Source: a candidate division TA06 bacterium (GTDB lineage: Bacteria; Edwardsbacteria; AC1; EtOH8). From it: 64,000 bases of DNA. The DNA is taken from the NCBI GenBank assembly GCA_016235665.1, contig JACRJI010000011.1:1-64000 (forward strand), in the 5' to 3' direction. The position numbers and the translations under genes are program-made. Below, piece after piece: positions 1 through 64,000 of this stretch; the first letter of the stretch is position 1; the number at the start of each line of letters is the position of its first letter. A model generated the notes under the pieces. It saw nothing but the letters and a program-made list of their open reading frames with translations. It was not told the DNA's origin and did no database searches.

Positions 1-38
1 AAAGCCCCGAAGCATTATGCTTCGGGGCTTTTCTTTTC
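1..38. terminator. Bidirectional intrinsic terminator hairpin
   Basis: A 14-bp perfect stem (2-15 pairing with 17-30, arm AAGCCCCGAAGCAT) is followed by TTTTCTTTT on the plus strand. The A run that would give a U tract on the minus strand is cut by the window edge. It probably ends a gene to the left of the window and/or the minus-strand dipeptidase gene. Confidence 0.75.
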
Positions 39-71
39 TGGGTGGGTGGATGAATAAATTATTTTCTTATA

Positions 72-91
72 GGACACGGTATACCGTGTCC
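72..91. repeat. Dispersed palindrome, GGACACGG family
   Basis: GGACACGGTATACCGTGTCC is a perfect 20-bp palindrome just 3' of the dipeptidase stop. The same GGACACGG...CCGTGTCC arms recur at 20249-20276 around a different loop, so this is a repeat family and not a local accident. Confidence 0.7.
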
Positions 92-108
92 CTACATTTA
101 TAATCCCT

Positions 109-1143
109 TCATCGCCAACCCATATATCTTATAAAATTATTCAGCGCTATCTTGTTTATATCTTCATTGCTAAAACCACGTTTCTCCAGCACTTTCAGCA
201 GGTCAGGTATCTTGTCCGGACCCTCCAAATCTTTGGGCACTTCATCTATCCCGTCGAAATCAGAACCCAGGGCCAGGCACTCAACTCCGGCCAGATTCTT
301 CATGTGCTCAAACTGATCGGCCACGGAATTGATGTCGGCCGGTTTCCGCTTTTCCCCCAGGAAGCCGGGATAAAAATTGACTCCGACCAGTCCCCCGGCA
401 CGGGCCAGGGCCTTTATCTGTTCATCGCTCAGGTTCCGGAACTGAAACTTCTTATTCAAGGCCCGGGCGCAGGAGTGGGAGGCAAAAGGAGGTTTCTTGG
501 AAACTTTCAGCACATCCCAAAAGGTCTTCTCGGAAGAATGGGAGAGGTCAATCATCACCCCCAGCGAATCGGCTAATTTGACAAGCTGTAAGCCGTCAGC
601 CGTAAGCCCTAAGTCCTTTTTGGTCTTGTTGGCGCTTAATCCGGAGGCGGCAAATTTGTTGGAGTTATTCCAGGTCAGGGTCAGTATCCTTACTCCCAGG
701 GCGTGGAACATACTCAGATTCTCCGCTGTCTCTCCCAAAGCATGGCCGCCTTCGATGCCCAGCAGGACGCCGGTCTTCTTTTCTTTCAGGCATTTCTGCC
801 AGGAATCCTTGTCTGTCACAATCATCAGATCATTTGGGAATTTGGCAATTTCCGATTTAGTTTTGGCTATCATGTCCAAAGTATAGTCGATAGCTTTCTG
901 GCGGCGATAGGAGGGAGGCACCCAGCAGGCGAAGACCTGCAAGGCAATCCGGCCTTTCTTCAGTTTGGCGATGGTCACCTGGCTGGTTCTGTCTGTCAGC
1001 GTTTTTCCATTGACGATCTTCATGGGGGCGTCGCAGTGGAGGTCGGCGGCCAGACAGGAGGTGTCTGTTTTAGGCATGGTATCAGCCTTTGCAGTGGTGT
1101 TAAGAATGACCAGAAATGAGCATATGATGGCGGAAAACGTCAT
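109..1143 (-). CDS. Membrane dipeptidase (peptidase M19, renal dipeptidase family)
   Basis: A 344-residue zinc dipeptidase, probably exported: residues 1-20 form a hydrophobic signal-like segment. The M19 metal ligands are visible: H36xD38 in DLHCD, the bridging E131 in GIEGGHALGE, H202 in DLSHSS and H223 in ASHSCAR, then GSDFDGID near residue 293. Family members cleave dipeptides, and some act on beta-lactam or D-residue substrates; the substrate here is unknown. The gene stands alone, divergent from the solute-binding gene at 1424. No clear minus-strand promoter was seen in the 280-bp divergent gap. Confidence 0.92.
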   Translation of the reverse strand: MTFSAIICSFLVILNTTAKADTMPKTDTSCLAADLHCDAPMKIVNGKTLTDRTSQVTIAKLKKGRIALQVFACWVPPSYRRQKAIDYTLDMIAKTKSEIAKFPNDLMIVTDKDSWQKCLKEKKTGVLLGIEGGHALGETAENLSMFHALGVRILTLTWNNSNKFAASGLSANKTKKDLGLTADGLQLVKLADSLGVMIDLSHSSEKTFWDVLKVSKKPPFASHSCARALNKKFQFRNLSDEQIKALARAGGLVGVNFYPGFLGEKRKPADINSVADQFEHMKNLAGVECLALGSDFDGIDEVPKDLEGPDKIPDLLKVLEKRGFSNEDINKIALNNFIRYMGWR

Positions 1144-1191
1144 GACATAACTATACTACAAAAATCAGGGGCTTCGCAAGTAAATTTTTAC

Positions 1192-1218
1192 TTGACAAAA
1201 GTCTTAACTTGTTATAAT
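1192..1218 (+). promoter_or_regulatory. Sigma-70-type promoter for the SBP-TonB gene
   Basis: TTGACA (1192-1197) and TATAAT (1213-1218) are both perfect consensus but separated by only 15 bp. It points toward the CDS at 1424 and would give a leader of about 200 nt that contains the GC-rich hairpins at 1251-1320. Confidence 0.55.
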
Positions 1219-1250
1219 GTTATGTATTAGGGAAGCTTGCTGGGCTACCG

Positions 1251-1320
1251 ACCTAACCCCTACCCATTCCCCGCAAGGGAAGGGAATACGGTTTCCCCCT
1301 CCTTGCGGGAGGGGGATTGA
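1251..1320. repeat. GC-rich hairpin element in the leader
   Basis: It holds two adjacent inverted repeats: TTCCCCGCAAGGGAAGGGAA and a tighter one with arms 1294-1302 (TCCCCCTCC) and 1307-1316. It resembles the CCCTCTCCT...AGGAGAGGG elements at 20331-20393 and 48605-48659. The rest of the 1144-1423 gap shows only the promoter and the ribosome-binding site AAGGAG near 1411. Confidence 0.55.
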
Positions 1321-1423
1321 GGCGGTGCACTGAGAAAGTGTACTTGGTTGGCATCTGAAGTGGGGCGGTCAAACAACTTTAAATTTAATTTCTAATATCC
1401 TTTAAAACTAAAGGAGCACTAAC

Positions 1424-3544
1424 ATGAAACGGTTTTCCCAAATCGGTGCCAGGTACTTTCTGGTAACTGTAGCAGTCCTGTTGATCGTAATGGCAGGCTG
1501 TTCCAAGCGGGAAAAATACCCGCTGGGCGAAGCCGGGGGAACGCTGACAATCGGATCGCTCAACGAGCCGGCCTCGCTGAACCCTCTGCTGCTGTCGTTC
1601 ACCGCGCCCAGCGACATCCAGGAAAAACTTTTCCTGAGTTTGCACCGTTTTGACAAATCGATGAACATAGTGCCCGAGCTGGCCGAGAGCTGGAAGTTTT
1701 CCGAGGATTTCAAGGAAGTCACCTACCACCTGCGCCAGGACGTCAAGTGGAGCGACGGGCAGCCGGTGACGGCCGAGGACGTCAAATATACCTTTGACAG
1801 GATGACCGACGCCAAGGTCAACTATTCCCGGGCCGGTTACCTGCAGTTTGTGGAAAAGGTGGAGGTGATCAGCACCTACACCGTGCGCTTCAAATTCAAC
1901 CGGCTTTATTCCGATGAACTGTTCGATACGGGGATCATCGTCCTTCCCAAGCATTCCCTGGAAACTCAGGCCAGTATGTCTTCCGGTGAGTTCGACGCCA
2001 ACCCGGTTACCGACGGGCCTTACAAGGTGGAACAGTGGATCAGGGGCGACCGCCTGGTGCTGGCCGCCAACCCGGACTTTTACAAGGGCAAGCCGGCCCT
2101 GGAACAGATCGTGATCCGGTTCTTCGGCGACGAGGCCGCCCTGGCCGCCGCCCTGCAGAACGGCGAGGTTGACATGACCGAAGACCTGTCTCCCCAAACC
2201 ATTCTGAAACTTCAGGGAGATCCCAATCTGGTCACCATCGACTATCCCGGAAGGTCCTATACCTATCTGGGCTGGAATCTGAAGAGCCAGCTGTTTGCCT
2301 CGTCCGAAATGCGCAAGGCCTTTGCCATGGCCATAGATCCCTCGGAAATGATCCAGAACGTACTGCTGGGCAAGGGCCAATCGGCATCCGGGCCCATCCT
2401 GCCCAGTTCCTGGGCTTTTGACGAGAAGCTCAAACCCATGCCCTACGACCCCGAGATGGTCAAGGCCGCCCTTTCTGATCTGGGCTGGAAGACCATGAAC
2501 AAGGATGGTTTCCTGGCCAAGAATCCCCGCCAGGTGCTGCAGATAAACCTGCTGTTAGCCCAGGGCCAGCCGGTGCTGGAAGCCTCGGCCGCCATCATCC
2601 AGAAACAGCTGAAGACGGTGGGCGTCAAGGTCAATGTCCAGTCGGTCGACGCCAGGACCTTCATCCAGAAGATCCGCACCGGGGCCTACGATGTTATGTT
2701 GTTCTCCTGGAAGAACGACCAAAAAGTGGACCCCACCGCAGTCTGGCATACCAAGATCGAAAATAAGGGCAAGTTCAATCTGCTTGACTATTCCAATCCC
2801 CAGGTGGACAGCCTGATAGAACAAGGTTTGGGAACCTTAAGCCGGCGCAAGGCCAAAGATATCTGGGTCAAGTTCCAGCAGGTGGTCTACCAGGAACAGC
2901 CCACCACCTATCTGTTTGTGCCCAATGTGGTGGCCATGGTCTACAAGGGGGTGAAGGGGGCGGAAAGCGACGCCCGCGGGCCCTTGGCTTCGTTGGACGA
3001 ATGGTGGATACCTTCGGCCGAGCGGCGCGGTACCCAGGTGGCGGCCGTTACTCCGCCGGCCCCGGAAACTCCGGCACCCGTGGCTGCTCCCGAGCCTGAA
3101 ACTCCGGCACCAACACCAGTCAACAACAAACCGGTTCCGGCCGCACCCAAGCCCGCAGCGGTCAAGCCGGCTCCGGCCCCCAAGGCGGTCAACCCGCAGG
3201 ACATCTTGGTAGCCGAAACGCCCACTCCAGCGCCCACCCCGGTTCCGGTGGCCGCCACTCCCGAACCGGTGGCCGAGATCCCGCCCACCGATCCAGAGCC
3301 CATTAAAATCGCCACTGCCAAGTATCCCGACCTTGCCAGGAGCGCCAAGATCACCGGCCGGGTTTTCGTTAAGGTGATAGTGGGTGCTGACGGCACGGTC
3401 AAGAGCGCTGAAGTGCTACGGGGCATCGGAGGAGGCTGCGATGAGGCGGCAGTGGAAGCCGCCCAAAAATCCAGCTTCAAGCCCGGCACGGTCAACGGCC
3501 AGCCGGCGGAGAGGCCTTTTACCATACCTTATTCGTTCCGGTAA
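1424..3544 (+). CDS. Family 5 solute-binding lipoprotein fused to a TonB C-terminal domain
   Basis: A 706-residue protein. Residues 1-26 are a lipoprotein signal with lipobox MAGC (C26). Residues about 35-530 are a peptide/nickel-type extracellular solute-binding protein (SBP_bac_5; recognisable by LAESWKFSEDFKEVTYHLR and WSDGQPVTAEDVKYTFDR). Residues about 540-623 are a Pro/Ala/Glu-rich linker of the type that spans the periplasm in TonB. Residues 624-706 match a TonB C-terminal domain (YPDLARSAKITGRVFVKV, then GxDGTVKSAEV). No permease or ATPase gene is adjacent. The start is supported by AAGGAG about 8 nt upstream. The domain fusion is directly visible; the combined role (ligand capture linked to an outer-membrane or periplasmic partner) is inference. 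Confidence 0.9.
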   Translation: MKRFSQIGARYFLVTVAVLLIVMAGCSKREKYPLGEAGGTLTIGSLNEPASLNPLLLSFTAPSDIQEKLFLSLHRFDKSMNIVPELAESWKFSEDFKEVTYHLRQDVKWSDGQPVTAEDVKYTFDRMTDAKVNYSRAGYLQFVEKVEVISTYTVRFKFNRLYSDELFDTGIIVLPKHSLETQASMSSGEFDANPVTDGPYKVEQWIRGDRLVLAANPDFYKGKPALEQIVIRFFGDEAALAAALQNGEVDMTEDLSPQTILKLQGDPNLVTIDYPGRSYTYLGWNLKSQLFASSEMRKAFAMAIDPSEMIQNVLLGKGQSASGPILPSSWAFDEKLKPMPYDPEMVKAALSDLGWKTMNKDGFLAKNPRQVLQINLLLAQGQPVLEASAAIIQKQLKTVGVKVNVQSVDARTFIQKIRTGAYDVMLFSWKNDQKVDPTAVWHTKIENKGKFNLLDYSNPQVDSLIEQGLGTLSRRKAKDIWVKFQQVVYQEQPTTYLFVPNVVAMVYKGVKGAESDARGPLASLDEWWIPSAERRGTQVAAVTPPAPETPAPVAAPEPETPAPTPVNNKPVPAAPKPAAVKPAPAPKAVNPQDILVAETPTPAPTPVPVAATPEPVAEIPPTDPEPIKIATAKYPDLARSAKITGRVFVKVIVGADGTVKSAEVLRGIGGGCDEAAVEAAQKSSFKPGTVNGQPAERPFTIPYSFR

Positions 3545-3634
3545 TATGATATTTTGCCTGGGTAATTCATCCGACTATGCCATCTTTAGCTGCTTCGTCG
3601 GACGCGTGAATTGCCCTTACAAATTGATCCATAT

Positions 3635-3671
3635 AAAAAAAGACGCCATCAGAAATGATGGCGTCTTTTTT
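3635..3671. terminator. Bidirectional terminator between convergent genes
   Basis: AAAAAAGACGCCATCA pairs with TGATGGCGTCTTTTTT around a GAAA tetraloop. T runs on both strands would end both the solute-binding gene and pyrE. Confidence 0.9.
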
Positions 3672-3682
3672 CTGTTCCCAGA

Positions 3683-4250
3683 TCATTTATTGGGGTTGCT
3701 TCCATGCTTGGCCAGGGGAATCCCCTTTTTGCAGAGGGGGCAATTGTCCGGTTCAAAGGTCTCAACCTTTTCCCCGTAGATCCCCAGGAAGGGAACCCCG
3801 AAATCCGGGGCTTTGGAACTGCGGTCGATGAACACCGCCACGCCCATCAATTGCGCTCCGGCCCGTTTCACCGCCTCGATGGTCTCAATCACCGAGCCGC
3901 CTGTGGTCATTACATCATCCACCACCAGCACTTTTTCACCTTTGGCCAGGGACATTCCCCGTAAGAAACCCCGGCCTTCCGGGGTCCGCTCGGCGTAGAT
4001 GGCCTTTTTGTCCATCTGCCGGGCCACTTCGGAGGCGATGATGATGCCGCCGGTGGTGGGTCCGACCACGGTCTGAATGTCATAGTTTTTGAAATGCTCG
4101 GCGATAATCCCGCAAAAGGCCTGGCTGTCATGGGGGTATTGCAAAATCCTGAATTTTTCGAAATAGTACTGGCTATGCTTCCCCGAGGTCAGCAAAAAGT
4201 GTCCGTCCAGCAGCACCTGCCGGTTGACCAGAACGTCTTTGATCTCCTGT

Positions 4251-4264
<14 letters not shown>
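3683..4264 (-). CDS. pyrE: Orotate phosphoribosyltransferase
   Basis: A 193-residue cytosolic enzyme that converts orotate plus PRPP to OMP, the fifth step of UMP synthesis. The PRPP-binding signature VLVVDDVMTTGGS is at residues 112-124, with the family start LLTSGKHSQYYF at 24-35. It overlaps the 3' end of pyrF by 14 bp, so the two are co-transcribed as the last genes of the operon. The C-terminus carries a CPLC pair (C175, C178) in a short tail rich in Lys and Gly. Similar tails occur in some PyrE proteins, but its role is not known to me. Confidence 0.95.
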
Positions 4265-4985
<721 letters not shown>

Positions 4986-5010
4986 CGCGCTCCTTGGCTC
5001 TATGATGAAA

Positions 5011-5065
5011 ATTAGTTAATCGTAATTGTAAACTGGGAATGGTTATTTGTTAACTGTTAATTGTT
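5011..5065. repeat. AT-rich dispersed repeat (TTAACTGTTAATTGTT type)
   Basis: An AT-rich stretch of degenerate GTTAAT/TAATTGT motifs fills the rlpA-pyrF gap and runs into rlpA. It supplies the last codons and the stop of rlpA (...CCCAACAATTAA on the minus strand). A similar segment begins at the GT9 stop codon at 61190. Confidence 0.45.
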
Positions 5066-5512
5066 GGGCTGCTGGATGATCTCCAGCCGGACCGGTTCCA
5101 CCCCGTTTATCCCGATCTTTCTGGCCGCTCCCTGGGACAGGTCTATCAGCCGGCCTTCCACGAACGGCCCGCGGTCGTTGATCTTGACGGTCACGCTCTG
5201 GCTGGTCCGGAGATTAGTGACCCGGACCATGGTGCCGAAGGGCAGGGTGCGGTGGGCGGCGGTCATGGCCTCCATGTCAAAGATCTCTCCGTTGGCGGTC
5301 TTGCGCCCGTGGAATTCCCGGCCGTAGTAGCTGGCCAGACCCTGCTGGACAGCCAGCGGCCAGGGTTCGGTTTTGGCCGTGGGCTGTATTTTATTTTCCG
5401 CCGCAGTTTCTTTGACCGGGCTGGTGCAGGCCGTACCGCTCCGGTAGATGGGGGCGGGGGCGCAGCCCAAAAGTCCGGCAAGGAGTGCCAATGACCAGGC
5501 AGTTTTTTTCAT
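5057..5512 (-). CDS. rlpA: RlpA-family septal ring lytic transglycosylase lipoprotein
   Basis: A 151-residue lipoprotein with signal and lipobox LLGC (C17), then a double-psi beta-barrel from about residue 57 (GLASYYGREFHGRKTANGE, AAHRTLPFGTMVRV, INDRGPF, IDLSQGAARKIGI). RlpA proteins cleave denuded glycan strands at the septum or act as septal ring lipoproteins. No SPOR domain is present. Its start overlaps the pyrD stop by 4 bp (ATGA), so it sits translationally coupled inside the pyrimidine operon. Its last residues and stop come from the AT-rich repeat at 5011-5065. Confidence 0.9.
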   Translation of the reverse strand: MKKTAWSLALLAGLLGCAPAPIYRSGTACTSPVKETAAENKIQPTAKTEPWPLAVQQGLASYYGREFHGRKTANGEIFDMEAMTAAHRTLPFGTMVRVTNLRTSQSVTVKINDRGPFVEGRLIDLSQGAARKIGINGVEPVRLEIIQQPNN

Positions 5513-6444
5513 ACCGCAAGTTTTCCCGTGATCTGTGAAACTTTGGAGTATCCTTTTTTAAGGCAGTAATCCTTCAATCCACCGGTGATCTCCTTGACGG
5601 CGCTGGGGTCCACGAAACTGGCGGTACCGATCTGCACTGCACTGGCCCCGGCCAGCATGAATTCCACCGCGTCATCAGAGCTCATGATGCCGCCCAGGCC
5701 GATCACCGGGACCTTTACCGCCCGGCTGGCCTTGAATACGTTGTAGAGGGCCACCGGTTTGACAGCCGGTCCGGAAAGCCCGCCGGTAATGTTGCCCAAT
5801 ACCGGCCTCTGCTTATCGATGTCGATGGCCATGCCGTAAAGGGTGTTGATCAGCGAAATGGCGTCGGCCCCGGCCTGTTCCACCGCCCGGGCGATGGCCG
5901 CGATGTCCGCCACGTTGGGGCTGAGCTTGACGATCAGCGGTTTGTCTGCCGCTTTTTTCGCCAGGGTGGTCAGCTTGGCGGCCTGAATGGGATCAGAGCC
6001 GAAGGCCACTCCGCCCTGCTTGACGTTGGGGCAGGAGATGTTAAGTTCGATCCCGGAGATGCCGGGCCGTCCTTTGAGCATCCCGGCCAGTTCAACGTAT
6101 TCCTCCATGGTGTTGCCGGCGATGTTGACGATCACCACCGGGTGGTGTGATAGCAGCTCGGGCAGTTTTTCCTTTAAAAACTTCTCCGCCCCCACATTGG
6201 CCAGGCCGATGGAATTAAGCATTCCGCCGGGGGTCTCATAGACCCGGGGCGGTTTGTTTCCGGCCCGGGGCAGCAGGGTGATGGTCTTGGTGATCACGGC
6301 CCCGAACAGGCCCGGGGGGACCAGGGGGAGGTATTCCGTCCCGTAGCCGAAGGTGCCGGAGGCGGCCAGCACCGGATTCTTCATTTTGATCCCGGCGATC
6401 TCCACCGAGAGGTCAATGGAATTCTTGGTTCTGATGTTTTTCAT
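5509..6444 (-). CDS. pyrD: Dihydroorotate dehydrogenase B, catalytic subunit
   Basis: A 311-residue FMN enzyme that oxidises dihydroorotate to orotate. The class 1 catalytic Cys138 lies in NISCPNVKQGG. FMN-binding segments are MKNPVLAASGTFGYG near the N-terminus and GLGGIMSSDDAVEFMLAGA near the C-terminus. The adjacent PyrK subunit identifies it as class 1B, which passes electrons to NAD+. It overlaps both pyrK and rlpA by 4 bp. Confidence 0.95.
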   Translation of the reverse strand: MKNIRTKNSIDLSVEIAGIKMKNPVLAASGTFGYGTEYLPLVPPGLFGAVITKTITLLPRAGNKPPRVYETPGGMLNSIGLANVGAEKFLKEKLPELLSHHPVVIVNIAGNTMEEYVELAGMLKGRPGISGIELNISCPNVKQGGVAFGSDPIQAAKLTTLAKKAADKPLIVKLSPNVADIAAIARAVEQAGADAISLINTLYGMAIDIDKQRPVLGNITGGLSGPAVKPVALYNVFKASRAVKVPVIGLGGIMSSDDAVEFMLAGASAVQIGTASFVDPSAVKEITGGLKDYCLKKGYSKVSQITGKLAV

Positions 6445-7211
6445 AGGCCAAACTCCTGCTCCCAGTCTATCTCCCGGCTGTCGAACACCGGTCCCTGGCG
6501 GCAGACGGTGACATATTCCTTTACCCCCTTGACCACGCAGCCCTGGCAGGCGCCCACTCCGCAGGCCATGAAAGCCTCCAGGGAGACCTGGCAGTCAATG
6601 TTGTGCTGGCGGCAGATCATCGCCGTGCGTTTGAGCATCGGCCAGGGGCCGCAGGCATATACCACCGGCTTTTTGAACTTGTCGATGCATGTCAGGAAGG
6701 CATCGGTCACAAATCCCTTGTATCCGCAGCTGCCGTCGTCGGTGGCTATGATCTTGCCGGGAGCCGGGCAGGGCAGCATTTCCTTTTTGCCGGCGCACCC
6801 ATAAAAAATCCGGGACTCCAGTTTCATAGCCTTCAGACGGTCAGCCAGGAACTGCATCGGGGCCAGACCCATTCCCCCGGCCAGGATCACATGCTCGCTG
6901 TATTTCCGGCTGATCTCAAATCCCTTTCCCAAAGGACCCAGCACATCCATCTCCGTTCCCTTGGGCAGGGAGGAGATGAGAGAGGTGCCCCGGCCCACCA
7001 CCCGGTACATGATGAACAGGTTACTTCCCTTGACCCGGTTGATGCTGAACGGCCGCCTTAACAGCAGGGGGCCGGGGCCCGACGGCTTTAGATGGACGAA
7101 CTGTCCGGGCCTGGCCTGGGCGGCCATCTGCGGCGAAGCATAGGCCATCAGGAATACCTGGGGGGCTATCTTCTGATGGGAGGTGATCTTTACTTTTTGC
7201 TCTAACATCAT
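6441..7211 (-). CDS. pyrK: Dihydroorotate dehydrogenase B, electron-transfer subunit
   Basis: A 256-residue FAD/[2Fe-2S] subunit partnering PyrD. It has a ferredoxin-reductase-type FAD domain (LLRRPFSIN, residues about 50-58), an NAD-binding segment (HVILAGGMGLAPM) and the C-terminal cluster ligands C217, C222, C225 and C237. Its start overlaps the upstream TPR lipoprotein gene by 4 bp, and its stop overlaps the pyrD start by 4 bp. Confidence 0.95.
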   Translation of the reverse strand: MMLEQKVKITSHQKIAPQVFLMAYASPQMAAQARPGQFVHLKPSGPGPLLLRRPFSINRVKGSNLFIMYRVVGRGTSLISSLPKGTEMDVLGPLGKGFEISRKYSEHVILAGGMGLAPMQFLADRLKAMKLESRIFYGCAGKKEMLPCPAPGKIIATDDGSCGYKGFVTDAFLTCIDKFKKPVVYACGPWPMLKRTAMICRQHNIDCQVSLEAFMACGVGACQGCVVKGVKEYVTVCRQGPVFDSREIDWEQEFGL

Positions 7212-8797
7212 TTGTCTATCCGTATTCGGTTATCTTCGTCAGCCGGCCCCGGGATAGCCGGCGCCGGAATGTTCTGGGGACCGGGCTCCGACTGCTTTTC
7301 CTCCGGCTGCGTCAAAGAATCCGGCCGGACCGGAGCCGCCTTGGGTTTTAGCTTGAATTCTATGGTGGGTTCGCTGTCGCTGACCGCCAGGTCGGGGGGC
7401 AATCCCATCTCCATCCGGGCGGCGTTGGCATAACGGGAGTAAGGATACTTTTCCACTAACTGCAGGCGATAACTTTTAACCAGGGCGGAATCCCGCTGGT
7501 ATTTGTTCAGGGTCCAGGCTACGGCGTAAAGCGACTTAGCGGCGATAGGCAGAGAGGGATAGCCGGAAGCCAGCTTAAGGTAGACCGAGACGGCCGAATC
7601 CGGTTGGTTAAGCCCGAACAGATAGTGCTCGGCCATCAGGAACAGCAATTGAGCATTTTGCTCGGCCGCCGCGGAATCAAGCTGTTGTCTGTATCCGCCC
7701 AGCAGGGAGATGTTTTCCGTTTTCCGGAGGGCCAGGGTCCGGATGCCGGCAAAGTCCGGATGATCGAAATCGTTGTTTGTTCCCCGGCTGGACAGGGTAA
7801 ACAAGGCCTTTGCGCTGTCCAGGTTTTGGGAGGCTTCCTGCAGTTCTCCCATCCTACAGTAGGCTACCGAGGCTGCCAGGCTTTGGGGATGCTTCTGAGC
7901 CAGTTGGGAATACAACTTGACGGCTGATGAGTCTGCGGCTTGCCGGACTTGTATCTGGCAGATCAAAAGATCAAGTAAAGCCGACTGGGGCGTGTTGGGG
8001 AGGTATTTTTTAAGCAAAGACTGATATATTTTCAAGGCCTTTTCCGTTTCGCCAAAAGTCTGATAGCTTTGGGCCAGAAGCATTTTTATCTGATAACCAG
8101 TATTTTGAGAAAGGCGCCTGTCAGCCAGCACCTCTAATTCCTGAACTGCCTGGCGGTGTTGATCCAAGGCGACCAGGCACTGGGCATACTTGAAACGGGC
8201 GTCAACCGTAAAATCGCCCTTGGGATGGTTGAAAAGGAATCTCTGCCAGAGAATGGCCGCCTGGGAATAGTCGCCGGAGACCTGGGCGATCTCAGCCTCC
8301 AGAAACGAGATCCGCCGGTGGATAGCTTTATCAGTCCCGGTCCTTAATAACTGGATATCGGTCAGGGCGGCGGGGTAATCACCAAGCTTGTAATTTAAAA
8401 CCGCCGAATTAAGCCGGGCCAGCGTGGCATATTTACCCTGTCCGTAAAACTGCCAGACCTCCTGAAATTTGCGGAGGGCTTTTTCGTTCTGCCCGGTAAA
8501 GAAAAAACAGTTGCCCATGTAATACAGGCTGGGGGCCGCCCAGCGGCTGCCGGGATAACTTCCTGCCACTCCGGCAAACTTATCGGCGGCCTGCTGCAGG
8601 GCGGCGGCCTGAGCCCCTGCGGCGGCCAGGGTGTCTGGGAATCCCTGGCGGCTGCGGGTCCCTGAATCGTACAGCTTTTTTGCGTTGTAGTAGCTGTTGA
8701 AATAAGCGCAGCCGCCGGCTGCTGTGACCAGCAGGGCCGCCGCCAGGAACCGGGGCATCAGCTTGGCAATTATTTTCATATCGTTCTTCATATTCAC
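7208..8797 (-). CDS. TPR-repeat lipoprotein (BamD/YfiO-like architecture)
   Basis: A 529-residue protein with a lipoprotein signal ending GGC (C30) followed by AYFNSYYNAKKLYD, a start typical of large TPR lipoproteins in FCB-type bacteria. Repeated 34-36-residue helical pairs such as YYMGNCFFFTGQNEKALRKF and YQTFGETEKALKIYQSLL fill residues about 65-450. The tail after about 470 is Pro/Glu-rich. It is presumably anchored in an outer or inner membrane leaflet as a scaffold; the precise function is unknown. It overlaps pyrK by 4 bp. Confidence 0.8.
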   Translation of the reverse strand: MNMKNDMKIIAKLMPRFLAAALLVTAAGGCAYFNSYYNAKKLYDSGTRSRQGFPDTLAAAGAQAAALQQAADKFAGVAGSYPGSRWAAPSLYYMGNCFFFTGQNEKALRKFQEVWQFYGQGKYATLARLNSAVLNYKLGDYPAALTDIQLLRTGTDKAIHRRISFLEAEIAQVSGDYSQAAILWQRFLFNHPKGDFTVDARFKYAQCLVALDQHRQAVQELEVLADRRLSQNTGYQIKMLLAQSYQTFGETEKALKIYQSLLKKYLPNTPQSALLDLLICQIQVRQAADSSAVKLYSQLAQKHPQSLAASVAYCRMGELQEASQNLDSAKALFTLSSRGTNNDFDHPDFAGIRTLALRKTENISLLGGYRQQLDSAAAEQNAQLLFLMAEHYLFGLNQPDSAVSVYLKLASGYPSLPIAAKSLYAVAWTLNKYQRDSALVKSYRLQLVEKYPYSRYANAARMEMGLPPDLAVSDSEPTIEFKLKPKAAPVRPDSLTQPEEKQSEPGPQNIPAPAIPGPADEDNRIRIDK

Positions 8798-8803
8798 CCG
8801 CCT

Positions 8804-8839
8804 AAAACAACAGGTCAGATTAATCTGACCCGTTGTTTA
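8804..8839. terminator. Long palindrome between tldD and the TPR lipoprotein gene
   Basis: The perfect 18-bp core GGTCAGATTAATCTGACC (8813-8830) is extended, after one mismatch, by AAACAAC/GTTGTTT arms. Short T runs lie on both sides. It could attenuate transcription between tldD and the downstream pyr operon, or be a repeat. Confidence 0.6.
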
Positions 8840-8851
8840 ATTTTATTATTT

Positions 8852-10291
8852 TCAGGAAACCCCGATCTGCACTTTCTGGAAGCGGGCCGGGGCCACCCCG
8901 TGTCCCACGTGGGCGCTTTGGCCCGGCTGACCCTTGCCGCAGTTGGGCACGCCCCACAGGTGCCATGATTTTTTATTGCAGACAGCGTCGCAGTTGTTCC
9001 AGAAGGCCGGGGTGATCCCGGTGTAAGTGGCGTTCTTGAATACCCGGCCGGTCAGTTTCCCGTGCTTGATCTCCCAGGCGATCTCGGTGGCAAACTGGAA
9101 GTTGAGGCGCTTGTCGTCGATGCTCCAGGTCTTGGTGGTGTCGAACAGCACCGCGTCTTTGGTGTCGGCGATCAGATCCTGGTAATTCCACCGGCCCGGC
9201 TCCAGGTTGATATTTGTCATCCGGATGATGGGGATCCGGTTCCAACCGTCGGCCCGCATGGCGCCGCCCGAGGCCAGGCCCAGCCGGGGGGCGGTCTCCC
9301 GCGAGGTCAGGTAACCCACGAACTTTCCCCGCCGGATGATGGGCACTTTCTGGGCCGGCACGCCCTCGTCGTCCCAGCCGAAGGTCCCCAGGCCGGCGGG
9401 GGTGGTGGCGTCGGCCGTGACGTTGACTATATCCGAACCGTATTTAAGATCATTCAGCTTGTCGGTGGTCAAAAAACTGGTGCCGGCGTAGCTGGCCTCT
9501 GTGCCGTATACCCGGTCCAGTTCAATTGGATGACCGATGGACTCGTGGACCTGCAGGGCCAGCTGGTTGGTGGCGATGATGATGGTGGAGATCCTGGCGG
9601 GGCAGGGGGGAGCGGTCAGCAGCATGGCGGCTTCGGAAGCGGTGCGCTCGGCATTTCCGGCCAGGTCCATCTGCTCGATGAACTCGTAGCCGGCCTGGCG
9701 GGTGTCGCCGCTCATGTTGGGGTAGCTGCGGGTCTGGACCTCGGAACCCTCAATGGCGAAAGCGCTGATCTCGCCGCCGGATTCGGTGCGGTCCTCGCTG
9801 ACCAAAGTGCCTTGGGTGGAGGCAAAGACCTTTTCACCCTTAAGGAACCACAGGCCGCCCTTGGCCATCTTGATCTTCTTGTTCCGGCGCATGATGGAGT
9901 CGGCCTTTAAAAGCAGATCTATCTTTCTTTCCAGCGGGACCTGGAAGGGATCGGTCCTGACCGGTGTTTTATAACTGCCCTTCTGGGGCTTCAGCCGGGA
10001 CAGTTCCACCTTTTCAACCCTGGTCAGGCCGCTGGCTTTGGCGATCTCGATGGCGTCCCTGACAACTTTTTTGATCTCGGCGGTTTCCAGCCGGGAGCTG
10101 GAAGCGAAGCCCCAGGCTCCGTTGACCAGTACCCTTAATCCGAAACCGGAATCGGAACTCTTGGTGACCGCCTCCACACTGCCGTTCTTGGTGGCGATGT
10201 TCTCGCTGAGCTGGCCGGTCACCCGGACATCGGCGTAATCCAGGCCTTTGGAGGGAAGGGCCGCCAAAACTTTTTGAGCAAAGGTCTTCAT
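8852..10291 (-). CDS. tldD: TldD/PmbA-family metalloprotease
   Basis: A 479-residue protein of the TldD branch. It has the zinc motif HESIGH (residues 249-254) and a glycine-rich C-terminal half. TldD/TldE (PmbA) heterodimers degrade unfolded peptides and mature some RiPPs. No TldE partner is in the window. It is first in the minus-strand gene run, 54 bp upstream of the TPR lipoprotein gene with a palindrome between. Confidence 0.9.
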   Translation of the reverse strand: MKTFAQKVLAALPSKGLDYADVRVTGQLSENIATKNGSVEAVTKSSDSGFGLRVLVNGAWGFASSSRLETAEIKKVVRDAIEIAKASGLTRVEKVELSRLKPQKGSYKTPVRTDPFQVPLERKIDLLLKADSIMRRNKKIKMAKGGLWFLKGEKVFASTQGTLVSEDRTESGGEISAFAIEGSEVQTRSYPNMSGDTRQAGYEFIEQMDLAGNAERTASEAAMLLTAPPCPARISTIIIATNQLALQVHESIGHPIELDRVYGTEASYAGTSFLTTDKLNDLKYGSDIVNVTADATTPAGLGTFGWDDEGVPAQKVPIIRRGKFVGYLTSRETAPRLGLASGGAMRADGWNRIPIIRMTNINLEPGRWNYQDLIADTKDAVLFDTTKTWSIDDKRLNFQFATEIAWEIKHGKLTGRVFKNATYTGITPAFWNNCDAVCNKKSWHLWGVPNCGKGQPGQSAHVGHGVAPARFQKVQIGVS

Positions 10292-10632
10292 GGGATATTG
10301 GTTCTCCCGGGAATTATTGGTTTATTTTCGTAACTATTAGAGCAACTAAGCGGTACACTGAGTTTATAAAGTGACACCAATTCTCAAAGGATGAACAATA
10401 TACGTGCGTTTATTTCATATAGGGGAATGGTCCAGTGTCTTAGCGTCTTTGTGACTTTACGGCTGAACAGTAACTGATTTACAAATATTCAGTATAACAT
10501 AACCGGTACCAATTATCAAGATTATTTGGCGGAAGAAAGTGATATTTTTTATTGCATGTAAAAGTTTAAAGTGGTATATTTAAAAGCCGGAACAGTATCT
10601 CAATTCCTTTAAACATCCAATTTGTTCAAGTC
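10292..10632. other. 341-bp intergenic region with a repeat half-element
   Basis: No gene was seen. AGTGTCTTAGCGTCTTTGTG at 10434-10453 matches the right arm of the ACCACAAAGACAC repeat family seen at 29111, 57479 and 59999. A weak promoter-like pair (TTGCAT 10552-10557, 17 bp, TATATT 10575-10580) precedes the TPR gene at 10633. Confidence 0.5.
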
Positions 10633-11907
10633 TTGCATAAACACCCGCTGAAAATTTTATGGTTTGAAGTGCCGGGAGTCTCAACCTCCTTTCACCCCCA
10701 CCAGGTACTGGTCAAAAAGGGAGGGGTGCTGGAACTTACCGGCCGTTGGAATGAAGCCAGGTCTTTGTTTGCCGCCGGACTGGAAACGGTCAGTTTGGCC
10801 GGTAACAAAGAGGCCGCAGCCGAGTGCCAAACCAAACTGGGCTGGCTGTTGTATAAACGGGGAGAGCAGGGAACCTCATTGGAACTGCTTGAATCAGCCC
10901 GGGACTATTACCGGAGTACAAGGGACCAACTGAACCTGGCTGCGGTGCTGAACAAGATCGGCAATAATCAGATCGAGCGGGGAAATAACATCCTGGCGTT
11001 GGAGTGCTTTCAGGAATCCTTGGATATATCAATGGCCTGCAAAGACCGGCCGGGAATCTCCATTGCCGTAAACAATATGGGGAATCTCTACGGCAATCTG
11101 GGCGACAGTCAGAAGGCTTTGGAATGCTACCAGAAATGCTATCAGGCTGACCTGCAGGACGGGGACCAGCTTAGCGCCAGCCTCGGAATGGGGAATATAG
11201 GCTGGGTCCATTTGAACATGGGCGATTACGGAAAGGCTTTGGAGTGCTGGGAATATTTGGCCAAGTGGGCAGGCTATTACGGGGATAAGCATAATTTAAC
11301 CGTAGCCTTGGGGAATATGTCGGCTGTTTACATGGCCCTGGGGAAATATGACAAGGCGCTTCATGGCATTCAGACCAGGCTCAAACTTGCAGATGAGATG
11401 GGAGACAGAAGGGGGCGTTCCATAAGCCTGAGCCACATGGCCGGCCTTTGCCGGTTGAAGGGGGAGCATGATAATGCCAAGCAGCACTTCGATCAGGCCA
11501 TAGAACTGGCCAGGAAGATAAATCTGACGTACTATTTGACCATGTTTCTGCTGGAAAAGGCAGACCTTTTGTTCGATCTTGGGGAATATTCGGGGTCGCA
11601 GGACGCCTGTCTGCAGTCGATGGAAATATCGAAGTCCCTGGGTAAAAAGGACCCCGGTTTCCTGTGCAATCTGCTGCTGGCCAAAATCACGGCCCTTTCC
11701 GATCCGGAAGGCGGATTAAAAGCATTGGAAGCGCTGAATCCCCAGAATAAGCCAAGACACCAGGCCCGGCTTTATTACGAGATGTTCAAGCTCTCCGGCA
11801 TGCAAGATTACAGGACGAAGGCACTTGATCTTTACCATGAAATCTATAAGACGGCTCCCGAGATAGATTTTAAGAATAAAATCGATGAATTGGAAAAGGG
11901 GAGATAG
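10633..11907 (+). CDS. Tetratricopeptide-repeat protein
   Basis: A 424-residue protein of about nine TPR units of 36-40 residues (NNMGNLYGNLGDSQKALECY, GNIGWVHLNMGDYGKALECW, GNMSAVYMALGKYDKALHG). There is no signal peptide, so it is probably a cytosolic protein-interaction scaffold. No convincing ribosome-binding site precedes the assigned start, and the first residues (GVLELTGRWNEARSLFAAGL) already read as mid-repeat. It could therefore be the surviving C-terminal part of a larger regulator of the ATPase- or cyclase-TPR type. It resembles the gene at 18354. Confidence 0.75.
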   Translation: MHKHPLKILWFEVPGVSTSFHPHQVLVKKGGVLELTGRWNEARSLFAAGLETVSLAGNKEAAAECQTKLGWLLYKRGEQGTSLELLESARDYYRSTRDQLNLAAVLNKIGNNQIERGNNILALECFQESLDISMACKDRPGISIAVNNMGNLYGNLGDSQKALECYQKCYQADLQDGDQLSASLGMGNIGWVHLNMGDYGKALECWEYLAKWAGYYGDKHNLTVALGNMSAVYMALGKYDKALHGIQTRLKLADEMGDRRGRSISLSHMAGLCRLKGEHDNAKQHFDQAIELARKINLTYYLTMFLLEKADLLFDLGEYSGSQDACLQSMEISKSLGKKDPGFLCNLLLAKITALSDPEGGLKALEALNPQNKPRHQARLYYEMFKLSGMQDYRTKALDLYHEIYKTAPEIDFKNKIDELEKGR

Positions 11908-12014
11908 CCGCCGAAAACCCGTTCAATTCTTGTGGCAGGAAACAGTATCAATTATCAAAAAACAGGAAAAAGCAGTCAAGTGACCTGAACATCCCCATAA
12001 TAAGCAAAAAGTAT

Positions 12015-12043
12015 TTGACTTTTACCCTATTTTGAGCTATACT
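12015..12043 (+). promoter_or_regulatory. Sigma-70-type promoter of the por operon
   Basis: TTGACT (12015-12020), a 17-bp spacer and TATACT (12038-12043). It is the only good promoter in the 212-bp gap and would give a leader of about 70 nt before porG. Confidence 0.7.
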
Positions 12044-12119
12044 AACTATTTACTTTGGCATTTTCAGCCTGGGGGCATTTTTTTATCCCTCTGCAATTTA
12101 TAGGAGTTATCAATATAAT

Positions 12120-12686
12120 ATGATCGAGATCAGATGGCACGGACGGGGCGGTCAGGGAGCCAAGACCGCGGCCCTGTTACTGGCCGACGCCGCATTGTCG
12201 GCCGGCAAGTATGTACAGGCCTTTCCCGAGTACGGACCGGAGCGGATGGGCGCCCCGGTGCAATCATTCAACCGCATCGACGAGCAGCCCATCCTGATGC
12301 ATTGTCCGGTGAAATCACCCAAGGTGGTGGTGGTGCTGGATCCCACCCTGATGGCTTCGGTCAACGTCACCGCGGGCCTGGGGGCGGACGGCATGCTGAT
12401 CATCAATACCGGTCTGGATGCGGTGGAGATCAAAAAGTCCGTCAAGTTCGACGGCAGGATATTCACGGTGGACGCCTCCAAGATATCCGAGGAGACCATC
12501 GGCAAGAACATCCCCAACACTCCGATGCTGGCGGCCCTGGTAAAGATCACCGGGGTTCTGGATTTCAAGGGCATGATGGAGGACACCGAAAAGAAGCTGG
12601 CCAAGAAATTCGCCCACCGGCCGGAAGTGATAGAGGGGAACATCCAATCCATGAAGCGGGCGGCAGAGGAGGTAAAGTCGGCATGA
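12120..12686 (+). CDS. porG: 2-oxoacid:ferredoxin oxidoreductase, gamma subunit
   Basis: A 188-residue gamma subunit (POR domain), starting IEIRWHGRGGQGAKTAA, the nucleotide-binding-like family signature at residues 2-18. Further family segments are FPEYGPERMGAP and NTPMLAALVKITG. With the delta, alpha and beta subunits it forms the CoA-dependent enzyme that decarboxylates pyruvate or a related 2-oxoacid and reduces ferredoxin. It overlaps the delta gene by 4 bp (ATGA). Confidence 0.93.
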   Translation: MIEIRWHGRGGQGAKTAALLLADAALSAGKYVQAFPEYGPERMGAPVQSFNRIDEQPILMHCPVKSPKVVVVLDPTLMASVNVTAGLGADGMLIINTGLDAVEIKKSVKFDGRIFTVDASKISEETIGKNIPNTPMLAALVKITGVLDFKGMMEDTEKKLAKKFAHRPEVIEGNIQSMKRAAEEVKSA

Positions 12687-12979
12687 GCGAACTTAAAAAA
12701 TACAAGGAACTGGCCCTGGGCGGCAATATCGAAAAAAGCGGCACAGCCGTGGAGTTCAAGACCGGAGACTGGAGAAGCTCCAAACCGGTGTACCATCCCG
12801 AGAACTGCATCCAGTGCCTGTTCTGCTGGGTCTACTGCCCCGACTCATCGGTGACCTTAAAGGACGGCCAGGTGACGGGCTTTAACCTGGATCACTGCAA
12901 GGGCTGCGGCATCTGCGCCCACGAGTGTCCGGGCAAGAAGAAGGTCAAGGCCATCACCATGGTAGAGGAGGTCAAATAG
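12683..12979 (+). CDS. porD: 2-oxoacid:ferredoxin oxidoreductase, delta (2x[4Fe-4S]) subunit
   Basis: A 98-residue ferredoxin-like subunit. Two clusters are visible: C42, C45, C48, C52 and C72, C75, C78, C82, each followed by Pro. The ATG at 12683 overlaps the gamma stop (ATGA) and gives the normal family length. A longer reading upstream in the same frame runs through porG and is rejected. It passes electrons from the PorB cluster to external ferredoxin. The alpha subunit starts 1 bp after its stop. Confidence 0.95.
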   Translation: MSELKKYKELALGGNIEKSGTAVEFKTGDWRSSKPVYHPENCIQCLFCWVYCPDSSVTLKDGQVTGFNLDHCKGCGICAHECPGKKKVKAITMVEEVK

Positions 12980-12980
12980 C

Positions 12981-14156
12981 ATGCAGAAGATAATACTGGC
13001 CAAGACCGGCAACGAAGCCATGGCTCTGGCCATGAAGCAGATCAATCCCGACGTGGTGGCCGCCTATCCCATCACTCCGGCCACCGAGATCGTTCAGATA
13101 TTCTCCCAGTACGTGGCCGACGGCGAGGTCAAGACCGAGTTCGTGGCGGTGGAGTCCGAGCATTCGGCCATGTCGGCCTGCATCGGATCCTGCGCGGCCG
13201 GGGCCCGGACCATGACCGGCACCAGCTCCCAGGGCCTGGCCCTGATGTACGAGATGATCTACATCGCCGCCGGGCTGCGCCTGCCCATCGTGATGGCCGA
13301 CGTCAACCGGGCGCTGGCGGCCCCCATCAACATCCACTGCGACCACTCCGACACCATGGGCTGCCGCGACGCCGGCTGGATCCACATCTTCTCCGAGAAC
13401 GCCCAGGAGGCCTACGACAGCATGATCCAGGCCATGCGGATAGCCGAGCACAAGGACGTCCGCCTGCCGGTGATGGTCACCACCGACGGCTTCATCATCT
13501 CCCACGGCATGGAGCGTATAGACACCCTGTCCGACGCCGATGTCCAGAGCTTCATCGGGAAGTACGATCCCATGATGCACCTTTTGGACATCAAGAAGCC
13601 CTTCACCGTGGGGGCCATCAACCTGACCGATTATTATTTCGAACACCGCCGGGCCATGGTGGACGCCCAGAACAACGCCCTGAAGGTCATCAAGGAAGTG
13701 GGGGCCGAGTTCGGAAAGAAGTTCGACACCAATTACGGCCTGATCGAGAAATACCAGCTGGACGACGCCGAAGTGGCCATCGTGGCCCTGGGCTCCACCT
13801 GCGGCACCGCCAAGGTGGTCATCGACAAGCTGCGCAAGCAGGGGGTCAAGGCCGGACTGCTGAAGATCCGCGTCTTCCGTCCCTTCCCGGCCGAGGAGAT
13901 CGCCAGGGCGTTGGAGAACATCAAGACGGTGGCGGTGCTGGACCGCTCCGACTCCATCGGCAGCTTCGGCGGCCCGGTGTTCACCGAGGTCCGTTCGGCC
14001 CTCTACGGCTCGGCCAAAAAGCCCCAGATAGCAGGGGTGGTCTACGGCCTGGGCGGGCGGGAGATAGACATGGAGCAGATCGAGGGCCTGTTCATGGACC
14101 TGAAGGCCGGCAAGATCAAGGCCGATTCGGTCAGCTACCTGGGGGTCAGGGACTAA
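12981..14156 (+). CDS. porA: 2-oxoacid:ferredoxin oxidoreductase, alpha subunit
   Basis: A 391-residue alpha subunit. It shows the family start TGNEAMALAMKQINPDVVAAYPITPATEI, given here in pieces: TGNEAMALA, then AAYPITPATEIV. The ESEHSAMSACIGSCAAGART segment is the substrate/CoA-domain signature. The C-terminal part has VALGSTCGTAKVVID and DRSDSIGSFGGP, typical of pyruvate-type enzymes. Substrate choice (pyruvate versus branched 2-oxoacids) cannot be settled by eye. Confidence 0.94.
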   Translation: MQKIILAKTGNEAMALAMKQINPDVVAAYPITPATEIVQIFSQYVADGEVKTEFVAVESEHSAMSACIGSCAAGARTMTGTSSQGLALMYEMIYIAAGLRLPIVMADVNRALAAPINIHCDHSDTMGCRDAGWIHIFSENAQEAYDSMIQAMRIAEHKDVRLPVMVTTDGFIISHGMERIDTLSDADVQSFIGKYDPMMHLLDIKKPFTVGAINLTDYYFEHRRAMVDAQNNALKVIKEVGAEFGKKFDTNYGLIEKYQLDDAEVAIVALGSTCGTAKVVIDKLRKQGVKAGLLKIRVFRPFPAEEIARALENIKTVAVLDRSDSIGSFGGPVFTEVRSALYGSAKKPQIAGVVYGLGGREIDMEQIEGLFMDLKAGKIKADSVSYLGVRD

Positions 14157-14175
14157 ATACAAAAAGCAGAAGGCA

Positions 14176-14210
14176 GAATTTTGAATTCTGAATTCTGAAT
14201 TTAGAATTTT
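14176..14210. repeat. GAATTCTGAATT micro-repeat
   Basis: GAATTTTGAATTCTGAATTC continues into GAATTTAGAATTTT in the porA-porB gap. The AT-rich, self-complementary 8-nt unit interrupts the operon spacing (74 bp) and is probably another dispersed repeat. Confidence 0.45.
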
Positions 14211-14230
14211 ATTACAAGGATAATATAAAA

Positions 14231-15154
14231 ATGGCAAATCTTAAAGAACTGGCAGCCCGGGGCGACAAGTTCACCGGGGGACACCGGGCCTGCGCCGGGT
14301 GCGGAGCCACCGTGGTGGCCCGCCAGGCATTGCTGGCCGCCGGAGACAAGCCGGTAGTGACCACCTGCGCCACCGGCTGTCTGGAAGTGGTCTCCACCAT
14401 CTTCCCCTATACCGCCTGGGACGTGCCCTTCATCCACAGCGCCTTCGAGAACTCGGCGGCCACCATCTCCGGGGTGGAGGCGGCCTACAAGTCGCTGAAG
14501 CGCCAGGGCACGGTGAAAGAGGACATCCGTTTCATGGCCTTCGGCGGCGACGGCGGCACCTACGACATCGGGCTGCAGGCCCTGTCCGGCGCCATGGAGC
14601 GCGGGCACAACATGCTCTACATCTGCTACGACAACCAGGCATACATGAACACCGGCATCCAGCGCTCCTCGGCCACCCCCAAGGGCAGCGCCACCACCAC
14701 CAGCCCCAACGGCAAGAAGATCCCGGGCAAGGTCCAGTTCCGCAAGAACCTGACCGAGATTATAGCGGCCCACGGCATTCCCTATGTGGCCCAGAGCGTG
14801 GTGGGCAACTGGTCCGATTTCACCAAGAAAGTGGAAAAGGCTTTGGCCAAGGGCGGCCCGGCCTTCATAGCAGTATTGCAGCCCTGCCGGCTGGGCTGGG
14901 GCTATCCCCCGGAACTGACCGCCGAACTGGGACGGCTGGCGGTGGAGACCAACTTCTGGCCGCTGTACGAGGTGGAGGACGGAAAGTACAAGCTCAATTC
15001 CACTCCCAAGGAGAGAAAACCCATCTCCGAATGGCTTTTCCTGCAGGAACGATTCCGCCACCTGAAACGCCCGGAGAACCAGGCCATCATAGATGAGATC
15101 CAGAAGGACATTGATCTGCGCTGGGAGAACCTGGGCAAGAAGTGCAGCCTGTAA
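14231..15154 (+). CDS. porB: 2-oxoacid:ferredoxin oxidoreductase, beta (TPP) subunit
   Basis: A 307-residue thiamine-diphosphate subunit. The TPP/Mg motif is GGDGGTYDIG (105-114) with N135 and N140 downstream. Proximal cluster ligands are C21 and C24 (CAGC), C46 or C50, and C219 (QPCRLGWGYPP). It completes the gamma-delta-alpha-beta operon. Confidence 0.95.
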   Translation: MANLKELAARGDKFTGGHRACAGCGATVVARQALLAAGDKPVVTTCATGCLEVVSTIFPYTAWDVPFIHSAFENSAATISGVEAAYKSLKRQGTVKEDIRFMAFGGDGGTYDIGLQALSGAMERGHNMLYICYDNQAYMNTGIQRSSATPKGSATTTSPNGKKIPGKVQFRKNLTEIIAAHGIPYVAQSVVGNWSDFTKKVEKALAKGGPAFIAVLQPCRLGWGYPPELTAELGRLAVETNFWPLYEVEDGKYKLNSTPKERKPISEWLFLQERFRHLKRPENQAIIDEIQKDIDLRWENLGKKCSL

Positions 15155-15250
15155 CCTTAGGGTACAGGGATCAGATAACAGGGACTGACCTTGGGTTATG
15201 GGATCAGATATTAGGGATTGGATCACTGTAGGGGAGAGGCGCGCCTCGCC
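15155..15250. repeat. GGGATCAGATA direct repeat region
   Basis: GGGATCAGATA occurs at 15167-15177 and 15200-15210 within GGG/TAGGG-rich sequence. Related CAGGGTTTAGGG-type sequence is found after hypB at 40938. No gene was seen between porB and 15292. Confidence 0.5.
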
Positions 15251-15291
15251 CGGGTCCCTCAACCAGAAGAAATTTTACGAGGTGAATTAAA

Positions 15292-15798
15292 GTGCCGGTG
15301 GAAAATTTAAACGTATTCGAGGACGATTTTTGGTCTATTAACGAGCTGTTGAACCAGCTCCTTAAGAACACCAATTCCCTGGCGGTGCTGCTGATCGACA
15401 AGGCCGGCCAGCTGATCACCACAGCCGGGGATATCAGCCAGCTGGACACCACCTCGTTCGCCTCTCTCTCGGCCGCCGATTTCGCAGCCACCAGCCAGCT
15501 GGCCATGCTGGTGGGAGAGAAGGAATTCTCCACCCTGTTCCATCAGGGGGAAAAACAGAACATCTACGTGGCCTCCATCGAATCCCGGGTGATGCTGGCG
15601 GTGATCTTCGACCAGCGCACCACCCTGGGCCTGGTACGGGTTCGCACCAAGCAGACCGTGGCCGAGCTGATCAAGATGTTCCAGGCCATCTTCGCCAAAC
15701 TGGAGGAATCTCCCCAGCCCCCGCCGCTGTCGGGTTCAAATTTCGGCTCCGATTTCGCCTCCGAGGCCGAATCCGAGCTGGATAACCTTTTTAAGTAG
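15292..15798 (+). CDS. Roadblock/LC7 domain protein (MglB-like)
   Basis: A 168-residue protein with a roadblock/LC7 domain over residues about 15-125 (SLAVLLIDKAGQLITTAGD near the start, VMLAVIFDQRTTLGLVRVR near the end) and a disordered acidic C-terminal tail. It starts with GTG, preceded by ACGAGG. Such proteins act as GTPase-activating partners of MglA-type small GTPases. The MglA-type gene follows after 15 bp, a conserved pairing that supports this role. Confidence 0.88.
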   Translation: MPVENLNVFEDDFWSINELLNQLLKNTNSLAVLLIDKAGQLITTAGDISQLDTTSFASLSAADFAATSQLAMLVGEKEFSTLFHQGEKQNIYVASIESRVMLAVIFDQRTTLGLVRVRTKQTVAELIKMFQAIFAKLEESPQPPPLSGSNFGSDFASEAESELDNLFK

Positions 15799-15813
15799 CC
15801 GGGAGCGCCAAAA

Positions 15814-16392
15814 GTGTCTTTAATAAATTATTCATCGCGCGAGATCAACTGCAAGATCGTCTACTATGGGTGCGGCCTTTGCGGCAAGACCACCAATATC
15901 AAGCACATTTACACCAAGGTGGCGCCCGAGGCCAAAGGCAAGCTGATCTCCCTGGCCACCGAGCTGGACCGGACACTGTTCTTCGACTTCCTGCCCCTGG
16001 ACCTGGGTTCTATCAAGGGCTTCAAGACCAGGTTCCATCTGTACACCGTACCGGGGCAGGTGTTCTACAATGCCAGCCGCAAGCTGATCCTGAGGGGCGT
16101 GGACGGTGTGGTGTTCGTGGCCGATTCCCAGGTGGAACGGCTGGAGGCCAACGTGGAATCCATGGCCAACCTCCAGGACAACATGGCGGAATACGGACTG
16201 AACATTCAGACCCTGCCCTTTCTGATCCAGTACAATAAAAGGGACCTGCCTAATATAGCTTCAGTAGAGGAGCTGAGGGGGCAGCTGAACAAGTATAACT
16301 CTCCGGAGATGGAGGCGGTGGCCCACCAGGGCTACGGGGTGTTCGAGACCCTAAAGTCGGTGGCCAAGATGGTGCTGAAGAACCTCAGCTGA
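15814..16392 (+). CDS. mglA: MglA-family small Ras-like GTPase
   Basis: A 192-residue GTPase. The P-loop GCGLCGKTT is at 19-27, the MglA-type switch II is TVPGQ at 78-82 and the specificity motif is NKRD at 141-144. It starts with GTG. In myxobacteria MglA sets cell polarity and motility; in other phyla the role is less defined. The partner roadblock gene is directly upstream and a processive glycosyltransferase follows. Confidence 0.93.
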
Positions 16393-16398
16393 GAACCA

Positions 16399-16530
16399 TT
16401 TGCAGCAGAGACTCAGAGACACAGAGGAGTCAATATTTATTGCTCAAGTCATAAAGGTATTAAAGTGGTTATTTCTCTTTGCCTTCGTGTCACTTCGGCA
16501 AGCTCAGTGCCACGCTCTATGGTAGTAATG
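16399..16530. repeat. Degenerate CACAGAGACAC / CTTCGGCAAGCTCAGTG element
   Basis: The left part GCAGAGACTCAGAGACACAG and the right part CTTCGTGTCACTTCGGCAAG, followed by CTCAGTGCCACGCTCTATGG, match the two arms of the element at 29111-29222. It fills most of the mglA-GT2 gap. Confidence 0.5.
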
Positions 16531-16563
16531 TTATTAGTTTAATATATAATTTATAACAAGACC

Positions 16564-18027
16564 ATGTCCACCTACGATATCCTTTTGCTGGTATTCTACT
16601 GCCTGATGATGCTGGTGCTGTCGGTATACTCGTTCCATGCTTACCTGATGGTCTACCTGTACCGCAAGAACAAGGCGAACCGCCAGAAGGTCCGCTGCCA
16701 GCTTGACGAATGGCCCACGGTCACGGTGCAGCTTCCCATCTACAACGAGAAGTACGTGGTGGAGCGGCTGATAGACTCGGCGGCCGCCCTGGACTATCCC
16801 AAGGACAAGCTGGAGATCCAGGTGCTGGACGATTCCACCGACGAGACCAGGGAGCACGCCGGACAGCTGGCCGAAAAGTACCGCAAACAGGGGATCAACA
16901 TCGTCCACCTGCACCGCACCGACCGCAGCGGCTTCAAGGCCGGGGCGCTTAAGGCCGGGCTGGCCGCGGCCAAGGGAGAGTTCCTGGCCATCTTCGACGC
17001 CGACTTCGTGCCTCCGGTTGATTTCCTCAAGAATATGATGCCCTATTTCTCCTCGCCCAAGATCGGCCTGGTGCAGGCCCGCTGGGGCCACATCAACGGC
17101 CAGGCCTCGCTGCTGACCAAGGGCCAGGCCATTGGGCTGGACGCCCATTTCGTGATCGAGCACGGGGCCCGCAATTCATCCGGCATCTTCATGAACTTCA
17201 ACGGCACCGCCGGGGTCTGGCGGAAGGAGGCCATTCTCAACGCCGGCGACTGGCAGCAGGACACTTTGACCGAGGACATGGACCTTTCCTACCGGGCCCA
17301 GCTGGCCGGGTGGGAGTTCGTATACGTCAACGACATCGTCTGCCCGGCCGAGGTGCCGGAGGAGGTCCACGGCTACAAAGCCCAGCAGTACCGCTGGGCC
17401 AAGGGGGCCATCCAGACCGCCAAGAAACTTCTGCCCCGGATCTGGCGCGATCCCAAGCTTACCGGCCTGCGCAAGTGGGAGGCCACCGTCCATTTGACCA
17501 ACCACATCGTCTTTCCGGTGATGCTGATGGTGACCCTGCTGTCCTTCCCCATGATGATCCTCAAGGTCTCCCAGGCCGCCTCCCGGGGATTCTTCATCGG
17601 GGCCACGGTCTTCACCCTTTGCGCCTTCAGCTATCCCATCTTCTACATCTACGCCCAAAAGGAGATCTACCCCGACTGGCGCCGCCGCATACTGTTCCTG
17701 CCCATCCTGATGGCCGGGGCCATCGGCCTGTCGGTGATCAACTCCAAGGCGGTGTTAAGCGCCCTGTGCAACCGCCAGAGCGCCTTCGCCCGCACCCCCA
17801 AGTACAACCTGACCCTGGGCAAGCCCAAGGGCTGGTCCGGCAAAAAATACAAGGCCAAGTTCGAACTGACGGTGGTGCTGGAACTGCTTTTGGTGGTCTA
17901 CACCTCGGCGGCCTTGTGGTACGCCTTTGAGCACATGCAGCTGGCCTCGGTGCCTTTCTTATTGCTGTACTGGCTGGGTTTCTTGTTCGTGGGAAGTCTG
18001 TCGGTGGCGCATAGTTTTAGGAATTAG
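16564..18027 (+). CDS. Processive family 2 glycosyltransferase (cellulose-synthase-like)
   Basis: A 487-residue membrane enzyme. An N-terminal membrane segment (residues 5-33) is followed by a GT-A domain with LDDSTDE (D89/D90), FDADF (145-147), TEDMD (236-240) and QQYRW (274-278), the D,D,D,QxxRW pattern of processive GT2 enzymes. Several C-terminal membrane segments follow. It probably makes or extends a beta-linked polysaccharide or glycolipid. No PilZ domain or synthase partner genes are adjacent, so the product is unknown. Confidence 0.9.
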
Positions 18028-18040
18028 TCCTGGCCGGTGG

Positions 18041-18152
18041 GTGAGTAATTCGACAAGCTCATCACAAGTGCCCCGCCTGGCTTCGATGCATCGGGCATTT
18101 CGCAGCACAAGTATAGCGAAATGCCAGCCCCTCAGTCGACGGCGGGGTGTTT
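18041..18152. repeat. Composite palindromic element downstream of GT2
   Basis: AATTCGACAAGCTCATCACA (18047-18066) belongs to a family also seen at 46530-46566 and 47711-47740. It is followed by a nested palindrome: outer arms CCCCGCC (18071-18077) and GGCGGGG (18141-18147), inner arms GGCATTTCGC (18094-18103) and GCGAAATGCC (18116-18125). Confidence 0.6.
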
Positions 18153-18172
18153 TGAAACCACCACGCAGATAC

Positions 18173-18216
18173 AAACCCCTTTCCTGTTAAACCAGGTGAG
18201 GGGATTTTTGTTTTTT
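18173..18216 (+). terminator. Intrinsic terminator of the GT2 gene
   Basis: Arms CCCCT (18176-18180) plus CCTG, and CAGG plus AGGGG (18199-18203), are followed by TTTTTGTTTTTT. Confidence 0.7.
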
Positions 18217-18353
18217 CTTAAGAAGGAGGGAGTGCTCAAGAAAGGCCTTGATTTTGCTGGGTTTTAGGTGTATTCTTAATATAGTCAGTATTCCAATCTG
18301 AAGGGATCTACAACCGTCCAATTCATCCGTTTAAAAAGCAATCCACAATTCCA

Positions 18354-19703
18354 ATGCCAAACCACAAACATCACATTGAACATTCCCGGGTCCTCCACAT
18401 CCTGCTGAACCGGTGCCAGGTGCTTAGCCTGGTGGGACGATACGACCGGGCCTTAAGCGATCTCAGCCGGGGGCTGTCATTGTCCGGGAAGATCCAGAAT
18501 AAAAAGTACCAGGCGGATTATCACCTGGAGCTGAGCGACACTTATAATTCCCTAAGCAGATACGACGAGATGCTGAGCTCGGCCACCGAATCCCATTCGC
18601 TTTACCGGGAGCTGGGCGACAAAAAGGGCCAGGCCACCTGCCTGAACAACATCGGGCTGGCGCACGGCACCCAGGGGGACTATCCCAAGGCGCTGGATTA
18701 TTTTTCCCAGGCCCTTAAGCTGGAGGAGGAGAACGGCAACCGTACAGGACAAGCACACAGCCTCAACAATCTGAGCTTTGTCCATTACCATCGGGGAGAT
18801 TATCTTGTTGCTCTGGAATGCTATGAAAAAGCCCTGCAGATTGAGGAGGAGTTCGGCGACCGGCAGGGCCAGGCCACCAGCCTCAACAACATCGGGCTAA
18901 TCCACGGCAACCTGGGAGATTATTCCAAGACGCTGGAATATTTGGTCAAGGCCCTGCAGATAGAGGAGGAGATCGGCGACCGGCACTGCCAGGCTCCCAG
19001 CCTCAACAACATCGGAACGGTTTATTACCGCAGCGGCGATTATCTTAAAGCCCTGGAGTACTTCGGCCGGTCGGTAAGGATATGGGAGGAGATCGGCAAC
19101 CGGGCGGGCGCTGCTCCCAGCCTTAACAATATGGGCAGCGTGGCCAGTATCTTGGATGATCATCCCAAGGCCCATGACTATTATGCCAAGGCCCTGAAGA
19201 TAGAGGAAGAGACAGGCGACCGGCAGGGCCAGGCCCTAAGCCTGAACAATATCGCCAATGTCTACCTGAAACAGGGAAAATATGAAGAAGCCAGGGCCTG
19301 CCTGGTCAGGAGTGAAAAGATCGCCGTAGAGGTGGGGGCCAAGTTCGTCCTGCGCCAGGTCTGTCTTTTTTACGGCGAATTGGAACTGGCCCTAAAAAAT
19401 CCCTCCCTGGCCCTGGAATATGCGGAGAGGTCGCTTGAGCTGGCCGGACAGTTGAACTCAAAGGCCGGCCGGGCGGAGGCTTTGCTGCTGCAGGCCCGGA
19501 TAGAGGGATCGGCCGAAAAATTCCGGGAAGCCATTGCCGTCTTTGAAGCGATCAAGCAGCCGCTGGATACAGCCAAGGCCCGCTATTACTACGGTATGGT
19601 GATGGGGCTGTTCGATGAGATAAAAGCGGCCCGGGATATTTTCGTAAGGCTGGGGCTTAAGAAATGGGTTGACAGGATTGACGGGGCTGTTGTTACCAGA
19701 TAA
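18354..19703 (+). CDS. Tetratricopeptide-repeat protein (kinesin-light-chain-like 40-residue repeats)
   Basis: A 449-residue protein with about eight near-identical 40-residue TPR units of the form SLNNIGLIHGNLGDYSKTLE then ALQIEEEIGDRQGQA. The high identity between units suggests recent internal duplication. There is no signal peptide. The start lacks an obvious ribosome-binding site and begins within repeat-like sequence (RCQVLSLVGRYDRALSDLS), as at 10633, so it may be the remnant or C-terminal module of a larger signalling protein. Function unknown; probably protein binding. Confidence 0.78.
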   Translation: MPNHKHHIEHSRVLHILLNRCQVLSLVGRYDRALSDLSRGLSLSGKIQNKKYQADYHLELSDTYNSLSRYDEMLSSATESHSLYRELGDKKGQATCLNNIGLAHGTQGDYPKALDYFSQALKLEEENGNRTGQAHSLNNLSFVHYHRGDYLVALECYEKALQIEEEFGDRQGQATSLNNIGLIHGNLGDYSKTLEYLVKALQIEEEIGDRHCQAPSLNNIGTVYYRSGDYLKALEYFGRSVRIWEEIGNRAGAAPSLNNMGSVASILDDHPKAHDYYAKALKIEEETGDRQGQALSLNNIANVYLKQGKYEEARACLVRSEKIAVEVGAKFVLRQVCLFYGELELALKNPSLALEYAERSLELAGQLNSKAGRAEALLLQARIEGSAEKFREAIAVFEAIKQPLDTAKARYYYGMVMGLFDEIKAARDIFVRLGLKKWVDRIDGAVVTR

Positions 19704-19729
19704 AAAGTAAATAGTTATATAACTTACTC

Positions 19730-19870
19730 AGTACCCTTTATCCACAGATTAACGCAGACGCTGTCGTAAGCGTTAGCCGAACGATGATAACGATTCTATT
19801 TGTTCCTAAAAATATTAGCTTTAATATAAAAAATCTGCGAAGATCTGTGAAATCTGCGGATAGTTTTTTG
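19730..19870. repeat. CTGTGAAATCTGCGGAT dispersed repeat
   Basis: CCACAGATTAACGCAGACGC (19742-19761) and AAATCTGCGAAGATCTGTGA (19830-19849, continuing AATCTGCGG) form loose inverted arms across the 259-bp gap. No gene was seen here. Confidence 0.45.
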
Positions 19871-19962
19871 AATATGTGCCTGAGCTACTTGGATAGACAT
19901 TTAGAAGCATTTATTACCAGGTAGAAACCGATCAGCACCATATAACTTTAGGAGGAACCAAA

Positions 19963-20163
19963 ATGTGGACTGCGATCATCGGCCAAAATGCGGGGGCGGT
20001 CTGGAAAGTGCTTAGCGCCAAAGGGGACCAGAGCCTCAGCTCCCTTAAAAAGCTGGCCAAGCTGGATGACAAACAGCTTTACCTGTCCCTGGGCTGGCTG
20101 GCCCGGGAGGGCAAGGTCAAATTCACACCGAACAAGGCGCAGACTTTGGTGGGATTGAAATAG
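19963..20163 (+). CDS. Small winged-helix protein (DUF2582-like)
   Basis: A 66-residue protein matching the size and pattern of the DUF2582 winged helix-turn-helix family: WTAIIGQNAGAVWKVL, then LSSLKKLAKLDDKQLYLSLG and WLAREGKVKF. The start is fixed by a strong AGGAGG at 19951-19956. It is probably a DNA- or protein-binding factor; the target is unknown. Confidence 0.85.
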   Translation: MWTAIIGQNAGAVWKVLSAKGDQSLSSLKKLAKLDDKQLYLSLGWLAREGKVKFTPNKAQTLVGLK

Positions 20164-20248
20164 GGGACATTTGCCACAGAGACACCCTTCTAAACACTCA
20201 GGGTAAACTCCGGCACAGAGGGTTTTATACATCCGGGTACGACACCCC

Positions 20249-20276
20249 GTAAGGACACGGCATTCCGTGTCCTTAC
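20249..20276. repeat. GGACACGG-family palindrome
   Basis: GTAAGGACACGG and CCGTGTCCTTAC arms surround a CATT loop. It is the second copy of the element at 72-91. Confidence 0.65.
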
Positions 20277-20290
20277 CTTGGGGTTGGATC

Positions 20291-20330
20291 AAACCGTCCA
20301 GCGGTATCCGCAGGACGGTTTCTTTTATCT
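20291..20330 (+). terminator. Intrinsic-terminator-like hairpin
   Basis: AAACCGTCC-A-GCGG pairs with CCGC-A-GGACGGTTT (20291-20321), followed by CTTTTAT. It lies between the winged-helix gene and murJ. Confidence 0.65.
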
Positions 20331-20393
20331 GACCTCACCCCTGCCCCTCTCCTAAAGCATTAGGAGAGGGAAGACGTAAGGCAGGGTGAGGTC
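20331..20393. repeat. Nested cruciform element (CCCTCTCCTAA type)
   Basis: Inner arms CCCTCTCCTAA (20345-20355) and TTAGGAGAGGG (20360-20370); outer arms GACCTCACCCCTGCC (20331-20345) and GGCAGGGTGAGGTC (20380-20393). Same family as 48605-48659. Confidence 0.7.
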
Positions 20394-20403
20394 AAAAAAA
20401 CAA

Positions 20404-20432
20404 TTGAGCCTTGCCCCAAAATAAGGTATAAT
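20404..20432 (+). promoter_or_regulatory. Promoter of murJ, apparently giving a leaderless mRNA
   Basis: TTGAGC (20404-20409), 17 bp, TATAAT (20427-20432). The murJ ATG begins 7 bp after the -10 box, where transcription would start, and there is no room for a ribosome-binding site. Confidence 0.6.
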
Positions 20433-20439
20433 CTAACCC

Positions 20440-22008
20440 ATGAGCAAAACCCTTAAATCCATAGCCGGGATGTCCTTGGGCACCCTGTTCTCCCGCCTGA
20501 CCGGGTTCGTCAAACTGGCCCTGATGAGTGCGGTGCTGGGCTTTACCCCGCTAGCTGACGCCTACAACCTGGCCCACGTATTGCCCACCATGGTCTACGA
20601 ACTGATCCTGGGCGGGATCCTGTCGGCGGTGTTCATTCCGGTGATAGTGGAGCAGCTTTCGGAGCACGAGCCCAAGCTGGCCTGGATCAACATCAGCCAG
20701 GTGATCAACGCCGGACTGGTGGTGATGGCCGCCACCACATTGGTCTGCTTTGCCGCCTCGCCTTTCCTGGTCTACATCCAGACCCTTAAGGCCCAGACCG
20801 CCACCCGGGAGCAGGTTCTGTTCTTCTTCTGGTTCTTCATCCCCCAGATATTTTTTTACGGGTTTTCGGCCATCGGCGGGGGGGTGCTTAACGTCCGGGG
20901 TAAGTTCGCGGCGGTGGCCTACGCCCCGGTGGCCAACAACCTGGTGGTCATTGCCACACTGTTCGCCTACAAACTTTTACCCTGGTTCGGCCCGACCGGG
21001 CTGGCCGTTGGCACCACCTTCGGAGTGCTGGCCCAGGTGCTTCTTCTTCTTCCTGGCCTTAAAAGCAGCGGCTTTAAATACCATTTTACCGTGAGCTTCA
21101 GGCACCCGGCGGTGGTCAAGACCTTAAAACTTTCCCTGCCGGTGATACTTTATGTGGCCTTCAACCAGCTGAACCTGACCGTCCAGAACAACCTGGCCAT
21201 CGGCATCCAGGGCGGGGTCTCGGCCCTGCAGTATGCTTTTGCCTTTTACATCCTGCCCCACGGCCTGCTGGCGGTGTCCATCGGGACAGTGCTGCTGCCG
21301 GGCCTGTCCCACCTGGCGGTGAAAAAGGAATGGGAAAGTTTCGCCGGAGCCGTCCGCAAGGGCATCAGCTGGAGCGCCATCTGCATCATCCCGTCCATGG
21401 CGGTGCTGATCACCTGCAGCTTTCCCATCGTCCAGTCGCTGATGCAGCACGGGCGCTTCCACGCCGCCGACAGTTTTATGCTGGCCCGGGTGCTGTCCCT
21501 GTATTCACTGGGGCTGTTCTCCTTTACTTTATACCTTTTCCTGAACCGGGTCTTTTATTCCCTGCAGGATACGAAAACCCCGATGGTCCTCAACCTCATC
21601 GGCAATGCCTTCAACTCGGGCTTTAACCTGCTGGTGATCGGGACGCTGGGGGTGAACGGGCTGGCCCTGGGGCACGCCGCGGCCTATACCTTGATCGCGC
21701 TTTTAAGCCTGGGGCTGATACGAACCAGGGTCCGGGAGATCAAACTGAGTTTGCTGCTGCCGGTGTTCCTCAAGACTGCGGCGGCCTCGGTTCTGGTAGG
21801 CCTGCTGGGCTGGGGCCTGAGCCTGGCTTGGCAGCAATGGGTGGACGGAGGGCATTTGGGACCAAAGATATTCTACCTGGCAGCCATGATGCTGGCGCTG
21901 GGCGCGGCCTATCTGGGTCTGGCCCGGCTGTTCCGGATAGCCGAGCTGATGGAGATGTTCAGGATGCTGCGTCCGGCCGGGACCAACCAAGGCAAAACAA
22001 ATTTATAA
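20440..22008 (+). CDS. murJ: Lipid II flippase MurJ
   Basis: A 522-residue polytopic membrane protein of the MOP/MviN family with about 14 membrane segments. It starts with SIAGMSLGTLFSRLTGFVK, the usual first helix, and contains PTMVYELILGGILSAVFIPV. It flips lipid II across the cytoplasmic membrane for peptidoglycan synthesis. It is followed after 103 bp by the tilS-hpt-ftsH-folE cluster. Confidence 0.93.
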   Translation: MSKTLKSIAGMSLGTLFSRLTGFVKLALMSAVLGFTPLADAYNLAHVLPTMVYELILGGILSAVFIPVIVEQLSEHEPKLAWINISQVINAGLVVMAATTLVCFAASPFLVYIQTLKAQTATREQVLFFFWFFIPQIFFYGFSAIGGGVLNVRGKFAAVAYAPVANNLVVIATLFAYKLLPWFGPTGLAVGTTFGVLAQVLLLLPGLKSSGFKYHFTVSFRHPAVVKTLKLSLPVILYVAFNQLNLTVQNNLAIGIQGGVSALQYAFAFYILPHGLLAVSIGTVLLPGLSHLAVKKEWESFAGAVRKGISWSAICIIPSMAVLITCSFPIVQSLMQHGRFHAADSFMLARVLSLYSLGLFSFTLYLFLNRVFYSLQDTKTPMVLNLIGNAFNSGFNLLVIGTLGVNGLALGHAAAYTLIALLSLGLIRTRVREIKLSLLLPVFLKTAAASVLVGLLGWGLSLAWQQWVDGGHLGPKIFYLAAMMLALGAAYLGLARLFRIAELMEMFRMLRPAGTNQGKTNL

Positions 22009-22101
22009 GGAAACCAGGAAAACAGGAAAATATTTTATGCATAGGATGTCATGGAATCCCCGAGCTAATTAATCATTCCTGTAATTCCTGGGTTCCTTAT
22101 A
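22005..22101. repeat. Inverted repeat (CCAGGAAAACAGGAA type) between murJ and tilS
   Basis: Left arm ATAAGGAAACCAGGAAAACA at 22005-22024 (continuing GGAA) pairs with TTCCTGTAATTCCTGGGTTC at 22077-22096 (continuing CTTAT), with a loop of about 48 nt. The arm begins in the murJ stop codon, so murJ's end lies in the element. Confidence 0.65.
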
Positions 22102-22111
22102 GAAGATATCT

Positions 22112-23527
22112 ATGAAACAAAAAGAAGACCTGAGATCACAGGTCAAAGAACTGATAACCTCCCGGAAGCTGATCCGCTCCGGGGACCACGTGCTGGCGGC
22201 CTTTTCCGGCGGCCCGGATTCCCTGTGCCTGCTCCATGTATTGAACGAGTTGTCCGGAGAACTGGGGTTCAAGCTGACCGCCTGCCACATCAACCACCAC
22301 CTGCGGGGAAAAGCTTCGCAAGCCGATGCCGCCTGGGCCCTGGACCTGGCCCGCAAGTGGGGCATTAAGCTGGTCACAAAAAATGTTGATGTCACGGCAC
22401 ATTCCAGGAAGCACAAGCTCTCTCTGGAGACCTCGGCCCGGGAATTGAGGCGGGCAAAGCTGCTGGAAACAGCTCGGACCCGCAAATGCAACCGGATCGC
22501 CACCGGCCACAACCTGGACGACCAGGCCGAGACCGTGCTGATGCACCTGATCCGTGGCTCGGGCTTGAATGGCCTGGCCGGGATACCCTTGATCAACGGT
22601 CCGTTCATCAGGCCTCTTTTGGGCTGCAGCCGGGAGAGGATAGAAGCCTACCTTAAACAGCATAAACTGGCCGGGCGCAGGGATGCTTCCAATCTATCAC
22701 GAAAATTCTTCCGCAACAGGGTCCGCCACGAACTGATGCCTTTGCTGGAAACATATAATCCCCAAGTAAAGAAGGCATTGTCACAACTGGCGGGTAACGT
22801 GGAGCACGATCTGGAGATCATAAACGAACAGGTTGAAAAGGCTTTTTGCTCGTGCACAAAATGCGATAAATCCAAAATAGCTATTGATTTATCGAAATTT
22901 AAGTTATATAATAAAGGGTTACAGCATAATATATTACGACGCTGCTCGGAGATGATTTTGGACCGGGGGGCGGTGCCGGATGTGTTGCATGTCTCCGGCG
23001 CCATAAAGCTGATCCGCGATGGGAGAACAGGGGCCTGTATTAATTTGACCGGCGATGTCTGGTTGGAGAAAACATACGACCAAGCGGTGCTGACTAACAA
23101 AAAAACAAAGGCAGAAAACGAAAAACATAAGCCGGCGCTTAAAACCCTATCGCTGGCGATACCGGGAACCACCGGGGCCGGGGAATATTCCATTAAAGCC
23201 CGGCTGGCCGAAAAGCGGGATTTCACGGATATCTCCAAATGCCGGCCGGAGCTGGCTTACTTCGACGCCGCAATAATGGACGGCAGTCCTCTGCAGATCA
23301 CGGGCAAAAAGGACGGCGACCGGATGATCCCCTTCGGACAAAAGTCGGAAAAGAAGATCAAGGAAATTTTCATAGAAAACAAGATACCGCAGGGGCAAAG
23401 GTCCGGCTGGCCGCTGGTCCGCAAGGGCAATAGAACGGTCTGGCTCTGCGGGATCAAACGCTCCGACGCATTTCCGGTCACTGCAAAAACCAAAAAGGTG
23501 TTATGCCTGGAATTCGCAAAGAACTGA
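22112..23527 (+). CDS. tilS: tRNA(Ile)-lysidine synthase
   Basis: A 471-residue PP-loop ATPase that converts C34 of the AUA-decoding tRNA-Ile to lysidine. The PP-loop FSGGPDS is at 31-37, with HINHHLRG and TGHNLDDQAETVLM downstream. The C-terminal TilS domain ends in GDRMIPFGQKSEKKIKEIF and WLCGIKRSDAF. Its last 25 bp overlap the hpt start, so the two are coupled. Confidence 0.94.
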   Translation: MKQKEDLRSQVKELITSRKLIRSGDHVLAAFSGGPDSLCLLHVLNELSGELGFKLTACHINHHLRGKASQADAAWALDLARKWGIKLVTKNVDVTAHSRKHKLSLETSARELRRAKLLETARTRKCNRIATGHNLDDQAETVLMHLIRGSGLNGLAGIPLINGPFIRPLLGCSRERIEAYLKQHKLAGRRDASNLSRKFFRNRVRHELMPLLETYNPQVKKALSQLAGNVEHDLEIINEQVEKAFCSCTKCDKSKIAIDLSKFKLYNKGLQHNILRRCSEMILDRGAVPDVLHVSGAIKLIRDGRTGACINLTGDVWLEKTYDQAVLTNKKTKAENEKHKPALKTLSLAIPGTTGAGEYSIKARLAEKRDFTDISKCRPELAYFDAAIMDGSPLQITGKKDGDRMIPFGQKSEKKIKEIFIENKIPQGQRSGWPLVRKGNRTVWLCGIKRSDAFPVTAKTKKVLCLEFAKN

Positions 23528-24045
23528 AGACCAACAGGGTGCTGATCTCCAAGGCCCGGATCCAGGCCAAAGTGAAACAGCTGGCCCGGAAGATCTCATC
23601 AGACTATAAGGGTAAGGACCCGATCCTGGTGGGCGTGCTTCGGGGATCGTTCATTTTCATGGCCGACCTGCTGCGGGAGATCTCGATCCCGGTGGAGGTG
23701 GATTTCATAGCGGTGGCCAGCTACAACGGGGGCACCAAGAGCTCCGGCGTGGTGCGGCTCAACCAGGACCTGTCCACCAACATCCAGGGCCGGCATGTGA
23801 TACTGGTGGAGGACATCGTGGACAGCGGGCTGACCCTGTCCTATCTTTTGAATAACTTAAAGACCCGGCGCCCCGCTTCCCTGGAGGTCTGCACTTTACT
23901 GGACAAGAAGGACCGGAGGCGGGCCCAGGTGCCGGTGAAATACAAGGGCTTTAACATCCCCGATAAATTTGTGGTGGGTTACGGGCTGGATCACAAACAG
24001 CTCTACCGAAACCTGCCGCATGTAAGCTGGATTGAGGAGGAATAA
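23503..24045 (+). CDS. hpt: Hypoxanthine phosphoribosyltransferase
   Basis: A 180-residue purine salvage enzyme. The PRPP motif ILVEDIVDSGLTL is at 100-112, VLRGSFIFMADLLR at 45-58, and the purine-binding end FVVGYGLDHKQLYRNLP is typical. The start at 23503 lies inside tilS (25-bp overlap). tilS-hpt-ftsH is a widely conserved order. Confidence 0.94.
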   Translation: MPGIRKELKTNRVLISKARIQAKVKQLARKISSDYKGKDPILVGVLRGSFIFMADLLREISIPVEVDFIAVASYNGGTKSSGVVRLNQDLSTNIQGRHVILVEDIVDSGLTLSYLLNNLKTRRPASLEVCTLLDKKDRRRAQVPVKYKGFNIPDKFVVGYGLDHKQLYRNLPHVSWIEEE

Positions 24046-25997
24046 TGGCGGAAGGAAATAAGGGCGGCAAGGGACTGAAAAGGCTGGCCGGCCCCAAGGG
24101 TTTTAACGAAGGGTTCAGGTCGGTGCTGATCTGGGTGATACTGGTGATGCTGGCCATATCGCTGTACAATCTTTTCTCCAAGCCCAGGGACCGGCAGATG
24201 GACATCATCTACAGCCAGTTCCGGGAGGAGCTAAACGCCGGGAACATCAGCCAGGTGATCTTCACCGGGCGGGAGGTCAAGGGAAACTTCAAGTCGCCCA
24301 AGATGGAGGTCAAGGCCGGGGTCAGGCTGGAATACCCCAAGTTCAAGACCTTTCTGCCGATAGAGGACCCGAACCTGATCGCCGAACTGGAGGCTAGGGG
24401 GGTCAGGATCAAGGCCCTGTCCACCGAGCCCAGCGGACTGGTCTCGTTCCTGATGAACTACGGGTTCCTGATAGTGCTGGGGGTGCTGTGGTTCCTGTTC
24501 ATGCGCCAGATGCAGGGCGGACAGAAGGGCGTCTTTAATTTCGGCAAGAGCAAGGCCCGGTTGTCACAGGACAAGGTCAAGGTCACTTTCAGCGACGTGG
24601 CCGGGGCCGACGAGGCCAAGACTGATTTAAGAGAGATCATAGATTTCTTAAAGGAACCGAAAAAATTCACCAAGCTGGGCGGCAAGATCCCCAAGGGGGC
24701 CCTGCTGTTGGGATCGCCGGGCACGGGCAAGACCCTGCTGGCCCGGGCGGTGGCCGGTGAGGCCGGGGTGCCGTTCTTCTCCATCTCCGGTTCCGATTTC
24801 GTGGAGATGTTTGTGGGAGTCGGTGCGGCCCGGGTGCGGGACCTGTTTGAGCAGGGCAAGCGCAGCGCCCCCTGCATCATCTTCATCGACGAGATAGACG
24901 CGGTGGGCCGCCACCGGGGCGCCGGGATGGGCGGGGGCCACGACGAGCGGGAGCAGACCCTGAACGCCCTGCTGGTGGAGATGGACGGCTTTGCCGGCAA
25001 CGAGGGGGTGATCATCCTGGCGGCCACCAACCGCCCCGATGTGCTGGATCCGGCCCTGATGCGCCCGGGACGCTTTGACCGGGTGATAGTGGTGGACCGG
25101 CCGGACGTGGTGGGCCGGGAGGGGATACTAAAGGTCCACACCAAGAACAAACCGCTGGCTCCGGACGTGGACCTGAAGATACTGGCCCGGGGCACCCCGG
25201 GATTCTCCGGGGCCGACATCGCCAACATGGTCAACGAGGCGGCCCTGCTGGCGGCGCGCAAGAACCACGACAAGGTCTACATGCAGGACATGGAGGAGGC
25301 CAAGGATAAGGTGCTGATGGGGGCCGAGCGCAAGAGCATGGTGATCACCGACGACGAGAAGAAGATGACCGCCTACCACGAGGCCGGGCACACCCTGGTC
25401 AGCCGGCTGACCAAGGACACCGACCCCATCCACAAGGTGACCATCATCCCCCGGGGACGGGCCATGGGGGTCACCGTCTCCCTGCCCACAGACGAAAAGC
25501 ACAACTACTCCCGGACCTGGTGCCTAAACCGGATGGCCATCATGCTGGGCGGCCGGGCGGCCGAGATGCTTATATTCAAGGACCTCTCCACCGGATCGGG
25601 CAACGACATCGAGCAGGCCACCCAGCTCTCCCGCAAGATGGTCTGCGAATGGGGTATGAGCTCCAAGCTGGGCCCGGTGACCTTCGGCAAGAAGGACGAG
25701 GAGATCTTTTTGGGCCGGGATTTCGGCCACATCAAGAATTATTCCGAGCACACATCCGAACTGATAGACTCCGAGATCCGGACCCTGGTGGACGGCGCCA
25801 ACCAAAAGGCCTCCAAACTTCTCAAGGACAACCGGAACATCCTGGAGAACCTGGCCGCCGCCCTGCTGGAGCGGGAATGCCTGGACGGAGAGCAGGTGGA
25901 GCTGATCATCAAAGGCCAGACCCTGCCGGCCCGGGAAGCAAAGACCAACGACAAGAACGGGGAAGATAAGAAGCAGAATGCCAAAACCCAAAGTTAA
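24045..25997 (+). CDS. ftsH: ATP-dependent zinc metalloprotease FtsH
   Basis: A 650-residue membrane AAA+ protease. Two membrane segments (about 25-45 and 136-153) flank the periplasmic domain. Walker A GSPGTGKT is at 223-230, Walker B IFIDEID at 279-285 and the zinc motif HEAGH at 445-449. It degrades damaged membrane proteins and regulatory substrates. The start overlaps the hpt stop by 1 bp (TAATG), and the 3' end overlaps folE by 20 bp. Confidence 0.97.
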
Positions 25998-26568
25998 GAT
26001 AAAGGGCCCCGACGGGCCGAAGATGGAGCAGGCGGTCAGGGACCTGCTGCTGGCCATCGGCGAGGATCCCCGGCGGGAGGGCCTGCTGGACACGCCCTGC
26101 CGGGTGGCCCGGATGTACGAGGAGGTCCTTTCGGGCATGTCGGCCGATCCCATCGACGAACTCAAGGTCTACACCGCCAAGAACGAGGACGAGATGATCC
26201 TGGTCAAGGACATCACCTTCCATTCGCTCTGCGAGCACCACCTGCTGCCGTTCTTCGGCCGGGTCCACATCGCCTACATCCCGCGCAACAACAAGATCAC
26301 CGGGTTCTCCAGTCTGGTGAAGGTGGTGGAGGTAATGTCCAAGAGGCTGCAGCTGCAGGAGCGGCTGGCTGCGGACATCGCCGATCTTTTAATGAAGAAA
26401 CTGAAACCGTTGGGCGTATTAGTGGTAGTAGAAGCGGAGCACCTGTGCCTGACCATGCGGGGTGTGAAAAAGCCGGGGTCATCCGTGGTCACCTCGGCCA
26501 TCCGGGGCGGGATGAAGCGGGAGTCGACCAGGCTGGAAGCGCTGTCGCTGATAAAGGGGCGTTCCTGA
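25978..26568 (+). CDS. folE: GTP cyclohydrolase I
   Basis: A 196-residue enzyme converting GTP to dihydroneopterin triphosphate for folate or queuosine. Zinc ligands C85 and H88 lie in CEHHLLPFFGRVHIAYIP, and the third Cys is in EAEHLCLTMRG. GEDPRREGLLDTPCRVA is the family start. The gene starts inside ftsH and is translationally coupled to it. folP, a later folate step, lies 1.7 kb downstream. Confidence 0.95.
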   Translation: MPKPKVKIKGPDGPKMEQAVRDLLLAIGEDPRREGLLDTPCRVARMYEEVLSGMSADPIDELKVYTAKNEDEMILVKDITFHSLCEHHLLPFFGRVHIAYIPRNNKITGFSSLVKVVEVMSKRLQLQERLAADIADLLMKKLKPLGVLVVVEAEHLCLTMRGVKKPGSSVVTSAIRGGMKRESTRLEALSLIKGRS

Positions 26569-26591
26569 GTTCCATTTAGGCTTTTAAACTT

Positions 26592-26620
26592 AGCCACAAA
26601 AAGCACAGAAATCACAGAAT
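26592..26620. repeat. Left half of the ACCACAAAG element
   Basis: TTAGCCACAAAAAGCACAGA, continuing AATCACAGA. About 15 bp on, CAAATGGTCGCGATT resembles CAAATGGGTGCGATT in the element at 28112-28256, so the element body is partly conserved here too. Confidence 0.5.
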
Positions 26621-26712
26621 ACTATTCAAATGGTCGCGATTGAAAATTACATTATCCCATAGTGTTTGCCGGATGGCAGATATTATATGGGAATTAATAA
26701 AATTGGAGAACC

Positions 26713-28077
26713 ATGCACAAAAAAATATTTATCAGCCTAATGACAACGATCGTGTGCTGCCTGGCGGCGGCAACAGTTTCAGCCCAGGGATGGGTACTGC
26801 AGACGAATCCTCTTGAATCTGATACATTATCAATATTGGGGAAGGTGCAATTCGTAAGCTCCACTGAAGGCTGGATATCCGAAGGCCACGGGAGATTGCT
26901 TCACACCACAGATGCAGGTGCCAACTGGTCGGTCGTGACCCCTTTTCCCAATGATACAGTTGCTTCCATGTCCGACCCGTCCTTTACCATGTCGTGGGCT
27001 GGTCAAAAACACGGCTGGAAAATGAACTGGATGGGAACAAGCTTTAGCGATGCCCATGGCGCTGTGATCCATAAAACTTCCGATGGAGGCGAAAACTGGG
27101 ATAAGGTGGTTCTTTCAACCGAGGCGGGTGCGATGGGCCTGCAGGTGCAGTTTGTGGACACCAGCAACGGCTGGGCCACCGTTTATTATTCCGCCGATGA
27201 CAGCAGTCGCACCTTTCGAAGCACCGACGGCGGAAACAGCTGGAACCCGATAGAAACGGCGGGCATTTTCCACTTTTTAGATGCAAATAACGGCTGGGCG
27301 TTTGGGGCCTACAGCATTTACCATTACACAGCGCGCACCACCGACGGAGGAATGGACTGGTCGTTCCAATATGTGGACTCCATCCCGGGGGCTTTCAATG
27401 CCATCCAGTTCACCGACCTTAACAACGGCTGGGTGGTCGGCGACAGCGGCAAGATAATCAAAACAACCGACGGAGGCAGCAATTGGGCGCAGGTTACCAA
27501 TACCGTCATCCATCCCGCCTCAAAAAGCAAGTGCCTTTACTTTTTGAATGCGGATACCGGCTGGATAGGGACAAACGACGGTATTCCAAACGAAAACCCT
27601 GACAGGATCATCCTCTACACTAACAATGGCGGTTCAAGCTGGACTAAGCAATACCTGCCAATGGCTGGAGCTGTGTTCAGCATACATTTTTGGGATGCCA
27701 GCAACGGATGGTATGCCGGAGAGTACGGCGACAGCCTTAGTTATATCGGCATCATCGGTCATACCACAACCGGCGGAACCGGAGTGGATGGGCAGCCGGG
27801 CAGCGATATGCTTAAAGTTGAAAGTTTAAAGGTGAAAGTTGCCGGGAATATCATAAAATACCAAGTCCCCACAGCGGGATGTGTAAGTTTGAAGATCTAC
27901 AACCTGCTGGGTCAGGAAGTGTGTTCTTTGGCCAGTGAAGCCAAGAATGCCGGAAGTTACGAGGTCAAATGGAACGGGAATGATGCTGAAAACCGCAAGG
28001 TTTCCAGCGGGGTATACATTGTACAATTGCAGGCGGGCAGCCAAACGGCCTCGGCTAAAATGCTGGTAGTGAGATAG
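26713..28077 (+). CDS. Secreted YCF48/BNR-like propeller protein with a FlgD-like sorting domain
   Basis: A 454-residue protein with a signal peptide (cleavage after about 24, VSAQ). At least five repeats of the photosynthesis-system-II-assembly-like/BNR type follow (NNGWVVGDSGKIIKTTDGGS with W after), which build a beta-propeller. Residues about 382-454 form a FlgD-Ig-like/type IX-type C-terminal module (SLKIYNLLGQEV, GxYEVKWNGND, SSGVYIVQLQAG). The linker MLKVESLKVKVAGN (about 368-381) looks derived from a dispersed micro-repeat. It lies between folE and folP; export to the cell surface is inference. Confidence 0.82.
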   Translation: MHKKIFISLMTTIVCCLAAATVSAQGWVLQTNPLESDTLSILGKVQFVSSTEGWISEGHGRLLHTTDAGANWSVVTPFPNDTVASMSDPSFTMSWAGQKHGWKMNWMGTSFSDAHGAVIHKTSDGGENWDKVVLSTEAGAMGLQVQFVDTSNGWATVYYSADDSSRTFRSTDGGNSWNPIETAGIFHFLDANNGWAFGAYSIYHYTARTTDGGMDWSFQYVDSIPGAFNAIQFTDLNNGWVVGDSGKIIKTTDGGSNWAQVTNTVIHPASKSKCLYFLNADTGWIGTNDGIPNENPDRIILYTNNGGSSWTKQYLPMAGAVFSIHFWDASNGWYAGEYGDSLSYIGIIGHTTTGGTGVDGQPGSDMLKVESLKVKVAGNIIKYQVPTAGCVSLKIYNLLGQEVCSLASEAKNAGSYEVKWNGNDAENRKVSSGVYIVQLQAGSQTASAKMLVVR

Positions 28078-28111
28078 CGCTTGGCAAACCAGAGATAAGA
28101 GTTATCCCAAT

Positions 28112-28256
28112 ATTTACCACAAAAAACCTGCCCTGAGCCGGGTCGAATGGTCACAAAATTCACAAATCAATTTATCAAATGGGTGCGATTATCATTTCTG
28201 GTTTCTCATTTATTCAGGATTTTTTGAGCCCGTTGTGCATTTTGTGGTTAAATAAT
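28112..28256. repeat. ACCACAAAA...TTTTGTGGTTAAA inverted element
   Basis: Left arm TATTTACCACAAAAAA (from 28111) and right arm TTGTGCATTTTGTGGTTAAA (28233-28252) are separated by a body containing CCTGCCCTGAGCCGGGTCGA. It fills the 193-bp gap before folP. The right arm ends just upstream of the folP start. Confidence 0.65.
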
Positions 28257-28270
28257 CCCAAGAGTGAACA

Positions 28271-29128
28271 ATGATCTGGCAGTGCGGTAAATACAAGCTC
28301 GATACCAGTTACAAGATACTGGTAATGGGCATCCTCAACGTTACGCCAGATTCCTTCTCCGACGGCGGCAGATACCTTGATCCCAAGACCGCGGTGGAGC
28401 AGGGTCTGCGGATGGCCGAAGAGGGCGCCGACATCATAGACATTGGCGGGGAGTCCACCCGGCCGGGGGCCCAAAAGATCTCTTTGGACGAGGAACTGCA
28501 GAGGGTACTGACGGTCATAGAACAACTGGCGTCAAAACTAAAACTGCCGGTCTCGATAGACACCTACAAGTCACAAGTGGCCAAAGCGGCGCTGGAGGCC
28601 GGGGCCTCCATAGTCAACGACATCTCCGGACTCAACTTCGATCCCGAAATGGCCCGCACAGTCTCCGCGTACAAAGCAGGCCTGGTGCTGATGCACATCA
28701 AAGGCACGCCGGAGAACATGCAGACAGATCCAAAGTATGATGATCTTCTGGATGAGGTGGGTTCATACCTGAAATCCTCGATAAAGATGGCGGCGGAAGC
28801 CGGGATCAAGCATGAGACAATGGCCATAGACCCGGGGATCGGCTTCGGCAAGACAGTGGAACACAATCTGAGCTTGATCAAGAACCTGGAATATTTCAAG
28901 AGATTCAATTGTCCGATAGTAGCGGGCGTTTCCCGAAAATCATTCATCGGCAAACTGAACAATGACATTCCGGCCGATCAGCGCCTGCCGGGAAGCCTGG
29001 CGGCCGCCCTGCTGGCCGTTCAGAACGGGGCTTCGGTCATCCGCTGCCACGACGTTAGGGAAACGGTCCAGGTTTTGACAGTCTATCGGGCCATCAAGAC
29101 GGAGAACCTTTCACCACAAAGACACTAA
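28271..29128 (+). CDS. folP: Dihydropteroate synthase
   Basis: A 285-residue folate enzyme joining p-aminobenzoate to the pterin. Signatures are MGILNVTPDSFSDGG (17-31), IGGESTRPGA, SIDTYKSQVA and the C-terminal GSLAAALLAVQNGASVIRCHDV. The last codons (LSPQRH-stop) are encoded by the left arm of the repeat element at 29111, so the natural C-terminus was replaced or extended. folP followed by a diadenylate cyclase gene is a recurrent arrangement. Confidence 0.95.
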   Translation: MIWQCGKYKLDTSYKILVMGILNVTPDSFSDGGRYLDPKTAVEQGLRMAEEGADIIDIGGESTRPGAQKISLDEELQRVLTVIEQLASKLKLPVSIDTYKSQVAKAALEAGASIVNDISGLNFDPEMARTVSAYKAGLVLMHIKGTPENMQTDPKYDDLLDEVGSYLKSSIKMAAEAGIKHETMAIDPGIGFGKTVEHNLSLIKNLEYFKRFNCPIVAGVSRKSFIGKLNNDIPADQRLPGSLAAALLAVQNGASVIRCHDVRETVQVLTVYRAIKTENLSPQRH

Positions 29129-29222
29129 GATACCAAGCCTAATTAAATAAATAAGAAATGGGAAATGGTGTTTTGTGCCTCGGTGTCACTTCGATACACT
29201 CAGTGCACCGCTTGGTGGCTAT
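29111..29222. repeat. ACCACAAAGACAC element at the folP 3' end
   Basis: Left arm TCACCACAAAGACACTAAGA (from 29111), body AAGAAATGGGAAATGG, right arm CTCGGTGTCACTTCGATACA then CTCAGTGCACCGCTTGGTGG. Copies with similar arms and the same GGGAAATCGGAA-type body occur at 57479 and 59999. Confidence 0.75.
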
Positions 29223-29240
29223 AAATAATTCCAAAAGCAT

Positions 29241-30074
29241 ATGATCGAAAGATTCAATTTCACCTATCATTTGCCGGGAGCCCTGTCATTCCTGACGGTG
29301 CGGCCCCTGGACATCCTGGATATTCTGCTGGTGTCCTACATCATCTTCCGGATCTTTCACCTGATGAAGGGCACCCGGGCCATCCAGATGCTTTTCGGGG
29401 TGCTGGTGCTGGTGGTGATCGGGATAGTGGCCCAGCTTTACAGTCTGCCCGGCACCGGCTGGTTCATGGACTCATTGAAGTCCCTGTGGGTGGTGGCTTT
29501 TGTTATATTATTCCAACCCGAGATCCGCAACGCCCTGACCCAGCTGGGGCGCAACCGCTTTCTGGGGATCTTTCTCAAGGGCGAGGCCAAGGCCATCGAC
29601 GAAGTGGCCCGTGCCTGCAAAACCCTTTCCCAGCGGGGATTCGGGGCCATCATCGTCTTCGAGAAGAACGACGGGCTTAAGAATTTCAGCGACACCGGCA
29701 CCGAGATCGGGGCCAAGGTCTCCGAACCCCTGCTGATGTCACTGTTCGTTCCCGGGGGGCCCCTGCACGACGGCGCAGTGATCATCCGGGGCGACATGAT
29801 CATATCGGCCGGCTGCACCCTGCCGGTATCGCAGGATCCGGAGATAACCGCCAGCTACGGGATGCGGCACCGGGCGGCCCATGGCCTGACCCTGGAGACC
29901 GATGCGGTGGCGGTGGTGGTGTCGGAGGAGAACCAGGCCATCTCGCTGTGCCGCTACGGGCGTCTGGCAAAACTGGCCGATTCTGCCGAGCTCAAAAAGG
30001 CGCTGACACGGGCCCTGCATGCCAAAGTGGAGGCCGGGCCGGAACAAACGGCCCAGAGCTATCAGGGCACGTAA
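29241..30074 (+). CDS. cdaA: Diadenylate cyclase CdaA (c-di-AMP synthase)
   Basis: A 277-residue membrane-anchored DisA_N-domain enzyme. Three N-terminal membrane segments (about 26-38, 47-66 and 82-93) precede the cyclase domain, which has catalytic DGA at 177-179 and RHR at 209-211. It makes c-di-AMP from two ATP, controlling osmolyte and cell-wall balance. No YbbR/CdaR-type gene follows; the next 374 bp are non-coding and structured. Confidence 0.94.
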   Translation: MIERFNFTYHLPGALSFLTVRPLDILDILLVSYIIFRIFHLMKGTRAIQMLFGVLVLVVIGIVAQLYSLPGTGWFMDSLKSLWVVAFVILFQPEIRNALTQLGRNRFLGIFLKGEAKAIDEVARACKTLSQRGFGAIIVFEKNDGLKNFSDTGTEIGAKVSEPLLMSLFVPGGPLHDGAVIIRGDMIISAGCTLPVSQDPEITASYGMRHRAAHGLTLETDAVAVVVSEENQAISLCRYGRLAKLADSAELKKALTRALHAKVEAGPEQTAQSYQGT

Positions 30075-30108
30075 AACAAAAATATATTTGTTGTTTTAAC
30101 TATTTTTC

Positions 30109-30136
30109 TTGACTTTCGCAGCTTTTTTGCTATACT
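30109..30136 (+). promoter_or_regulatory. Promoter in the 374-bp gap after cdaA
   Basis: TTGACT (30109-30114), 16 bp, TATACT (30131-30136). Transcription would start near 30143 and run through the structured region. Confidence 0.65.
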
Positions 30137-30142
30137 TACTTT

Positions 30143-30245
30143 GCCATGCAAAGCAAGAAAATATATTTAGTGCATGCTTGCTTATTGGGCATAATAAAGC
30201 CTTTGTCCGCAGTTGAAAAATTACGGGCAGGGGCTTTTTGCGTGC
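30143..30245 (+). ncRNA. Candidate structured leader or small RNA with terminator hairpin
   Basis: Downstream of a good promoter, ATGC-AA-AGCAAG (from about 30146) can pair with CTTGCT...GCAT, followed by AAAGCC-TT-TGTCCG pairing with CGGGCA-GG-GGCTTT and a T run (about 30196-30240). This resembles a short attenuated leader or sRNA. I do not recognise a known riboswitch class. The rest of the gap (30246-30448) holds no gene and leads to the AGAAGGAAA ribosome-binding site of the next CDS. Confidence 0.45.
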
Positions 30246-30448
30246 ATGCTCGGCGATGACTTGGCAGTTGTCAAAACTAATTAAAGGCAAAGCAAAATAA
30301 ACAGTAACGTACATCCGTCATGAATAAAAAACCATATGTTTGGTCTTTATAAAAAAGTAACCGCCTGAGTATATTTTATGAAAATAATCAGTAATGATTT
30401 ACCGCAAACAGCTAAAATTATTGTTAAAAAGTAGAAGGAAACAAGCCT

Positions 30449-32248
30449 ATGAAACGTTATATATTGTTATGTCTCCTCATAGTGATCAGTGCCAGCGTTG
30501 GTTTTTCGCAAGCTACTCGCAAACAGTTTGCTTATGAGCAACGCGAGGGCGACACTCGGCCCAAGCCCAACCTGACCCCAACCTCACCTTCCCTGGTGGG
30601 AAAGGGGGAATTAAAGGTGGTTAGGTCAAAGACACCTGGCTGGCAGCCCAACGGCATTTGCATTTGCGACACCGCATGGGGGGCGGCCCCGTCGCTGATA
30701 GTTAGCGATGGCAAACACGGGGCGATAGTGTGTTGGACAGAAGTTCTGCGGGGCTATCCGCCGGATACCACCCATAAGACGGAAGATATCTACGCCCAGC
30801 GGGTGGACAGCGGGGGCAATGAAATATGGCCGCACCAGGGCGTGCCGGTGTGTAGTCTTATCAATGCATACTCATATTATCCGGCCATGATATCTGATGG
30901 CCAAGGCGGGGCGATCATTGCCTGGGAAGATTCTCGCGGCGGCCTAGGCTATACCCGGGTGTTTGCCCAAAGATTGGACAGCTTGGGAAACCGGCTGTGG
31001 CCGGAAAACGGGGTGCTGGTGTGCAACCAGATGAGCGGGTATGTGGATCTGTGCAGTGACGGGCACGGCGGAGCGATCATTATTTATGCTGATGGAAGAA
31101 ATGAAGCTATCACCAGCGATGACATTTACGCCCAGCGGATAGACAGCGCGGGCAATGCGGTTTGGCAAATAGACGGCGTGCCGGTTTGTACTGCGGACAG
31201 TATACAGTTTTGGTCGGCGATTGTAAATGACAATAATAGCGGTGCCATAGTAACATGGCAAGATTACCGTAGTGGAAACTATGATATATTTGCTCAACTG
31301 GTTGACTCTATTGGCAATATGAAATGGGTTATAAATGGTGTGGCCGTGCACTTGCCCACTAGTCAACATGAGCGCTATCCTAAAATTGTTCAGAATAGCA
31401 AGGGTGGCGCAATAGTGAGTTGGATTGATTATGGGAATGGGAAAACATATACTCAATCAGTTGATAGTAATGGAATAAGAAACTGGAATAATAGTGGTGT
31501 AAATACTTTAGGAACTTATGGCGATTTAAATGCAATTATTTTTGGGGGGGGGGTATCGAACTCATATGCAGCACAGCGTGTTGATAGTGGGGGCAACGTG
31601 AAATGGGGCGGCGGTATATTACTGCACAAAGATACTACAGGTGGCCAATGTAGTGCAACCGGAGATGGCAGTGAAGGCATTATAATTATTTGGGACGATT
31701 ACCACAGCAGTATTAACTACGCCAACCAATATGTCCAAAAAGTAGATTCAGGTGGTAATATTAAGTGGCCCGATACTGGTGTAGCGATATGTACTTTACA
31801 AATGGCATACGAAACCTATCCCCAAATAACCAGCGATGGTTTAGGTGGCGCTTTATGCACTTGGTTTGGTAATCCTTTACATGGTGCCAACCGTATATAT
31901 GCCCAAAGAATTTATGATGACGGGACACCCGGAGGGGTGACGGGAGAACCAGTTGTAGGCACACAATGCATAGTCCACTCTCTTAAATTATGGCCTAATC
32001 CATTCGTTGCAGCCATAACCTTAAACTATTCTTTGCCGCAAAAAACGAGAGTAAACATGAGGGTGTATAACGTGACCGGGCAATTAGTTCGGGATTTAAT
32101 AGAAGAGGAGGAGAAGTATGGGGGGAACTATAAAACCATCTGGGACGGCAGGAACAACCAGGGACAAAACTTGCCCAGCGGGCTGTATTTTGCTTGCTTG
32201 AGCGTCAACGGAAAAACCGAAACAAAAAAACTAGTAAAAATCAAATAA
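30449..32248 (+). CDS. Large secreted repeat protein with a FlgD-like sorting domain
   Basis: A 599-residue protein with a signal peptide (about 1-20, VGFSQ). It has repeated units of about 60 residues containing DGxGGAIIxWxD then IYAQRVDSxGNxxWxxxGVxVC, a secreted repeat family with beta-propeller-like periodicity. Residues about 520-599 are a FlgD-Ig/type IX-like module (MRVYNVTGQLVRDL, GNYKTIWDGRNNQGQ, LPSGLYFACL). Residues about 42-60 (NLTPTSPSLVGKGELKVV) are encoded by an imperfect palindrome and look like an in-frame repeat insertion. Base composition turns AT-rich in the middle. The partner gene starts 12 bp downstream. Confidence 0.8.
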   Translation: MKRYILLCLLIVISASVGFSQATRKQFAYEQREGDTRPKPNLTPTSPSLVGKGELKVVRSKTPGWQPNGICICDTAWGAAPSLIVSDGKHGAIVCWTEVLRGYPPDTTHKTEDIYAQRVDSGGNEIWPHQGVPVCSLINAYSYYPAMISDGQGGAIIAWEDSRGGLGYTRVFAQRLDSLGNRLWPENGVLVCNQMSGYVDLCSDGHGGAIIIYADGRNEAITSDDIYAQRIDSAGNAVWQIDGVPVCTADSIQFWSAIVNDNNSGAIVTWQDYRSGNYDIFAQLVDSIGNMKWVINGVAVHLPTSQHERYPKIVQNSKGGAIVSWIDYGNGKTYTQSVDSNGIRNWNNSGVNTLGTYGDLNAIIFGGGVSNSYAAQRVDSGGNVKWGGGILLHKDTTGGQCSATGDGSEGIIIIWDDYHSSINYANQYVQKVDSGGNIKWPDTGVAICTLQMAYETYPQITSDGLGGALCTWFGNPLHGANRIYAQRIYDDGTPGGVTGEPVVGTQCIVHSLKLWPNPFVAAITLNYSLPQKTRVNMRVYNVTGQLVRDLIEEEEKYGGNYKTIWDGRNNQGQNLPSGLYFACLSVNGKTETKKLVKIK

Positions 32249-32260
32249 GGAAGCACGATC

Positions 32261-35200
32261 ATGAAACTGATATTGTTGGCCGTATTGCTGGCTCTTGCGG
32301 CGACCACATGTGCGTATGCCCAAGCTGATTATTTTACCCTCAGCCCCTGGGGAATAGGCCTGGATCGGGATACAATCATCATTAAAAGCAACTGGGCCTT
32401 AGAGCTGCAAAAATTACAGGATTTGGGCGCCAACGAGATCGAGGGCTGCCTGCCGGCAGGCGAAAGCATCTGGATGAACAATTTATGCAACCCTTCAGTT
32501 GTAACCGGGCGGCCGGTGCGAATGTCCACCGGTTCCGAACCGGGTTTTGCCATACCATATTGGAGACAATTATGGAATTGGGGCACGAACGGCTTAGACA
32601 CTAATTATATGACAGTAACCCAACAACATCTGCAAAGTTTGGCTACCACTTGGTGCCAGAATCCCGGCTGGGTCAGCCATTTTATTGGCCAGGAATGGGA
32701 CTGGTATCATACCTGGAACGACACCAATTGGAACAGAGTATATACAGCTCTGGATTATGCCACCCGATATTGGGAATATTTAGCTGACAGCTTGAGCCTA
32801 CCGGCTGACTATAAAGACCGTTTGGTTTATGCTATGCACGCAGGGTTGATGAATTCCACAGGCACCTGCTGGAATGATTTCGCCGCCAGGCTTCCAAGGC
32901 TAGGCGTGGCCGAAATTGAGGTCTATGGTTTTTTTGACACCGGTTGGGATCCGAATTATGGAATGCCCACTAAATATAATGTCAATGACGACAGCTTTAC
33001 GCAATATCAGAAAGGCATGCAACAGATGGTTGACTGGGCCGACAGCTGTTTTTATTACTATGAAAACCCGCAAACCAAAGCGTCTGATCGCAAGACAATA
33101 TGGAAATGCTTATCACGCGCGGGCAAACAGGAAAACCTGGTAAAAATGCCCGACGGTACCTATGTATTAAAAACATCGTACAGATGGACCAACCGGGAAG
33201 AGATCAGGGCATCGGCTTGGCTGGCATTATCCCGGGGCGCCAAGGGGCTTAAGCATTTTAATTATTTCAGCTATCCGTCAAGTTATACACCTATTCCCGG
33301 TGGTTGGCCGGAAAAACAGACCGGCATTGTGGACGAAAACCGGATACCGAGAGATTCTATATATCATTTATTACATCCCGAATCACCCGCAATCTACGAC
33401 TGGGTCAAAGAACTATACACCGAAGTAGGTAAAATTGGCCCCATCCTTTCCCGATTGCAATGCAACTATGCCTTTGGGGTAAACCATTTGCCCGGTGAAA
33501 CATTTGTAAATAAAACCGCCTGTTATATTCGCAGCGTTACCGCCTTAAAACCAGAATATAACCAAAGAGATTATTTTGAGGTGGGGACTTTTAAGGATTA
33601 CAGCTTAGACCATTACGGAGATGAGTACTTTATTCTTATTAACCGCTACTGTATGCCCCAGGAAACATTAGCAGTAAATGTAAAAATCAATTATACGCCG
33701 TTGACCGCCGGGATTGGCTTTTTTGTGGCAGATGAGTTGACCGGTCAGGCGGTCAGCCCCATGCTCCCCAGGGCGGTTGACACCAGTTTTACCATTACCT
33801 TGCTTCCCGGCGGGGGCAGATTGCTAAAAATTATTCCTTTTGCCTCAACACCCAAATTACAGGCCGGTGCGATTAATACCAACTTCAGGTTTACAACTCT
33901 TTCACCAAACATTTCTTCAACGCTTTCCAACGATTCCATACAAATAACCCAAAAGTATTGGGTAAAAGTTGAACCGGAAACAATGGCAGCTTCTCCGGAT
34001 TATATCGGTTATTATTGGGCAAGCAACGTTTCAGATTGGCTGACTTACTCAAATTCTTCCATTCAATACCTTTACAATTCCGCGCAGAACAAAGCCAATA
34101 TTTTCGAGCTGCAATACAAAATAGATGGCGGAAAAATTTTAACTCCCAAATTCAGCGGCCAGATATACTTTAACGATGATAAGCCTGCCGTAGGCTCTAT
34201 AACAATCAATAACGGCGACCAATTTACCAATGATACTTTAGTCAACGTCAAAATATCCGGCAGCGATGCCTTCCCCGGTTTGTCTCAAATGCGCTTTGCC
34301 GAAGCTCCGTTCGGTAACGATTTCGGTTATGCCAATATGGTTAAAAACGGCACATTTGAAGATACGACTAATTGGGTGCTGGACAATACCGAATATTATG
34401 ACGGCTTCTTGCATTTAAAAGGCGTGCATACCGGCCCTGGCCCGGCCCAAATTGGGGCTTCGGCTAAACAGATAATACCCGGCTCTGAAATAAACCAACA
34501 CCGCAATAAATTATTGCGCTATACCGACGACATTTATGCCCATGATGTGATATCTTCCTATAAAGTGGTGGAGGTATTTTATGCCGATGCAGTTTACCCA
34601 AATTCTGTAAGACTGCTTGAAAAGTCCATTGCTTCCGATCCTGAAGTAATTTGGAAAACAAAAAGTGACACCTTCACCTTGAAGGTTGACACCACCAGAG
34701 CCATTGACCGGATGGAAATAAGCTATAATATTTACGGAATTGAAGTTCCTCCCCCGCCGCCGGACGATGATCCGTTATTTAACACAATTGTGGTGGATAA
34801 TATCCGGTTGGAACGGGTGGAATTACGAGGCGACACTCCGCCACCGCCGCCGCCACCACCTGATGAATATGTAAAACCATATATTTACGATGGTTGGGTT
34901 TTGGCAGACACGAGTAAATCTTACAACCATACACTTTCTGTGGGCGATGGCGTAAAAAAGGTTTACTTGCAATTGAATGATCTACCCGGCAACATAAGCG
35001 CAGAACCCGGCTGGTACGATGACATCATTTTGGACATGACCCTGCCCAATTCAAACATTACCTTGCCGTTGACTGCCAGCTATATCAATGGGACGGTCAA
35101 TTCGTATGGTTTCTCTTCGGATCTAAACTTTGAAAGTTGGGTATTGGATTACAAACCCTATTCCTACGGCGATTGGCAGGAATTGACCCGAAGTGGCGTG

Positions 35201-36520
35201 AATCAAATAGACTTTAACCCCGGCGATTTGCTTTATACCTGGAATACCGGCACTCTGCATGAGGGCACCTATCTATTGCGGCTTACAACATACGACAAGG
35301 CCGGCAACGTAAAGGCCGATACCCATTTTGTGTACGTTGTGCTCGAACCGGCCTTGCCCATTTCAGCCGTTACCGCAGAGTTTGCCACCTTCAATAGCCT
35401 GCCGGTTGATGCCACCTGCGACAATATTGGCAACATCTACGTCACCGACACCCAGGCCGACAAGATATGGAAGTTCTCACCGGAGGGCGATTCCCTGCTG
35501 TGTTTTGGCTATTCATACACCGGCCAGGATACCTTGGGTCTGAACCACCCCAAAGGCATAGCGGTTGATGATTCCGGCAATATCTGGATCACAGACTGCT
35601 ACCAATCCAAAGTTAAAAAGTACGACAGCCAGGGTAGCTATTTAGGCTTCATCGGCAAGCACGGCAACCAGCAAGGGGAGTTCAACCAGCCCACCGGTAT
35701 TACGATCAGCGGAAATGAAATCTACGTAGCTGACCACTTGAATGGCAGGGTGCAGGTGTTTAACAAAACCGGAGCATTTACTAGGCAATTCGGAAACAAT
35801 TGCTTAAATCAACCGGCCGGGATAGCCATCCGCAATAACGAGGCGGAAAAACTGGTATATGTTTGTGATTCCCAAAATGACCGGATCGCCATATTTGACG
35901 CTGCCGGGAACTTGGTAAATTCGTTAGACAGCCTGGGCCTGGACAAGCCTTGGGACATCTGCTTTGACAACAATAACAACCTGTACATTGCCGATGTCTA
36001 CAACAACCGGGTGATAGAGCTTGACCCCTGGCACAACAAGCTTTTGACCTTTGGCATCCAGGGCCAGGAAGCGGGAGAATTCAAACTGCCGCAAGGTTTG
36101 GCGGTAAGCCCGGACGGCAAATATCTCTACTTGGCCGATACCCACAACGACCGGTTGCAGAGGTTCAAGATGTTTTTCGATATGGGGGCATTGGGCGGAC
36201 CGCAAACATCCGGCAAGCGGCAAATAACAAATACTGCGCCCACTGTATTCGGCTTAAGCCAATGCTATCCCAATCCCTGCAAACAAAAGACCAGCATCAA
36301 CTACCAGATTCCCAAGGCTGGTAATGTCAGTCTTAAAGTTTACAATACTTTGGGACAAGTGGTAAAAATACTGGTTAACGAAAACCAGCAGCCCGGTTAC
36401 TACTCAATCAATTGGGATGGCAGGGATGAAAACAAGCGGCAAGCGGCCGCGGGGGTTTACTTCTATCGTTTGGCATCAGGCGAGTACAAAAACACCAAGA
36501 AGTTAGTTCTTTTAAGGTAA
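32261..36520 (+). CDS. 1419-residue secreted multidomain protein (hydrolase-like N-domain, NHL repeats, sorting domain)
   Basis: A signal peptide (about 1-21, AYAQ) is followed by a region of about 500 residues rich in Trp and Tyr that reads like a TIM-barrel glycoside-hydrolase-type fold (HFIGQEWDWYHTWNDTNW, RASAWLALSRGAKGLKHFNY); the family is not identified. Then come beta-sandwich-like segments, two poly-proline hinges (PPPPPDDD and eight prolines before DEY), and NHL-type propeller repeats (LNHPKGIAVDDSGNIWITD, FNQPTGITISGNEIYVAD, LPQGLAVSPDGKYLYLAD) over about 1040-1310. A FlgD-like/type IX C-terminal module (SLKVYNTLGQVVKIL, AAGVYFYRLASG) ends the protein. It is probably a surface protein acting on glycans. 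It is co-transcribed with the 599-residue gene (12-bp gap). Codon use is AT-richer than in the housekeeping genes. Confidence 0.82.
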   Translation: MKLILLAVLLALAATTCAYAQADYFTLSPWGIGLDRDTIIIKSNWALELQKLQDLGANEIEGCLPAGESIWMNNLCNPSVVTGRPVRMSTGSEPGFAIPYWRQLWNWGTNGLDTNYMTVTQQHLQSLATTWCQNPGWVSHFIGQEWDWYHTWNDTNWNRVYTALDYATRYWEYLADSLSLPADYKDRLVYAMHAGLMNSTGTCWNDFAARLPRLGVAEIEVYGFFDTGWDPNYGMPTKYNVNDDSFTQYQKGMQQMVDWADSCFYYYENPQTKASDRKTIWKCLSRAGKQENLVKMPDGTYVLKTSYRWTNREEIRASAWLALSRGAKGLKHFNYFSYPSSYTPIPGGWPEKQTGIVDENRIPRDSIYHLLHPESPAIYDWVKELYTEVGKIGPILSRLQCNYAFGVNHLPGETFVNKTACYIRSVTALKPEYNQRDYFEVGTFKDYSLDHYGDEYFILINRYCMPQETLAVNVKINYTPLTAGIGFFVADELTGQAVSPMLPRAVDTSFTITLLPGGGRLLKIIPFASTPKLQAGAINTNFRFTTLSPNISSTLSNDSIQITQKYWVKVEPETMAASPDYIGYYWASNVSDWLTYSNSSIQYLYNSAQNKANIFELQYKIDGGKILTPKFSGQIYFNDDKPAVGSITINNGDQFTNDTLVNVKISGSDAFPGLSQMRFAEAPFGNDFGYANMVKNGTFEDTTNWVLDNTEYYDGFLHLKGVHTGPGPAQIGASAKQIIPGSEINQHRNKLLRYTDDIYAHDVISSYKVVEVFYADAVYPNSVRLLEKSIASDPEVIWKTKSDTFTLKVDTTRAIDRMEISYNIYGIEVPPPPPDDDPLFNTIVVDNIRLERVELRGDTPPPPPPPPDEYVKPYIYDGWVLADTSKSYNHTLSVGDGVKKVYLQLNDLPGNISAEPGWYDDIILDMTLPNSNITLPLTASYINGTVNSYGFSSDLNFESWVLDYKPYSYGDWQELTRSGVNQIDFNPGDLLYTWNTGTLHEGTYLLRLTTYDKAGNVKADTHFVYVVLEPALPISAVTAEFATFNSLPVDATCDNIGNIYVTDTQADKIWKFSPEGDSLLCFGYSYTGQDTLGLNHPKGIAVDDSGNIWITDCYQSKVKKYDSQGSYLGFIGKHGNQQGEFNQPTGITISGNEIYVADHLNGRVQVFNKTGAFTRQFGNNCLNQPAGIAIRNNEAEKLVYVCDSQNDRIAIFDAAGNLVNSLDSLGLDKPWDICFDNNNNLYIADVYNNRVIELDPWHNKLLTFGIQGQEAGEFKLPQGLAVSPDGKYLYLADTHNDRLQRFKMFFDMGALGGPQTSGKRQITNTAPTVFGLSQCYPNPCKQKTSINYQIPKAGNVSLKVYNTLGQVVKILVNENQQPGYYSINWDGRDENKRQAAAGVYFYRLASGEYKNTKKLVLLR

Positions 36521-36581
36521 AAACAGCACCAGAGGCTGAAGTAAAACAACCACATCAACCAAATGCGAAAGGAAACCGAAC

Positions 36582-36950
36582 ATGGCAGCGTTGACCGAAG
36601 CCCAAAAACGTTCCTTTAACCGCCAGATGGAAGAGGTGATGACCAGCAGCAAGGACGTCTTGAAGAAACAAGGCCTCGACGTCACGCCCAAATTGAAACT
36701 GCTCAAGGAGAAGAACATCAATTCGGAGAAAGCGGAGGAGGCCCAGCTTAAAGCCATGGCCGAGGTCAAGGCCAAGACCGCCGCTTCGGTCAAAATGACC
36801 ACCGAAGCCTACGCCCTGGCTTCAGCCCAGTTGGATGCTATAGTCGGCAGCCTGGGGAAGGACCACACCCTCTCCCAAAAACTCAAGAAAATGCGGGAAT
36901 CCATGTCCAAAACGGCCTCCAGGGGCGTAAAAAAGGCCAAAACCCAGTAA
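36582..36950 (+). CDS. Small helical protein of unknown function, linked to a 21-bp array
   Basis: A 122-residue Lys/Ala/Glu-rich, almost certainly all-helical protein with a very basic C-terminus (KTASRGVKKAKTQ) and no signal peptide or membrane segment. AAAGGAAA precedes the start. It matches no family I know. Its last three codons and stop (AACCCAGTAA) coincide with the first unit of the 21-bp palindromic array at 36941. A basic helical protein next to a phased palindrome array suggests DNA binding, but this is inference. Compare the gene at 47885 next to a second 21-bp array. Confidence 0.75.
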   Translation: MAALTEAQKRSFNRQMEEVMTSSKDVLKKQGLDVTPKLKLLKEKNINSEKAEEAQLKAMAEVKAKTAASVKMTTEAYALASAQLDAIVGSLGKDHTLSQKLKKMRESMSKTASRGVKKAKTQ

Positions 36951-37222
36951 ATACCCCTAAAATAGAGGGTTACAAGGGTTCTAACCAAGGTTATAAGGCT
37001 TGAAACCCAGGTTAGGAAGGTTCTAACCCAGGTCAGAAGGGTTCTAACCAAGGTTGTAAACGATCTAACCCAGGGTAGAAAGGTTCTAACCTGGGTTGGC
37101 AGGGTTCTCCCCCAGGTTAGGGAGGTTCTAACCAAGGTTATAAGGAATCTGTCCGAGGCCGGTAAGATTCTAACCTTGGTTGGCGGGGTAATCGGGGTTT
37201 TAAAAGGATTTAACCAAAATCG
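36941..37222. repeat. 21-bp-period array of AACCNNGGTT palindromes
   Basis: Units start at 36983, 37004, 37025, 37046, 37067, 37088, 37109, 37130, 37151 and 37172, every step exactly 21 bp. Degenerate in-phase units lie at 36941, 36962 and 37193, and an off-phase AACC at 37212. Each unit opens with a 10-bp near-palindrome (AACCAAGGTT, AACCCAGGTT, AACCTGGGTT, AACCTTGGTT) followed by about 11 bp ending GGTTCT. Units differ by substitutions and not by length. The minus strand is open in one frame (a VRTxLTW-type heptad), but I regard that as a by-product of the 21-bp period. Confidence 0.9.
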
Positions 37223-37241
37223 GATTGGCAAGCAGTAAAAC

Positions 37242-37327
37242 AAAAAGGGCCGTCTCGCAAACTTGTCCGCCATAGTCCCGCCAAGGTGGGACTATGGCGG
37301 ATTGCGGAGCGGCCCTTTGCCTTTTTA
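37242..37327 (+). terminator. Long hairpin terminator after the array
   Basis: Outer arms AAAGGGCCG (37244-37252) and CGGCCCTTT (37310-37318), middle CTCGCAA/TTGC-GGAG, inner arms CCGCCATAGTCCC (37267-37279) and GGGACTATGGCGG (37288-37300), then TTTGCCTTTTT. An A run on the left side makes it potentially bidirectional. Confidence 0.8.
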
Positions 37328-37340
37328 GCCCACTTTAAAA

Positions 37341-37368
37341 TTGACATAAATCTTATTTATGGTATAAT
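37341..37368 (+). promoter_or_regulatory. Consensus sigma-70 promoter for the DUF2723-hypAB operon
   Basis: TTGACA (37341-37346), 16 bp, TATAAT (37363-37368): both boxes are perfect. It lies about 80 bp upstream of the start at 37449. Confidence 0.85.
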
Positions 37369-37448
37369 ATTCGTTGATCTCTTAAAACTTAAGAATTCTT
37401 TAAAATCAAGAATATTTAATCTAATCCACAGCAAGGAGCATCAGTTAA

Positions 37449-39941
37449 ATGCAAAAGGAAACCAAGATCAGGCTGCTCACCGGGCTGGGCGTGTTTTTGA
37501 CGGCTTTCATCATTTACGTCAAGACCATGGCCGCCACCACTTCGTTCTGGGACTGCGGGGAGTTCATAGCAATATCCAACATCCTGGGCATTCCCCATCC
37601 CCCGGGATACCCGCTGTACGCGGTGATTGGCCGGACCACCATCCTGATGTTCCGCTTTCTGCCCGAGATCGCGGCCCGGATCAACCTGCTCTCCCCGCTG
37701 TTTTCAGCCATCACAGTAGCATTCGTCTATTTGCTTACTGTCAAGCTGATCGTGTTGTGGCGGGGCGAGCCCAAGGACGACCTGGAGAGGCTGATGCTGC
37801 ACCTGAGCGGAGCGGTGGGCGCTATCTTCCTGGCCTTCGCCCCCACCTGGTGGGACAATTCGGTTGAGGCCGAGGTTTACGGACTGGCCATGTTCACCAT
37901 GGTTCTAACGGTCTGGCTGGCCATGCGCTGGCGGGACAATATGGGGCAGGTGGGCAACCGCAAGGTGATCCTGCTTTTGGCCTTTCTGTTCGGACTGGGC
38001 TGGGCCAGCCACATGGCCACTCTGCTGGCGGCTCTGCCGATATTCATTTTCATCCTGCTGGTGGACTGGAAGGCCCTGATGGACTGGAAGATCTGGCTTA
38101 TCGGAGGCGTGCTGTTCTTCCTAGCTCTGACCATCAACGCCTATCTGCTGGTGCGCTCCAACCTCAATCCGGGGATCAACGAGTGCGCCCCCAGGGATTG
38201 GGAGTCAATGATGTACGTGTTGCAGCGCAAACAGTACGAGCCGTTCAATTTCTTCCAGCGCAAGGCCGACTTCATGTACCAGTTCAACCACATGTTCTTC
38301 CGCTATTTCAAGTGGCAGTTCAACGTGGTCTCCATGGCTTTGGGCATCTTCGGGGCCCTGATGCACCTGTGGGAGGGCGAGGACAAGAAGTTATCCACCG
38401 CCGCCTTGGTGCTCTTGGTGGGCGGGATCTTACTGGGAGTATTTCAGGGCAGCCCCCTGGCCGCCATCCTGATCGCACTGGCCATCGTCTTCGGATTCTT
38501 TCACCTGCTCAAGCGCAGGGACAAAAGCTTTTCCCTGGTGGGGCCGGCCTTTTTGATCACCGGCCTGGGACTGGTGGTCTACCTGAACATGGGCAATCCC
38601 CAGCCCCGCGACCGGGATTACATCTACGCTCCCTGCTACCTGTTCTTCGCCGTCTGGATCGGGATGGGAACCTGGCGGCTGATGCACCTGGTTCGTGAGC
38701 TGTTGGCCAAATACGCTAAAGAATGGACCCGTTATGCCATCATTGCTTTGGGTGTGATCCTGCTGGGAGTGGGCTTGTTCAACGTCAAAAAGTATTATCA
38801 CGAGAAGGACCGCTCCAACAACTGGATCCCGGCTGATTACGGCTACAACATCCTGCAGTCGGCCCTGCCCGGCGGTATCATCTTCACCAACGGCGACAAC
38901 GACACCTTCCCGGTCTGGTTCGTGCAGGAGGTCTGGAGGGTCCGCAAGGACGTCAAGATCGTGAACCTTTCCCTGGGCAACACCAACTGGTATCTCAAGC
39001 AGATGAGGCAGAGCGGCGTGCCCATGGATATCTCGGAATACCAGATAGACCAGCTCCAGCCCCTGCGGACCCCGGACGGGCAGATATTCAAGATATCGGA
39101 CATCGCGGTCCGGCTGATCATAGCAGCCAATGCCGGCAAAAAGCTTTCCTTTGCCCAGGTGCTGGCCCCGCCCAAGGAATTCGCCGCCCTGGTGTTCGGC
39201 AAGGATTACCAGGAGAAATATCCCATCTATTTCGCGGCCACGGTCTCGGACGACAATCTGACCGGACTGGAAAACTATCTCTCATTTGAAGGCATGCTTT
39301 ACAGGATACTACCGGACAGTTCTTCCAAAAAGCAGCCCAACATCCAAGTGACACAGAACAACCTGAACAATGTCTACAAGATGCGGGGCCTGACCGATCC
39401 CAAGGTGTTCAAGGACGAGAATACCCAGCGGTTGCTGGGCAATTACGCGGTGACCTACTGGAATCTGGGCATGGCCTTGCGCCGTCAGGCTGATCAGGCC
39501 CGCCAGAAGAACCGGCTCCAGGAATCCAAGGAGCTTCAGCTTCAGGCTGTTCAGCAGTTTGAGCAGGCCAATAAGATAATGCCCGAGGAATCGGCCGGAC
39601 TGAACTGGCTGGGGGTGACCTACGCCGAGCTGGGAGAATTCCCCAAGGCATTGGGCTATTTCCGCAAGGTGATGGAGAAGGACCCGGCCAACCCCTACAT
39701 CCTGATGCAGCTGGGAATGTCGTTCCAGCAGGCCGGGATGCCTGATTCGGCCGAATACTATTACAAGAAAGGCATCCAGATCAACCCCAATTTCGGCGAG
39801 GGATACGGCCGGCTGTACACCTTTTACCTGGCCCAAAACAACACCGCCAAGGCCATCGCCACCCTGGAAGAATGGCTGGCCCGGAACCCCAACGACGAAA
39901 ACGCCAGGGGCGAACTCAACAAGCTTAAAAAGTCCCGCTGA
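37449..39941 (+). CDS. DUF2723 (TMEM260-like) membrane glycosyltransferase-type protein with C-terminal TPRs
   Basis: An 830-residue protein. The N-terminal DUF2723 domain (first residues 12-26 hydrophobic, then TSFWDCGEFIA and LGIPHPPGYPLY, about 31-60) is followed by about ten membrane segments up to about residue 450. A soluble domain comes next, and two or three TPR units near the C-terminus (LNWLGVTYAELGEFPKALGY, LMQLGMSFQQAGMPDSAEYY). TMEM260 is reported as an O-mannosyltransferase; by analogy this may glycosylate exported proteins in the FCB group. Its stop overlaps the hypA start (TGATG). Confidence 0.88.
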   Translation: MQKETKIRLLTGLGVFLTAFIIYVKTMAATTSFWDCGEFIAISNILGIPHPPGYPLYAVIGRTTILMFRFLPEIAARINLLSPLFSAITVAFVYLLTVKLIVLWRGEPKDDLERLMLHLSGAVGAIFLAFAPTWWDNSVEAEVYGLAMFTMVLTVWLAMRWRDNMGQVGNRKVILLLAFLFGLGWASHMATLLAALPIFIFILLVDWKALMDWKIWLIGGVLFFLALTINAYLLVRSNLNPGINECAPRDWESMMYVLQRKQYEPFNFFQRKADFMYQFNHMFFRYFKWQFNVVSMALGIFGALMHLWEGEDKKLSTAALVLLVGGILLGVFQGSPLAAILIALAIVFGFFHLLKRRDKSFSLVGPAFLITGLGLVVYLNMGNPQPRDRDYIYAPCYLFFAVWIGMGTWRLMHLVRELLAKYAKEWTRYAIIALGVILLGVGLFNVKKYYHEKDRSNNWIPADYGYNILQSALPGGIIFTNGDNDTFPVWFVQEVWRVRKDVKIVNLSLGNTNWYLKQMRQSGVPMDISEYQIDQLQPLRTPDGQIFKISDIAVRLIIAANAGKKLSFAQVLAPPKEFAALVFGKDYQEKYPIYFAATVSDDNLTGLENYLSFEGMLYRILPDSSSKKQPNIQVTQNNLNNVYKMRGLTDPKVFKDENTQRLLGNYAVTYWNLGMALRRQADQARQKNRLQESKELQLQAVQQFEQANKIMPEESAGLNWLGVTYAELGEFPKALGYFRKVMEKDPANPYILMQLGMSFQQAGMPDSAEYYYKKGIQINPNFGEGYGRLYTFYLAQNNTAKAIATLEEWLARNPNDENARGELNKLKKSR

Positions 39942-40288
39942 TGCACGAACTGGCCATCACCCAGAGCCTTTTCAAGATAGTGCTGGAACAGGCCCAAAAA
40001 GCCGGGGCGGTAAAGGTCTCCCGGATTAATCTTAAGGTCGGCCGGCTTACCGGCTATGTGCCCGAGGCGGTGGAGATGAATTTCAATCTGCTGGCCTCAG
40101 GCACCATCGTCGAGGGGGCCGGGCTGAAGATAGAGTGGGTGCCGGTCAAAGTGCTTTGCCGGGATTGCCAAAAAGAATCGGAACAGCAGGACCTGGGGTT
40201 GGGCTGCGCCCATTGCGGCTCGCTTAACGTTCAAATAGCCGGGGGCCGGGAGATGTACATAGACAGCATGGAAGTGGACAATGGCTGA
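39941..40288 (+). CDS. hypA: Hydrogenase nickel-incorporation protein HypA
   Basis: A 115-residue nickel chaperone. Nickel-site start MHE (H2) and zinc ligands C73, C76, C89, C92. It delivers nickel with HypB to [NiFe] hydrogenase (or urease). No hydrogenase structural genes are in the window. Overlaps: 1 bp with the DUF2723 gene, 8 bp with hypB. Confidence 0.95.
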   Translation: MHELAITQSLFKIVLEQAQKAGAVKVSRINLKVGRLTGYVPEAVEMNFNLLASGTIVEGAGLKIEWVPVKVLCRDCQKESEQQDLGLGCAHCGSLNVQIAGGREMYIDSMEVDNG

Positions 40289-40937
40289 GATAAAGATATT
40301 AAAGAACATCATGGACGAGAACCTGTCCCAGGCCGCCTTGAACCGGCAGTGGTTCAGGTCCCGGAAGATACTGGCGCTGAACCTGATCGCCTCGCCCGGG
40401 GCCGGCAAGACCACTTTTCTGGAGCAGACCATCAAGGGCCTATTCCCAAAATTCAAGCTGGCGGTGATCGAGGGGGACATCACCGGCGACCACGACGCCA
40501 AAAGGATCGAGGCCCTGGGAGTGCCGGTAGTCCAGATCAACACCGAGGGCGGCTGCCACCTGGACGCCCACATGATAGACTCGGTCTTAAGCAGCCTGGA
40601 CCTGAACGGCCTGAAATTGCTGTTCATCGAGAACGTGGGGAACCTGGTCTGCCCGGCCGAGTTCGACCTGGGCGAAGAGCTGAAAGTGGTGGTGCTGTCC
40701 ACCCCCGAGGGCCACGACAAGCCGGCCAAGTACCCGCTGATCTTTTCCGAGGCCCAGGCGGTGATCATCAACAAGACAGACCTGCTGAAGGCAGTGGACT
40801 TTGACATCGACCAGGCCGAGCATGACATCAGGCGGCTCAATCCGAACGTTCCGATATTCAGGCTTTCCTGCAAGACAGGGGAAGGCTTAGACAAATGGAT
40901 GGAATGGCTCACATCGAAGGGAACAGGGGACAGATGA
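40281..40937 (+). CDS. hypB: Hydrogenase maturation GTPase HypB
   Basis: A 218-residue GTPase with P-loop ASPGAGKTT (37-45) and metal-site Cys-His in EGGCHLDAHMID, plus ENVGNLVCPAEFDLG. The N-terminal His-rich and CxxCGC nickel-storage segments of some HypB proteins are absent. The C-terminal residues (KGTGDR-stop) are encoded by GGGAACAGGGGACAGATGA, which reads like the start of the repeat that continues downstream. Confidence 0.94.
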   Translation: MAEIKILKNIMDENLSQAALNRQWFRSRKILALNLIASPGAGKTTFLEQTIKGLFPKFKLAVIEGDITGDHDAKRIEALGVPVVQINTEGGCHLDAHMIDSVLSSLDLNGLKLLFIENVGNLVCPAEFDLGEELKVVVLSTPEGHDKPAKYPLIFSEAQAVIINKTDLLKAVDFDIDQAEHDIRRLNPNVPIFRLSCKTGEGLDKWMEWLTSKGTGDR

Positions 40938-40983
40938 CAGGGTTTAGGGTCTAGCATACAGCTTACAGCTTAGAGCTTATAGG
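40938..40983. repeat. CAGGGTTTAGGG / CAGCTTACAGCTTAGAGCTT micro-repeat
   Basis: Short direct repeats (ACAGCTT twice, then AGAGCTT) fill the hypB-HI0933 gap. Related to the GGGATCAGATA region at 15155. Confidence 0.45.
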
Positions 40984-40985
40984 TA

Positions 40986-42203
40986 ATGTCAAAAAAAGAA
41001 ATATCGATAATAGGCGGCGGGGCCTCGGGAATGATGGCGGCCATTGCCGCCGCCCGGGGCGGGGCCAAAGTGCGGCTATGGGAGAAGGACCACTCCTTGG
41101 GCCGCAAACTTTTAGCCACCGGCAACGGTCGCTGCAATTTCACCAACCGCGACCTGGCCCCAAAACATTTCCATGCCCAGGTTCCGGCGGTGACCGATAT
41201 GGTGCTGGCCCAGTTTGAATTGCAGCAGACCCTGGAATTTTTCCATGAGCTGGGGATAGAGTATTACTGCGACGCCCGGGGCCGCTATTTCCCCAGATCC
41301 AACGAAGCGCCCTCGGTGCTTTTGGCTCTGGAGCGGGAGATGGAGCGTTTGAGAGTGGAGGTCAGACTGCATTCAGAGATAGTGAGTATCAAAAAGAACA
41401 AGGCCGGATTTTTACTGCACCAGAGGGGGGAATCGCACCAGGCCCAGGCCATGATCCTGACCTGCGGCGGGGCGGCCGCGCCCCAGTTGGGGGGCGGGGA
41501 GGGCGGGTACCAGTTGGCCGGGCAGCTGGGGCACAACATCACTCCCTTGAGGCCGGCCTTGGCCTCATTGGAACTGGATGGTAACTGGTTCCACAAACTT
41601 CAGGGCGTACGGCTGGACATGGACCTGACCGTCCTGGAAGGCTCAAAAAAGATCCTGCAACTGACCGACGAAGGTTTGTTCACCAAATACGGCCTTTCCG
41701 GGCCGCTGGCCTTGAAAAGCAGCCGGCTGTTGGGGGAAGGACGCCGACAGTGCTTTTTGAACTTCGTTCCGGGGCAGACCGGACCGGAGATGGTATCCTT
41801 CCTGTCAAAACGGACCAGGAGCATCAGTTCCCGCCCGGCCCAGGAGTTGTTCAACGGCCTGCTGCCCCAGAAGATCGGCCAGATGCTGGTCCGGGAGTCC
41901 AAAATAGATCCGGAAAAAGATACCGCCCGTCTATTGGAAAACGAGATAAAAAAACTGTCAATGTACCTTACCGCCTGGCCGGTGAAGATAAAATCTGTCA
42001 GGCCGTTCAAGGAAGCCCAGGTGACAGTGGGCGGGGTGGATCTGCACGAGGTCATACCCGGGACGCTGGGGTCAAAAAAGATCCCCGGGCTTTACTTTGC
42101 CGGGGAGTTGCTGGATGTGGACGGAGATACCGGAGGATACAATCTGCAATGGGCCTGGAGTTCGGGTTATGTGGCGGGAAAGAGCGCGGCGGCCCAAGCT
42201 TGA
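40986..42203 (+). CDS. HI0933/YhiN-family flavoprotein
   Basis: A 405-residue predicted NAD(P)/FAD-dependent oxidoreductase. The dinucleotide motif IIGGGASGMMAA is at 8-19 and GNGRCNFTN follows. The C-terminal signature is TVGGVDLHEVIPGTLGSK, then GLYFAGELLDVDGDTGGYNL in the typical end position. The biochemical role of the family is unresolved. Confidence 0.92.
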   Translation: MSKKEISIIGGGASGMMAAIAAARGGAKVRLWEKDHSLGRKLLATGNGRCNFTNRDLAPKHFHAQVPAVTDMVLAQFELQQTLEFFHELGIEYYCDARGRYFPRSNEAPSVLLALEREMERLRVEVRLHSEIVSIKKNKAGFLLHQRGESHQAQAMILTCGGAAAPQLGGGEGGYQLAGQLGHNITPLRPALASLELDGNWFHKLQGVRLDMDLTVLEGSKKILQLTDEGLFTKYGLSGPLALKSSRLLGEGRRQCFLNFVPGQTGPEMVSFLSKRTRSISSRPAQELFNGLLPQKIGQMLVRESKIDPEKDTARLLENEIKKLSMYLTAWPVKIKSVRPFKEAQVTVGGVDLHEVIPGTLGSKKIPGLYFAGELLDVDGDTGGYNLQWAWSSGYVAGKSAAAQA

Positions 42204-42207
42204 CTAT

Positions 42208-42239
42208 CCATAGCCCATACATTAATGTATGGGCTATGG
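42208..42239. repeat. Perfect 32-bp palindrome
   Basis: CCATAGCCCATACATT pairs perfectly with AATGTATGGGCTATGG right after the flavoprotein stop. No U tract follows, so it is either a weak terminator, an mRNA-end stabiliser or a repeat. Confidence 0.7.
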
Positions 42240-42284
42240 AATTGAAATTAATTTGATCCGAACCAAAGGTAAAACAATTTCATC

Positions 42285-44078
42285 ATGAAAAAAACATTAT
42301 ATCTGCTCACCACCTTCTGCGCCATGACCGCCTCCCTGGCGGCCCAGCCCCGGATAGACCTGGTCTATCCCCGGGAAGGCGACAACATCGGTCCGGTGGC
42401 CAATTCATTCATCATCGGCTCGGTCACTCCGGGCAGCCAATTGTGGGTCAACGGGCAGAAGACCGATGTCAATCCCAACGGGGCTTTCCTGGCTTACATC
42501 CCGTTCTCGGCCGGACAATTCCAGATCAAACTGCTGGCCCAGAAGCACGGACAGAGCGACAGCCTGATCCGGAGGGTGAATGTGGCGCCCCGCAATATCA
42601 TGATCCGCCCCGACAGCCTGGCCATCGTGCATGGAACCATCACTCCCGGACAGGAGCTGGGGGTCCGGACAGGCGACCGCATCGCGGTGACTTTCCGGGG
42701 CACCCCGGGCCGCAAGGCCAGTTTTTCCATCGGCCGGGGGCAGGGCATTCCCATGGAGGAAAGGATCGGCAGGCTGGAGCAGGATGAAAAGGCGCTGGCC
42801 TTTTCCGACTCGATTGCTCCCGATACTTTGACCCTTCCCGGAACCTATATGGGAAGCTATCTGGTATCCGGCCGCGATCAATGGTACTGCGAAAAAATAT
42901 ACCTGTACCTGGTGGACACTTTGGGAATGATGGCGGTGGATTCTTCCGAATCCCGGGTCAGCACCTGGCCGGAAAGCCTGATGGTCTGGGCGGTAACCAG
43001 GGATTCGGTGACGGTGCTGAAGACCGGGCCCGATCTTGGATACGAGATATTCCTTCCCCCGGGGGTGAACCTGGAGTTGACCGGCAGCGCCGGGGAAAAT
43101 TACCGGGTAAAGCTGGCGGAAAACAAGGACGCCTGGGTCAAAAAAGTCTCGGTGGCTGTTAAAGCCTGGCCGGGGCCGATGATCAGCGCCAAGCTGGCGG
43201 TGGGGCGCACGTTCAAAAAGGAAGAGAGGACGCTGGTCAGGTTCTCGCTTTCCCGGGCCTGCGCCTACAGCGCCAAAGCCTCGGCCGACGGGATGTCGCT
43301 AAAAATTCTGGTCTTCGGTGCCCAGGCCGACATGGACTGGGTGCGCTACGATCCCCAGGACAAGCTGGTCAAGGACATCCGTTGGCGGCAGGTGCAGAAC
43401 GGCGAGGTGGAACTGGAGATCTTCTTAAACCAGCCCTTGTGGGGATTTGACGCCCGGTACCAGCAGAATAACCTGGAGATAGAGATAAAACCGCGCCCCA
43501 GGGTACAAAAAAACCGGCCTCTGGCCGGGATAAAAATAGCGGTGGATGCCGGGCATTCGCCGGAGAGCGGGGCGGTGGGGCCGTTACGGACACTGGAGAA
43601 GGAGGTCAACTGGCAGATATCCAGAAGGCTGGGGAATCTTTTGAAGAACGCCGGAGCCAAAGTTTATTATCCCCGGGAAGGCGACCAGCAGGTGGGCATC
43701 TATCAGCGGCCGGCCCGGGCGGCGGCCTGGGGCGCGGACATTCTGGTCAGCATCCACAACAATGCCTCGCCAGACGGGGTGAATCCCCTGGAGGACAGTG
43801 GCTTTTCCACTTACTATTACCAGCCGTTTAGCCGGGACCTGGCCATGGCGGTCCACCGCCAATTCCAAAAATCATTAGCCCTGCCCGATCACGGTTTTTA
43901 TTACGGGAATCTTGTTTTGTGCCGGGCGACCCAGATGCCGTCCTTCCTGGTGGAGCCGACCTTCATCATAGTCCCCAGGGAGGAGGCCCTGCTGTTGACC
44001 GCGGATTTTCAGGAGAAGATAGCAATGTCTGTGTTCCTGGGCATCAGGGAATATATGATATTCCTAGTAGGAAGATAA
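42285..44078 (+). CDS. N-acetylmuramoyl-L-alanine amidase (Amidase_3), exported
   Basis: A 597-residue protein with a signal peptide (about 1-20, SLAAQ), an N-terminal region of about 380 residues of Ig/SH3-like beta segments (probably wall targeting), and a C-terminal zinc amidase from about residue 408. Zinc and catalytic residues: H in VDAGHSPESG, E in TLEKEVNWQ, H in SIHNNASPD and E in LVEPTFI. It cleaves the peptide stem from glycan strands during division or turnover. Confidence 0.92.
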   Translation: MKKTLYLLTTFCAMTASLAAQPRIDLVYPREGDNIGPVANSFIIGSVTPGSQLWVNGQKTDVNPNGAFLAYIPFSAGQFQIKLLAQKHGQSDSLIRRVNVAPRNIMIRPDSLAIVHGTITPGQELGVRTGDRIAVTFRGTPGRKASFSIGRGQGIPMEERIGRLEQDEKALAFSDSIAPDTLTLPGTYMGSYLVSGRDQWYCEKIYLYLVDTLGMMAVDSSESRVSTWPESLMVWAVTRDSVTVLKTGPDLGYEIFLPPGVNLELTGSAGENYRVKLAENKDAWVKKVSVAVKAWPGPMISAKLAVGRTFKKEERTLVRFSLSRACAYSAKASADGMSLKILVFGAQADMDWVRYDPQDKLVKDIRWRQVQNGEVELEIFLNQPLWGFDARYQQNNLEIEIKPRPRVQKNRPLAGIKIAVDAGHSPESGAVGPLRTLEKEVNWQISRRLGNLLKNAGAKVYYPREGDQQVGIYQRPARAAAWGADILVSIHNNASPDGVNPLEDSGFSTYYYQPFSRDLAMAVHRQFQKSLALPDHGFYYGNLVLCRATQMPSFLVEPTFIIVPREEALLLTADFQEKIAMSVFLGIREYMIFLVGR

Positions 44079-44086
44079 TGCAAATG

Positions 44087-44150
44087 TTTTTAGCCCAGCC
44101 CATATTTATCCGCCGAAGCTTTAGCGTAGGAGGAAGGGCTGGGCTAAAAA
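44087..44150. terminator. Bidirectional terminator with a repeat in its loop
   Basis: TTTTTAGCCCAGCCC-type arms (44087-44101 and 44136-44150) lie between the convergent amidase and rlmN genes. The loop (CCGCCGAAGCTTTAGCGTAG then GAGG) matches, in reverse complement, the element at 46301-46331. Confidence 0.75.
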
Positions 44151-44151
44151 C

Positions 44152-45189
44152 TCAGGAACTTGTTGCCGCCTTCAACTGCCCGCAGGCCGCCTTGATGTCC
44201 TGGCCCTTGCTGGCCCGGAAGGTCACCGCCACGCCCAGCTGGCAGAGTTTGTCGTAAAAGGCGCGCCTGGCCTCCACCGACGACGGCTGCAGGGTCTCTT
44301 CCCGGCCCCCCGGGTTATAGGTGATCAGGTTGATCTTGCCGGGGATGTTCTTTAACAGCCGGGACAGGTTCTCCGCGTCCTCCAAGCTGTCGTTTACACC
44401 CTCCAGCAGGATGTATTCAAAGAAGACCAGCTTGCCCTTCTTGTGGCTGTATTTCTTTACCGCCTCCAGCATCGTCTTTAGGGGATATTTCTTATTGATG
44501 GGCATCAGGCGGCTGCGAACCTTGTCGTCGGCGGCGTTCAGTGAAATGGCCAGCTTGAACTGCTCCGGCTCATTCATCAGCCGCAGGATCCCCGGCACCA
44601 GCCCGGAGGTGGAGATGGTGATGTGCCGGGCCCCCAGGTTGAACCCCTGGTGGGAGTTGATGATCCGGGCGGCCTTTAGCGCCTGGTCGTAGTTTTCCAT
44701 CGGCTCGCCCATCCCCATGAAGACCACATTGGTGATCCTGTGCTCCGGCGAAAGCTCCTGCAGCAGGCACAGCTGGTCAACTATCTCGGAGGCCTCCAGG
44801 TTGCGGACCAGTCCCATCCTGCCGGTGGCGCAGAAGGCGCAGGCCAGCCGGCAGCCGGCCTGGGAGGAGATGCAGGCGGTCAGGCGTCCGGGGGCGGTGA
44901 TGACCACGGATTCCACCTGCTGGCCGTCGCCGACCTGCAGCAGCAGTTTGGTGGTGCCGTCCCGGGAGGACACTTTGCGGGCAATGGACAGTTCGTGCAG
45001 GCTGAAGTTTTCCCCCAGCCTGATCCGCAGGTCCTGGGACAGGTCGGTCATGGCCGAAAAACCAGAGACGTTCTTCTGGTAGATCCAGGTCATCAGTTGT
45101 TTCACCTGAAAGGCTTTGAAACCCAGCGGGGCCAGCAGTTCCTGTAGTTCCTGGGCTGAACGCCCGGCCAATGATGTTTTTGTTTTCAT
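44152..45189 (-). CDS. rlmN: 23S rRNA (adenine(2503)-C(2))-methyltransferase RlmN
   Basis: A 345-residue radical-SAM enzyme. Cluster motif C113RLAC117AFC120, the conserved Cys pair C106 (ACISSQ) and C336 (AACGQL), and VVFMGMGEPM are all present. It methylates A2503 of 23S rRNA and A37 of some tRNAs. It stands alone on the minus strand. Confidence 0.95.
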   Translation of the reverse strand: MKTKTSLAGRSAQELQELLAPLGFKAFQVKQLMTWIYQKNVSGFSAMTDLSQDLRIRLGENFSLHELSIARKVSSRDGTTKLLLQVGDGQQVESVVITAPGRLTACISSQAGCRLACAFCATGRMGLVRNLEASEIVDQLCLLQELSPEHRITNVVFMGMGEPMENYDQALKAARIINSHQGFNLGARHITISTSGLVPGILRLMNEPEQFKLAISLNAADDKVRSRLMPINKKYPLKTMLEAVKKYSHKKGKLVFFEYILLEGVNDSLEDAENLSRLLKNIPGKINLITYNPGGREETLQPSSVEARRAFYDKLCQLGVAVTFRASKGQDIKAACGQLKAATSS

Positions 45190-45222
45190 GAAAGTATTTA
45201 AGTTGCTGGTTACCCTTGGCTA

Positions 45223-45292
45223 TTTAACCACAAAAGGCACAAAGCACACAAAAATAAAAAACGGTTTGTGTTTTATGTGCTTTCTGTGGCCA
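45223..45292. repeat. TTTAACCACAAAAGGCACA inverted element
   Basis: Left arm TTTAACCACAAAAGGCACAA and right arm GTGTTTTATGTGCTTTCTGT followed by GGCC. The left part, GGCTATTTAACCACAAAAGG, is identical at 57475-57494. Confidence 0.75.
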
Positions 45293-45363
45293 ATTGATAT
45301 AGCTTCTTTAGTGCTTTGTTCCAAATGATAATTGACCACGGCTTAAAAGTCAAGCAATAAAGG

Positions 45364-46260
45364 ATGATCGAAAGTTTCATAAAATACCTTAAGACCGAGC
45401 GCAACCTGGCGGACAACACCCTGGAAGCCTACCGCCGGGATGTCAGCCAGCTGTTCATCTTCCTTAAGCACCAGGATCCCCAAAAGGTGGAGCGCAATCA
45501 CATCCGGCGGTACCTGGGCTGGCTGCAGCAACAAGGGATGGACAAGCGAACCCTGGGGCGGAAACTTTCAGCCATCAAGGCTTTCTTCAAATATGCCTTA
45601 AGGGAGTCGGCCATCACGGCCAACCCGCTGCTGGGCCTGCGTTCTCCCAAGCTGGACAAGAAGCTCCCCGGCTTTCTATCCCAGCCCCAGGTCATTCAAG
45701 CAGTGGAATCCAACCAGGGTGATCCCGCCGATAAGATCCGCGATGATGCCGTGATGGAGCTTTTGTATGGCAGCGGCCTGCGCTCCTCGGAACTGCTGGG
45801 CCTGATGCCCAGGGATCTGGATCTGCCAAACTTGCAGGTCAAGGTAAAAGGCAAGGGAGGCAAGGAGCGGATAGTGCCCCTGACTCGGGCTTCGGCGGCG
45901 GTTCTCAAACAACTGTTGGCAGGGCTTGCCCGCCGAAGGGTGCAACAGCCCGAAGGCGGGAGGGAGGAAGAAGGTTTTATGTTCCTGGGCAGGAACGGAA
46001 AACAGCTGACCAGGCGGCAGCTGCAGAGGATAGTAAAGGCCAGGATCCGTCTTTCCGACTACGGCGGCAAGGCCAGCCCCCATGCCCTGCGCCATTCATT
46101 TGCCACCCACCTGTTGGACCGGGGGGCGGACCTGAAGGCGGTCAAGGAACTGCTGGGCCACGCCAGCCTTTCCACCACCCAGATCTACACCCATGTGACG
46201 GTGGACCGGCTGAAGAAGGTCTACAAGCAGGCGCATCCCAGGGCTGAGGACGAGGATTGA
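45364..46260 (+). CDS. xerD: Tyrosine recombinase XerC/XerD
   Basis: A 298-residue site-specific recombinase. N-terminal SAM-like domain (NLADNTLEAYRRDVSQL), catalytic Arg in YGSGLRSSELLGL, Lys in KGKGGKERIVPL, HALRHSFATHLL (His and Arg), LGHASLSTTQIYTHV (His and nucleophile Tyr). It resolves chromosome dimers at dif, although a phage- or island-type role is possible since an accessory island follows. Residues 189-200 (RRRVQQPEGGRE) are encoded by a palindrome and look like an in-frame repeat insertion between catalytic elements. Confidence 0.92.
   Translation: MIESFIKYLKTERNLADNTLEAYRRDVSQLFIFLKHQDPQKVERNHIRRYLGWLQQQGMDKRTLGRKLSAIKAFFKYALRESAITANPLLGLRSPKLDKKLPGFLSQPQVIQAVESNQGDPADKIRDDAVMELLYGSGLRSSELLGLMPRDLDLPNLQVKVKGKGGKERIVPLTRASAAVLKQLLAGLARRRVQQPEGGREEEGFMFLGRNGKQLTRRQLQRIVKARIRLSDYGGKASPHALRHSFATHLLDRGADLKAVKELLGHASLSTTQIYTHVTVDRLKKVYKQAHPRAEDED
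45929..45960. repeat. Palindromic insert inside xerD
   Basis: CCCGCC-GAA-GGG ... CCC-GAA-GGCGGG inverted repeat, 32 bp, in frame within xerD. The CCGCCGAAG motif is shared with elements at 44110 and 46315. Confidence 0.6.
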
Positions 46261-46572
46261 TGAGGAATGCGTTTGGGGTTTTGTTTTTGTTGCGATAGCC
46301 TTCCTCCTTCGTCAAGACTTCGGCGGATAAAGCATACTATCGCTATAAGTCATCAAGGCTTGTGCTGAGCGGGGCCGAAGTGCCTCTGGCGAGGCCTGCC
46401 AAAGTAGAACAAGTCCCGCATACTACGAAGTCCGCTGGCAGAAGTGCACACGGTTTTTGTCACCCCATAGATATAATATAGTTCGGCAGTGCCTTCCATG
46501 AGCAGTGTCGAAGGGCTCACTACAAGTGGTTCGGCAGGGCTCAGCCTGACAGCTCACCACAAGTGGAATTAC
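46261..46572. repeat. Mosaic of dispersed repeats between xerD and the island
   Basis: No gene was seen. TTCCTCCTTCGTCAAGACTT at 46301-46320 (continuing CGGCGGATAAA) matches the reverse complement of 44106-44135. Two consecutive GTTCGGCAG...CTC-ACTACAAGTGG / ACCACAAGTGG units occupy 46491-46566. The mosaic marks the left edge of the AT-richer island. Confidence 0.6.
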
Positions 46573-46573
46573 C

Positions 46574-46602
46574 TTGACTTCTTTTGGTTTTAGTGGTATC
46601 TT
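46574..46602 (+). promoter_or_regulatory. Promoter of the Panacea toxin-antitoxin pair
   Basis: TTGACT (46574-46579), 17 bp, TATCTT (46597-46602), then GGAGGAAG just before the start at 46633. Confidence 0.65.
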
Positions 46603-46632
46603 TAAATATAGGGAAATGATGGAGGAAGAACG

Positions 46633-47184
46633 ATGACAATGCTATTCCGGGAAGACAAGGCCACCCAAACCGCCGCGCGATTTTTGGAATTGGGTGGCGG
46701 GAAAATGGACATCATTAAACTGGTGAAACTGATCTATTTGGCGGAACGCGAGGCTATCGTTCGCTGGGGCAGCCCCATCATCTATGATAATTACTGCTCA
46801 ATGCGTTTAGGACCAGTGCCAAGCCTAACCTTAAATCTGATCAACGGTACTTATGATATCGTACAACCCAAGTACTGGCAAACGTACATTGCTGAACGTG
46901 AAGGTCACGCAATACGATTAAAGAAGAGAAAAACGCCGAATGACCAATTATCCCGTGCCGAAGAATCCCTTATTAGCGAAATATATGGCAAATACGGGAA
47001 GATGGATAAATGGAAACTCAGCAAATATACCCATAAATTACCGGAATGGAAAGACCCCGATGGCTCAAGCCTGCCAATATCAATAAGCGATATATTGACC
47101 TCAGAGGGTTACAACAAAGATGATATTAATGAAATTAAAAATTCAATAGCTGCACAGGCAGCAGCGAAAGCTCTACTAGGTTAA
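46633..47184 (+). CDS. Panacea-domain (PanA/DUF4065) antitoxin
   Basis: A 183-residue protein with the SocA/Panacea domain (about 12-160): GGKMDIIKLVKLIYLAERE, then GPVPSLTLNLINGTYD. Panacea is known as an antitoxin domain that pairs with many unrelated toxins. The stop is 3 bp from the next start, the layout of a toxin-antitoxin operon. The antitoxin role here is inference from family and context. Confidence 0.85.
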   Translation: MTMLFREDKATQTAARFLELGGGKMDIIKLVKLIYLAEREAIVRWGSPIIYDNYCSMRLGPVPSLTLNLINGTYDIVQPKYWQTYIAEREGHAIRLKKRKTPNDQLSRAEESLISEIYGKYGKMDKWKLSKYTHKLPEWKDPDGSSLPISISDILTSEGYNKDDINEIKNSIAAQAAAKALLG

Positions 47185-47187
47185 CTC

Positions 47188-47580
47188 ATGAGAGTCGGCG
47201 ATACGTTCCTGATGCATCTGCCCGGTTCAGCGAGTAAACCGTATTACCATCTTTTCATCGTTCTGACCGACCCCGAGCCTGGCACGGGTAAGTTAGTCGC
47301 GGTGATGGTACAAACAGCCCAGGATCACACCGAAAAGACGGTTGTGCTGCAAAAAGGCGAACACCCATTCGTCAAGCAACCCACCTCGGTGCAGTATACA
47401 CACGCGGATTATTACTTTGCGTCCAAAATAGTGAAAGCGTTTGCACGGAACATTTGTCATAAGCAAGCTAGTTTGGATGCCGCAGTTTTGGATAAAGTAA
47501 GAAAAGGCCTGCTCGCATCAACACACACACCTAATTCCATTCTGGAATATTGCCGCACGAAATTTCAAACCCCTCCATAG
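47188..47580 (+). CDS. Putative toxin partner of the Panacea protein
   Basis: A 130-residue protein, family not recognised. A beta-rich first half (RVGDTFLMHLPGS, KPYYHLFIVLTDPEPG, LVAVMVQTAQDHTEKTVVL) and a helical second half give a loosely PemK/MazF-like fold impression (start VGDTFLM, P before the second strand), which I cannot confirm. Its position directly after PanA and the terminator at its stop make it the toxin candidate. Confidence 0.6.
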   Translation: MRVGDTFLMHLPGSASKPYYHLFIVLTDPEPGTGKLVAVMVQTAQDHTEKTVVLQKGEHPFVKQPTSVQYTHADYYFASKIVKAFARNICHKQASLDAAVLDKVRKGLLASTHTPNSILEYCRTKFQTPP

Positions 47581-47589
47581 AGGGGTTTT
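47567..47589 (+). terminator. Terminator overlapping the toxin stop codon
   Basis: AAACCCCTC pairs with GAGGGGTTTT around a CATA loop. The TAG stop (47578-47580) is inside the hairpin. The rest of 47590-47820 has no gene, only an ATTCGATAGACTCATCACAA repeat at 47718-47737. Confidence 0.8.
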
Positions 47590-47820
47590 GTTGATTAAAA
47601 CGGCTTTCCTTTGACACACGCATACCATTATGTTCTTTCCTTCGTTAGCAAAGCAAAGGGCTTAACTCGGGACAGCGTTTCTTTTTGTACCATCAACTGC
47701 GATGCTCACTGATAGTGATTCGATAGACTCATCACAAGTATTTAACGCGACATACCGGGGTTGGCACCAGGTGTTCAACCAGTTTCCAGCTAATTGGGTA
47801 AGCATTTTAGGCTTTTTTTA

Positions 47821-47849
47821 TTGACAAAAAGGCGGGTTTTCGGTATTAT
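47821..47849 (+). promoter_or_regulatory. Strong promoter of the array-linked gene at 47885
   Basis: TTGACA (47821-47826), 17 bp, TATTAT (47844-47849), followed by AAAAAGGAGCG immediately before the start. Confidence 0.85.
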
Positions 47850-47884
47850 CATGGCATCAATTAAACCCTAAAAAGGAGCGACCC

Positions 47885-48601
47885 ATGATAACTGAACTGG
47901 GCAAGGAGGAACTGATAGTCATCGGTTCAAGGTTCTCGGGCAGCGGTTTGGTGGAGCAGGGCGGCTACACGCTGGGCATCGCTACGGCACAGGGTAAAGG
48001 CATCACAAACCTGCTTCCTCCGAAGTATGTGGAGGAGGTAGCGGCGGTAAGGGAAGAGGTGCGGGAGGCGGCCAAGGACAAGGAGGCCACCGCCCAGGAA
48101 TCCAAGTTCGCCACCTCGGCCCAGAACGAGGCCATCCGCAAAGCCAAGGTCTGGATGCGCCGGGTGGTAAGACGGGCCAAAAGGGCCATGCACATGGGCA
48201 AGCAGGTGCCGGATACCCTGCTGAAGATGGTATCCAACGCCAAGCTGAAGGAGTTCGCCCAGGCCATAGACATGATGGTCAAGGATTTTGACAAGTATGC
48301 GAGCAGCATGTCCAGCAGCGACAACGCCGCGCTGTTAACCGAGGGAAAGACCTTAGCCAAGGAGTTGCTGGCCGCAGATGCCGACCAGGAGATCAAAAAA
48401 ATGAGCCAACTGCCCCAGAAAGTGCGGGAGTATTATTACAAAAAGGGGCTGTTGTACAAGGGTTTGAAGGTGATCAACGAGGCGGGAAGGGAATTGTTCG
48501 TTAACGAGCCGACCCTGGCCGAGACCTTCAATTTCAAGATACTGTACCGGAACTATACCAACCATAAGGGTGAAGCCGTAAAGGAAGAAACCAAGCCATA
48601 G
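47885..48601 (+). CDS. Helical protein of unknown function, linked to a second 21-bp array
   Basis: A 238-residue protein with no signal or membrane segment. After about 45 residues it is almost wholly helical and strongly basic in one stretch (AIRKAKVWMRRVVRRAKRAM, about 82-101), with a KYVEEVAAVREEVREAAKDK coiled-coil-like helix before it. I do not recognise the family. It has its own near-consensus promoter and good ribosome-binding site, so it is expressed. A 12-unit, 21-bp tandem array lies 122 bp downstream. By eye the PPK...LLKM span (71 residues) has the length and Ala/Lys pattern of the TPK...LKKM span (70 residues) in the 122-residue protein at 36582, but identity is low. Confidence 0.8.
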   Translation: MITELGKEELIVIGSRFSGSGLVEQGGYTLGIATAQGKGITNLLPPKYVEEVAAVREEVREAAKDKEATAQESKFATSAQNEAIRKAKVWMRRVVRRAKRAMHMGKQVPDTLLKMVSNAKLKEFAQAIDMMVKDFDKYASSMSSSDNAALLTEGKTLAKELLAADADQEIKKMSQLPQKVREYYYKKGLLYKGLKVINEAGRELFVNEPTLAETFNFKILYRNYTNHKGEAVKEETKP

Positions 48602-48604
48602 GCC

Positions 48605-48659
48605 ACAACCCCCAGCCCCCTCTCCTACGTATAAGGAGAGGGGGCATTGATTAGGGTTG
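48605..48659. repeat. Nested palindrome (CCCCCTCTCCT type)
   Basis: Inner arms GCCCCCTCTCCT (48615-48626) and AGGAGAGGGGGC (48634-48645), outer arms CAACCC and GGGTTG. It separates the helical-protein gene from the array, can act as a terminator-like stem, and is the same family as 20331-20393. Confidence 0.7.
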
Positions 48660-48722
48660 CCGGGCAAGCAGTATTGTGTTGGAAGTTGTTGCAAAACAGG
48701 CGTTTAGCATCTTGCGTTCACT

Positions 48723-48974
48723 GAAATGCTGCTCACAGGTAGTGAAATGCCCGCCACAGGTGCCATAATGCTGCTCACAGGTAGTGCGAAGTCCGCCGCA
48801 GGCGCGGAAATGCTGCTCACAGGTGCCGAAATGCTCTTCACAGGTGCCGGAAAGCTGCCCACAGCTACTGAAATATCGGCCACAGGTATGGAAATGTCGC
48901 TCACAGGTAGCGAAATGTTTCTCACAGGTAGTGCGAAGTCCACCGCAGGCATGGAAATGTCGGCCAACGCTATA
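48723..48974. repeat. Twelve-unit 21-bp tandem array
   Basis: Units start at 48723 and every 21 bp to 48954 with no length change. A typical unit opens GAAATGCTGCTCACAGGT and ends in a variable 3-nt tail (AGT, GCC, ATG, AGC). Two units (48786, 48933) are GCGAAGTCC variants. Both strands are open in one frame (heptads like EMLLTGS on plus, SISLPVS on minus), as expected of a 7-codon period; there is no ribosome-binding site for a plus-strand product. Between 48975 and 49053 only the ribosome-binding site of the next gene is seen. Confidence 0.92.
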
Positions 48975-49053
48975 TCATTTTCCCTTTACAAGGTAGTTAA
49001 TGAGACTGACCGCTTACCATTCCCGAATAACATATCTTTTTTGAGGAGGCAAT

Positions 49054-50355
49054 ATGACAGAACCTACAATTACCTGCCCTCAGTGCGGGACAGTGATAAA
49101 GTTGAATGAATCTCTGGCTGGACCGTTGATAGAATCCATCCGCCAGGAATCTAAAAAGCTGCTTGAAAAGAAAGATGCAGATATAGCAAAAAAAGAAGCA
49201 GCAATACGTGAACGGGAAACGGAAATGGCTAAGGCCCAGTCGGCTATTGAAGATAACGTTGCTGATAGGATTAGACAGGAACGCGTGAAAATTGTTGCCG
49301 AGGAGTCTAAGAAAGCCCGGCATTTGGCGGAATCCGATCTTCAACAAAAAACAAAGGATTTGGCAGATCTTCAGGAAGTTCTTAAACAACGCGATTCAAA
49401 ATTGGCCGAAGCCCAAAAAGCTCAGGCAGATCTTCTAAAAAAACAACGAGAGCTTGATGACGCAAAACGGGAACTGGAATTGACCGTTGAAAAGCGTGTG
49501 CAGAAGGGGCTTACCGAAACACGAGACAAGGCGCGCACCGAGGTTGAAGAACAATTCAAACTGAAAGTTGCGGAGAAAGAACAGACCATCTCTTCCATGC
49601 AAAAACAGATTGAGGAACTTAAACGCAAGTCCGAGCAGGGTTCACAACAGTTACAAGGCGAGGTACAGGAGCTAGAACTTGAAAATATCTTGCGTGCTAA
49701 GTTCCCGTTTGATGTTATTGAACCTGTACCCAAGGGCGAGCATGGTGGTGATGTTTTGCAACGGGTAGTTAGCAAAACGGGGCAGTGTTGTGGTGTTATC
49801 TTATGGGAATCAAAACGCACCAAAGGCTGGAGCGATGGTTGGCTGGCAAAACTGCGAGAGGATCAACGTATGGCTAAAGCGGAAGTTGCGGTTTTAGTAA
49901 GTCAGGTCTTGCCGAAAGGTATTGAATCTTTCGATTTTATTGACGGCATTATGGTGGCGCATCCTCGTGTTTCTTTGCCTGTTGCCACAATGCTGCGGCA
50001 ATCAATAATTGAAATTGCTCTTGCCCGCCAAGCAGGTGAGGGTCAGCAAACCAAAATGGAAATGTTGTATGAATACTTGACAGGCACTAGTTTCCGTCGG
50101 CGGGTACAGGCAATCGTAGAAGCGTTTTCAACAATGAAAGAAGATTTAGATAAAGAAAAAAAAGTAATTATTAAGCAATGGGCCAAGCGGGATGAACAGA
50201 TAGAACGGGTAATGCAGTCAACTGTCGGGATGTATGGTGACTTACAGGGGATTGCTGGGAAAACGATACCTGAAATAGAAGGTCTTGATATTAAAATGTT
50301 GGAATCACCTGATCCTAAATTAAAAGACAAGGGGGATGAAAATGGCAAAGGCTAA
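49054..50355 (+). CDS. DUF2130 protein (coiled coil plus PD-(D/E)XK-like domain)
   Basis: A 433-residue protein with a zinc-ribbon half-site CPQCG (C9, C12), a long coiled coil (about 25-215), then the DUF2130 domain with FPFDVIEPVPKGEHGGDVLQ and the nuclease-like ILWESKRTKGW (ExK). DUF2130 proteins are thought to be nuclease-related and are often found with defence genes. GAGGAGG precedes the start. It overlaps the following ATPase gene by 20 bp, implying a joint function. Confidence 0.85.
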   Translation: MTEPTITCPQCGTVIKLNESLAGPLIESIRQESKKLLEKKDADIAKKEAAIRERETEMAKAQSAIEDNVADRIRQERVKIVAEESKKARHLAESDLQQKTKDLADLQEVLKQRDSKLAEAQKAQADLLKKQRELDDAKRELELTVEKRVQKGLTETRDKARTEVEEQFKLKVAEKEQTISSMQKQIEELKRKSEQGSQQLQGEVQELELENILRAKFPFDVIEPVPKGEHGGDVLQRVVSKTGQCCGVILWESKRTKGWSDGWLAKLREDQRMAKAEVAVLVSQVLPKGIESFDFIDGIMVAHPRVSLPVATMLRQSIIEIALARQAGEGQQTKMEMLYEYLTGTSFRRRVQAIVEAFSTMKEDLDKEKKVIIKQWAKRDEQIERVMQSTVGMYGDLQGIAGKTIPEIEGLDIKMLESPDPKLKDKGDENGKG

Positions 50356-52177
50356 AAGTAAAGCTGTCGAGCCGGTACCAGTTGCAGTCGCAGCTATACC
50401 AGTCCCTAGACCAAGATTGCATAAATTAACTATTAGTAATTTTAGATGTATTGGTCCCGATCCTATAGAAATTGAGTTAGATGATATAGTTGTCCTTGTT
50501 GGCCCCAACAATTCTGGTAAAAGTTCAATATTACGAGCATATGAAATCGTCATGTTGCACGGTTCTGATGAAGGTAAACTATCGAAAGATGATTTCCCAG
50601 ATGGCGTATTTGACCCCCTGAATATACCCACGATTGAATTGGAAACTGTTGTTTTTGATAAGACTGCGCCAGGTGAAAGATGGGTGCGTACAGATGCTGC
50701 AACTGGTGAAATGTTTGTACGTGAAAAATGGACTTGGACTCAGCCAGGTGTCCCGAAAAAGGTAGGGTGGGATAATACCATAGGGGCATGGCATGAGAAT
50801 GAATGTCCTTGGGGTGCACCTAATGTTGCCCAAGCATATCGCCCAGAACCTATTCGTGTTGATGCTTTTCAAAAACCCGAGGAGCAGGCGGAGAAAGTTA
50901 TTAGTTTATTGACAAAAGCCATTGAAGAGCGAGTTAAAGAATTAAGTAAGAAAAAATCAGAGGAGGCGGGCGGGGGGCTTTCAATATATGAAAAATTGCT
51001 GGATACAATAAAGCAGTTACGCATTTCCATTGCCGCTGATGCAACGGCTGCTGTTGGTGATGTCCAAACCTCGTTTGCCTCCATGCTTGGTGAAGTATTT
51101 CCTGGTTATTCTGTGATTTTTGATCCCCGCCCAGAGGAAAATGTTGATAAAAGTATTATTCTATACAAACCTAATCCACTGCTAAAAATTGGCCCATCTG
51201 GAGGTTTTCAATCAACAATAGATCGACAAGGTAGTGGCACATGTCGGACTTTGATTTGGACTGCATTACGTATTTTGGCTGAGCGACCTGTTGGTAAAAC
51301 TGCGACACAAGCTGGAAGGGCGCACCTCCTTCTAATGGATGAGCCTGAAATATGCTTGCACCCGGATGCAATTCGTGAAGCATGTCGTGTGTTGTATGAT
51401 TTACCAAATACAAAGAACTGGCAGGTAATGATTACGACGCATTCGCCCGTATTTATTGATTTATCCCGTGACAACACATCAATAGCACGTGTTGAGTTAC
51501 TTGCAAACGGCAAAGTAAGAGGAACAACAATATATCGCCCTCAAAAGGCAAGACTGGATGATGATGATCGTACAGAATTAAAGTTGTTGAATCTCTGTGA
51601 CCCCTATGTCTCTGAATTTTTCTTCGGTGGTAAAACGATACTTGTTGAAGGTGATACGGAATATACGGCCTTTAAACATATCGTTGCCCAAGATCGATCT
51701 AAGTATAAAAATATACATATTGTTAGAGCGCGCGGCAAAGCATGCTTAGTTTCTTTATGTAAAGTTCTTAATCAATTCAATAAAGATTACGCCGTTCTTC
51801 ATGATGCTGATAGAGAGAAGGTGATATCAAAAAAGACAAAGGCAGAACGTTCTAATTCGGCCTGGTCCGAGAACCAAAAAATACTAACCGTTACGGAAAC
51901 TGGCCGCACAACCGGGCATATACGATTATTAGCCTCAGTGCCTAATTTTGAAGAGGCTTTCTTTGGTGAGGCGGTAACAGGTGATAAGCCGTATTCTGCA
52001 TTAGCACGTTTAAAAACTGATGATGCAACATTTCTTAAAATCTCTTCATTGTTGGATTGCCTTGTTGATTTTTCGGCGGCTGTGCCTGACGGCGCTAAAG
52101 CCTGGGCATCGATTGATGAACTTAAAGTTGCGGTAACAGCTTTTGATGGTGCCAAACCTATGCCAGCATCAAAGTAA
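50336..52177 (+). CDS. OLD-family ATP-dependent endonuclease (AAA ATPase plus TOPRIM)
   Basis: A 613-residue protein. SMC/RecF-like ATPase: Walker A VGPNNSGKSS (about 49-58) and, after an insert, signature/Walker B LLLMDEPEICLHP and switch His in ITTHSPVF. TOPRIM domain: KTILVEGDTEYTAF (Glu) and AVLHDADRE (DxD) about 430-490. OLD-type nucleases include phage-defence components (e.g. Gabija GajA). No GajB-type helicase follows, so it may act alone or with the DUF2130 protein that overlaps it. It is AT-rich relative to flanking core genes. Confidence 0.88.
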   Translation: MKMAKAKSKAVEPVPVAVAAIPVPRPRLHKLTISNFRCIGPDPIEIELDDIVVLVGPNNSGKSSILRAYEIVMLHGSDEGKLSKDDFPDGVFDPLNIPTIELETVVFDKTAPGERWVRTDAATGEMFVREKWTWTQPGVPKKVGWDNTIGAWHENECPWGAPNVAQAYRPEPIRVDAFQKPEEQAEKVISLLTKAIEERVKELSKKKSEEAGGGLSIYEKLLDTIKQLRISIAADATAAVGDVQTSFASMLGEVFPGYSVIFDPRPEENVDKSIILYKPNPLLKIGPSGGFQSTIDRQGSGTCRTLIWTALRILAERPVGKTATQAGRAHLLLMDEPEICLHPDAIREACRVLYDLPNTKNWQVMITTHSPVFIDLSRDNTSIARVELLANGKVRGTTIYRPQKARLDDDDRTELKLLNLCDPYVSEFFFGGKTILVEGDTEYTAFKHIVAQDRSKYKNIHIVRARGKACLVSLCKVLNQFNKDYAVLHDADREKVISKKTKAERSNSAWSENQKILTVTETGRTTGHIRLLASVPNFEEAFFGEAVTGDKPYSALARLKTDDATFLKISSLLDCLVDFSAAVPDGAKAWASIDELKVAVTAFDGAKPMPASK

Positions 52178-52319
52178 GTAATGGATATACAAGGAATAAT
52201 TGTCTCAAACTCACCTGGACCGGCAAAAATGCCGTAGAAAACTACCATCTATAGGCCCCCTTGCACCTTTTAAAGAAATTGCCGGAATTATCAAGGCCGA
52301 ACATTTTAACTACGGAAAG

Positions 52320-54584
52320 ATGACCATGAAGCGACCAAAAATAAAAGAACCACGACCAGATTATGTCGCCGAAAGTGGAGCGACTATAAAGCGAGAAGGC
52401 GGTAAGATATGGAGTCCCGTTCGCCAAAAGTGGCTGGTTGAAACCCCCGAGGAATATGTCCGGCAGGAATATCTATTGATCCTTCTCCATGAATATGGCT
52501 TCAAGGTTGATCAGATAGCCGAGGAAGAGACCGTCACGGGCCGAGGTTCAGGAAAAGCCCGTGCCGATTTTGTTGTCTGGCGAAGTGCCCAGGATAAAAC
52601 CGACCGTAAACCACCATTGATAATCGTTGAATGTAAATCTGATAACGTAACGATCCGCCACCAGGATTATGCCCAAGGTGATAATTATGCCCGGCTGACC
52701 GATGCGCCATTTGTTGTCACGCATAACAACATGGAAACCAAATTCTGGCGCGTTCGTAAAGATAAGATGCCAGGCTATCTGGATGAAATCATAGATATAC
52801 CCCATGTCGATGCAACCAATAAGCAAATTGAAGAATTATTATCCCGCCTGAAGATTTTTAAGGAAAATGAGTTCGCCGATTTGCTCCACGATTGCCATAA
52901 TGTCATACGTAACCGAGAACATCTGGACCCGGCGGCAGCTTTTGATGAAATCGCCAAGGTGCTTTTCGTCAAGGTATGGGTAGAACGAGAGATGAAGGCC
53001 AAACGTCGTCGCGTTAATCTTTTTACTGCAGATTTTCTAGATGAACAGCTAGGTAAACATCCATTGGACGACTTGTTCCAGCGTACCAAAGAAGCATATG
53101 CCGCTGATCGCATCTTTGCTAATGATGATTGCATCAATATGAAACCCACAACGGGCCGTGAAATAGTACGGCTTTTGGAAAAATACAATTTGTCCGATAC
53201 TAGTGAGGACGTAAAGGGCATTGCTTTTGAGCGTTTTCTGGGAAAGACCTTCAGGGGTGAGATAGGCCAATTCTTTACCCCCAGGACCATAGTTGAATAT
53301 ATGATTAGGATGCTTGCTCCAAGGGAAGGTGACGTGGTTTGCGATCCAGCCAGTGGTTCCGGTGGTTTTCTGATCCGGTTCTTTGAACTGGTGCGGCAAC
53401 AAATACTGGCCGATGTTGACCGTCAGTACCAATCCTATACGAAAGAGCTGCAAGGAAAGAAATTGACTGAGGCCAAACGGGCTGAACTATTACGTAATAA
53501 ATATACCGAACTCCAGGCCACCATAGACCAACGCCAACGTGATTCCCGTTTATGGAAACTGGCCAATCGTTGCATCTATGGTACCGACGCTAATGACCGT
53601 ATGGCGCGTACCAGCAAGATGAATATGATCATGCATGGCGATGGCCACGGCGGAGTCCACCACCACAATGGGTTCATCAATGTCAATGGCATTTTTGAAG
53701 GCCGTTTTGATCTGATACTGACTAACCCGCCTTTTGGGGCCAATGTGGAGCCGTCTGACCAAGTAACGGATGCCGATGTGTCGGTCAGTGATGAAGAACT
53801 CCGCCGTTATACCGAAACCTATGGTCAGATTTACCGCGAGGCGCAGGCCCGGGTAAATGCAGCCAAGAATAAGCCCATTGCTTCGCTTTTTGAACTACCT
53901 TCCAGAAATGGCGGAAAGGTGGGCAAGGTGAAAACTGAAATCCTATTCATAGAACGCTGTCTATCCCTGCTCAAGCCTGGTGGTCGCATGGGTATTGTGC
54001 TACCAGAAGGCATTTTTAATAATCCGTCTTTGGCCTACGTCCGCGAGTTCTGTGAAGATCGCGCCCGCATTCTGGCGGTGGTGAGCCTGCCGCAAGAAAC
54101 ATTTTATTCCTCCGGGGCTTCGGTAAAGGCTTCCCTGTTGTTTTTATGGAAATACACTGAGAAAGAAGCCGCTGATTTCGTTGCAAAGCGCGATAAGGCC
54201 CAAGCAGAAGTTAAGGCCAAGTATGCTCCAGCTATTCAAGCTGAAACGGCTAGGTTTCAAGCTAAGATTGATGCAACCAAAACTGCTAAGGATGTAAAGC
54301 ATCGCCAGGTTGCCCAGCGCCAGCTTGCTGAATACCTGTCAGCAATGGAGGAAAAGCAAATTCGTGAAGCCAGGGCACTTCTGAAGGAGAGGTTTGACTA
54401 TCCTATTTTCCTATATGAAGCTGAAAAGGTTGGTATAACAGCCACTGGTGAATTGGACATCAATGAATTATATCCCAACGCCAATATGCCGATTGGGACA
54501 AAACCGGAAAATACTTGTCTTGAGCTTTATTGGCGTTTCTTTAGAAATCCGAAAGTATTTGTCAAAAATAGGGGCAACCAATGA
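52320..54584 (+). CDS. Restriction nuclease-methyltransferase fusion (type I HsdM-like/type IIG)
   Basis: A 754-residue protein from the ATG at 52320, which follows ACGGAAAG; an in-frame TTG at 52200 would add 40 unconserved residues. N-domain: HsdR_N-like nuclease with ADFVVW (D83) and IIVECKSD (E104, K106). Methyltransferase: GQFFTPR (316-322), motif I DPASGSGGF (342-350), motif IV NPPFG (469-473) for N6-adenine. A C-terminal helical region follows. Cleavage and modification functions in one chain plus a separate specificity gene resemble BcgI-type enzymes. There is no HsdR helicase gene. The stop overlaps the next gene by 4 bp. Confidence 0.88.
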   Translation: MTMKRPKIKEPRPDYVAESGATIKREGGKIWSPVRQKWLVETPEEYVRQEYLLILLHEYGFKVDQIAEEETVTGRGSGKARADFVVWRSAQDKTDRKPPLIIVECKSDNVTIRHQDYAQGDNYARLTDAPFVVTHNNMETKFWRVRKDKMPGYLDEIIDIPHVDATNKQIEELLSRLKIFKENEFADLLHDCHNVIRNREHLDPAAAFDEIAKVLFVKVWVEREMKAKRRRVNLFTADFLDEQLGKHPLDDLFQRTKEAYAADRIFANDDCINMKPTTGREIVRLLEKYNLSDTSEDVKGIAFERFLGKTFRGEIGQFFTPRTIVEYMIRMLAPREGDVVCDPASGSGGFLIRFFELVRQQILADVDRQYQSYTKELQGKKLTEAKRAELLRNKYTELQATIDQRQRDSRLWKLANRCIYGTDANDRMARTSKMNMIMHGDGHGGVHHHNGFINVNGIFEGRFDLILTNPPFGANVEPSDQVTDADVSVSDEELRRYTETYGQIYREAQARVNAAKNKPIASLFELPSRNGGKVGKVKTEILFIERCLSLLKPGGRMGIVLPEGIFNNPSLAYVREFCEDRARILAVVSLPQETFYSSGASVKASLLFLWKYTEKEAADFVAKRDKAQAEVKAKYAPAIQAETARFQAKIDATKTAKDVKHRQVAQRQLAEYLSAMEEKQIREARALLKERFDYPIFLYEAEKVGITATGELDINELYPNANMPIGTKPENTCLELYWRFFRNPKVFVKNRGNQ

Positions 54585-55945
54585 CGGAAACACTTGGACG
54601 TGCTGTTGTAGTATGGTGGCACGATCTTGACCGTTGGGTAGTTCCCAGTGCTGCGATACTATCGCATCATTTACCAGTTGGTTGGAGGCGTACCCGCTTG
54701 GGCGACGTGGTGAAACTTGTATCCAATGCTGTGAAAGTAGAGCCATCTGCCGAATATAAAATGGCTGGTGTGAGATTGTATGGCGAAGGGGTATTCCATA
54801 GGGAAACAGTCCGTGGTAATGAAATGAGTGCCCATTGGATTTCCCCACTTATCCCCGGTGCTCTGATCTATAACCGGCTTTTTGCTTGGAGAGCATCTTT
54901 TGCCATAGTTCCTCCTAATCTATCTGGTTGTTATGTTTCGACAGAGTTCCCTCAATTCGTGCCAGATCCGACAAGGTTGATGCCGGAATATCTTTATCTT
55001 TGGTGTCTTACTGTCCAAACCCTCCGTGCAGTAAATGCAGCGTCTACCGGTTCTGCAGCAGTTAGTCGTAACCGTTTTAGGGAAGGCTTTTTCCTGGACT
55101 TTGAGATGCAACTGCCGCCCCTTCCATTGCAACATAAAATTGTTGATACGTGGAAAGAAGCTCGTCAGGCTGCGGCCTCCATACTTGTGAAGACCGAACA
55201 GCTTGAACGAGACATCGAGGCTGAGTTCCTGGATGCCATAGGTATAAGAGTCGGGCTTGCTTCGCCCGCACGAGGGGCTCTCGTCATCCCGTGGTCAAAA
55301 TTAGAGCGTTGGGATCTATTTTACTATCGGTCTGATTTCATTACTCTTGAACAATGTCTTAATTCAATAGCGACCGCAGCTTTGGGTTCTGTACTCCGAT
55401 TTGAGTCGAGAGGGTGGCAGCGTTCTGATTTTCCACAGGGTATATTCCGATATGTTGAGATTTCTAACGTAAACAAAGCTGATGGCATAGTGAATTCGCG
55501 GCTGGTGTCTGTTGAGGAAGTCCCAAGTCGAGCCACTACATTGCTCCACACAGGAGATCTTATCATTAGCACAACACGACCATATTTGGGTGCGATTGCT
55601 ATTGTCCCCGGTGAATATGACCATTGCGTCTGCTCAAGTGGTTTTGCTTTATGTACAGGGTCCAAAGGGGACAAACTTTTGCTTCAATTCGTCTTGGAGT
55701 TCCTAAAGTCGCCCGCCGGGTTGAAACAGATGGAACGTCGCATGACTGGTGGTTTGTATCCTGCCATTACGCAAGATGAACTGGAACAAATACGAATTCC
55801 TGTACCCCCACTTTCAACACAGCGTCAGATTTTGGAACGAATAGGCAAGCGGCGTGAGAAAATTAATACTTTAAAGGCAGAGGCCAAGAGACGATCTGAG
55901 GCGGCCAAAGAGGACGTAGAAGCAATGATCCTGGGTGTAAAGTAG
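54581..55945 (+). CDS. Type I-like restriction-modification specificity subunit (HsdS)
   Basis: A 454-residue protein with two target-recognition domains, each followed by a helical spacer: ...FEMQLPPLPLQHKIVD (about 176-190) and ...IRIPVPPLSTQRQILERIG (about 403-420). The two-TRD layout predicts a bipartite recognition sequence. Start overlap ATGA with the fusion gene. Confidence 0.9.
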   Translation: MTETLGRAVVVWWHDLDRWVVPSAAILSHHLPVGWRRTRLGDVVKLVSNAVKVEPSAEYKMAGVRLYGEGVFHRETVRGNEMSAHWISPLIPGALIYNRLFAWRASFAIVPPNLSGCYVSTEFPQFVPDPTRLMPEYLYLWCLTVQTLRAVNAASTGSAAVSRNRFREGFFLDFEMQLPPLPLQHKIVDTWKEARQAAASILVKTEQLERDIEAEFLDAIGIRVGLASPARGALVIPWSKLERWDLFYYRSDFITLEQCLNSIATAALGSVLRFESRGWQRSDFPQGIFRYVEISNVNKADGIVNSRLVSVEEVPSRATTLLHTGDLIISTTRPYLGAIAIVPGEYDHCVCSSGFALCTGSKGDKLLLQFVLEFLKSPAGLKQMERRMTGGLYPAITQDELEQIRIPVPPLSTQRQILERIGKRREKINTLKAEAKRRSEAAKEDVEAMILGVK

Positions 55946-55976
55946 CGAAAGTTAACTAAAGCAAAGGATTTAAGCA

Positions 55977-56702
55977 ATGGGTCATAAATACAAAGGCCAA
56001 CTTGTATGCCAACATCTGAAAAACATAGCTCGTGAAGTGTTGGAGAAATACCAAGACATCATTCGCAGTTATGTTATTGGTAGACATGGAATATACGCAC
56101 TGTACCACAATGATAAACTATATTATGTTGGACTGGCTTCAAATTTACGTAATCGTTTGAAGCACCATTTAAAAGACCGCCATGCACAAAACTGGAATCG
56201 GTTTAGCATTTATTTCACGTTAAGTGGCGAGCATTTGAAAGACCTGGAATCACTTCTCATCAGCGTTGCGCATCCGCCAGGCAATAAACAAGGCGGCAAC
56301 TTCATACGTTCGGAAGATCTGAAAAGACAATTCAGGAAACAAATATCCGTTTGTCAACAGCAAGAACTTAGAGGTCTCTTCAATGAGAAAACGAAAGCAA
56401 GCAAGGTTAGGGCCGTTCATAGGGATGGTCGTAAAACAACACTGGCAAAGCACCTAAACAAACGCATCCATATCAGATTCGTATATAAAGGGAAATTGTA
56501 CATTGCCCACGTGCGAAGGGATGGCACAATAACTTTCGCAGCAGACAGCGCCGAAGCAAAGCGACTGAAAGACAAGGAATACAGTTCGCCCTCAATGGCT
56601 GCCGCCGCCATTACGAAGCGCACAATGAATGGTTGGAGCAGTTGGAAATACGAACGGTCGCCGGGTGAATGGGTTTTAATTGACGAACTCAGGAAGAAAT
56701 AA
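55977..56702 (+). CDS. GIY-YIG nuclease-like protein with a RAMA-like C-terminal domain
   Basis: A 241-residue protein. GIY-YIG core: GIYALYHNDKLYYVGLASNL (38-57; GIY and YVG) with Arg58/Arg60 and the acidic residue in HLKDLESLLIS. The C-terminal part (about 165-241) has YSSPSMAAAAITKRTMNGWS then WKYE, the RAMA pattern thought to sense modified DNA. Located 31 bp after the specificity gene; it probably works with this R-M locus, as a modification-aware nuclease. This role is inference. Confidence 0.82.
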   Translation: MGHKYKGQLVCQHLKNIAREVLEKYQDIIRSYVIGRHGIYALYHNDKLYYVGLASNLRNRLKHHLKDRHAQNWNRFSIYFTLSGEHLKDLESLLISVAHPPGNKQGGNFIRSEDLKRQFRKQISVCQQQELRGLFNEKTKASKVRAVHRDGRKTTLAKHLNKRIHIRFVYKGKLYIAHVRRDGTITFAADSAEAKRLKDKEYSSPSMAAAAITKRTMNGWSSWKYERSPGEWVLIDELRKK

Positions 56703-57034
56703 TACAATGATAGAATACACCAACCAACCACCGCACCCATCGGCAAAATTAAAACCATTCTTGTTGCGTTTACCTAAAAAATTGATTATAATAATCCATA
56801 GACCGCTATTGCCCGGGGTAATGGCATAGCCATCAGCCAACCGCAAAGCGGTTATTAAGAGCTTATCCTCAAATAACAATTTGGGTCTGAAACGGCTGCA
56901 AAGAAGCCATACATCGTCATGCTCATTCATCGTATCACTGCGGATACGCTTCATTCACTTTCCTTGTCTGGCTTCTTTTCGCTCGTTCCAGCCTGCCAAA
57001 GCTTATTTAAGGATAAACTCTAAGGAGCAACAAA
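56703..57034. other. 332-bp gap at the right edge of the island
   Basis: No gene was seen. A small AACCGC-AAA-GCGGTT hairpin lies near 56838-56853, and AAGGAG precedes the Hsp20 start. No promoter is convincing. Confidence 0.4.
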
Positions 57035-57469
57035 ATGTCCGAAGACGATGTAAAATTTGTCAAGGTCATCCGGCAGGATCTGGGCAGGCTCTTTCAGGAC
57101 CTGGGACAGCTGGCCCATCCCTCGTACCACCTGAACGACCAGGCGGCCTGGCAGCCCTATGCCGACGTTTACGAGACCGAGCAGGAGTTCGTGATCAAGC
57201 TGGAACTGGCCGGGGTGGCCAAAGGCGACATCGCCATCACCCTGATCAACGACAGCCTCTGCATCCGGGGCTTGCGGCGGGAGCTGGCCCACGGGGACGG
57301 GAAAAGGTGGTACCACAAGATGGAGATCATCCAGGGCCAGTTCGAGAAAATGGTGTCCCTGCCCCAGGGGATCGCATCCGACCAGATCAAATCCAGTTTC
57401 AGCAACGGGGTACTGGACATCAGGCTGCCCAAGGACATCAAGCGGACGGTGGAGGTCCCGGTGGAATAG
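57035..57469 (+). CDS. Hsp20/alpha-crystallin small heat-shock protein
   Basis: A 144-residue holdase. The alpha-crystallin domain spans about 40-140 (PYADVYETEQEFVIKLELAG, SLCIRGLRRE, FEKMVSLPQGI, SFSNGVLDIRLPK). The IxI-type tail is VEVPVE. It is next to lon, suggesting a heat-shock-linked pair, with a repeat element between. Confidence 0.92.
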   Translation: MSEDDVKFVKVIRQDLGRLFQDLGQLAHPSYHLNDQAAWQPYADVYETEQEFVIKLELAGVAKGDIAITLINDSLCIRGLRRELAHGDGKRWYHKMEIIQGQFEKMVSLPQGIASDQIKSSFSNGVLDIRLPKDIKRTVEVPVE

Positions 57470-57478
57470 CACCGGGGC

Positions 57479-57587
57479 TATTTAACCACAAAAGGCACAG
57501 AAGACACAAAATATCTGAATAAATAGGAAATGGGAAATCGGAAGTTATGACTGTGTCTTAGTGTCTTTGTGGCAAATAAATAACATC
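57479..57587. repeat. ACCACAAAAGGCACAGA...TGTCTTTGTGG inverted element
   Basis: Left arm TATTTAACCACAAAAGGCAC from 57479, body AATAGGAAATGGGAAATCGG, right arm CTGTGTCTTAGTGTCTTTGT then GG. The most complete copy, in the hsp20-lon gap. Confidence 0.8.
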
Positions 57588-57627
57588 CCAACTTCAAACA
57601 GAAAACTTAAGGAACATATAACATATC

Positions 57628-60060
57628 ATGCCCGAAGAAACCAAAGATACCAAGGAAAACAAGGACATCAAGATCCCGTCCGAGCTGGCCATCTTGCCGG
57701 TCAAGGGACAGGTGGTGTACCCCTACCTGATCATCCCCCTGGTGATCACCAACGAGCGGATGATCAAGCTGACCGACGAGGCGCTGACCGGCTCCAAGAT
57801 CGTGGGCCTGTGCACCCAGGTGCGCCAGGACACCGACGACCCCAAGCCGGACGAGATCTACCAGTTCGGCACCGCCGCCCTGATCATCAAGATGCTGCGC
57901 TTTCCCGACGGCAGCATCCGCCTGCTGGTCCAGGGGCTTAACCGGATCCGGCTGGCCAAGTTCACCCAGGTAGAGCCATATTTCAAGGCCAGGGTGGAGG
58001 TCATCAAGGAAAAGTCCCGGAAGACCATCGAGTCCGAGGCCCTGATGCGCAATGTCTCCAGCCTATTCCAGAAGATCATCAACCTGGCGCCCTACCTGCC
58101 GGACGAACTGCAGACCGTGGCCCTGAATGTGGAGGACCCCTCCAAGCTGGCCGACCTGGTGGCCTCCAACCTCAACCTGAGCGTGGCCGAGCGCCAGACA
58201 ATCCTGGAGACGGTGGAGCCCAAGGAGCGTTTGGAAAAGCTGATACCGATGCTGACCAAGGAGCTGTCCATCCTGGAGCTGGGCGACAAGATCCGGGGCC
58301 AGGTCAAGGCCGAGATGGACAAGGACCAGCGCAACTATTTTCTGAGGGAGCAGATCAAGGCCATCCAGCGGGAGCTGGGCGAGGGGGACGAGTACTCGGT
58401 GGAGATCAACACCCTGCGGGATAAGATAGAAAAGGCCAACTTCAGCCCCGAGGCCCTTAAGGCCGCCAAGGAGGAGCTGGACCGCATGGCCCGGATGCCC
58501 CCCCACGCCGCGGAATACACGGTCTCCCGCACCTACATCGACTGGATGCTGAACCTGCCCTGGACCAAGTCCACCGTGGACAACATGGATATCATCGAAG
58601 CCCGCAAGATTCTGGACCAGGACCACTACGACCTGGTCAAGGTCAAGGACCGGATCGTGGAGTACCTGGCGGTGCGCAAGCTGAAGAACGACGCCAAGGG
58701 GCCCATCCTCTGCTTTGTGGGGCCGCCGGGCGTGGGCAAGACCAGCCTGGGCCGTTCCATCGCCCGGGCCCTGGGCCGCAAATTCTACCGGATGTCGCTG
58801 GGCGGGGTGCGGGACGAGGCCGAGATCCGGGGCTTCCGCCGTACCTACATCGGCTCCATGCCCGGCCGGGTGATCCAGGGGCTAAAGGCTTGCGGCTCCA
58901 ACAACCCTGTTTTCATGCTGGACGAGGTGGACAAGATCGGCCAGGACTTTAGGGGCGACCCGGCCGCGGCCCTGCTGGAGGTGCTGGACCCCGAGCAGAA
59001 TTTTTCCTTTGCCGACCATTATCTGGACGTGCCTTTCGACCTGTCCAAGGTGATGTTCATCACCACCGCCAACATCACCGATCCCATTCCCTCGGCCTTA
59101 AAGGACCGGATGGAGGTGCTGGAGCTTTCTGGCTACATCGAGGAAGAAAAACTGCAGATCGCCGTCAATTACCTGGTGCCCCGCCAGGTCAAGGAGAACG
59201 GGCTGAAACCGGAGCAGATAGAGATCCCGGAAGCCACCATCAGAAGGATAATCTCCGAATACACCCGCGAGTCCGGGGTCCGCAATCTGGAGCGGGAGAT
59301 CGCCTCGGTCTGCCGCAAGATAGCCAAGGACGTGGCTTCGGGCAAGGACAAGAAGCGGGTGATAACCCCGGCGGTGCTGCCGGACCTGCTGGGCCCCCAA
59401 AAGATTTTTCCCGAGCTGGCCGAGCGGGCCGGCGAGGTGGGGGTGGCCACCGGCCTGGCCTGGACCTCGGTGGGCGGGGAGATCCTGTTCATCGAATCCA
59501 CCAAGATGCCGGGCAAGAAGGGCATGCAGCTGACCGGCAGCCTGGGCGAGGTGATGAAGGAATCGGCCATGGCCGCCCTGTCCTATGTCCGCTCCAACGC
59601 CGCCAAATACCAGGTGGACCCCAAATTCTTCGACCGCTACGACATTCACGTTCACATTCCCTCGGGCGCCATCCCCAAGGACGGGCCCTCGGCCGGGGTG
59701 ACTCTGGCCGCTTCGCTGGTCTCGCTGTTGTCCAACCGCCCGGTCAAACACTACCTGGCCATGACCGGAGAGATAACCCTGCGGGGCAAGGTGATGCCGG
59801 TGGGGGGGATCAAGGAAAAAGTGATAGCCGCCCAGCGGGCCGGGATCAAGGAAGTGATCATCCCCAAGCAGAACCAGAAGGACCTGGAGGAGGTTCCGGA
59901 TTACGTCAAGAAGAAACTCCAGTTCCATTACGCCGAAACGGTGGACCAGGTGATGAAGCTGGCCTTTGAGGACCGGCGCCGGAAGAAAATGGAGGTTCAA
60001 CCACAAAGCGATGCGCTGAGTTTATCGAAGCGGCACAAAGGCACCAAATTTACCAAATAG
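57628..60060 (+). CDS. lon: ATP-dependent protease Lon
   Basis: An 810-residue LonA. Substrate-binding N-domain, AAA domain with Walker A GPPGVGKT (365-372), and protease domain with catalytic dyad S688 (DGPSAG) and K731 (GGIKEKV), 43 residues apart as in E. coli. It degrades misfolded and regulatory proteins. The C-terminal tail of about 20 residues from [15 protein letters not shown] to the stop is encoded by the left arm of the dispersed repeat at 59999, an addition not expected in Lon. Confidence 0.97.
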
Positions 60061-60153
60061 GAAAACCTGTCCTGAGAAAGGCCGCCTTGCCCCACAGACG
60101 AATGGATGGGAAATCGGAATTGCATTCGTGTCTTTGTGTCTTAGTGGTTAAAA
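59999..60153. repeat. ACCACAAAG element entering the lon 3' end
   Basis: Left arm CAACCACAAAGCGATGCGCT (encodes lon codons) through CACAAAGGCACC, body with CCTGTCCTGAGAAAGGCCGC and GGGAAATCGGAATT, right arm CGTGTCTTTGTGTCTTAGTG then GTTAAAA. Same family as 29111 and 57479. Confidence 0.8.
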
Positions 60154-60176
60154 AATACTAACAGGAAAACAAACAA

Positions 60177-61193
60177 GTGGGACTTTACACCGACCTGTCC
60201 ATAGATCTTTCCCGGCGGTTCGGGAAACCTCCCCAGCTGCCGCTGGCCAAGCACATCGGCCGGCCCAAGCGGGTGCTGATCTTTCCGGCCCAGGCCGAAG
60301 GCGAGGTGCTGTGGTCCCTGCCGGTCATCAGGGCCTTGCGCAAACACTATGCCGACAGCCTGCTGTCGCTGATGCTGGACGAAGGCCGCCGCAGTCTGTG
60401 GCATTTTGACGACGAGGTGGACGAGATCATAGACTACCGGCCCCAGCTGTTAAAGGGCCGGGGCAGCGCCGAGTTCAAGCGGCTCAAGGGGCTGATCAAG
60501 TCCCGCCGCTTTGACCTGTTGCTGAACCTTAATTACAGGGACTGCCCGCTGACGGACTATCTTTTTTACCAGACCGTCCCCGGGCTGCGCTGCGGGGCTT
60601 TCTTCAAGGACGGCTATCCCTTCAAGAACGTGATGATCCGCCAGGAGAATCTTCCGGCCGACGAGGCCCGGCGCAATTTTGCCATGCTGGGGTTCTTGGG
60701 GCTGGAGGCGGCCGGTCACCCCATCGTTTGGCCGAAGCTGGTGGACGCCGAAGGCCGGCGCGAGTTCAAGGAGCGCCTGCGGGTGGAGGGCCTGCAAAAA
60801 GGCCAGCAGCTGATAGCCCTGGACGCCGCCGCCTTCAAAAGACAGCCTCTGGAAATATTTCTGCGCCAAGCCCAAAAGCATTACAGTCTTAAACTGATGC
60901 TGATAAATCCCGGCCCTGAGCTCCAGTCCGCCAACCCATCCGGGGTTCTGCTGCTGAACTCGCTGGCCACGGTGGAGCTGGCCGACGCCCTGTCCTTTGC
61001 CAAGGCCTTCATCGGCGTCAAGAACGACCTGTTCTCGCTGGCCTGTCTGCTGAAAGTTCCCTGCCTGATCTCAGCGCATCAGGGAGAAAGGGGAATGCCA
61101 GAGCCCGGAGAAAGCCTGCAGATAGTGGAGTTCAAACACAAACCGGAATTCCCGCAGAGCCATGCCCTAAAAATGCTGGAAGCACTTTGTTAG
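60177..61193 (+). CDS. Family 9 (heptosyltransferase-like) glycosyltransferase
   Basis: A 338-residue GT-B protein: RPKRVLIFPAQAEGEVLWSLPV at 28-49 is the ADP-heptose:LPS heptosyltransferase-like start (quoted here in part as RVLIFPAQAEGEVLW). DLLLNLNYRDCPLTDYLF and LADALSFAKAFIGVKND match the later family segments. The start is GTG with AGGAAA upstream. It probably adds sugars to LPS or another cell-surface glycan. The stop codon falls at the start of an AT-rich repeat. Confidence 0.78.
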   Translation: MGLYTDLSIDLSRRFGKPPQLPLAKHIGRPKRVLIFPAQAEGEVLWSLPVIRALRKHYADSLLSLMLDEGRRSLWHFDDEVDEIIDYRPQLLKGRGSAEFKRLKGLIKSRRFDLLLNLNYRDCPLTDYLFYQTVPGLRCGAFFKDGYPFKNVMIRQENLPADEARRNFAMLGFLGLEAAGHPIVWPKLVDAEGRREFKERLRVEGLQKGQQLIALDAAAFKRQPLEIFLRQAQKHYSLKLMLINPGPELQSANPSGVLLLNSLATVELADALSFAKAFIGVKNDLFSLACLLKVPCLISAHQGERGMPEPGESLQIVEFKHKPEFPQSHALKMLEALC

Positions 61194-61310
61194 TTAATTG
61201 TTATTCGTAATTTGTGAATCGTAAAAGTGATTTGTAAAGTATTTTCGCATTGTTCTGCGTATTTCGTGCTTCCTCCGGCTTCGCTCAGGACAAGTTTTAG
61301 TGGGCAAAGG
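61190..61310. repeat. AT-rich repeat plus CTTCGCTCAGGACAAG motif
   Basis: TTAGTTAATTGTTATTCGTA, continuing ATTTGTGAATCG, resembles 5011-5065. GGCTTCGCTCAGGACAAG (61279-61296) resembles the CCTGTCCTGAG and CCTGCCCTGAGC motifs inside the elements at 59999 and 28112, in reverse orientation. Confidence 0.5.
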
Positions 61311-61364
61311 TGTTTCCCCCCGGCAGGGGCTTTGCTAAATATTGCAAATTTGTAAAAAAAGATA

Positions 61365-61393
61365 TTGACAAATTCCCTAATTCGTTGTATTAT
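61365..61393 (+). promoter_or_regulatory. Promoter of the FmdB-type gene, apparently leaderless
   Basis: TTGACA (61365-61370), 17 bp, TATTAT (61388-61393). The ATG at 61400 begins 6 bp after the -10 box and has no ribosome-binding site. Confidence 0.7.
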
Positions 61394-61399
61394 AATAAT

Positions 61400-61618
61400 A
61401 TGCCGATATACGAATTCGAGTGCCGGCAGTGTCAGCACAAATTTGACCAGTTAATGCGGGCTTCCGATCCCGATCCCAAGTGTCCGGAATGCCAAAGCGC
61501 CGCGGTGGAAAAACTTTTTTCAGCCTTCGGCTGCAAGAGCCAAAACGGTTTTGTTTCCTCGTCTTCGAAGTCCGGATGCCACAGCTGCTCCTCGCATAAC
61601 TGCGGGAGCTGCCACTGA
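61400..61618 (+). CDS. FmdB-family zinc-ribbon protein
   Basis: A 72-residue protein. MPIYEFECRQCQHKFDQL (C8, C11) and CPECQSAAVEKLFSAFG (C33, C36) are the standard FmdB/CxxC_CxxC_SSSS start, followed by a Ser/Cys/His-rich tail (GCHSCSSHNCGSCH). The upstream in-frame codons from 61310 are non-coding; the ATG at 61400 is the family start. Function unknown, probably a small regulator or ribosome-associated zinc protein. Confidence 0.92.
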   Translation: MPIYEFECRQCQHKFDQLMRASDPDPKCPECQSAAVEKLFSAFGCKSQNGFVSSSSKSGCHSCSSHNCGSCH

Positions 61619-61670
61619 TAGATCATTCCGCACCTAATATCCATACAGCGTACCAAAAGGAGGTAATTCC

Positions 61671-61952
61671 ATGACAAAGGCTGACCTGGTGAAGATAGTC
61701 TGCGACAAAACAGGTTTTACCCAGCGCGATGCCAAGATCATCGTTGATTCGTTCCTGGATTCCATCATGCAGACGCTGTCCGAGGGGAAGAACATCGAGA
61801 TCAGGGGCTTTGGACGATTCAAGATAAAGGAACGCAAACCCCGGCTGGCCCGCAACCCCCGCCGGCCGACGGAGACGGTGCAGATACCGGCCCGGCTGAC
61901 CCCGGTCTTCCAGGCTTCCAACGAACTCAAAGCCATGGTAATGCAAAAATAA
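61671..61952 (+). CDS. hup: HU/IHF-family DNA-binding protein
   Basis: A 93-residue nucleoid protein. KADLVKIVCDKTGFTQRDAK, IRGFGRFKIKERKPRLARNP (the DNA-binding arm) and VFQASNELK fit the family end to end. AGGAGG at 61660 fixes the start. It bends DNA and compacts the chromosome. Confidence 0.96.
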   Translation: MTKADLVKIVCDKTGFTQRDAKIIVDSFLDSIMQTLSEGKNIEIRGFGRFKIKERKPRLARNPRRPTETVQIPARLTPVFQASNELKAMVMQK

Positions 61953-61987
61953 ATTCATTTTAGAATACAGAGGAAGAAAGGTTTTTT

Positions 61988-62083
61988 ATGCCCTGCGGTA
62001 AAAAGAAAAAAGGACACAAGATGGCCACCCACAAGCGCAAGAAGAGGCTCCGCGCCAACCGGCACAAGAAGAAGATCCGTTAG
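61988..62083 (+). CDS. 31-residue AURKAIP1/COX24 (mS38/bS22-like) basic peptide
   Basis: MPCGKKKKGHKMATHKRKKR followed by LRANRHKKKIR. This tiny basic protein matches the family of 30-residue ribosome-associated peptides common in Bacteroidota-type genomes, related to mitoribosomal mS38 (DUF1713). AGGAAGAAAGG precedes the ATG. It lies between hup and a strong terminator. Confidence 0.92.
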   Translation: MPCGKKKKGHKMATHKRKKRLRANRHKKKIR

Positions 62084-62093
62084 CACTTTGTCC

Positions 62094-62133
62094 TGGGCAG
62101 TTTCCTGTTATGGGGAACTGCCCATTTTTTTTT
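62094..62133 (+). terminator. Strong intrinsic terminator
   Basis: TGGGCAGTT (62094-62102) pairs with AACTGCCCA (62116-62124), followed by nine T. Confidence 0.93.
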
Positions 62134-62157
62134 GCAAATTATTTGCATTCCAAAGTC

Positions 62158-62186
62158 TTGACTTTTGCGGCCAGTTGGTTTAAACT
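62158..62186 (+). promoter_or_regulatory. Promoter of the OM-barrel gene
   Basis: TTGACT (62158-62163), 17 bp, TAAACT (62181-62186). AAAGGAGAAA precedes the start at 62247. Confidence 0.75.
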
Positions 62187-62246
62187 ATGAGTGTTTGAGA
62201 GAATAATAAACCCACAAACCATAATCAACTAAAAGGAGAAACAGAC

Positions 62247-62753
62247 ATGAAGAAACTGGCAGTGGTATTATTGCTGGTGGCGGTGATGGCCGGAATGGCT
62301 TCGGCCGCCGGGTACAAGATGGGCCAAACCTACGTCGGCCCGCTGGTTGGCTTGGGCTGGCATGACCTGATGCTGGGCGGCCAGTTCGAGTACGGGTTCC
62401 ACGAGAAGATCAGCGGCGGCGCCATCCTTGGCTGGTCGTCAGAGTCTGAGGATTATTATTGGGCGGAATATACCTACACTTACATCGCGATCGGCGCCCA
62501 GGGCAACTACCACTTCAAGCCCGGTGAAAAATTTGATCCTTTCGTCGGCGCTGTGCTTGGTTACGATATCGTTTCCTGGGATGCCGAGTATGCTGCCGGT
62601 TACGGCGATTGGTATGATTACGATGCGTCCGCCAGCGCAATGTTCTTTGGTGGAACGTTGGGATGTAACTATGACTTCAGCCCGACCATGGTAGGTACTG
62701 CCCGGCTTGGGTATCCATACTATCTGTCGGCTGGCGTTTCCTTCAAGTTCTAA
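62247..62753 (+). CDS. Small outer-membrane beta-barrel protein
   Basis: A 168-residue protein with a signal peptide (about 1-20, MASAAG). The mature part is alternating aromatic/Gly strands (YVGPLVGLGWHDLMLGGQFE, IAIGAQGNYHF, FVGAVLGYDI) and ends in F at YYLSAGVSFKF, the usual barrel-assembly signal. It looks like an eight-strand barrel; the ligand is unknown. It has its own promoter and terminator. Confidence 0.85.
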   Translation: MKKLAVVLLLVAVMAGMASAAGYKMGQTYVGPLVGLGWHDLMLGGQFEYGFHEKISGGAILGWSSESEDYYWAEYTYTYIAIGAQGNYHFKPGEKFDPFVGAVLGYDIVSWDAEYAAGYGDWYDYDASASAMFFGGTLGCNYDFSPTMVGTARLGYPYYLSAGVSFKF

Positions 62754-62766
62754 TCCGTCATTCTTT

Positions 62767-62797
62767 AAAACGCCCCGTTTTATGCGGGGCGTTTTTT
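62767..62797 (+). terminator. Intrinsic terminator
   Basis: AAAACGCCCCG pairs with CGGGGCGTTTTTT around TTTTATG. Confidence 0.93.
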
Positions 62798-62852
62798 GTT
62801 TATCAACAATAAACCTTTTCACAGGTAAAGCAGTCTAATACTTTGTAAGCAG

Positions 62853-63368
62853 ATGATCGATCAGACGGACAAGCACATACAACCAGAGCCTCAAACGTAT
62901 GATCTAAAAGAGGTTATAACATCCAACAGCCAGGCTATCTATCGCCTGTGTTATCGGCTGACCGGCAACGTGGAGGATGCCAAGGACCTTACCCAGGAGG
63001 TGTTCATCAGGGCTTACAAGGGGCTGGACGGATTTAGGGGACAATCCGAGATCAAGACCTGGCTGTACCGGATAGCCATTAATTTGGGATCCAGCTGGCG
63101 CAAGAAAGAGGCCTTCAGCTCAATATCTATGGACGAGATCCCGGAACCGTCGGCCCCGGACGGGCAGGACAGCGAAAAGGTCAGGGCGGTCAAAAAAGCG
63201 GTCAGCGAACTGCCCTACAAACAGAGGATGGTCTTCGTGATGCACCAGTACGAGGGGTTCAAGCACGAGGAAATTGCCAAGATGACCGGAAGGACCGAGG
63301 GCAGTGTCAAGGCCAACTACCACCAGGCGGTGGAAAAACTGAAAATAAGCTTAAAAGACCTGATCTGA
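62853..63368 (+). CDS. ECF-family RNA polymerase sigma factor
   Basis: A 171-residue sigma-70 family protein. Region 2 is YRLCYRLTGNVEDAKDLTQE and VFIRAYKGLDGFRG (about 30-64); region 4 is LPYKQRMVFVMHQYEGFKHE then EIAKMTGRTEGSVKANYHQA (about 125-160). It directs transcription of a stress- or envelope-type regulon. The next gene, 9 bp on, encodes a membrane protein likely to be its anti-sigma factor. Confidence 0.94.
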   Translation: MIDQTDKHIQPEPQTYDLKEVITSNSQAIYRLCYRLTGNVEDAKDLTQEVFIRAYKGLDGFRGQSEIKTWLYRIAINLGSSWRKKEAFSSISMDEIPEPSAPDGQDSEKVRAVKKAVSELPYKQRMVFVMHQYEGFKHEEIAKMTGRTEGSVKANYHQAVEKLKISLKDLI

Positions 63369-63377
63369 AAACAAAAA

Positions 63378-63881
63378 ATGAAAAACGATAACGACATAAA
63401 AAACCAAGACCTCGCAGCCCAAAAGCTACTTCAGCTGGCCGGGAACTGGGAAGTGGAGATGCCGGAAGACAGGTTCTTCACCAACCTTCCGGTGGTGGTG
63501 GCGGAAAGTTTAAGAGCCAAGCCGGTCTCCTGGTGGCAGAAGGGCTGGATCTGCTGGGGTACCCTTTCCGGGGCCATGACTGCGGTGATGCTGTTGTTTG
63601 TCTGGCAATTGGGAACCGGGATCAACGCCAACAACAATCTGGACAAAGCCGCCTCGGAATGGGGCATAGACAATTACGGCTGGGAAAGGGTGGACGAGGT
63701 GCTGAGCCAGGCCGGCCAAAGCGCTGAGCTTTCTTCCAGCCTTAAGGACTACAACAGCGCCATTTTGCTGGACTACAGCATCAGCGACCAGGACGATTAC
63801 CAAAGCGCCACCCAGGATCTTTCCGATGAAGAGTGGAAAGATGTGTTGGAGCAAATATCAGCCAAAGAAAGGACCATATAA
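63378..63881 (+). CDS. Membrane protein, probable anti-sigma factor
   Basis: A 167-residue protein. A cytosolic N-terminus of about 58 residues (KNQDLAAQKLLQLAGNWEVE, DRFFTNLPVVVAESLRAKPV), one membrane segment at about 60-79 (ICWGTLSGAMTAVMLLFVWQ) and a periplasmic tail. No zinc HxxxCxxC motif is present. The position after an ECF sigma gene and the topology suggest sigma sequestration; this is inference. Confidence 0.7.
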   Translation: MKNDNDIKNQDLAAQKLLQLAGNWEVEMPEDRFFTNLPVVVAESLRAKPVSWWQKGWICWGTLSGAMTAVMLLFVWQLGTGINANNNLDKAASEWGIDNYGWERVDEVLSQAGQSAELSSSLKDYNSAILLDYSISDQDDYQSATQDLSDEEWKDVLEQISAKERTI

Positions 63882-63882
63882 A

Positions 63883-64000
63883 ATGAAGAAAACAAGTATG
63901 CTGGCGGCAGTTTTGATCCTGTGGGTTTCCGTCTCAGCCTGGGCCCAGCCCGGGCCTCAGGACGGAATGATGCCCCCGCCTCCCGGGATCATGAACGGCG
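63883..64000 (+). CDS. Exported protein, truncated by the window end
   Basis: The first 39 codons: signal peptide MKKTSMLAAVLILWVSVSAW with cleavage near AQ, then Gly/Pro/Met-rich GMMPPPPGIMNG. It starts 1 bp after the anti-sigma gene. A Spy/ZraP-like periplasmic stress protein would fit the Met/Pro-rich start and context, but too little is visible. Confidence 0.7.
   Translation, partial: MKKTSMLAAVLILWVSVSAWAQPGPQDGMMPPPPGIMNG

Follow-up and report, generated by a model that had tools for sequence, protein, structure and literature searches.

The window, i.e., the whole 64-kb stretch of DNA analysed here, belongs to a 2.7-Mb genome of candidate division TA06 (16 contigs, 100% complete) and carries two arrays of 21-bp repeats. 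Array 1 follows a gene for a predicted helical protein of 122 amino acids (here named family A), and array 2 lies downstream of a 238-aa helical gene of family B. The features are as follows:

36582 to 36950, + strand: A-family gene, 122 aa, open reading frame; predicted helical hairpin that includes a helix of 57 residues; C-terminal tail basic
36967 to 37200, + strand: 21-bp array 1, about 10 to 11 units, consensus GGTTCTAACCnAGGTTAgaAg, palindromic; its syntenic copy is at locus L008
37244 to 37318, + strand: long hairpin terminator after array 1, −59.8 kcal/mol, z −8.9
47885 to 48601, + strand: B-family gene, 238 aa; predicted all-helical, probably two related halves
48707 to 48970, + strand: 21-bp array 2, about 11 units, with boxes CACAGG and GAAATG in each unit, 10 to 11 bp apart; not palindromic

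As originally predicted, array 1 is a real array that proceeds in exact 21-bp steps, and the long hairpin behind it is real as well. Ten AACC-NN-GGTT units had been described between 36983 and 37192. Six of these are perfect copies of AACCNNGGTT in register (at 36983, 37004, 37046, 37088, 37130, and 37172, with spacings that are all multiples of 21), but the positions 37025, 37067, 37109, and 37151 are degenerate, with approximately 1, 1, 2, and 4 mismatches, respectively. Outside array 1, the 64-kb window holds no exact match to AACCNNGGTT; the six copies observed compare with 1.40 expected, and six was reached by no shuffle. No further copy of array 1 that could mark dispersed targets was found in its own genome. 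Tandem Repeats Finder reported periods of 21 (8.5 copies) and 84 (2 copies) without indels, and unit palindromy exceeded that of column-permuted controls (p = 0.001). The single 10-bp box per unit noted earlier is a palindrome but understates the unit, since each unit contains two overlapping palindromes, GGTT-CT-AACC and AACC-NN-GGTT. The start of the array had been placed inside the stop codon (36948 to 36950) that ends the 122-aa gene, and this has to be corrected: the onset lies about 17 bases past it, with the first recognisable unit near 36967.

At the syntenic locus (L008, 1870 to 2160, reverse strand), the helical gene carries a frameshift, and a 7-bp insertion breaks the phase of the array; the hairpin terminator is retained there, with changes that match on both arms. 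In the window, a perfect sigma-70 promoter consensus (TTGACA, a spacing of 16, and TATAAT, with TG ahead of the second hexamer) at 37341 to 37368 precedes a gene for a TMEM260-like protein. A SocA/Panacea-type antitoxin gene and an adjoining 130-aa gene, which may encode its toxin, are located at 46633 to 47580, just upstream of the B gene and its array.

Linkage of arrays to helical-protein genes

Below the domain level, relatives were compared in nine genomes of one taxonomic family, to which A-family homologs are confined in a sample of 386 genomes. All seven intact A genes are followed by a 21-bp array (9 of 10 loci with remnants counted, two degraded copies having an array and a short remnant, L104, having none). 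The same arrangement was found for all six B homologs (E below 1e-30) and, at 13 of 16 loci, for a further family named C (proteins of about 117 aa), with one array weak and one about 0.6 kb off; of the three C loci that lack an array, one has a truncated gene and in another the gene is close to the end of its contig. Among long relatives matching the PQLLE family, two of seven loci have an array upstream, and two genomes show the order B gene, array, PQLLE remnant. In a second lineage, which has only the domain in common with the window genome, multi-copy two-domain relatives carry an array just upstream at about 20 of 27 loci, where arrays were sought beside gene matches only; several of these arrays are AT-rich and less regular. 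Arrays thus follow the genes of families A, B, and C and precede those of the long PQLLE relatives and of the second lineage, a difference that fits no simple operator model.

A lag scan of the window's own genome (2.44 Mb, 90%) returned about seven 21-bp arrays: the two in the window, one behind an A gene (contig 8), one behind a C gene (contig 1), a weak one behind a C gene (contig 14), and two behind unrelated genes for a TPR protein and an amidase. The array directly behind the TPR-protein gene (L162, 13602 to 14165) has 27 non-palindromic units and no recognised superfamily gene beside it, and the other (L218, 18848 to 19057) lies between the amidase gene and an acetyltransferase-like gene and is possibly an orphan. 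About 17 short stretches with imperfect 7-bp periodicity were also seen in this genome (e.g., L124 18355 to 18565, L131 2331 to 2512, and L166 11096 to 11282).

In 1.4 Mb from other phyla (neighbourhoods of TMEM260-like genes), no convincing non-coding 21-bp array was found; one Bacteroidales stretch mixed lags of 14 and 21. At a locus of another lineage (L231, 1441 to 2637, reverse strand), a PQLLE protein reads through in a single open frame into inorganic pyrophosphatase-like sequence, and an array is absent.

The palindrome array originally described at one gene exists, but it represents a single instance of a module with two parts, a small helical-protein gene and its own 21-bp array, which recurs across two or more deep lineages of bacteria. 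The module is patchily distributed, some of its copies are broken, and genomes hold many of them, which suggests an accessory element that turns over quickly. A phage or plasmid origin was rejected, as no relatives of the helical genes were found on viral contigs and a plasmid search with two relatives gave no match. Membership of a defence family was rejected, with just weak matches to ZorA-type coiled coils.

Conservation and symmetry of the repeat units

The 21-bp period is constant between paralogs, and the unit sequence is wholly different, as illustrated by the consensus units GGTTCTAACCnAGGTT, TTTCCCCtTGGGGAAA, GAACGGGACCGTT, TTGCAAGCAA, GAAGATCTTC, and CACAGGTnnTGAAATG, which have no common sequence. 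Arrays are roughly 5 to 27 units long, with a mean pairwise unit identity of 42 to 71% within an array. Among 55 arrays with 573 units in total, two had sustained phase shifts, a count biased toward in-phase arrays because array borders were set by lag-21 similarity.

A comparison between related genomes had been proposed as a check on binding sites, and it gave conserved arms or boxes and drifting connectors between orthologs. For the C-family ortholog arrays L278 and L279 (gene dS 0.49), 12 differences were counted across the 13 columns of the palindrome core and 27 across the 8 of the spacer; the sole length change inside the array was 42 bases, i.e., two units. Between array 2 and its ortholog L126, the boxes CACAGG and GAAATG had 0 to 3 differences per column and the connectors 4 to 8. 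Unrelated arms were found between paralogs only, and these units are mostly still palindromic. The gene dN/dS was 0.09 for A (versus L004), 0.21 for B (versus L126), and 0.06 for C, a range of 0.06 to 0.21 across the three families. As judged from these substitution patterns, purifying selection acts on the helical genes and also on the boxes inside the units. Column conservation showed a 10.5-bp rhythm that was no more than suggestive (p = 0.08 against a run-preserving control that keeps block structure).

Unit palindromy was further compared with the architecture of the adjoining protein. In profile comparisons, the N-terminal half of PQLLE matched its C-terminal half with 94.7% probability, A matched C with 94.8%, and the PQLLE C-terminal half matched C with 77%; reversed decoys reached at most 1.6%. 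By these matches, the long PQLLE relatives look like internal duplications related to the single domain, and weak profile matches (46.8% and 22%) suggest an internal duplication in the B protein as well. Against column-permuted controls, palindromy had a mean z of 3.47 for single-domain proteins (16 independent arrays) and 0.46 for two-domain proteins (26 arrays). The contrast (Mann-Whitney 1.7e-6, Fisher 5e-5; Mann-Whitney 8e-5 when restricted to the taxonomic family of the window) emerged from the data, and most of the arrays used to test it were those in which it had been noticed. For palindromy, p < 0.05 was not reached by four of the single-domain arrays (cL277, cL280, cL284, and cL290). 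In this set of arrays, the comparison shows that unit symmetry tracks predicted protein architecture, with two-fold symmetric units beside single-domain proteins and asymmetric units beside the longer, duplicated ones.

Proposed binding and alternative readings

We propose that each array provides private, cis-linked double-stranded DNA sites for the helical protein of the adjoining gene. A homodimer, or a covalent pseudo-dimer, would occupy each unit, and successive units would share one face of the DNA because 21 bp correspond to two helical turns. The long helices could let neighbouring proteins pack, so that a filament would extend along the array. Overall, each helical protein probably occupies its own array in dimeric or pseudo-dimeric form and assembles into a phased nucleoprotein filament that would be centromere-like or iteron-like in form, not in family. 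As to the cellular role, our best guess is a nucleoprotein patch that would act like a centromere or as an anchor and would regulate its own gene as well.

That the units are dimer sites on one face of the DNA for the adjoining helical gene was the core of the original prediction, which is partly supported. It agrees with the linkage in all intact homologs, with the arms kept between orthologs, with palindromy found mainly beside single-domain proteins, and with the absence of a conserved reading frame and of RNA wobble, but the protein has no recognised DNA-binding motif. The A, B, and C proteins gave no match over cut-off in Pfam, NCBIfam, PADLOC, and PHROGs. The AlphaFold models are all-helical and of moderate confidence (A protein, pLDDT 84 and pTM 0.47), and the best match in a PDB fold search with them was not better than E 0.3. 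Since no family exceeded its cut-off and no PDB match was better than this value, no recognised DNA-binding element was seen.

This lack would be accounted for if the arrays were bound by another host factor or were a structural DNA element, with the helical gene a linked, non-binding partner, and the two arrays that adjoin unrelated genes fit such a reading. However, a private unit sequence for each paralog in one genome, together with the match between symmetry and architecture, is hard to reconcile with one shared factor, and we consider this explanation unlikely.

The array could also act as RNA, transcribed behind or before the gene, with the protein binding repeated hairpins or with small RNAs as the product. 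Arrays do adjoin genes, array 1 stands ahead of a terminator, and A-family and some C-family arrays fold above shuffles (z −2 to −3 for win1, −4 to −5 for L009, −6 to −7 for L011, and −4 to −5 for L136). Strong folding is, however, confined to palindromic arrays and about equal on the two strands; B, PQLLE, and most second-lineage arrays lack it. Mismatches in the arms show no wobble bias (57 G/T versus 48 A/C, p = 0.44), several palindromes have 2-nt centres that are too small for an RNA loop, Rfam gave no match, and a symmetry that follows protein duplication would not be predicted. A role as RNA therefore appears rather unlikely.

Neutral satellites, in which slippage-born tandem repeats accumulate at these loci, would explain the wide variation of units and the gain or loss of unit pairs seen as 42-bp gaps. 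They would hardly yield a single 21-bp period in dozens of arrays with unrelated sequence, nearly no phase breaks in 573 units, boxes conserved relative to connectors between orthologs, and near-universal linkage to one superfamily, which makes this origin quite improbable. That the arrays encode heptad-repeat peptides (21 bp being seven codons) is very improbable: array 1 has an open frame of 154 codons on its minus strand and 42 arrays hold 75 open frames against 47 expected, but low stop counts are common to all six frames, at least 12 arrays have stop codons in all six (including the array 1 relatives L004, L008, and L013), column conservation has no 3-bp periodicity (p = 0.92), and neither the minus-strand frame nor any other is conserved across homologous arrays.

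Comparable systems and significance

The proposed binding of each array by its own helical protein would work like ParR/parC or TubR/tubC (PMC5016525), with no membership in either, as an RHH or HTH fold and, beside the window arrays, a motor NTPase are absent. In parC, every iteron takes up a single ParR dimer; the resulting complex forms a helical filament and additionally acts as a repressor of its operon (PMC5016525). The likeness to these centromeres, and to those of ParG and omega/parS, consists in a small protein encoded beside tandem repeats. In contrast to ParR/parC-, TubR/tubC-, and omega-type systems, the helical proteins have no RHH or HTH signature (by Pfam/NCBIfam, the all-helical hairpin model, and PDB), and no ParM, TubZ, or ParA motor lies beside the window arrays, whose neighbours encode an NHL/T9SS-type protein, a TMEM260-like protein, SocA/Panacea, and a DUF2130 protein. 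Unlike plasmid centromeres, the modules are chromosomal and multi-copy per genome, with the array downstream for A, B, and C. Compared with one ParR-type dimer per site, the sites here are phased and in tandem, with a symmetry that would fit putative dimer binding.

In iteron replication origins, direct repeats about two helical turns apart lie beside the gene of the Rep protein that binds them. The arrays resemble these in repeat spacing and in adjoining the gene of a putative binding protein, but no Rep initiator domain was found beside them, the unit sequence differs at every locus in one genome, and they are not replicons of their own. CRISPR arrays, like TIGR guide arrays, adjoin a protein gene and have partly conserved, partly variable units. 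Here, unlike in CRISPR, the 21-bp repeats are contiguous and vary by point changes, without a repeat-spacer layout or a Cas-like protein, and Rfam models, CRISPR included, gave nothing above threshold over the arrays, the sole passing match being a tRNA in a flank.

The nearest named family is PQLLE (NCBIfam NF052641). Its 80-bit cut-off is exceeded by the long relatives, but C scores 23 bits and the A and B representatives give no match, so that their relation appears via profile comparison only. PQLLE was not mentioned in the literature searched. Nor were 21-bp arrays tied to helical genes reported in that search, which lay outside most subscription papers and all preprints; the gene-array pairing is undescribed in the literature and databases searched.

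Taken together, the modules may represent a new class of chromosomal protein-DNA modules, a proposal that we regard as evenly balanced. One superfamily would supply a genome with many mutually orthogonal copies, every one of them recognising its own two-turn repeats. Site symmetry would depend on whether the protein has a single domain, acting as a homodimer on a palindrome, or is an internal duplication, acting as a pseudo-dimer on an asymmetric unit. If true, one genome would offer many natural protein-DNA pairs that are orthogonal to one another, and helical proteins lacking any known DNA-binding fold would apparently have rebuilt specificity in every copy. How DNA recognition and site symmetry evolve could then be tested directly, and a function would be indicated for uncharacterised helical genes, including the PQLLE family.
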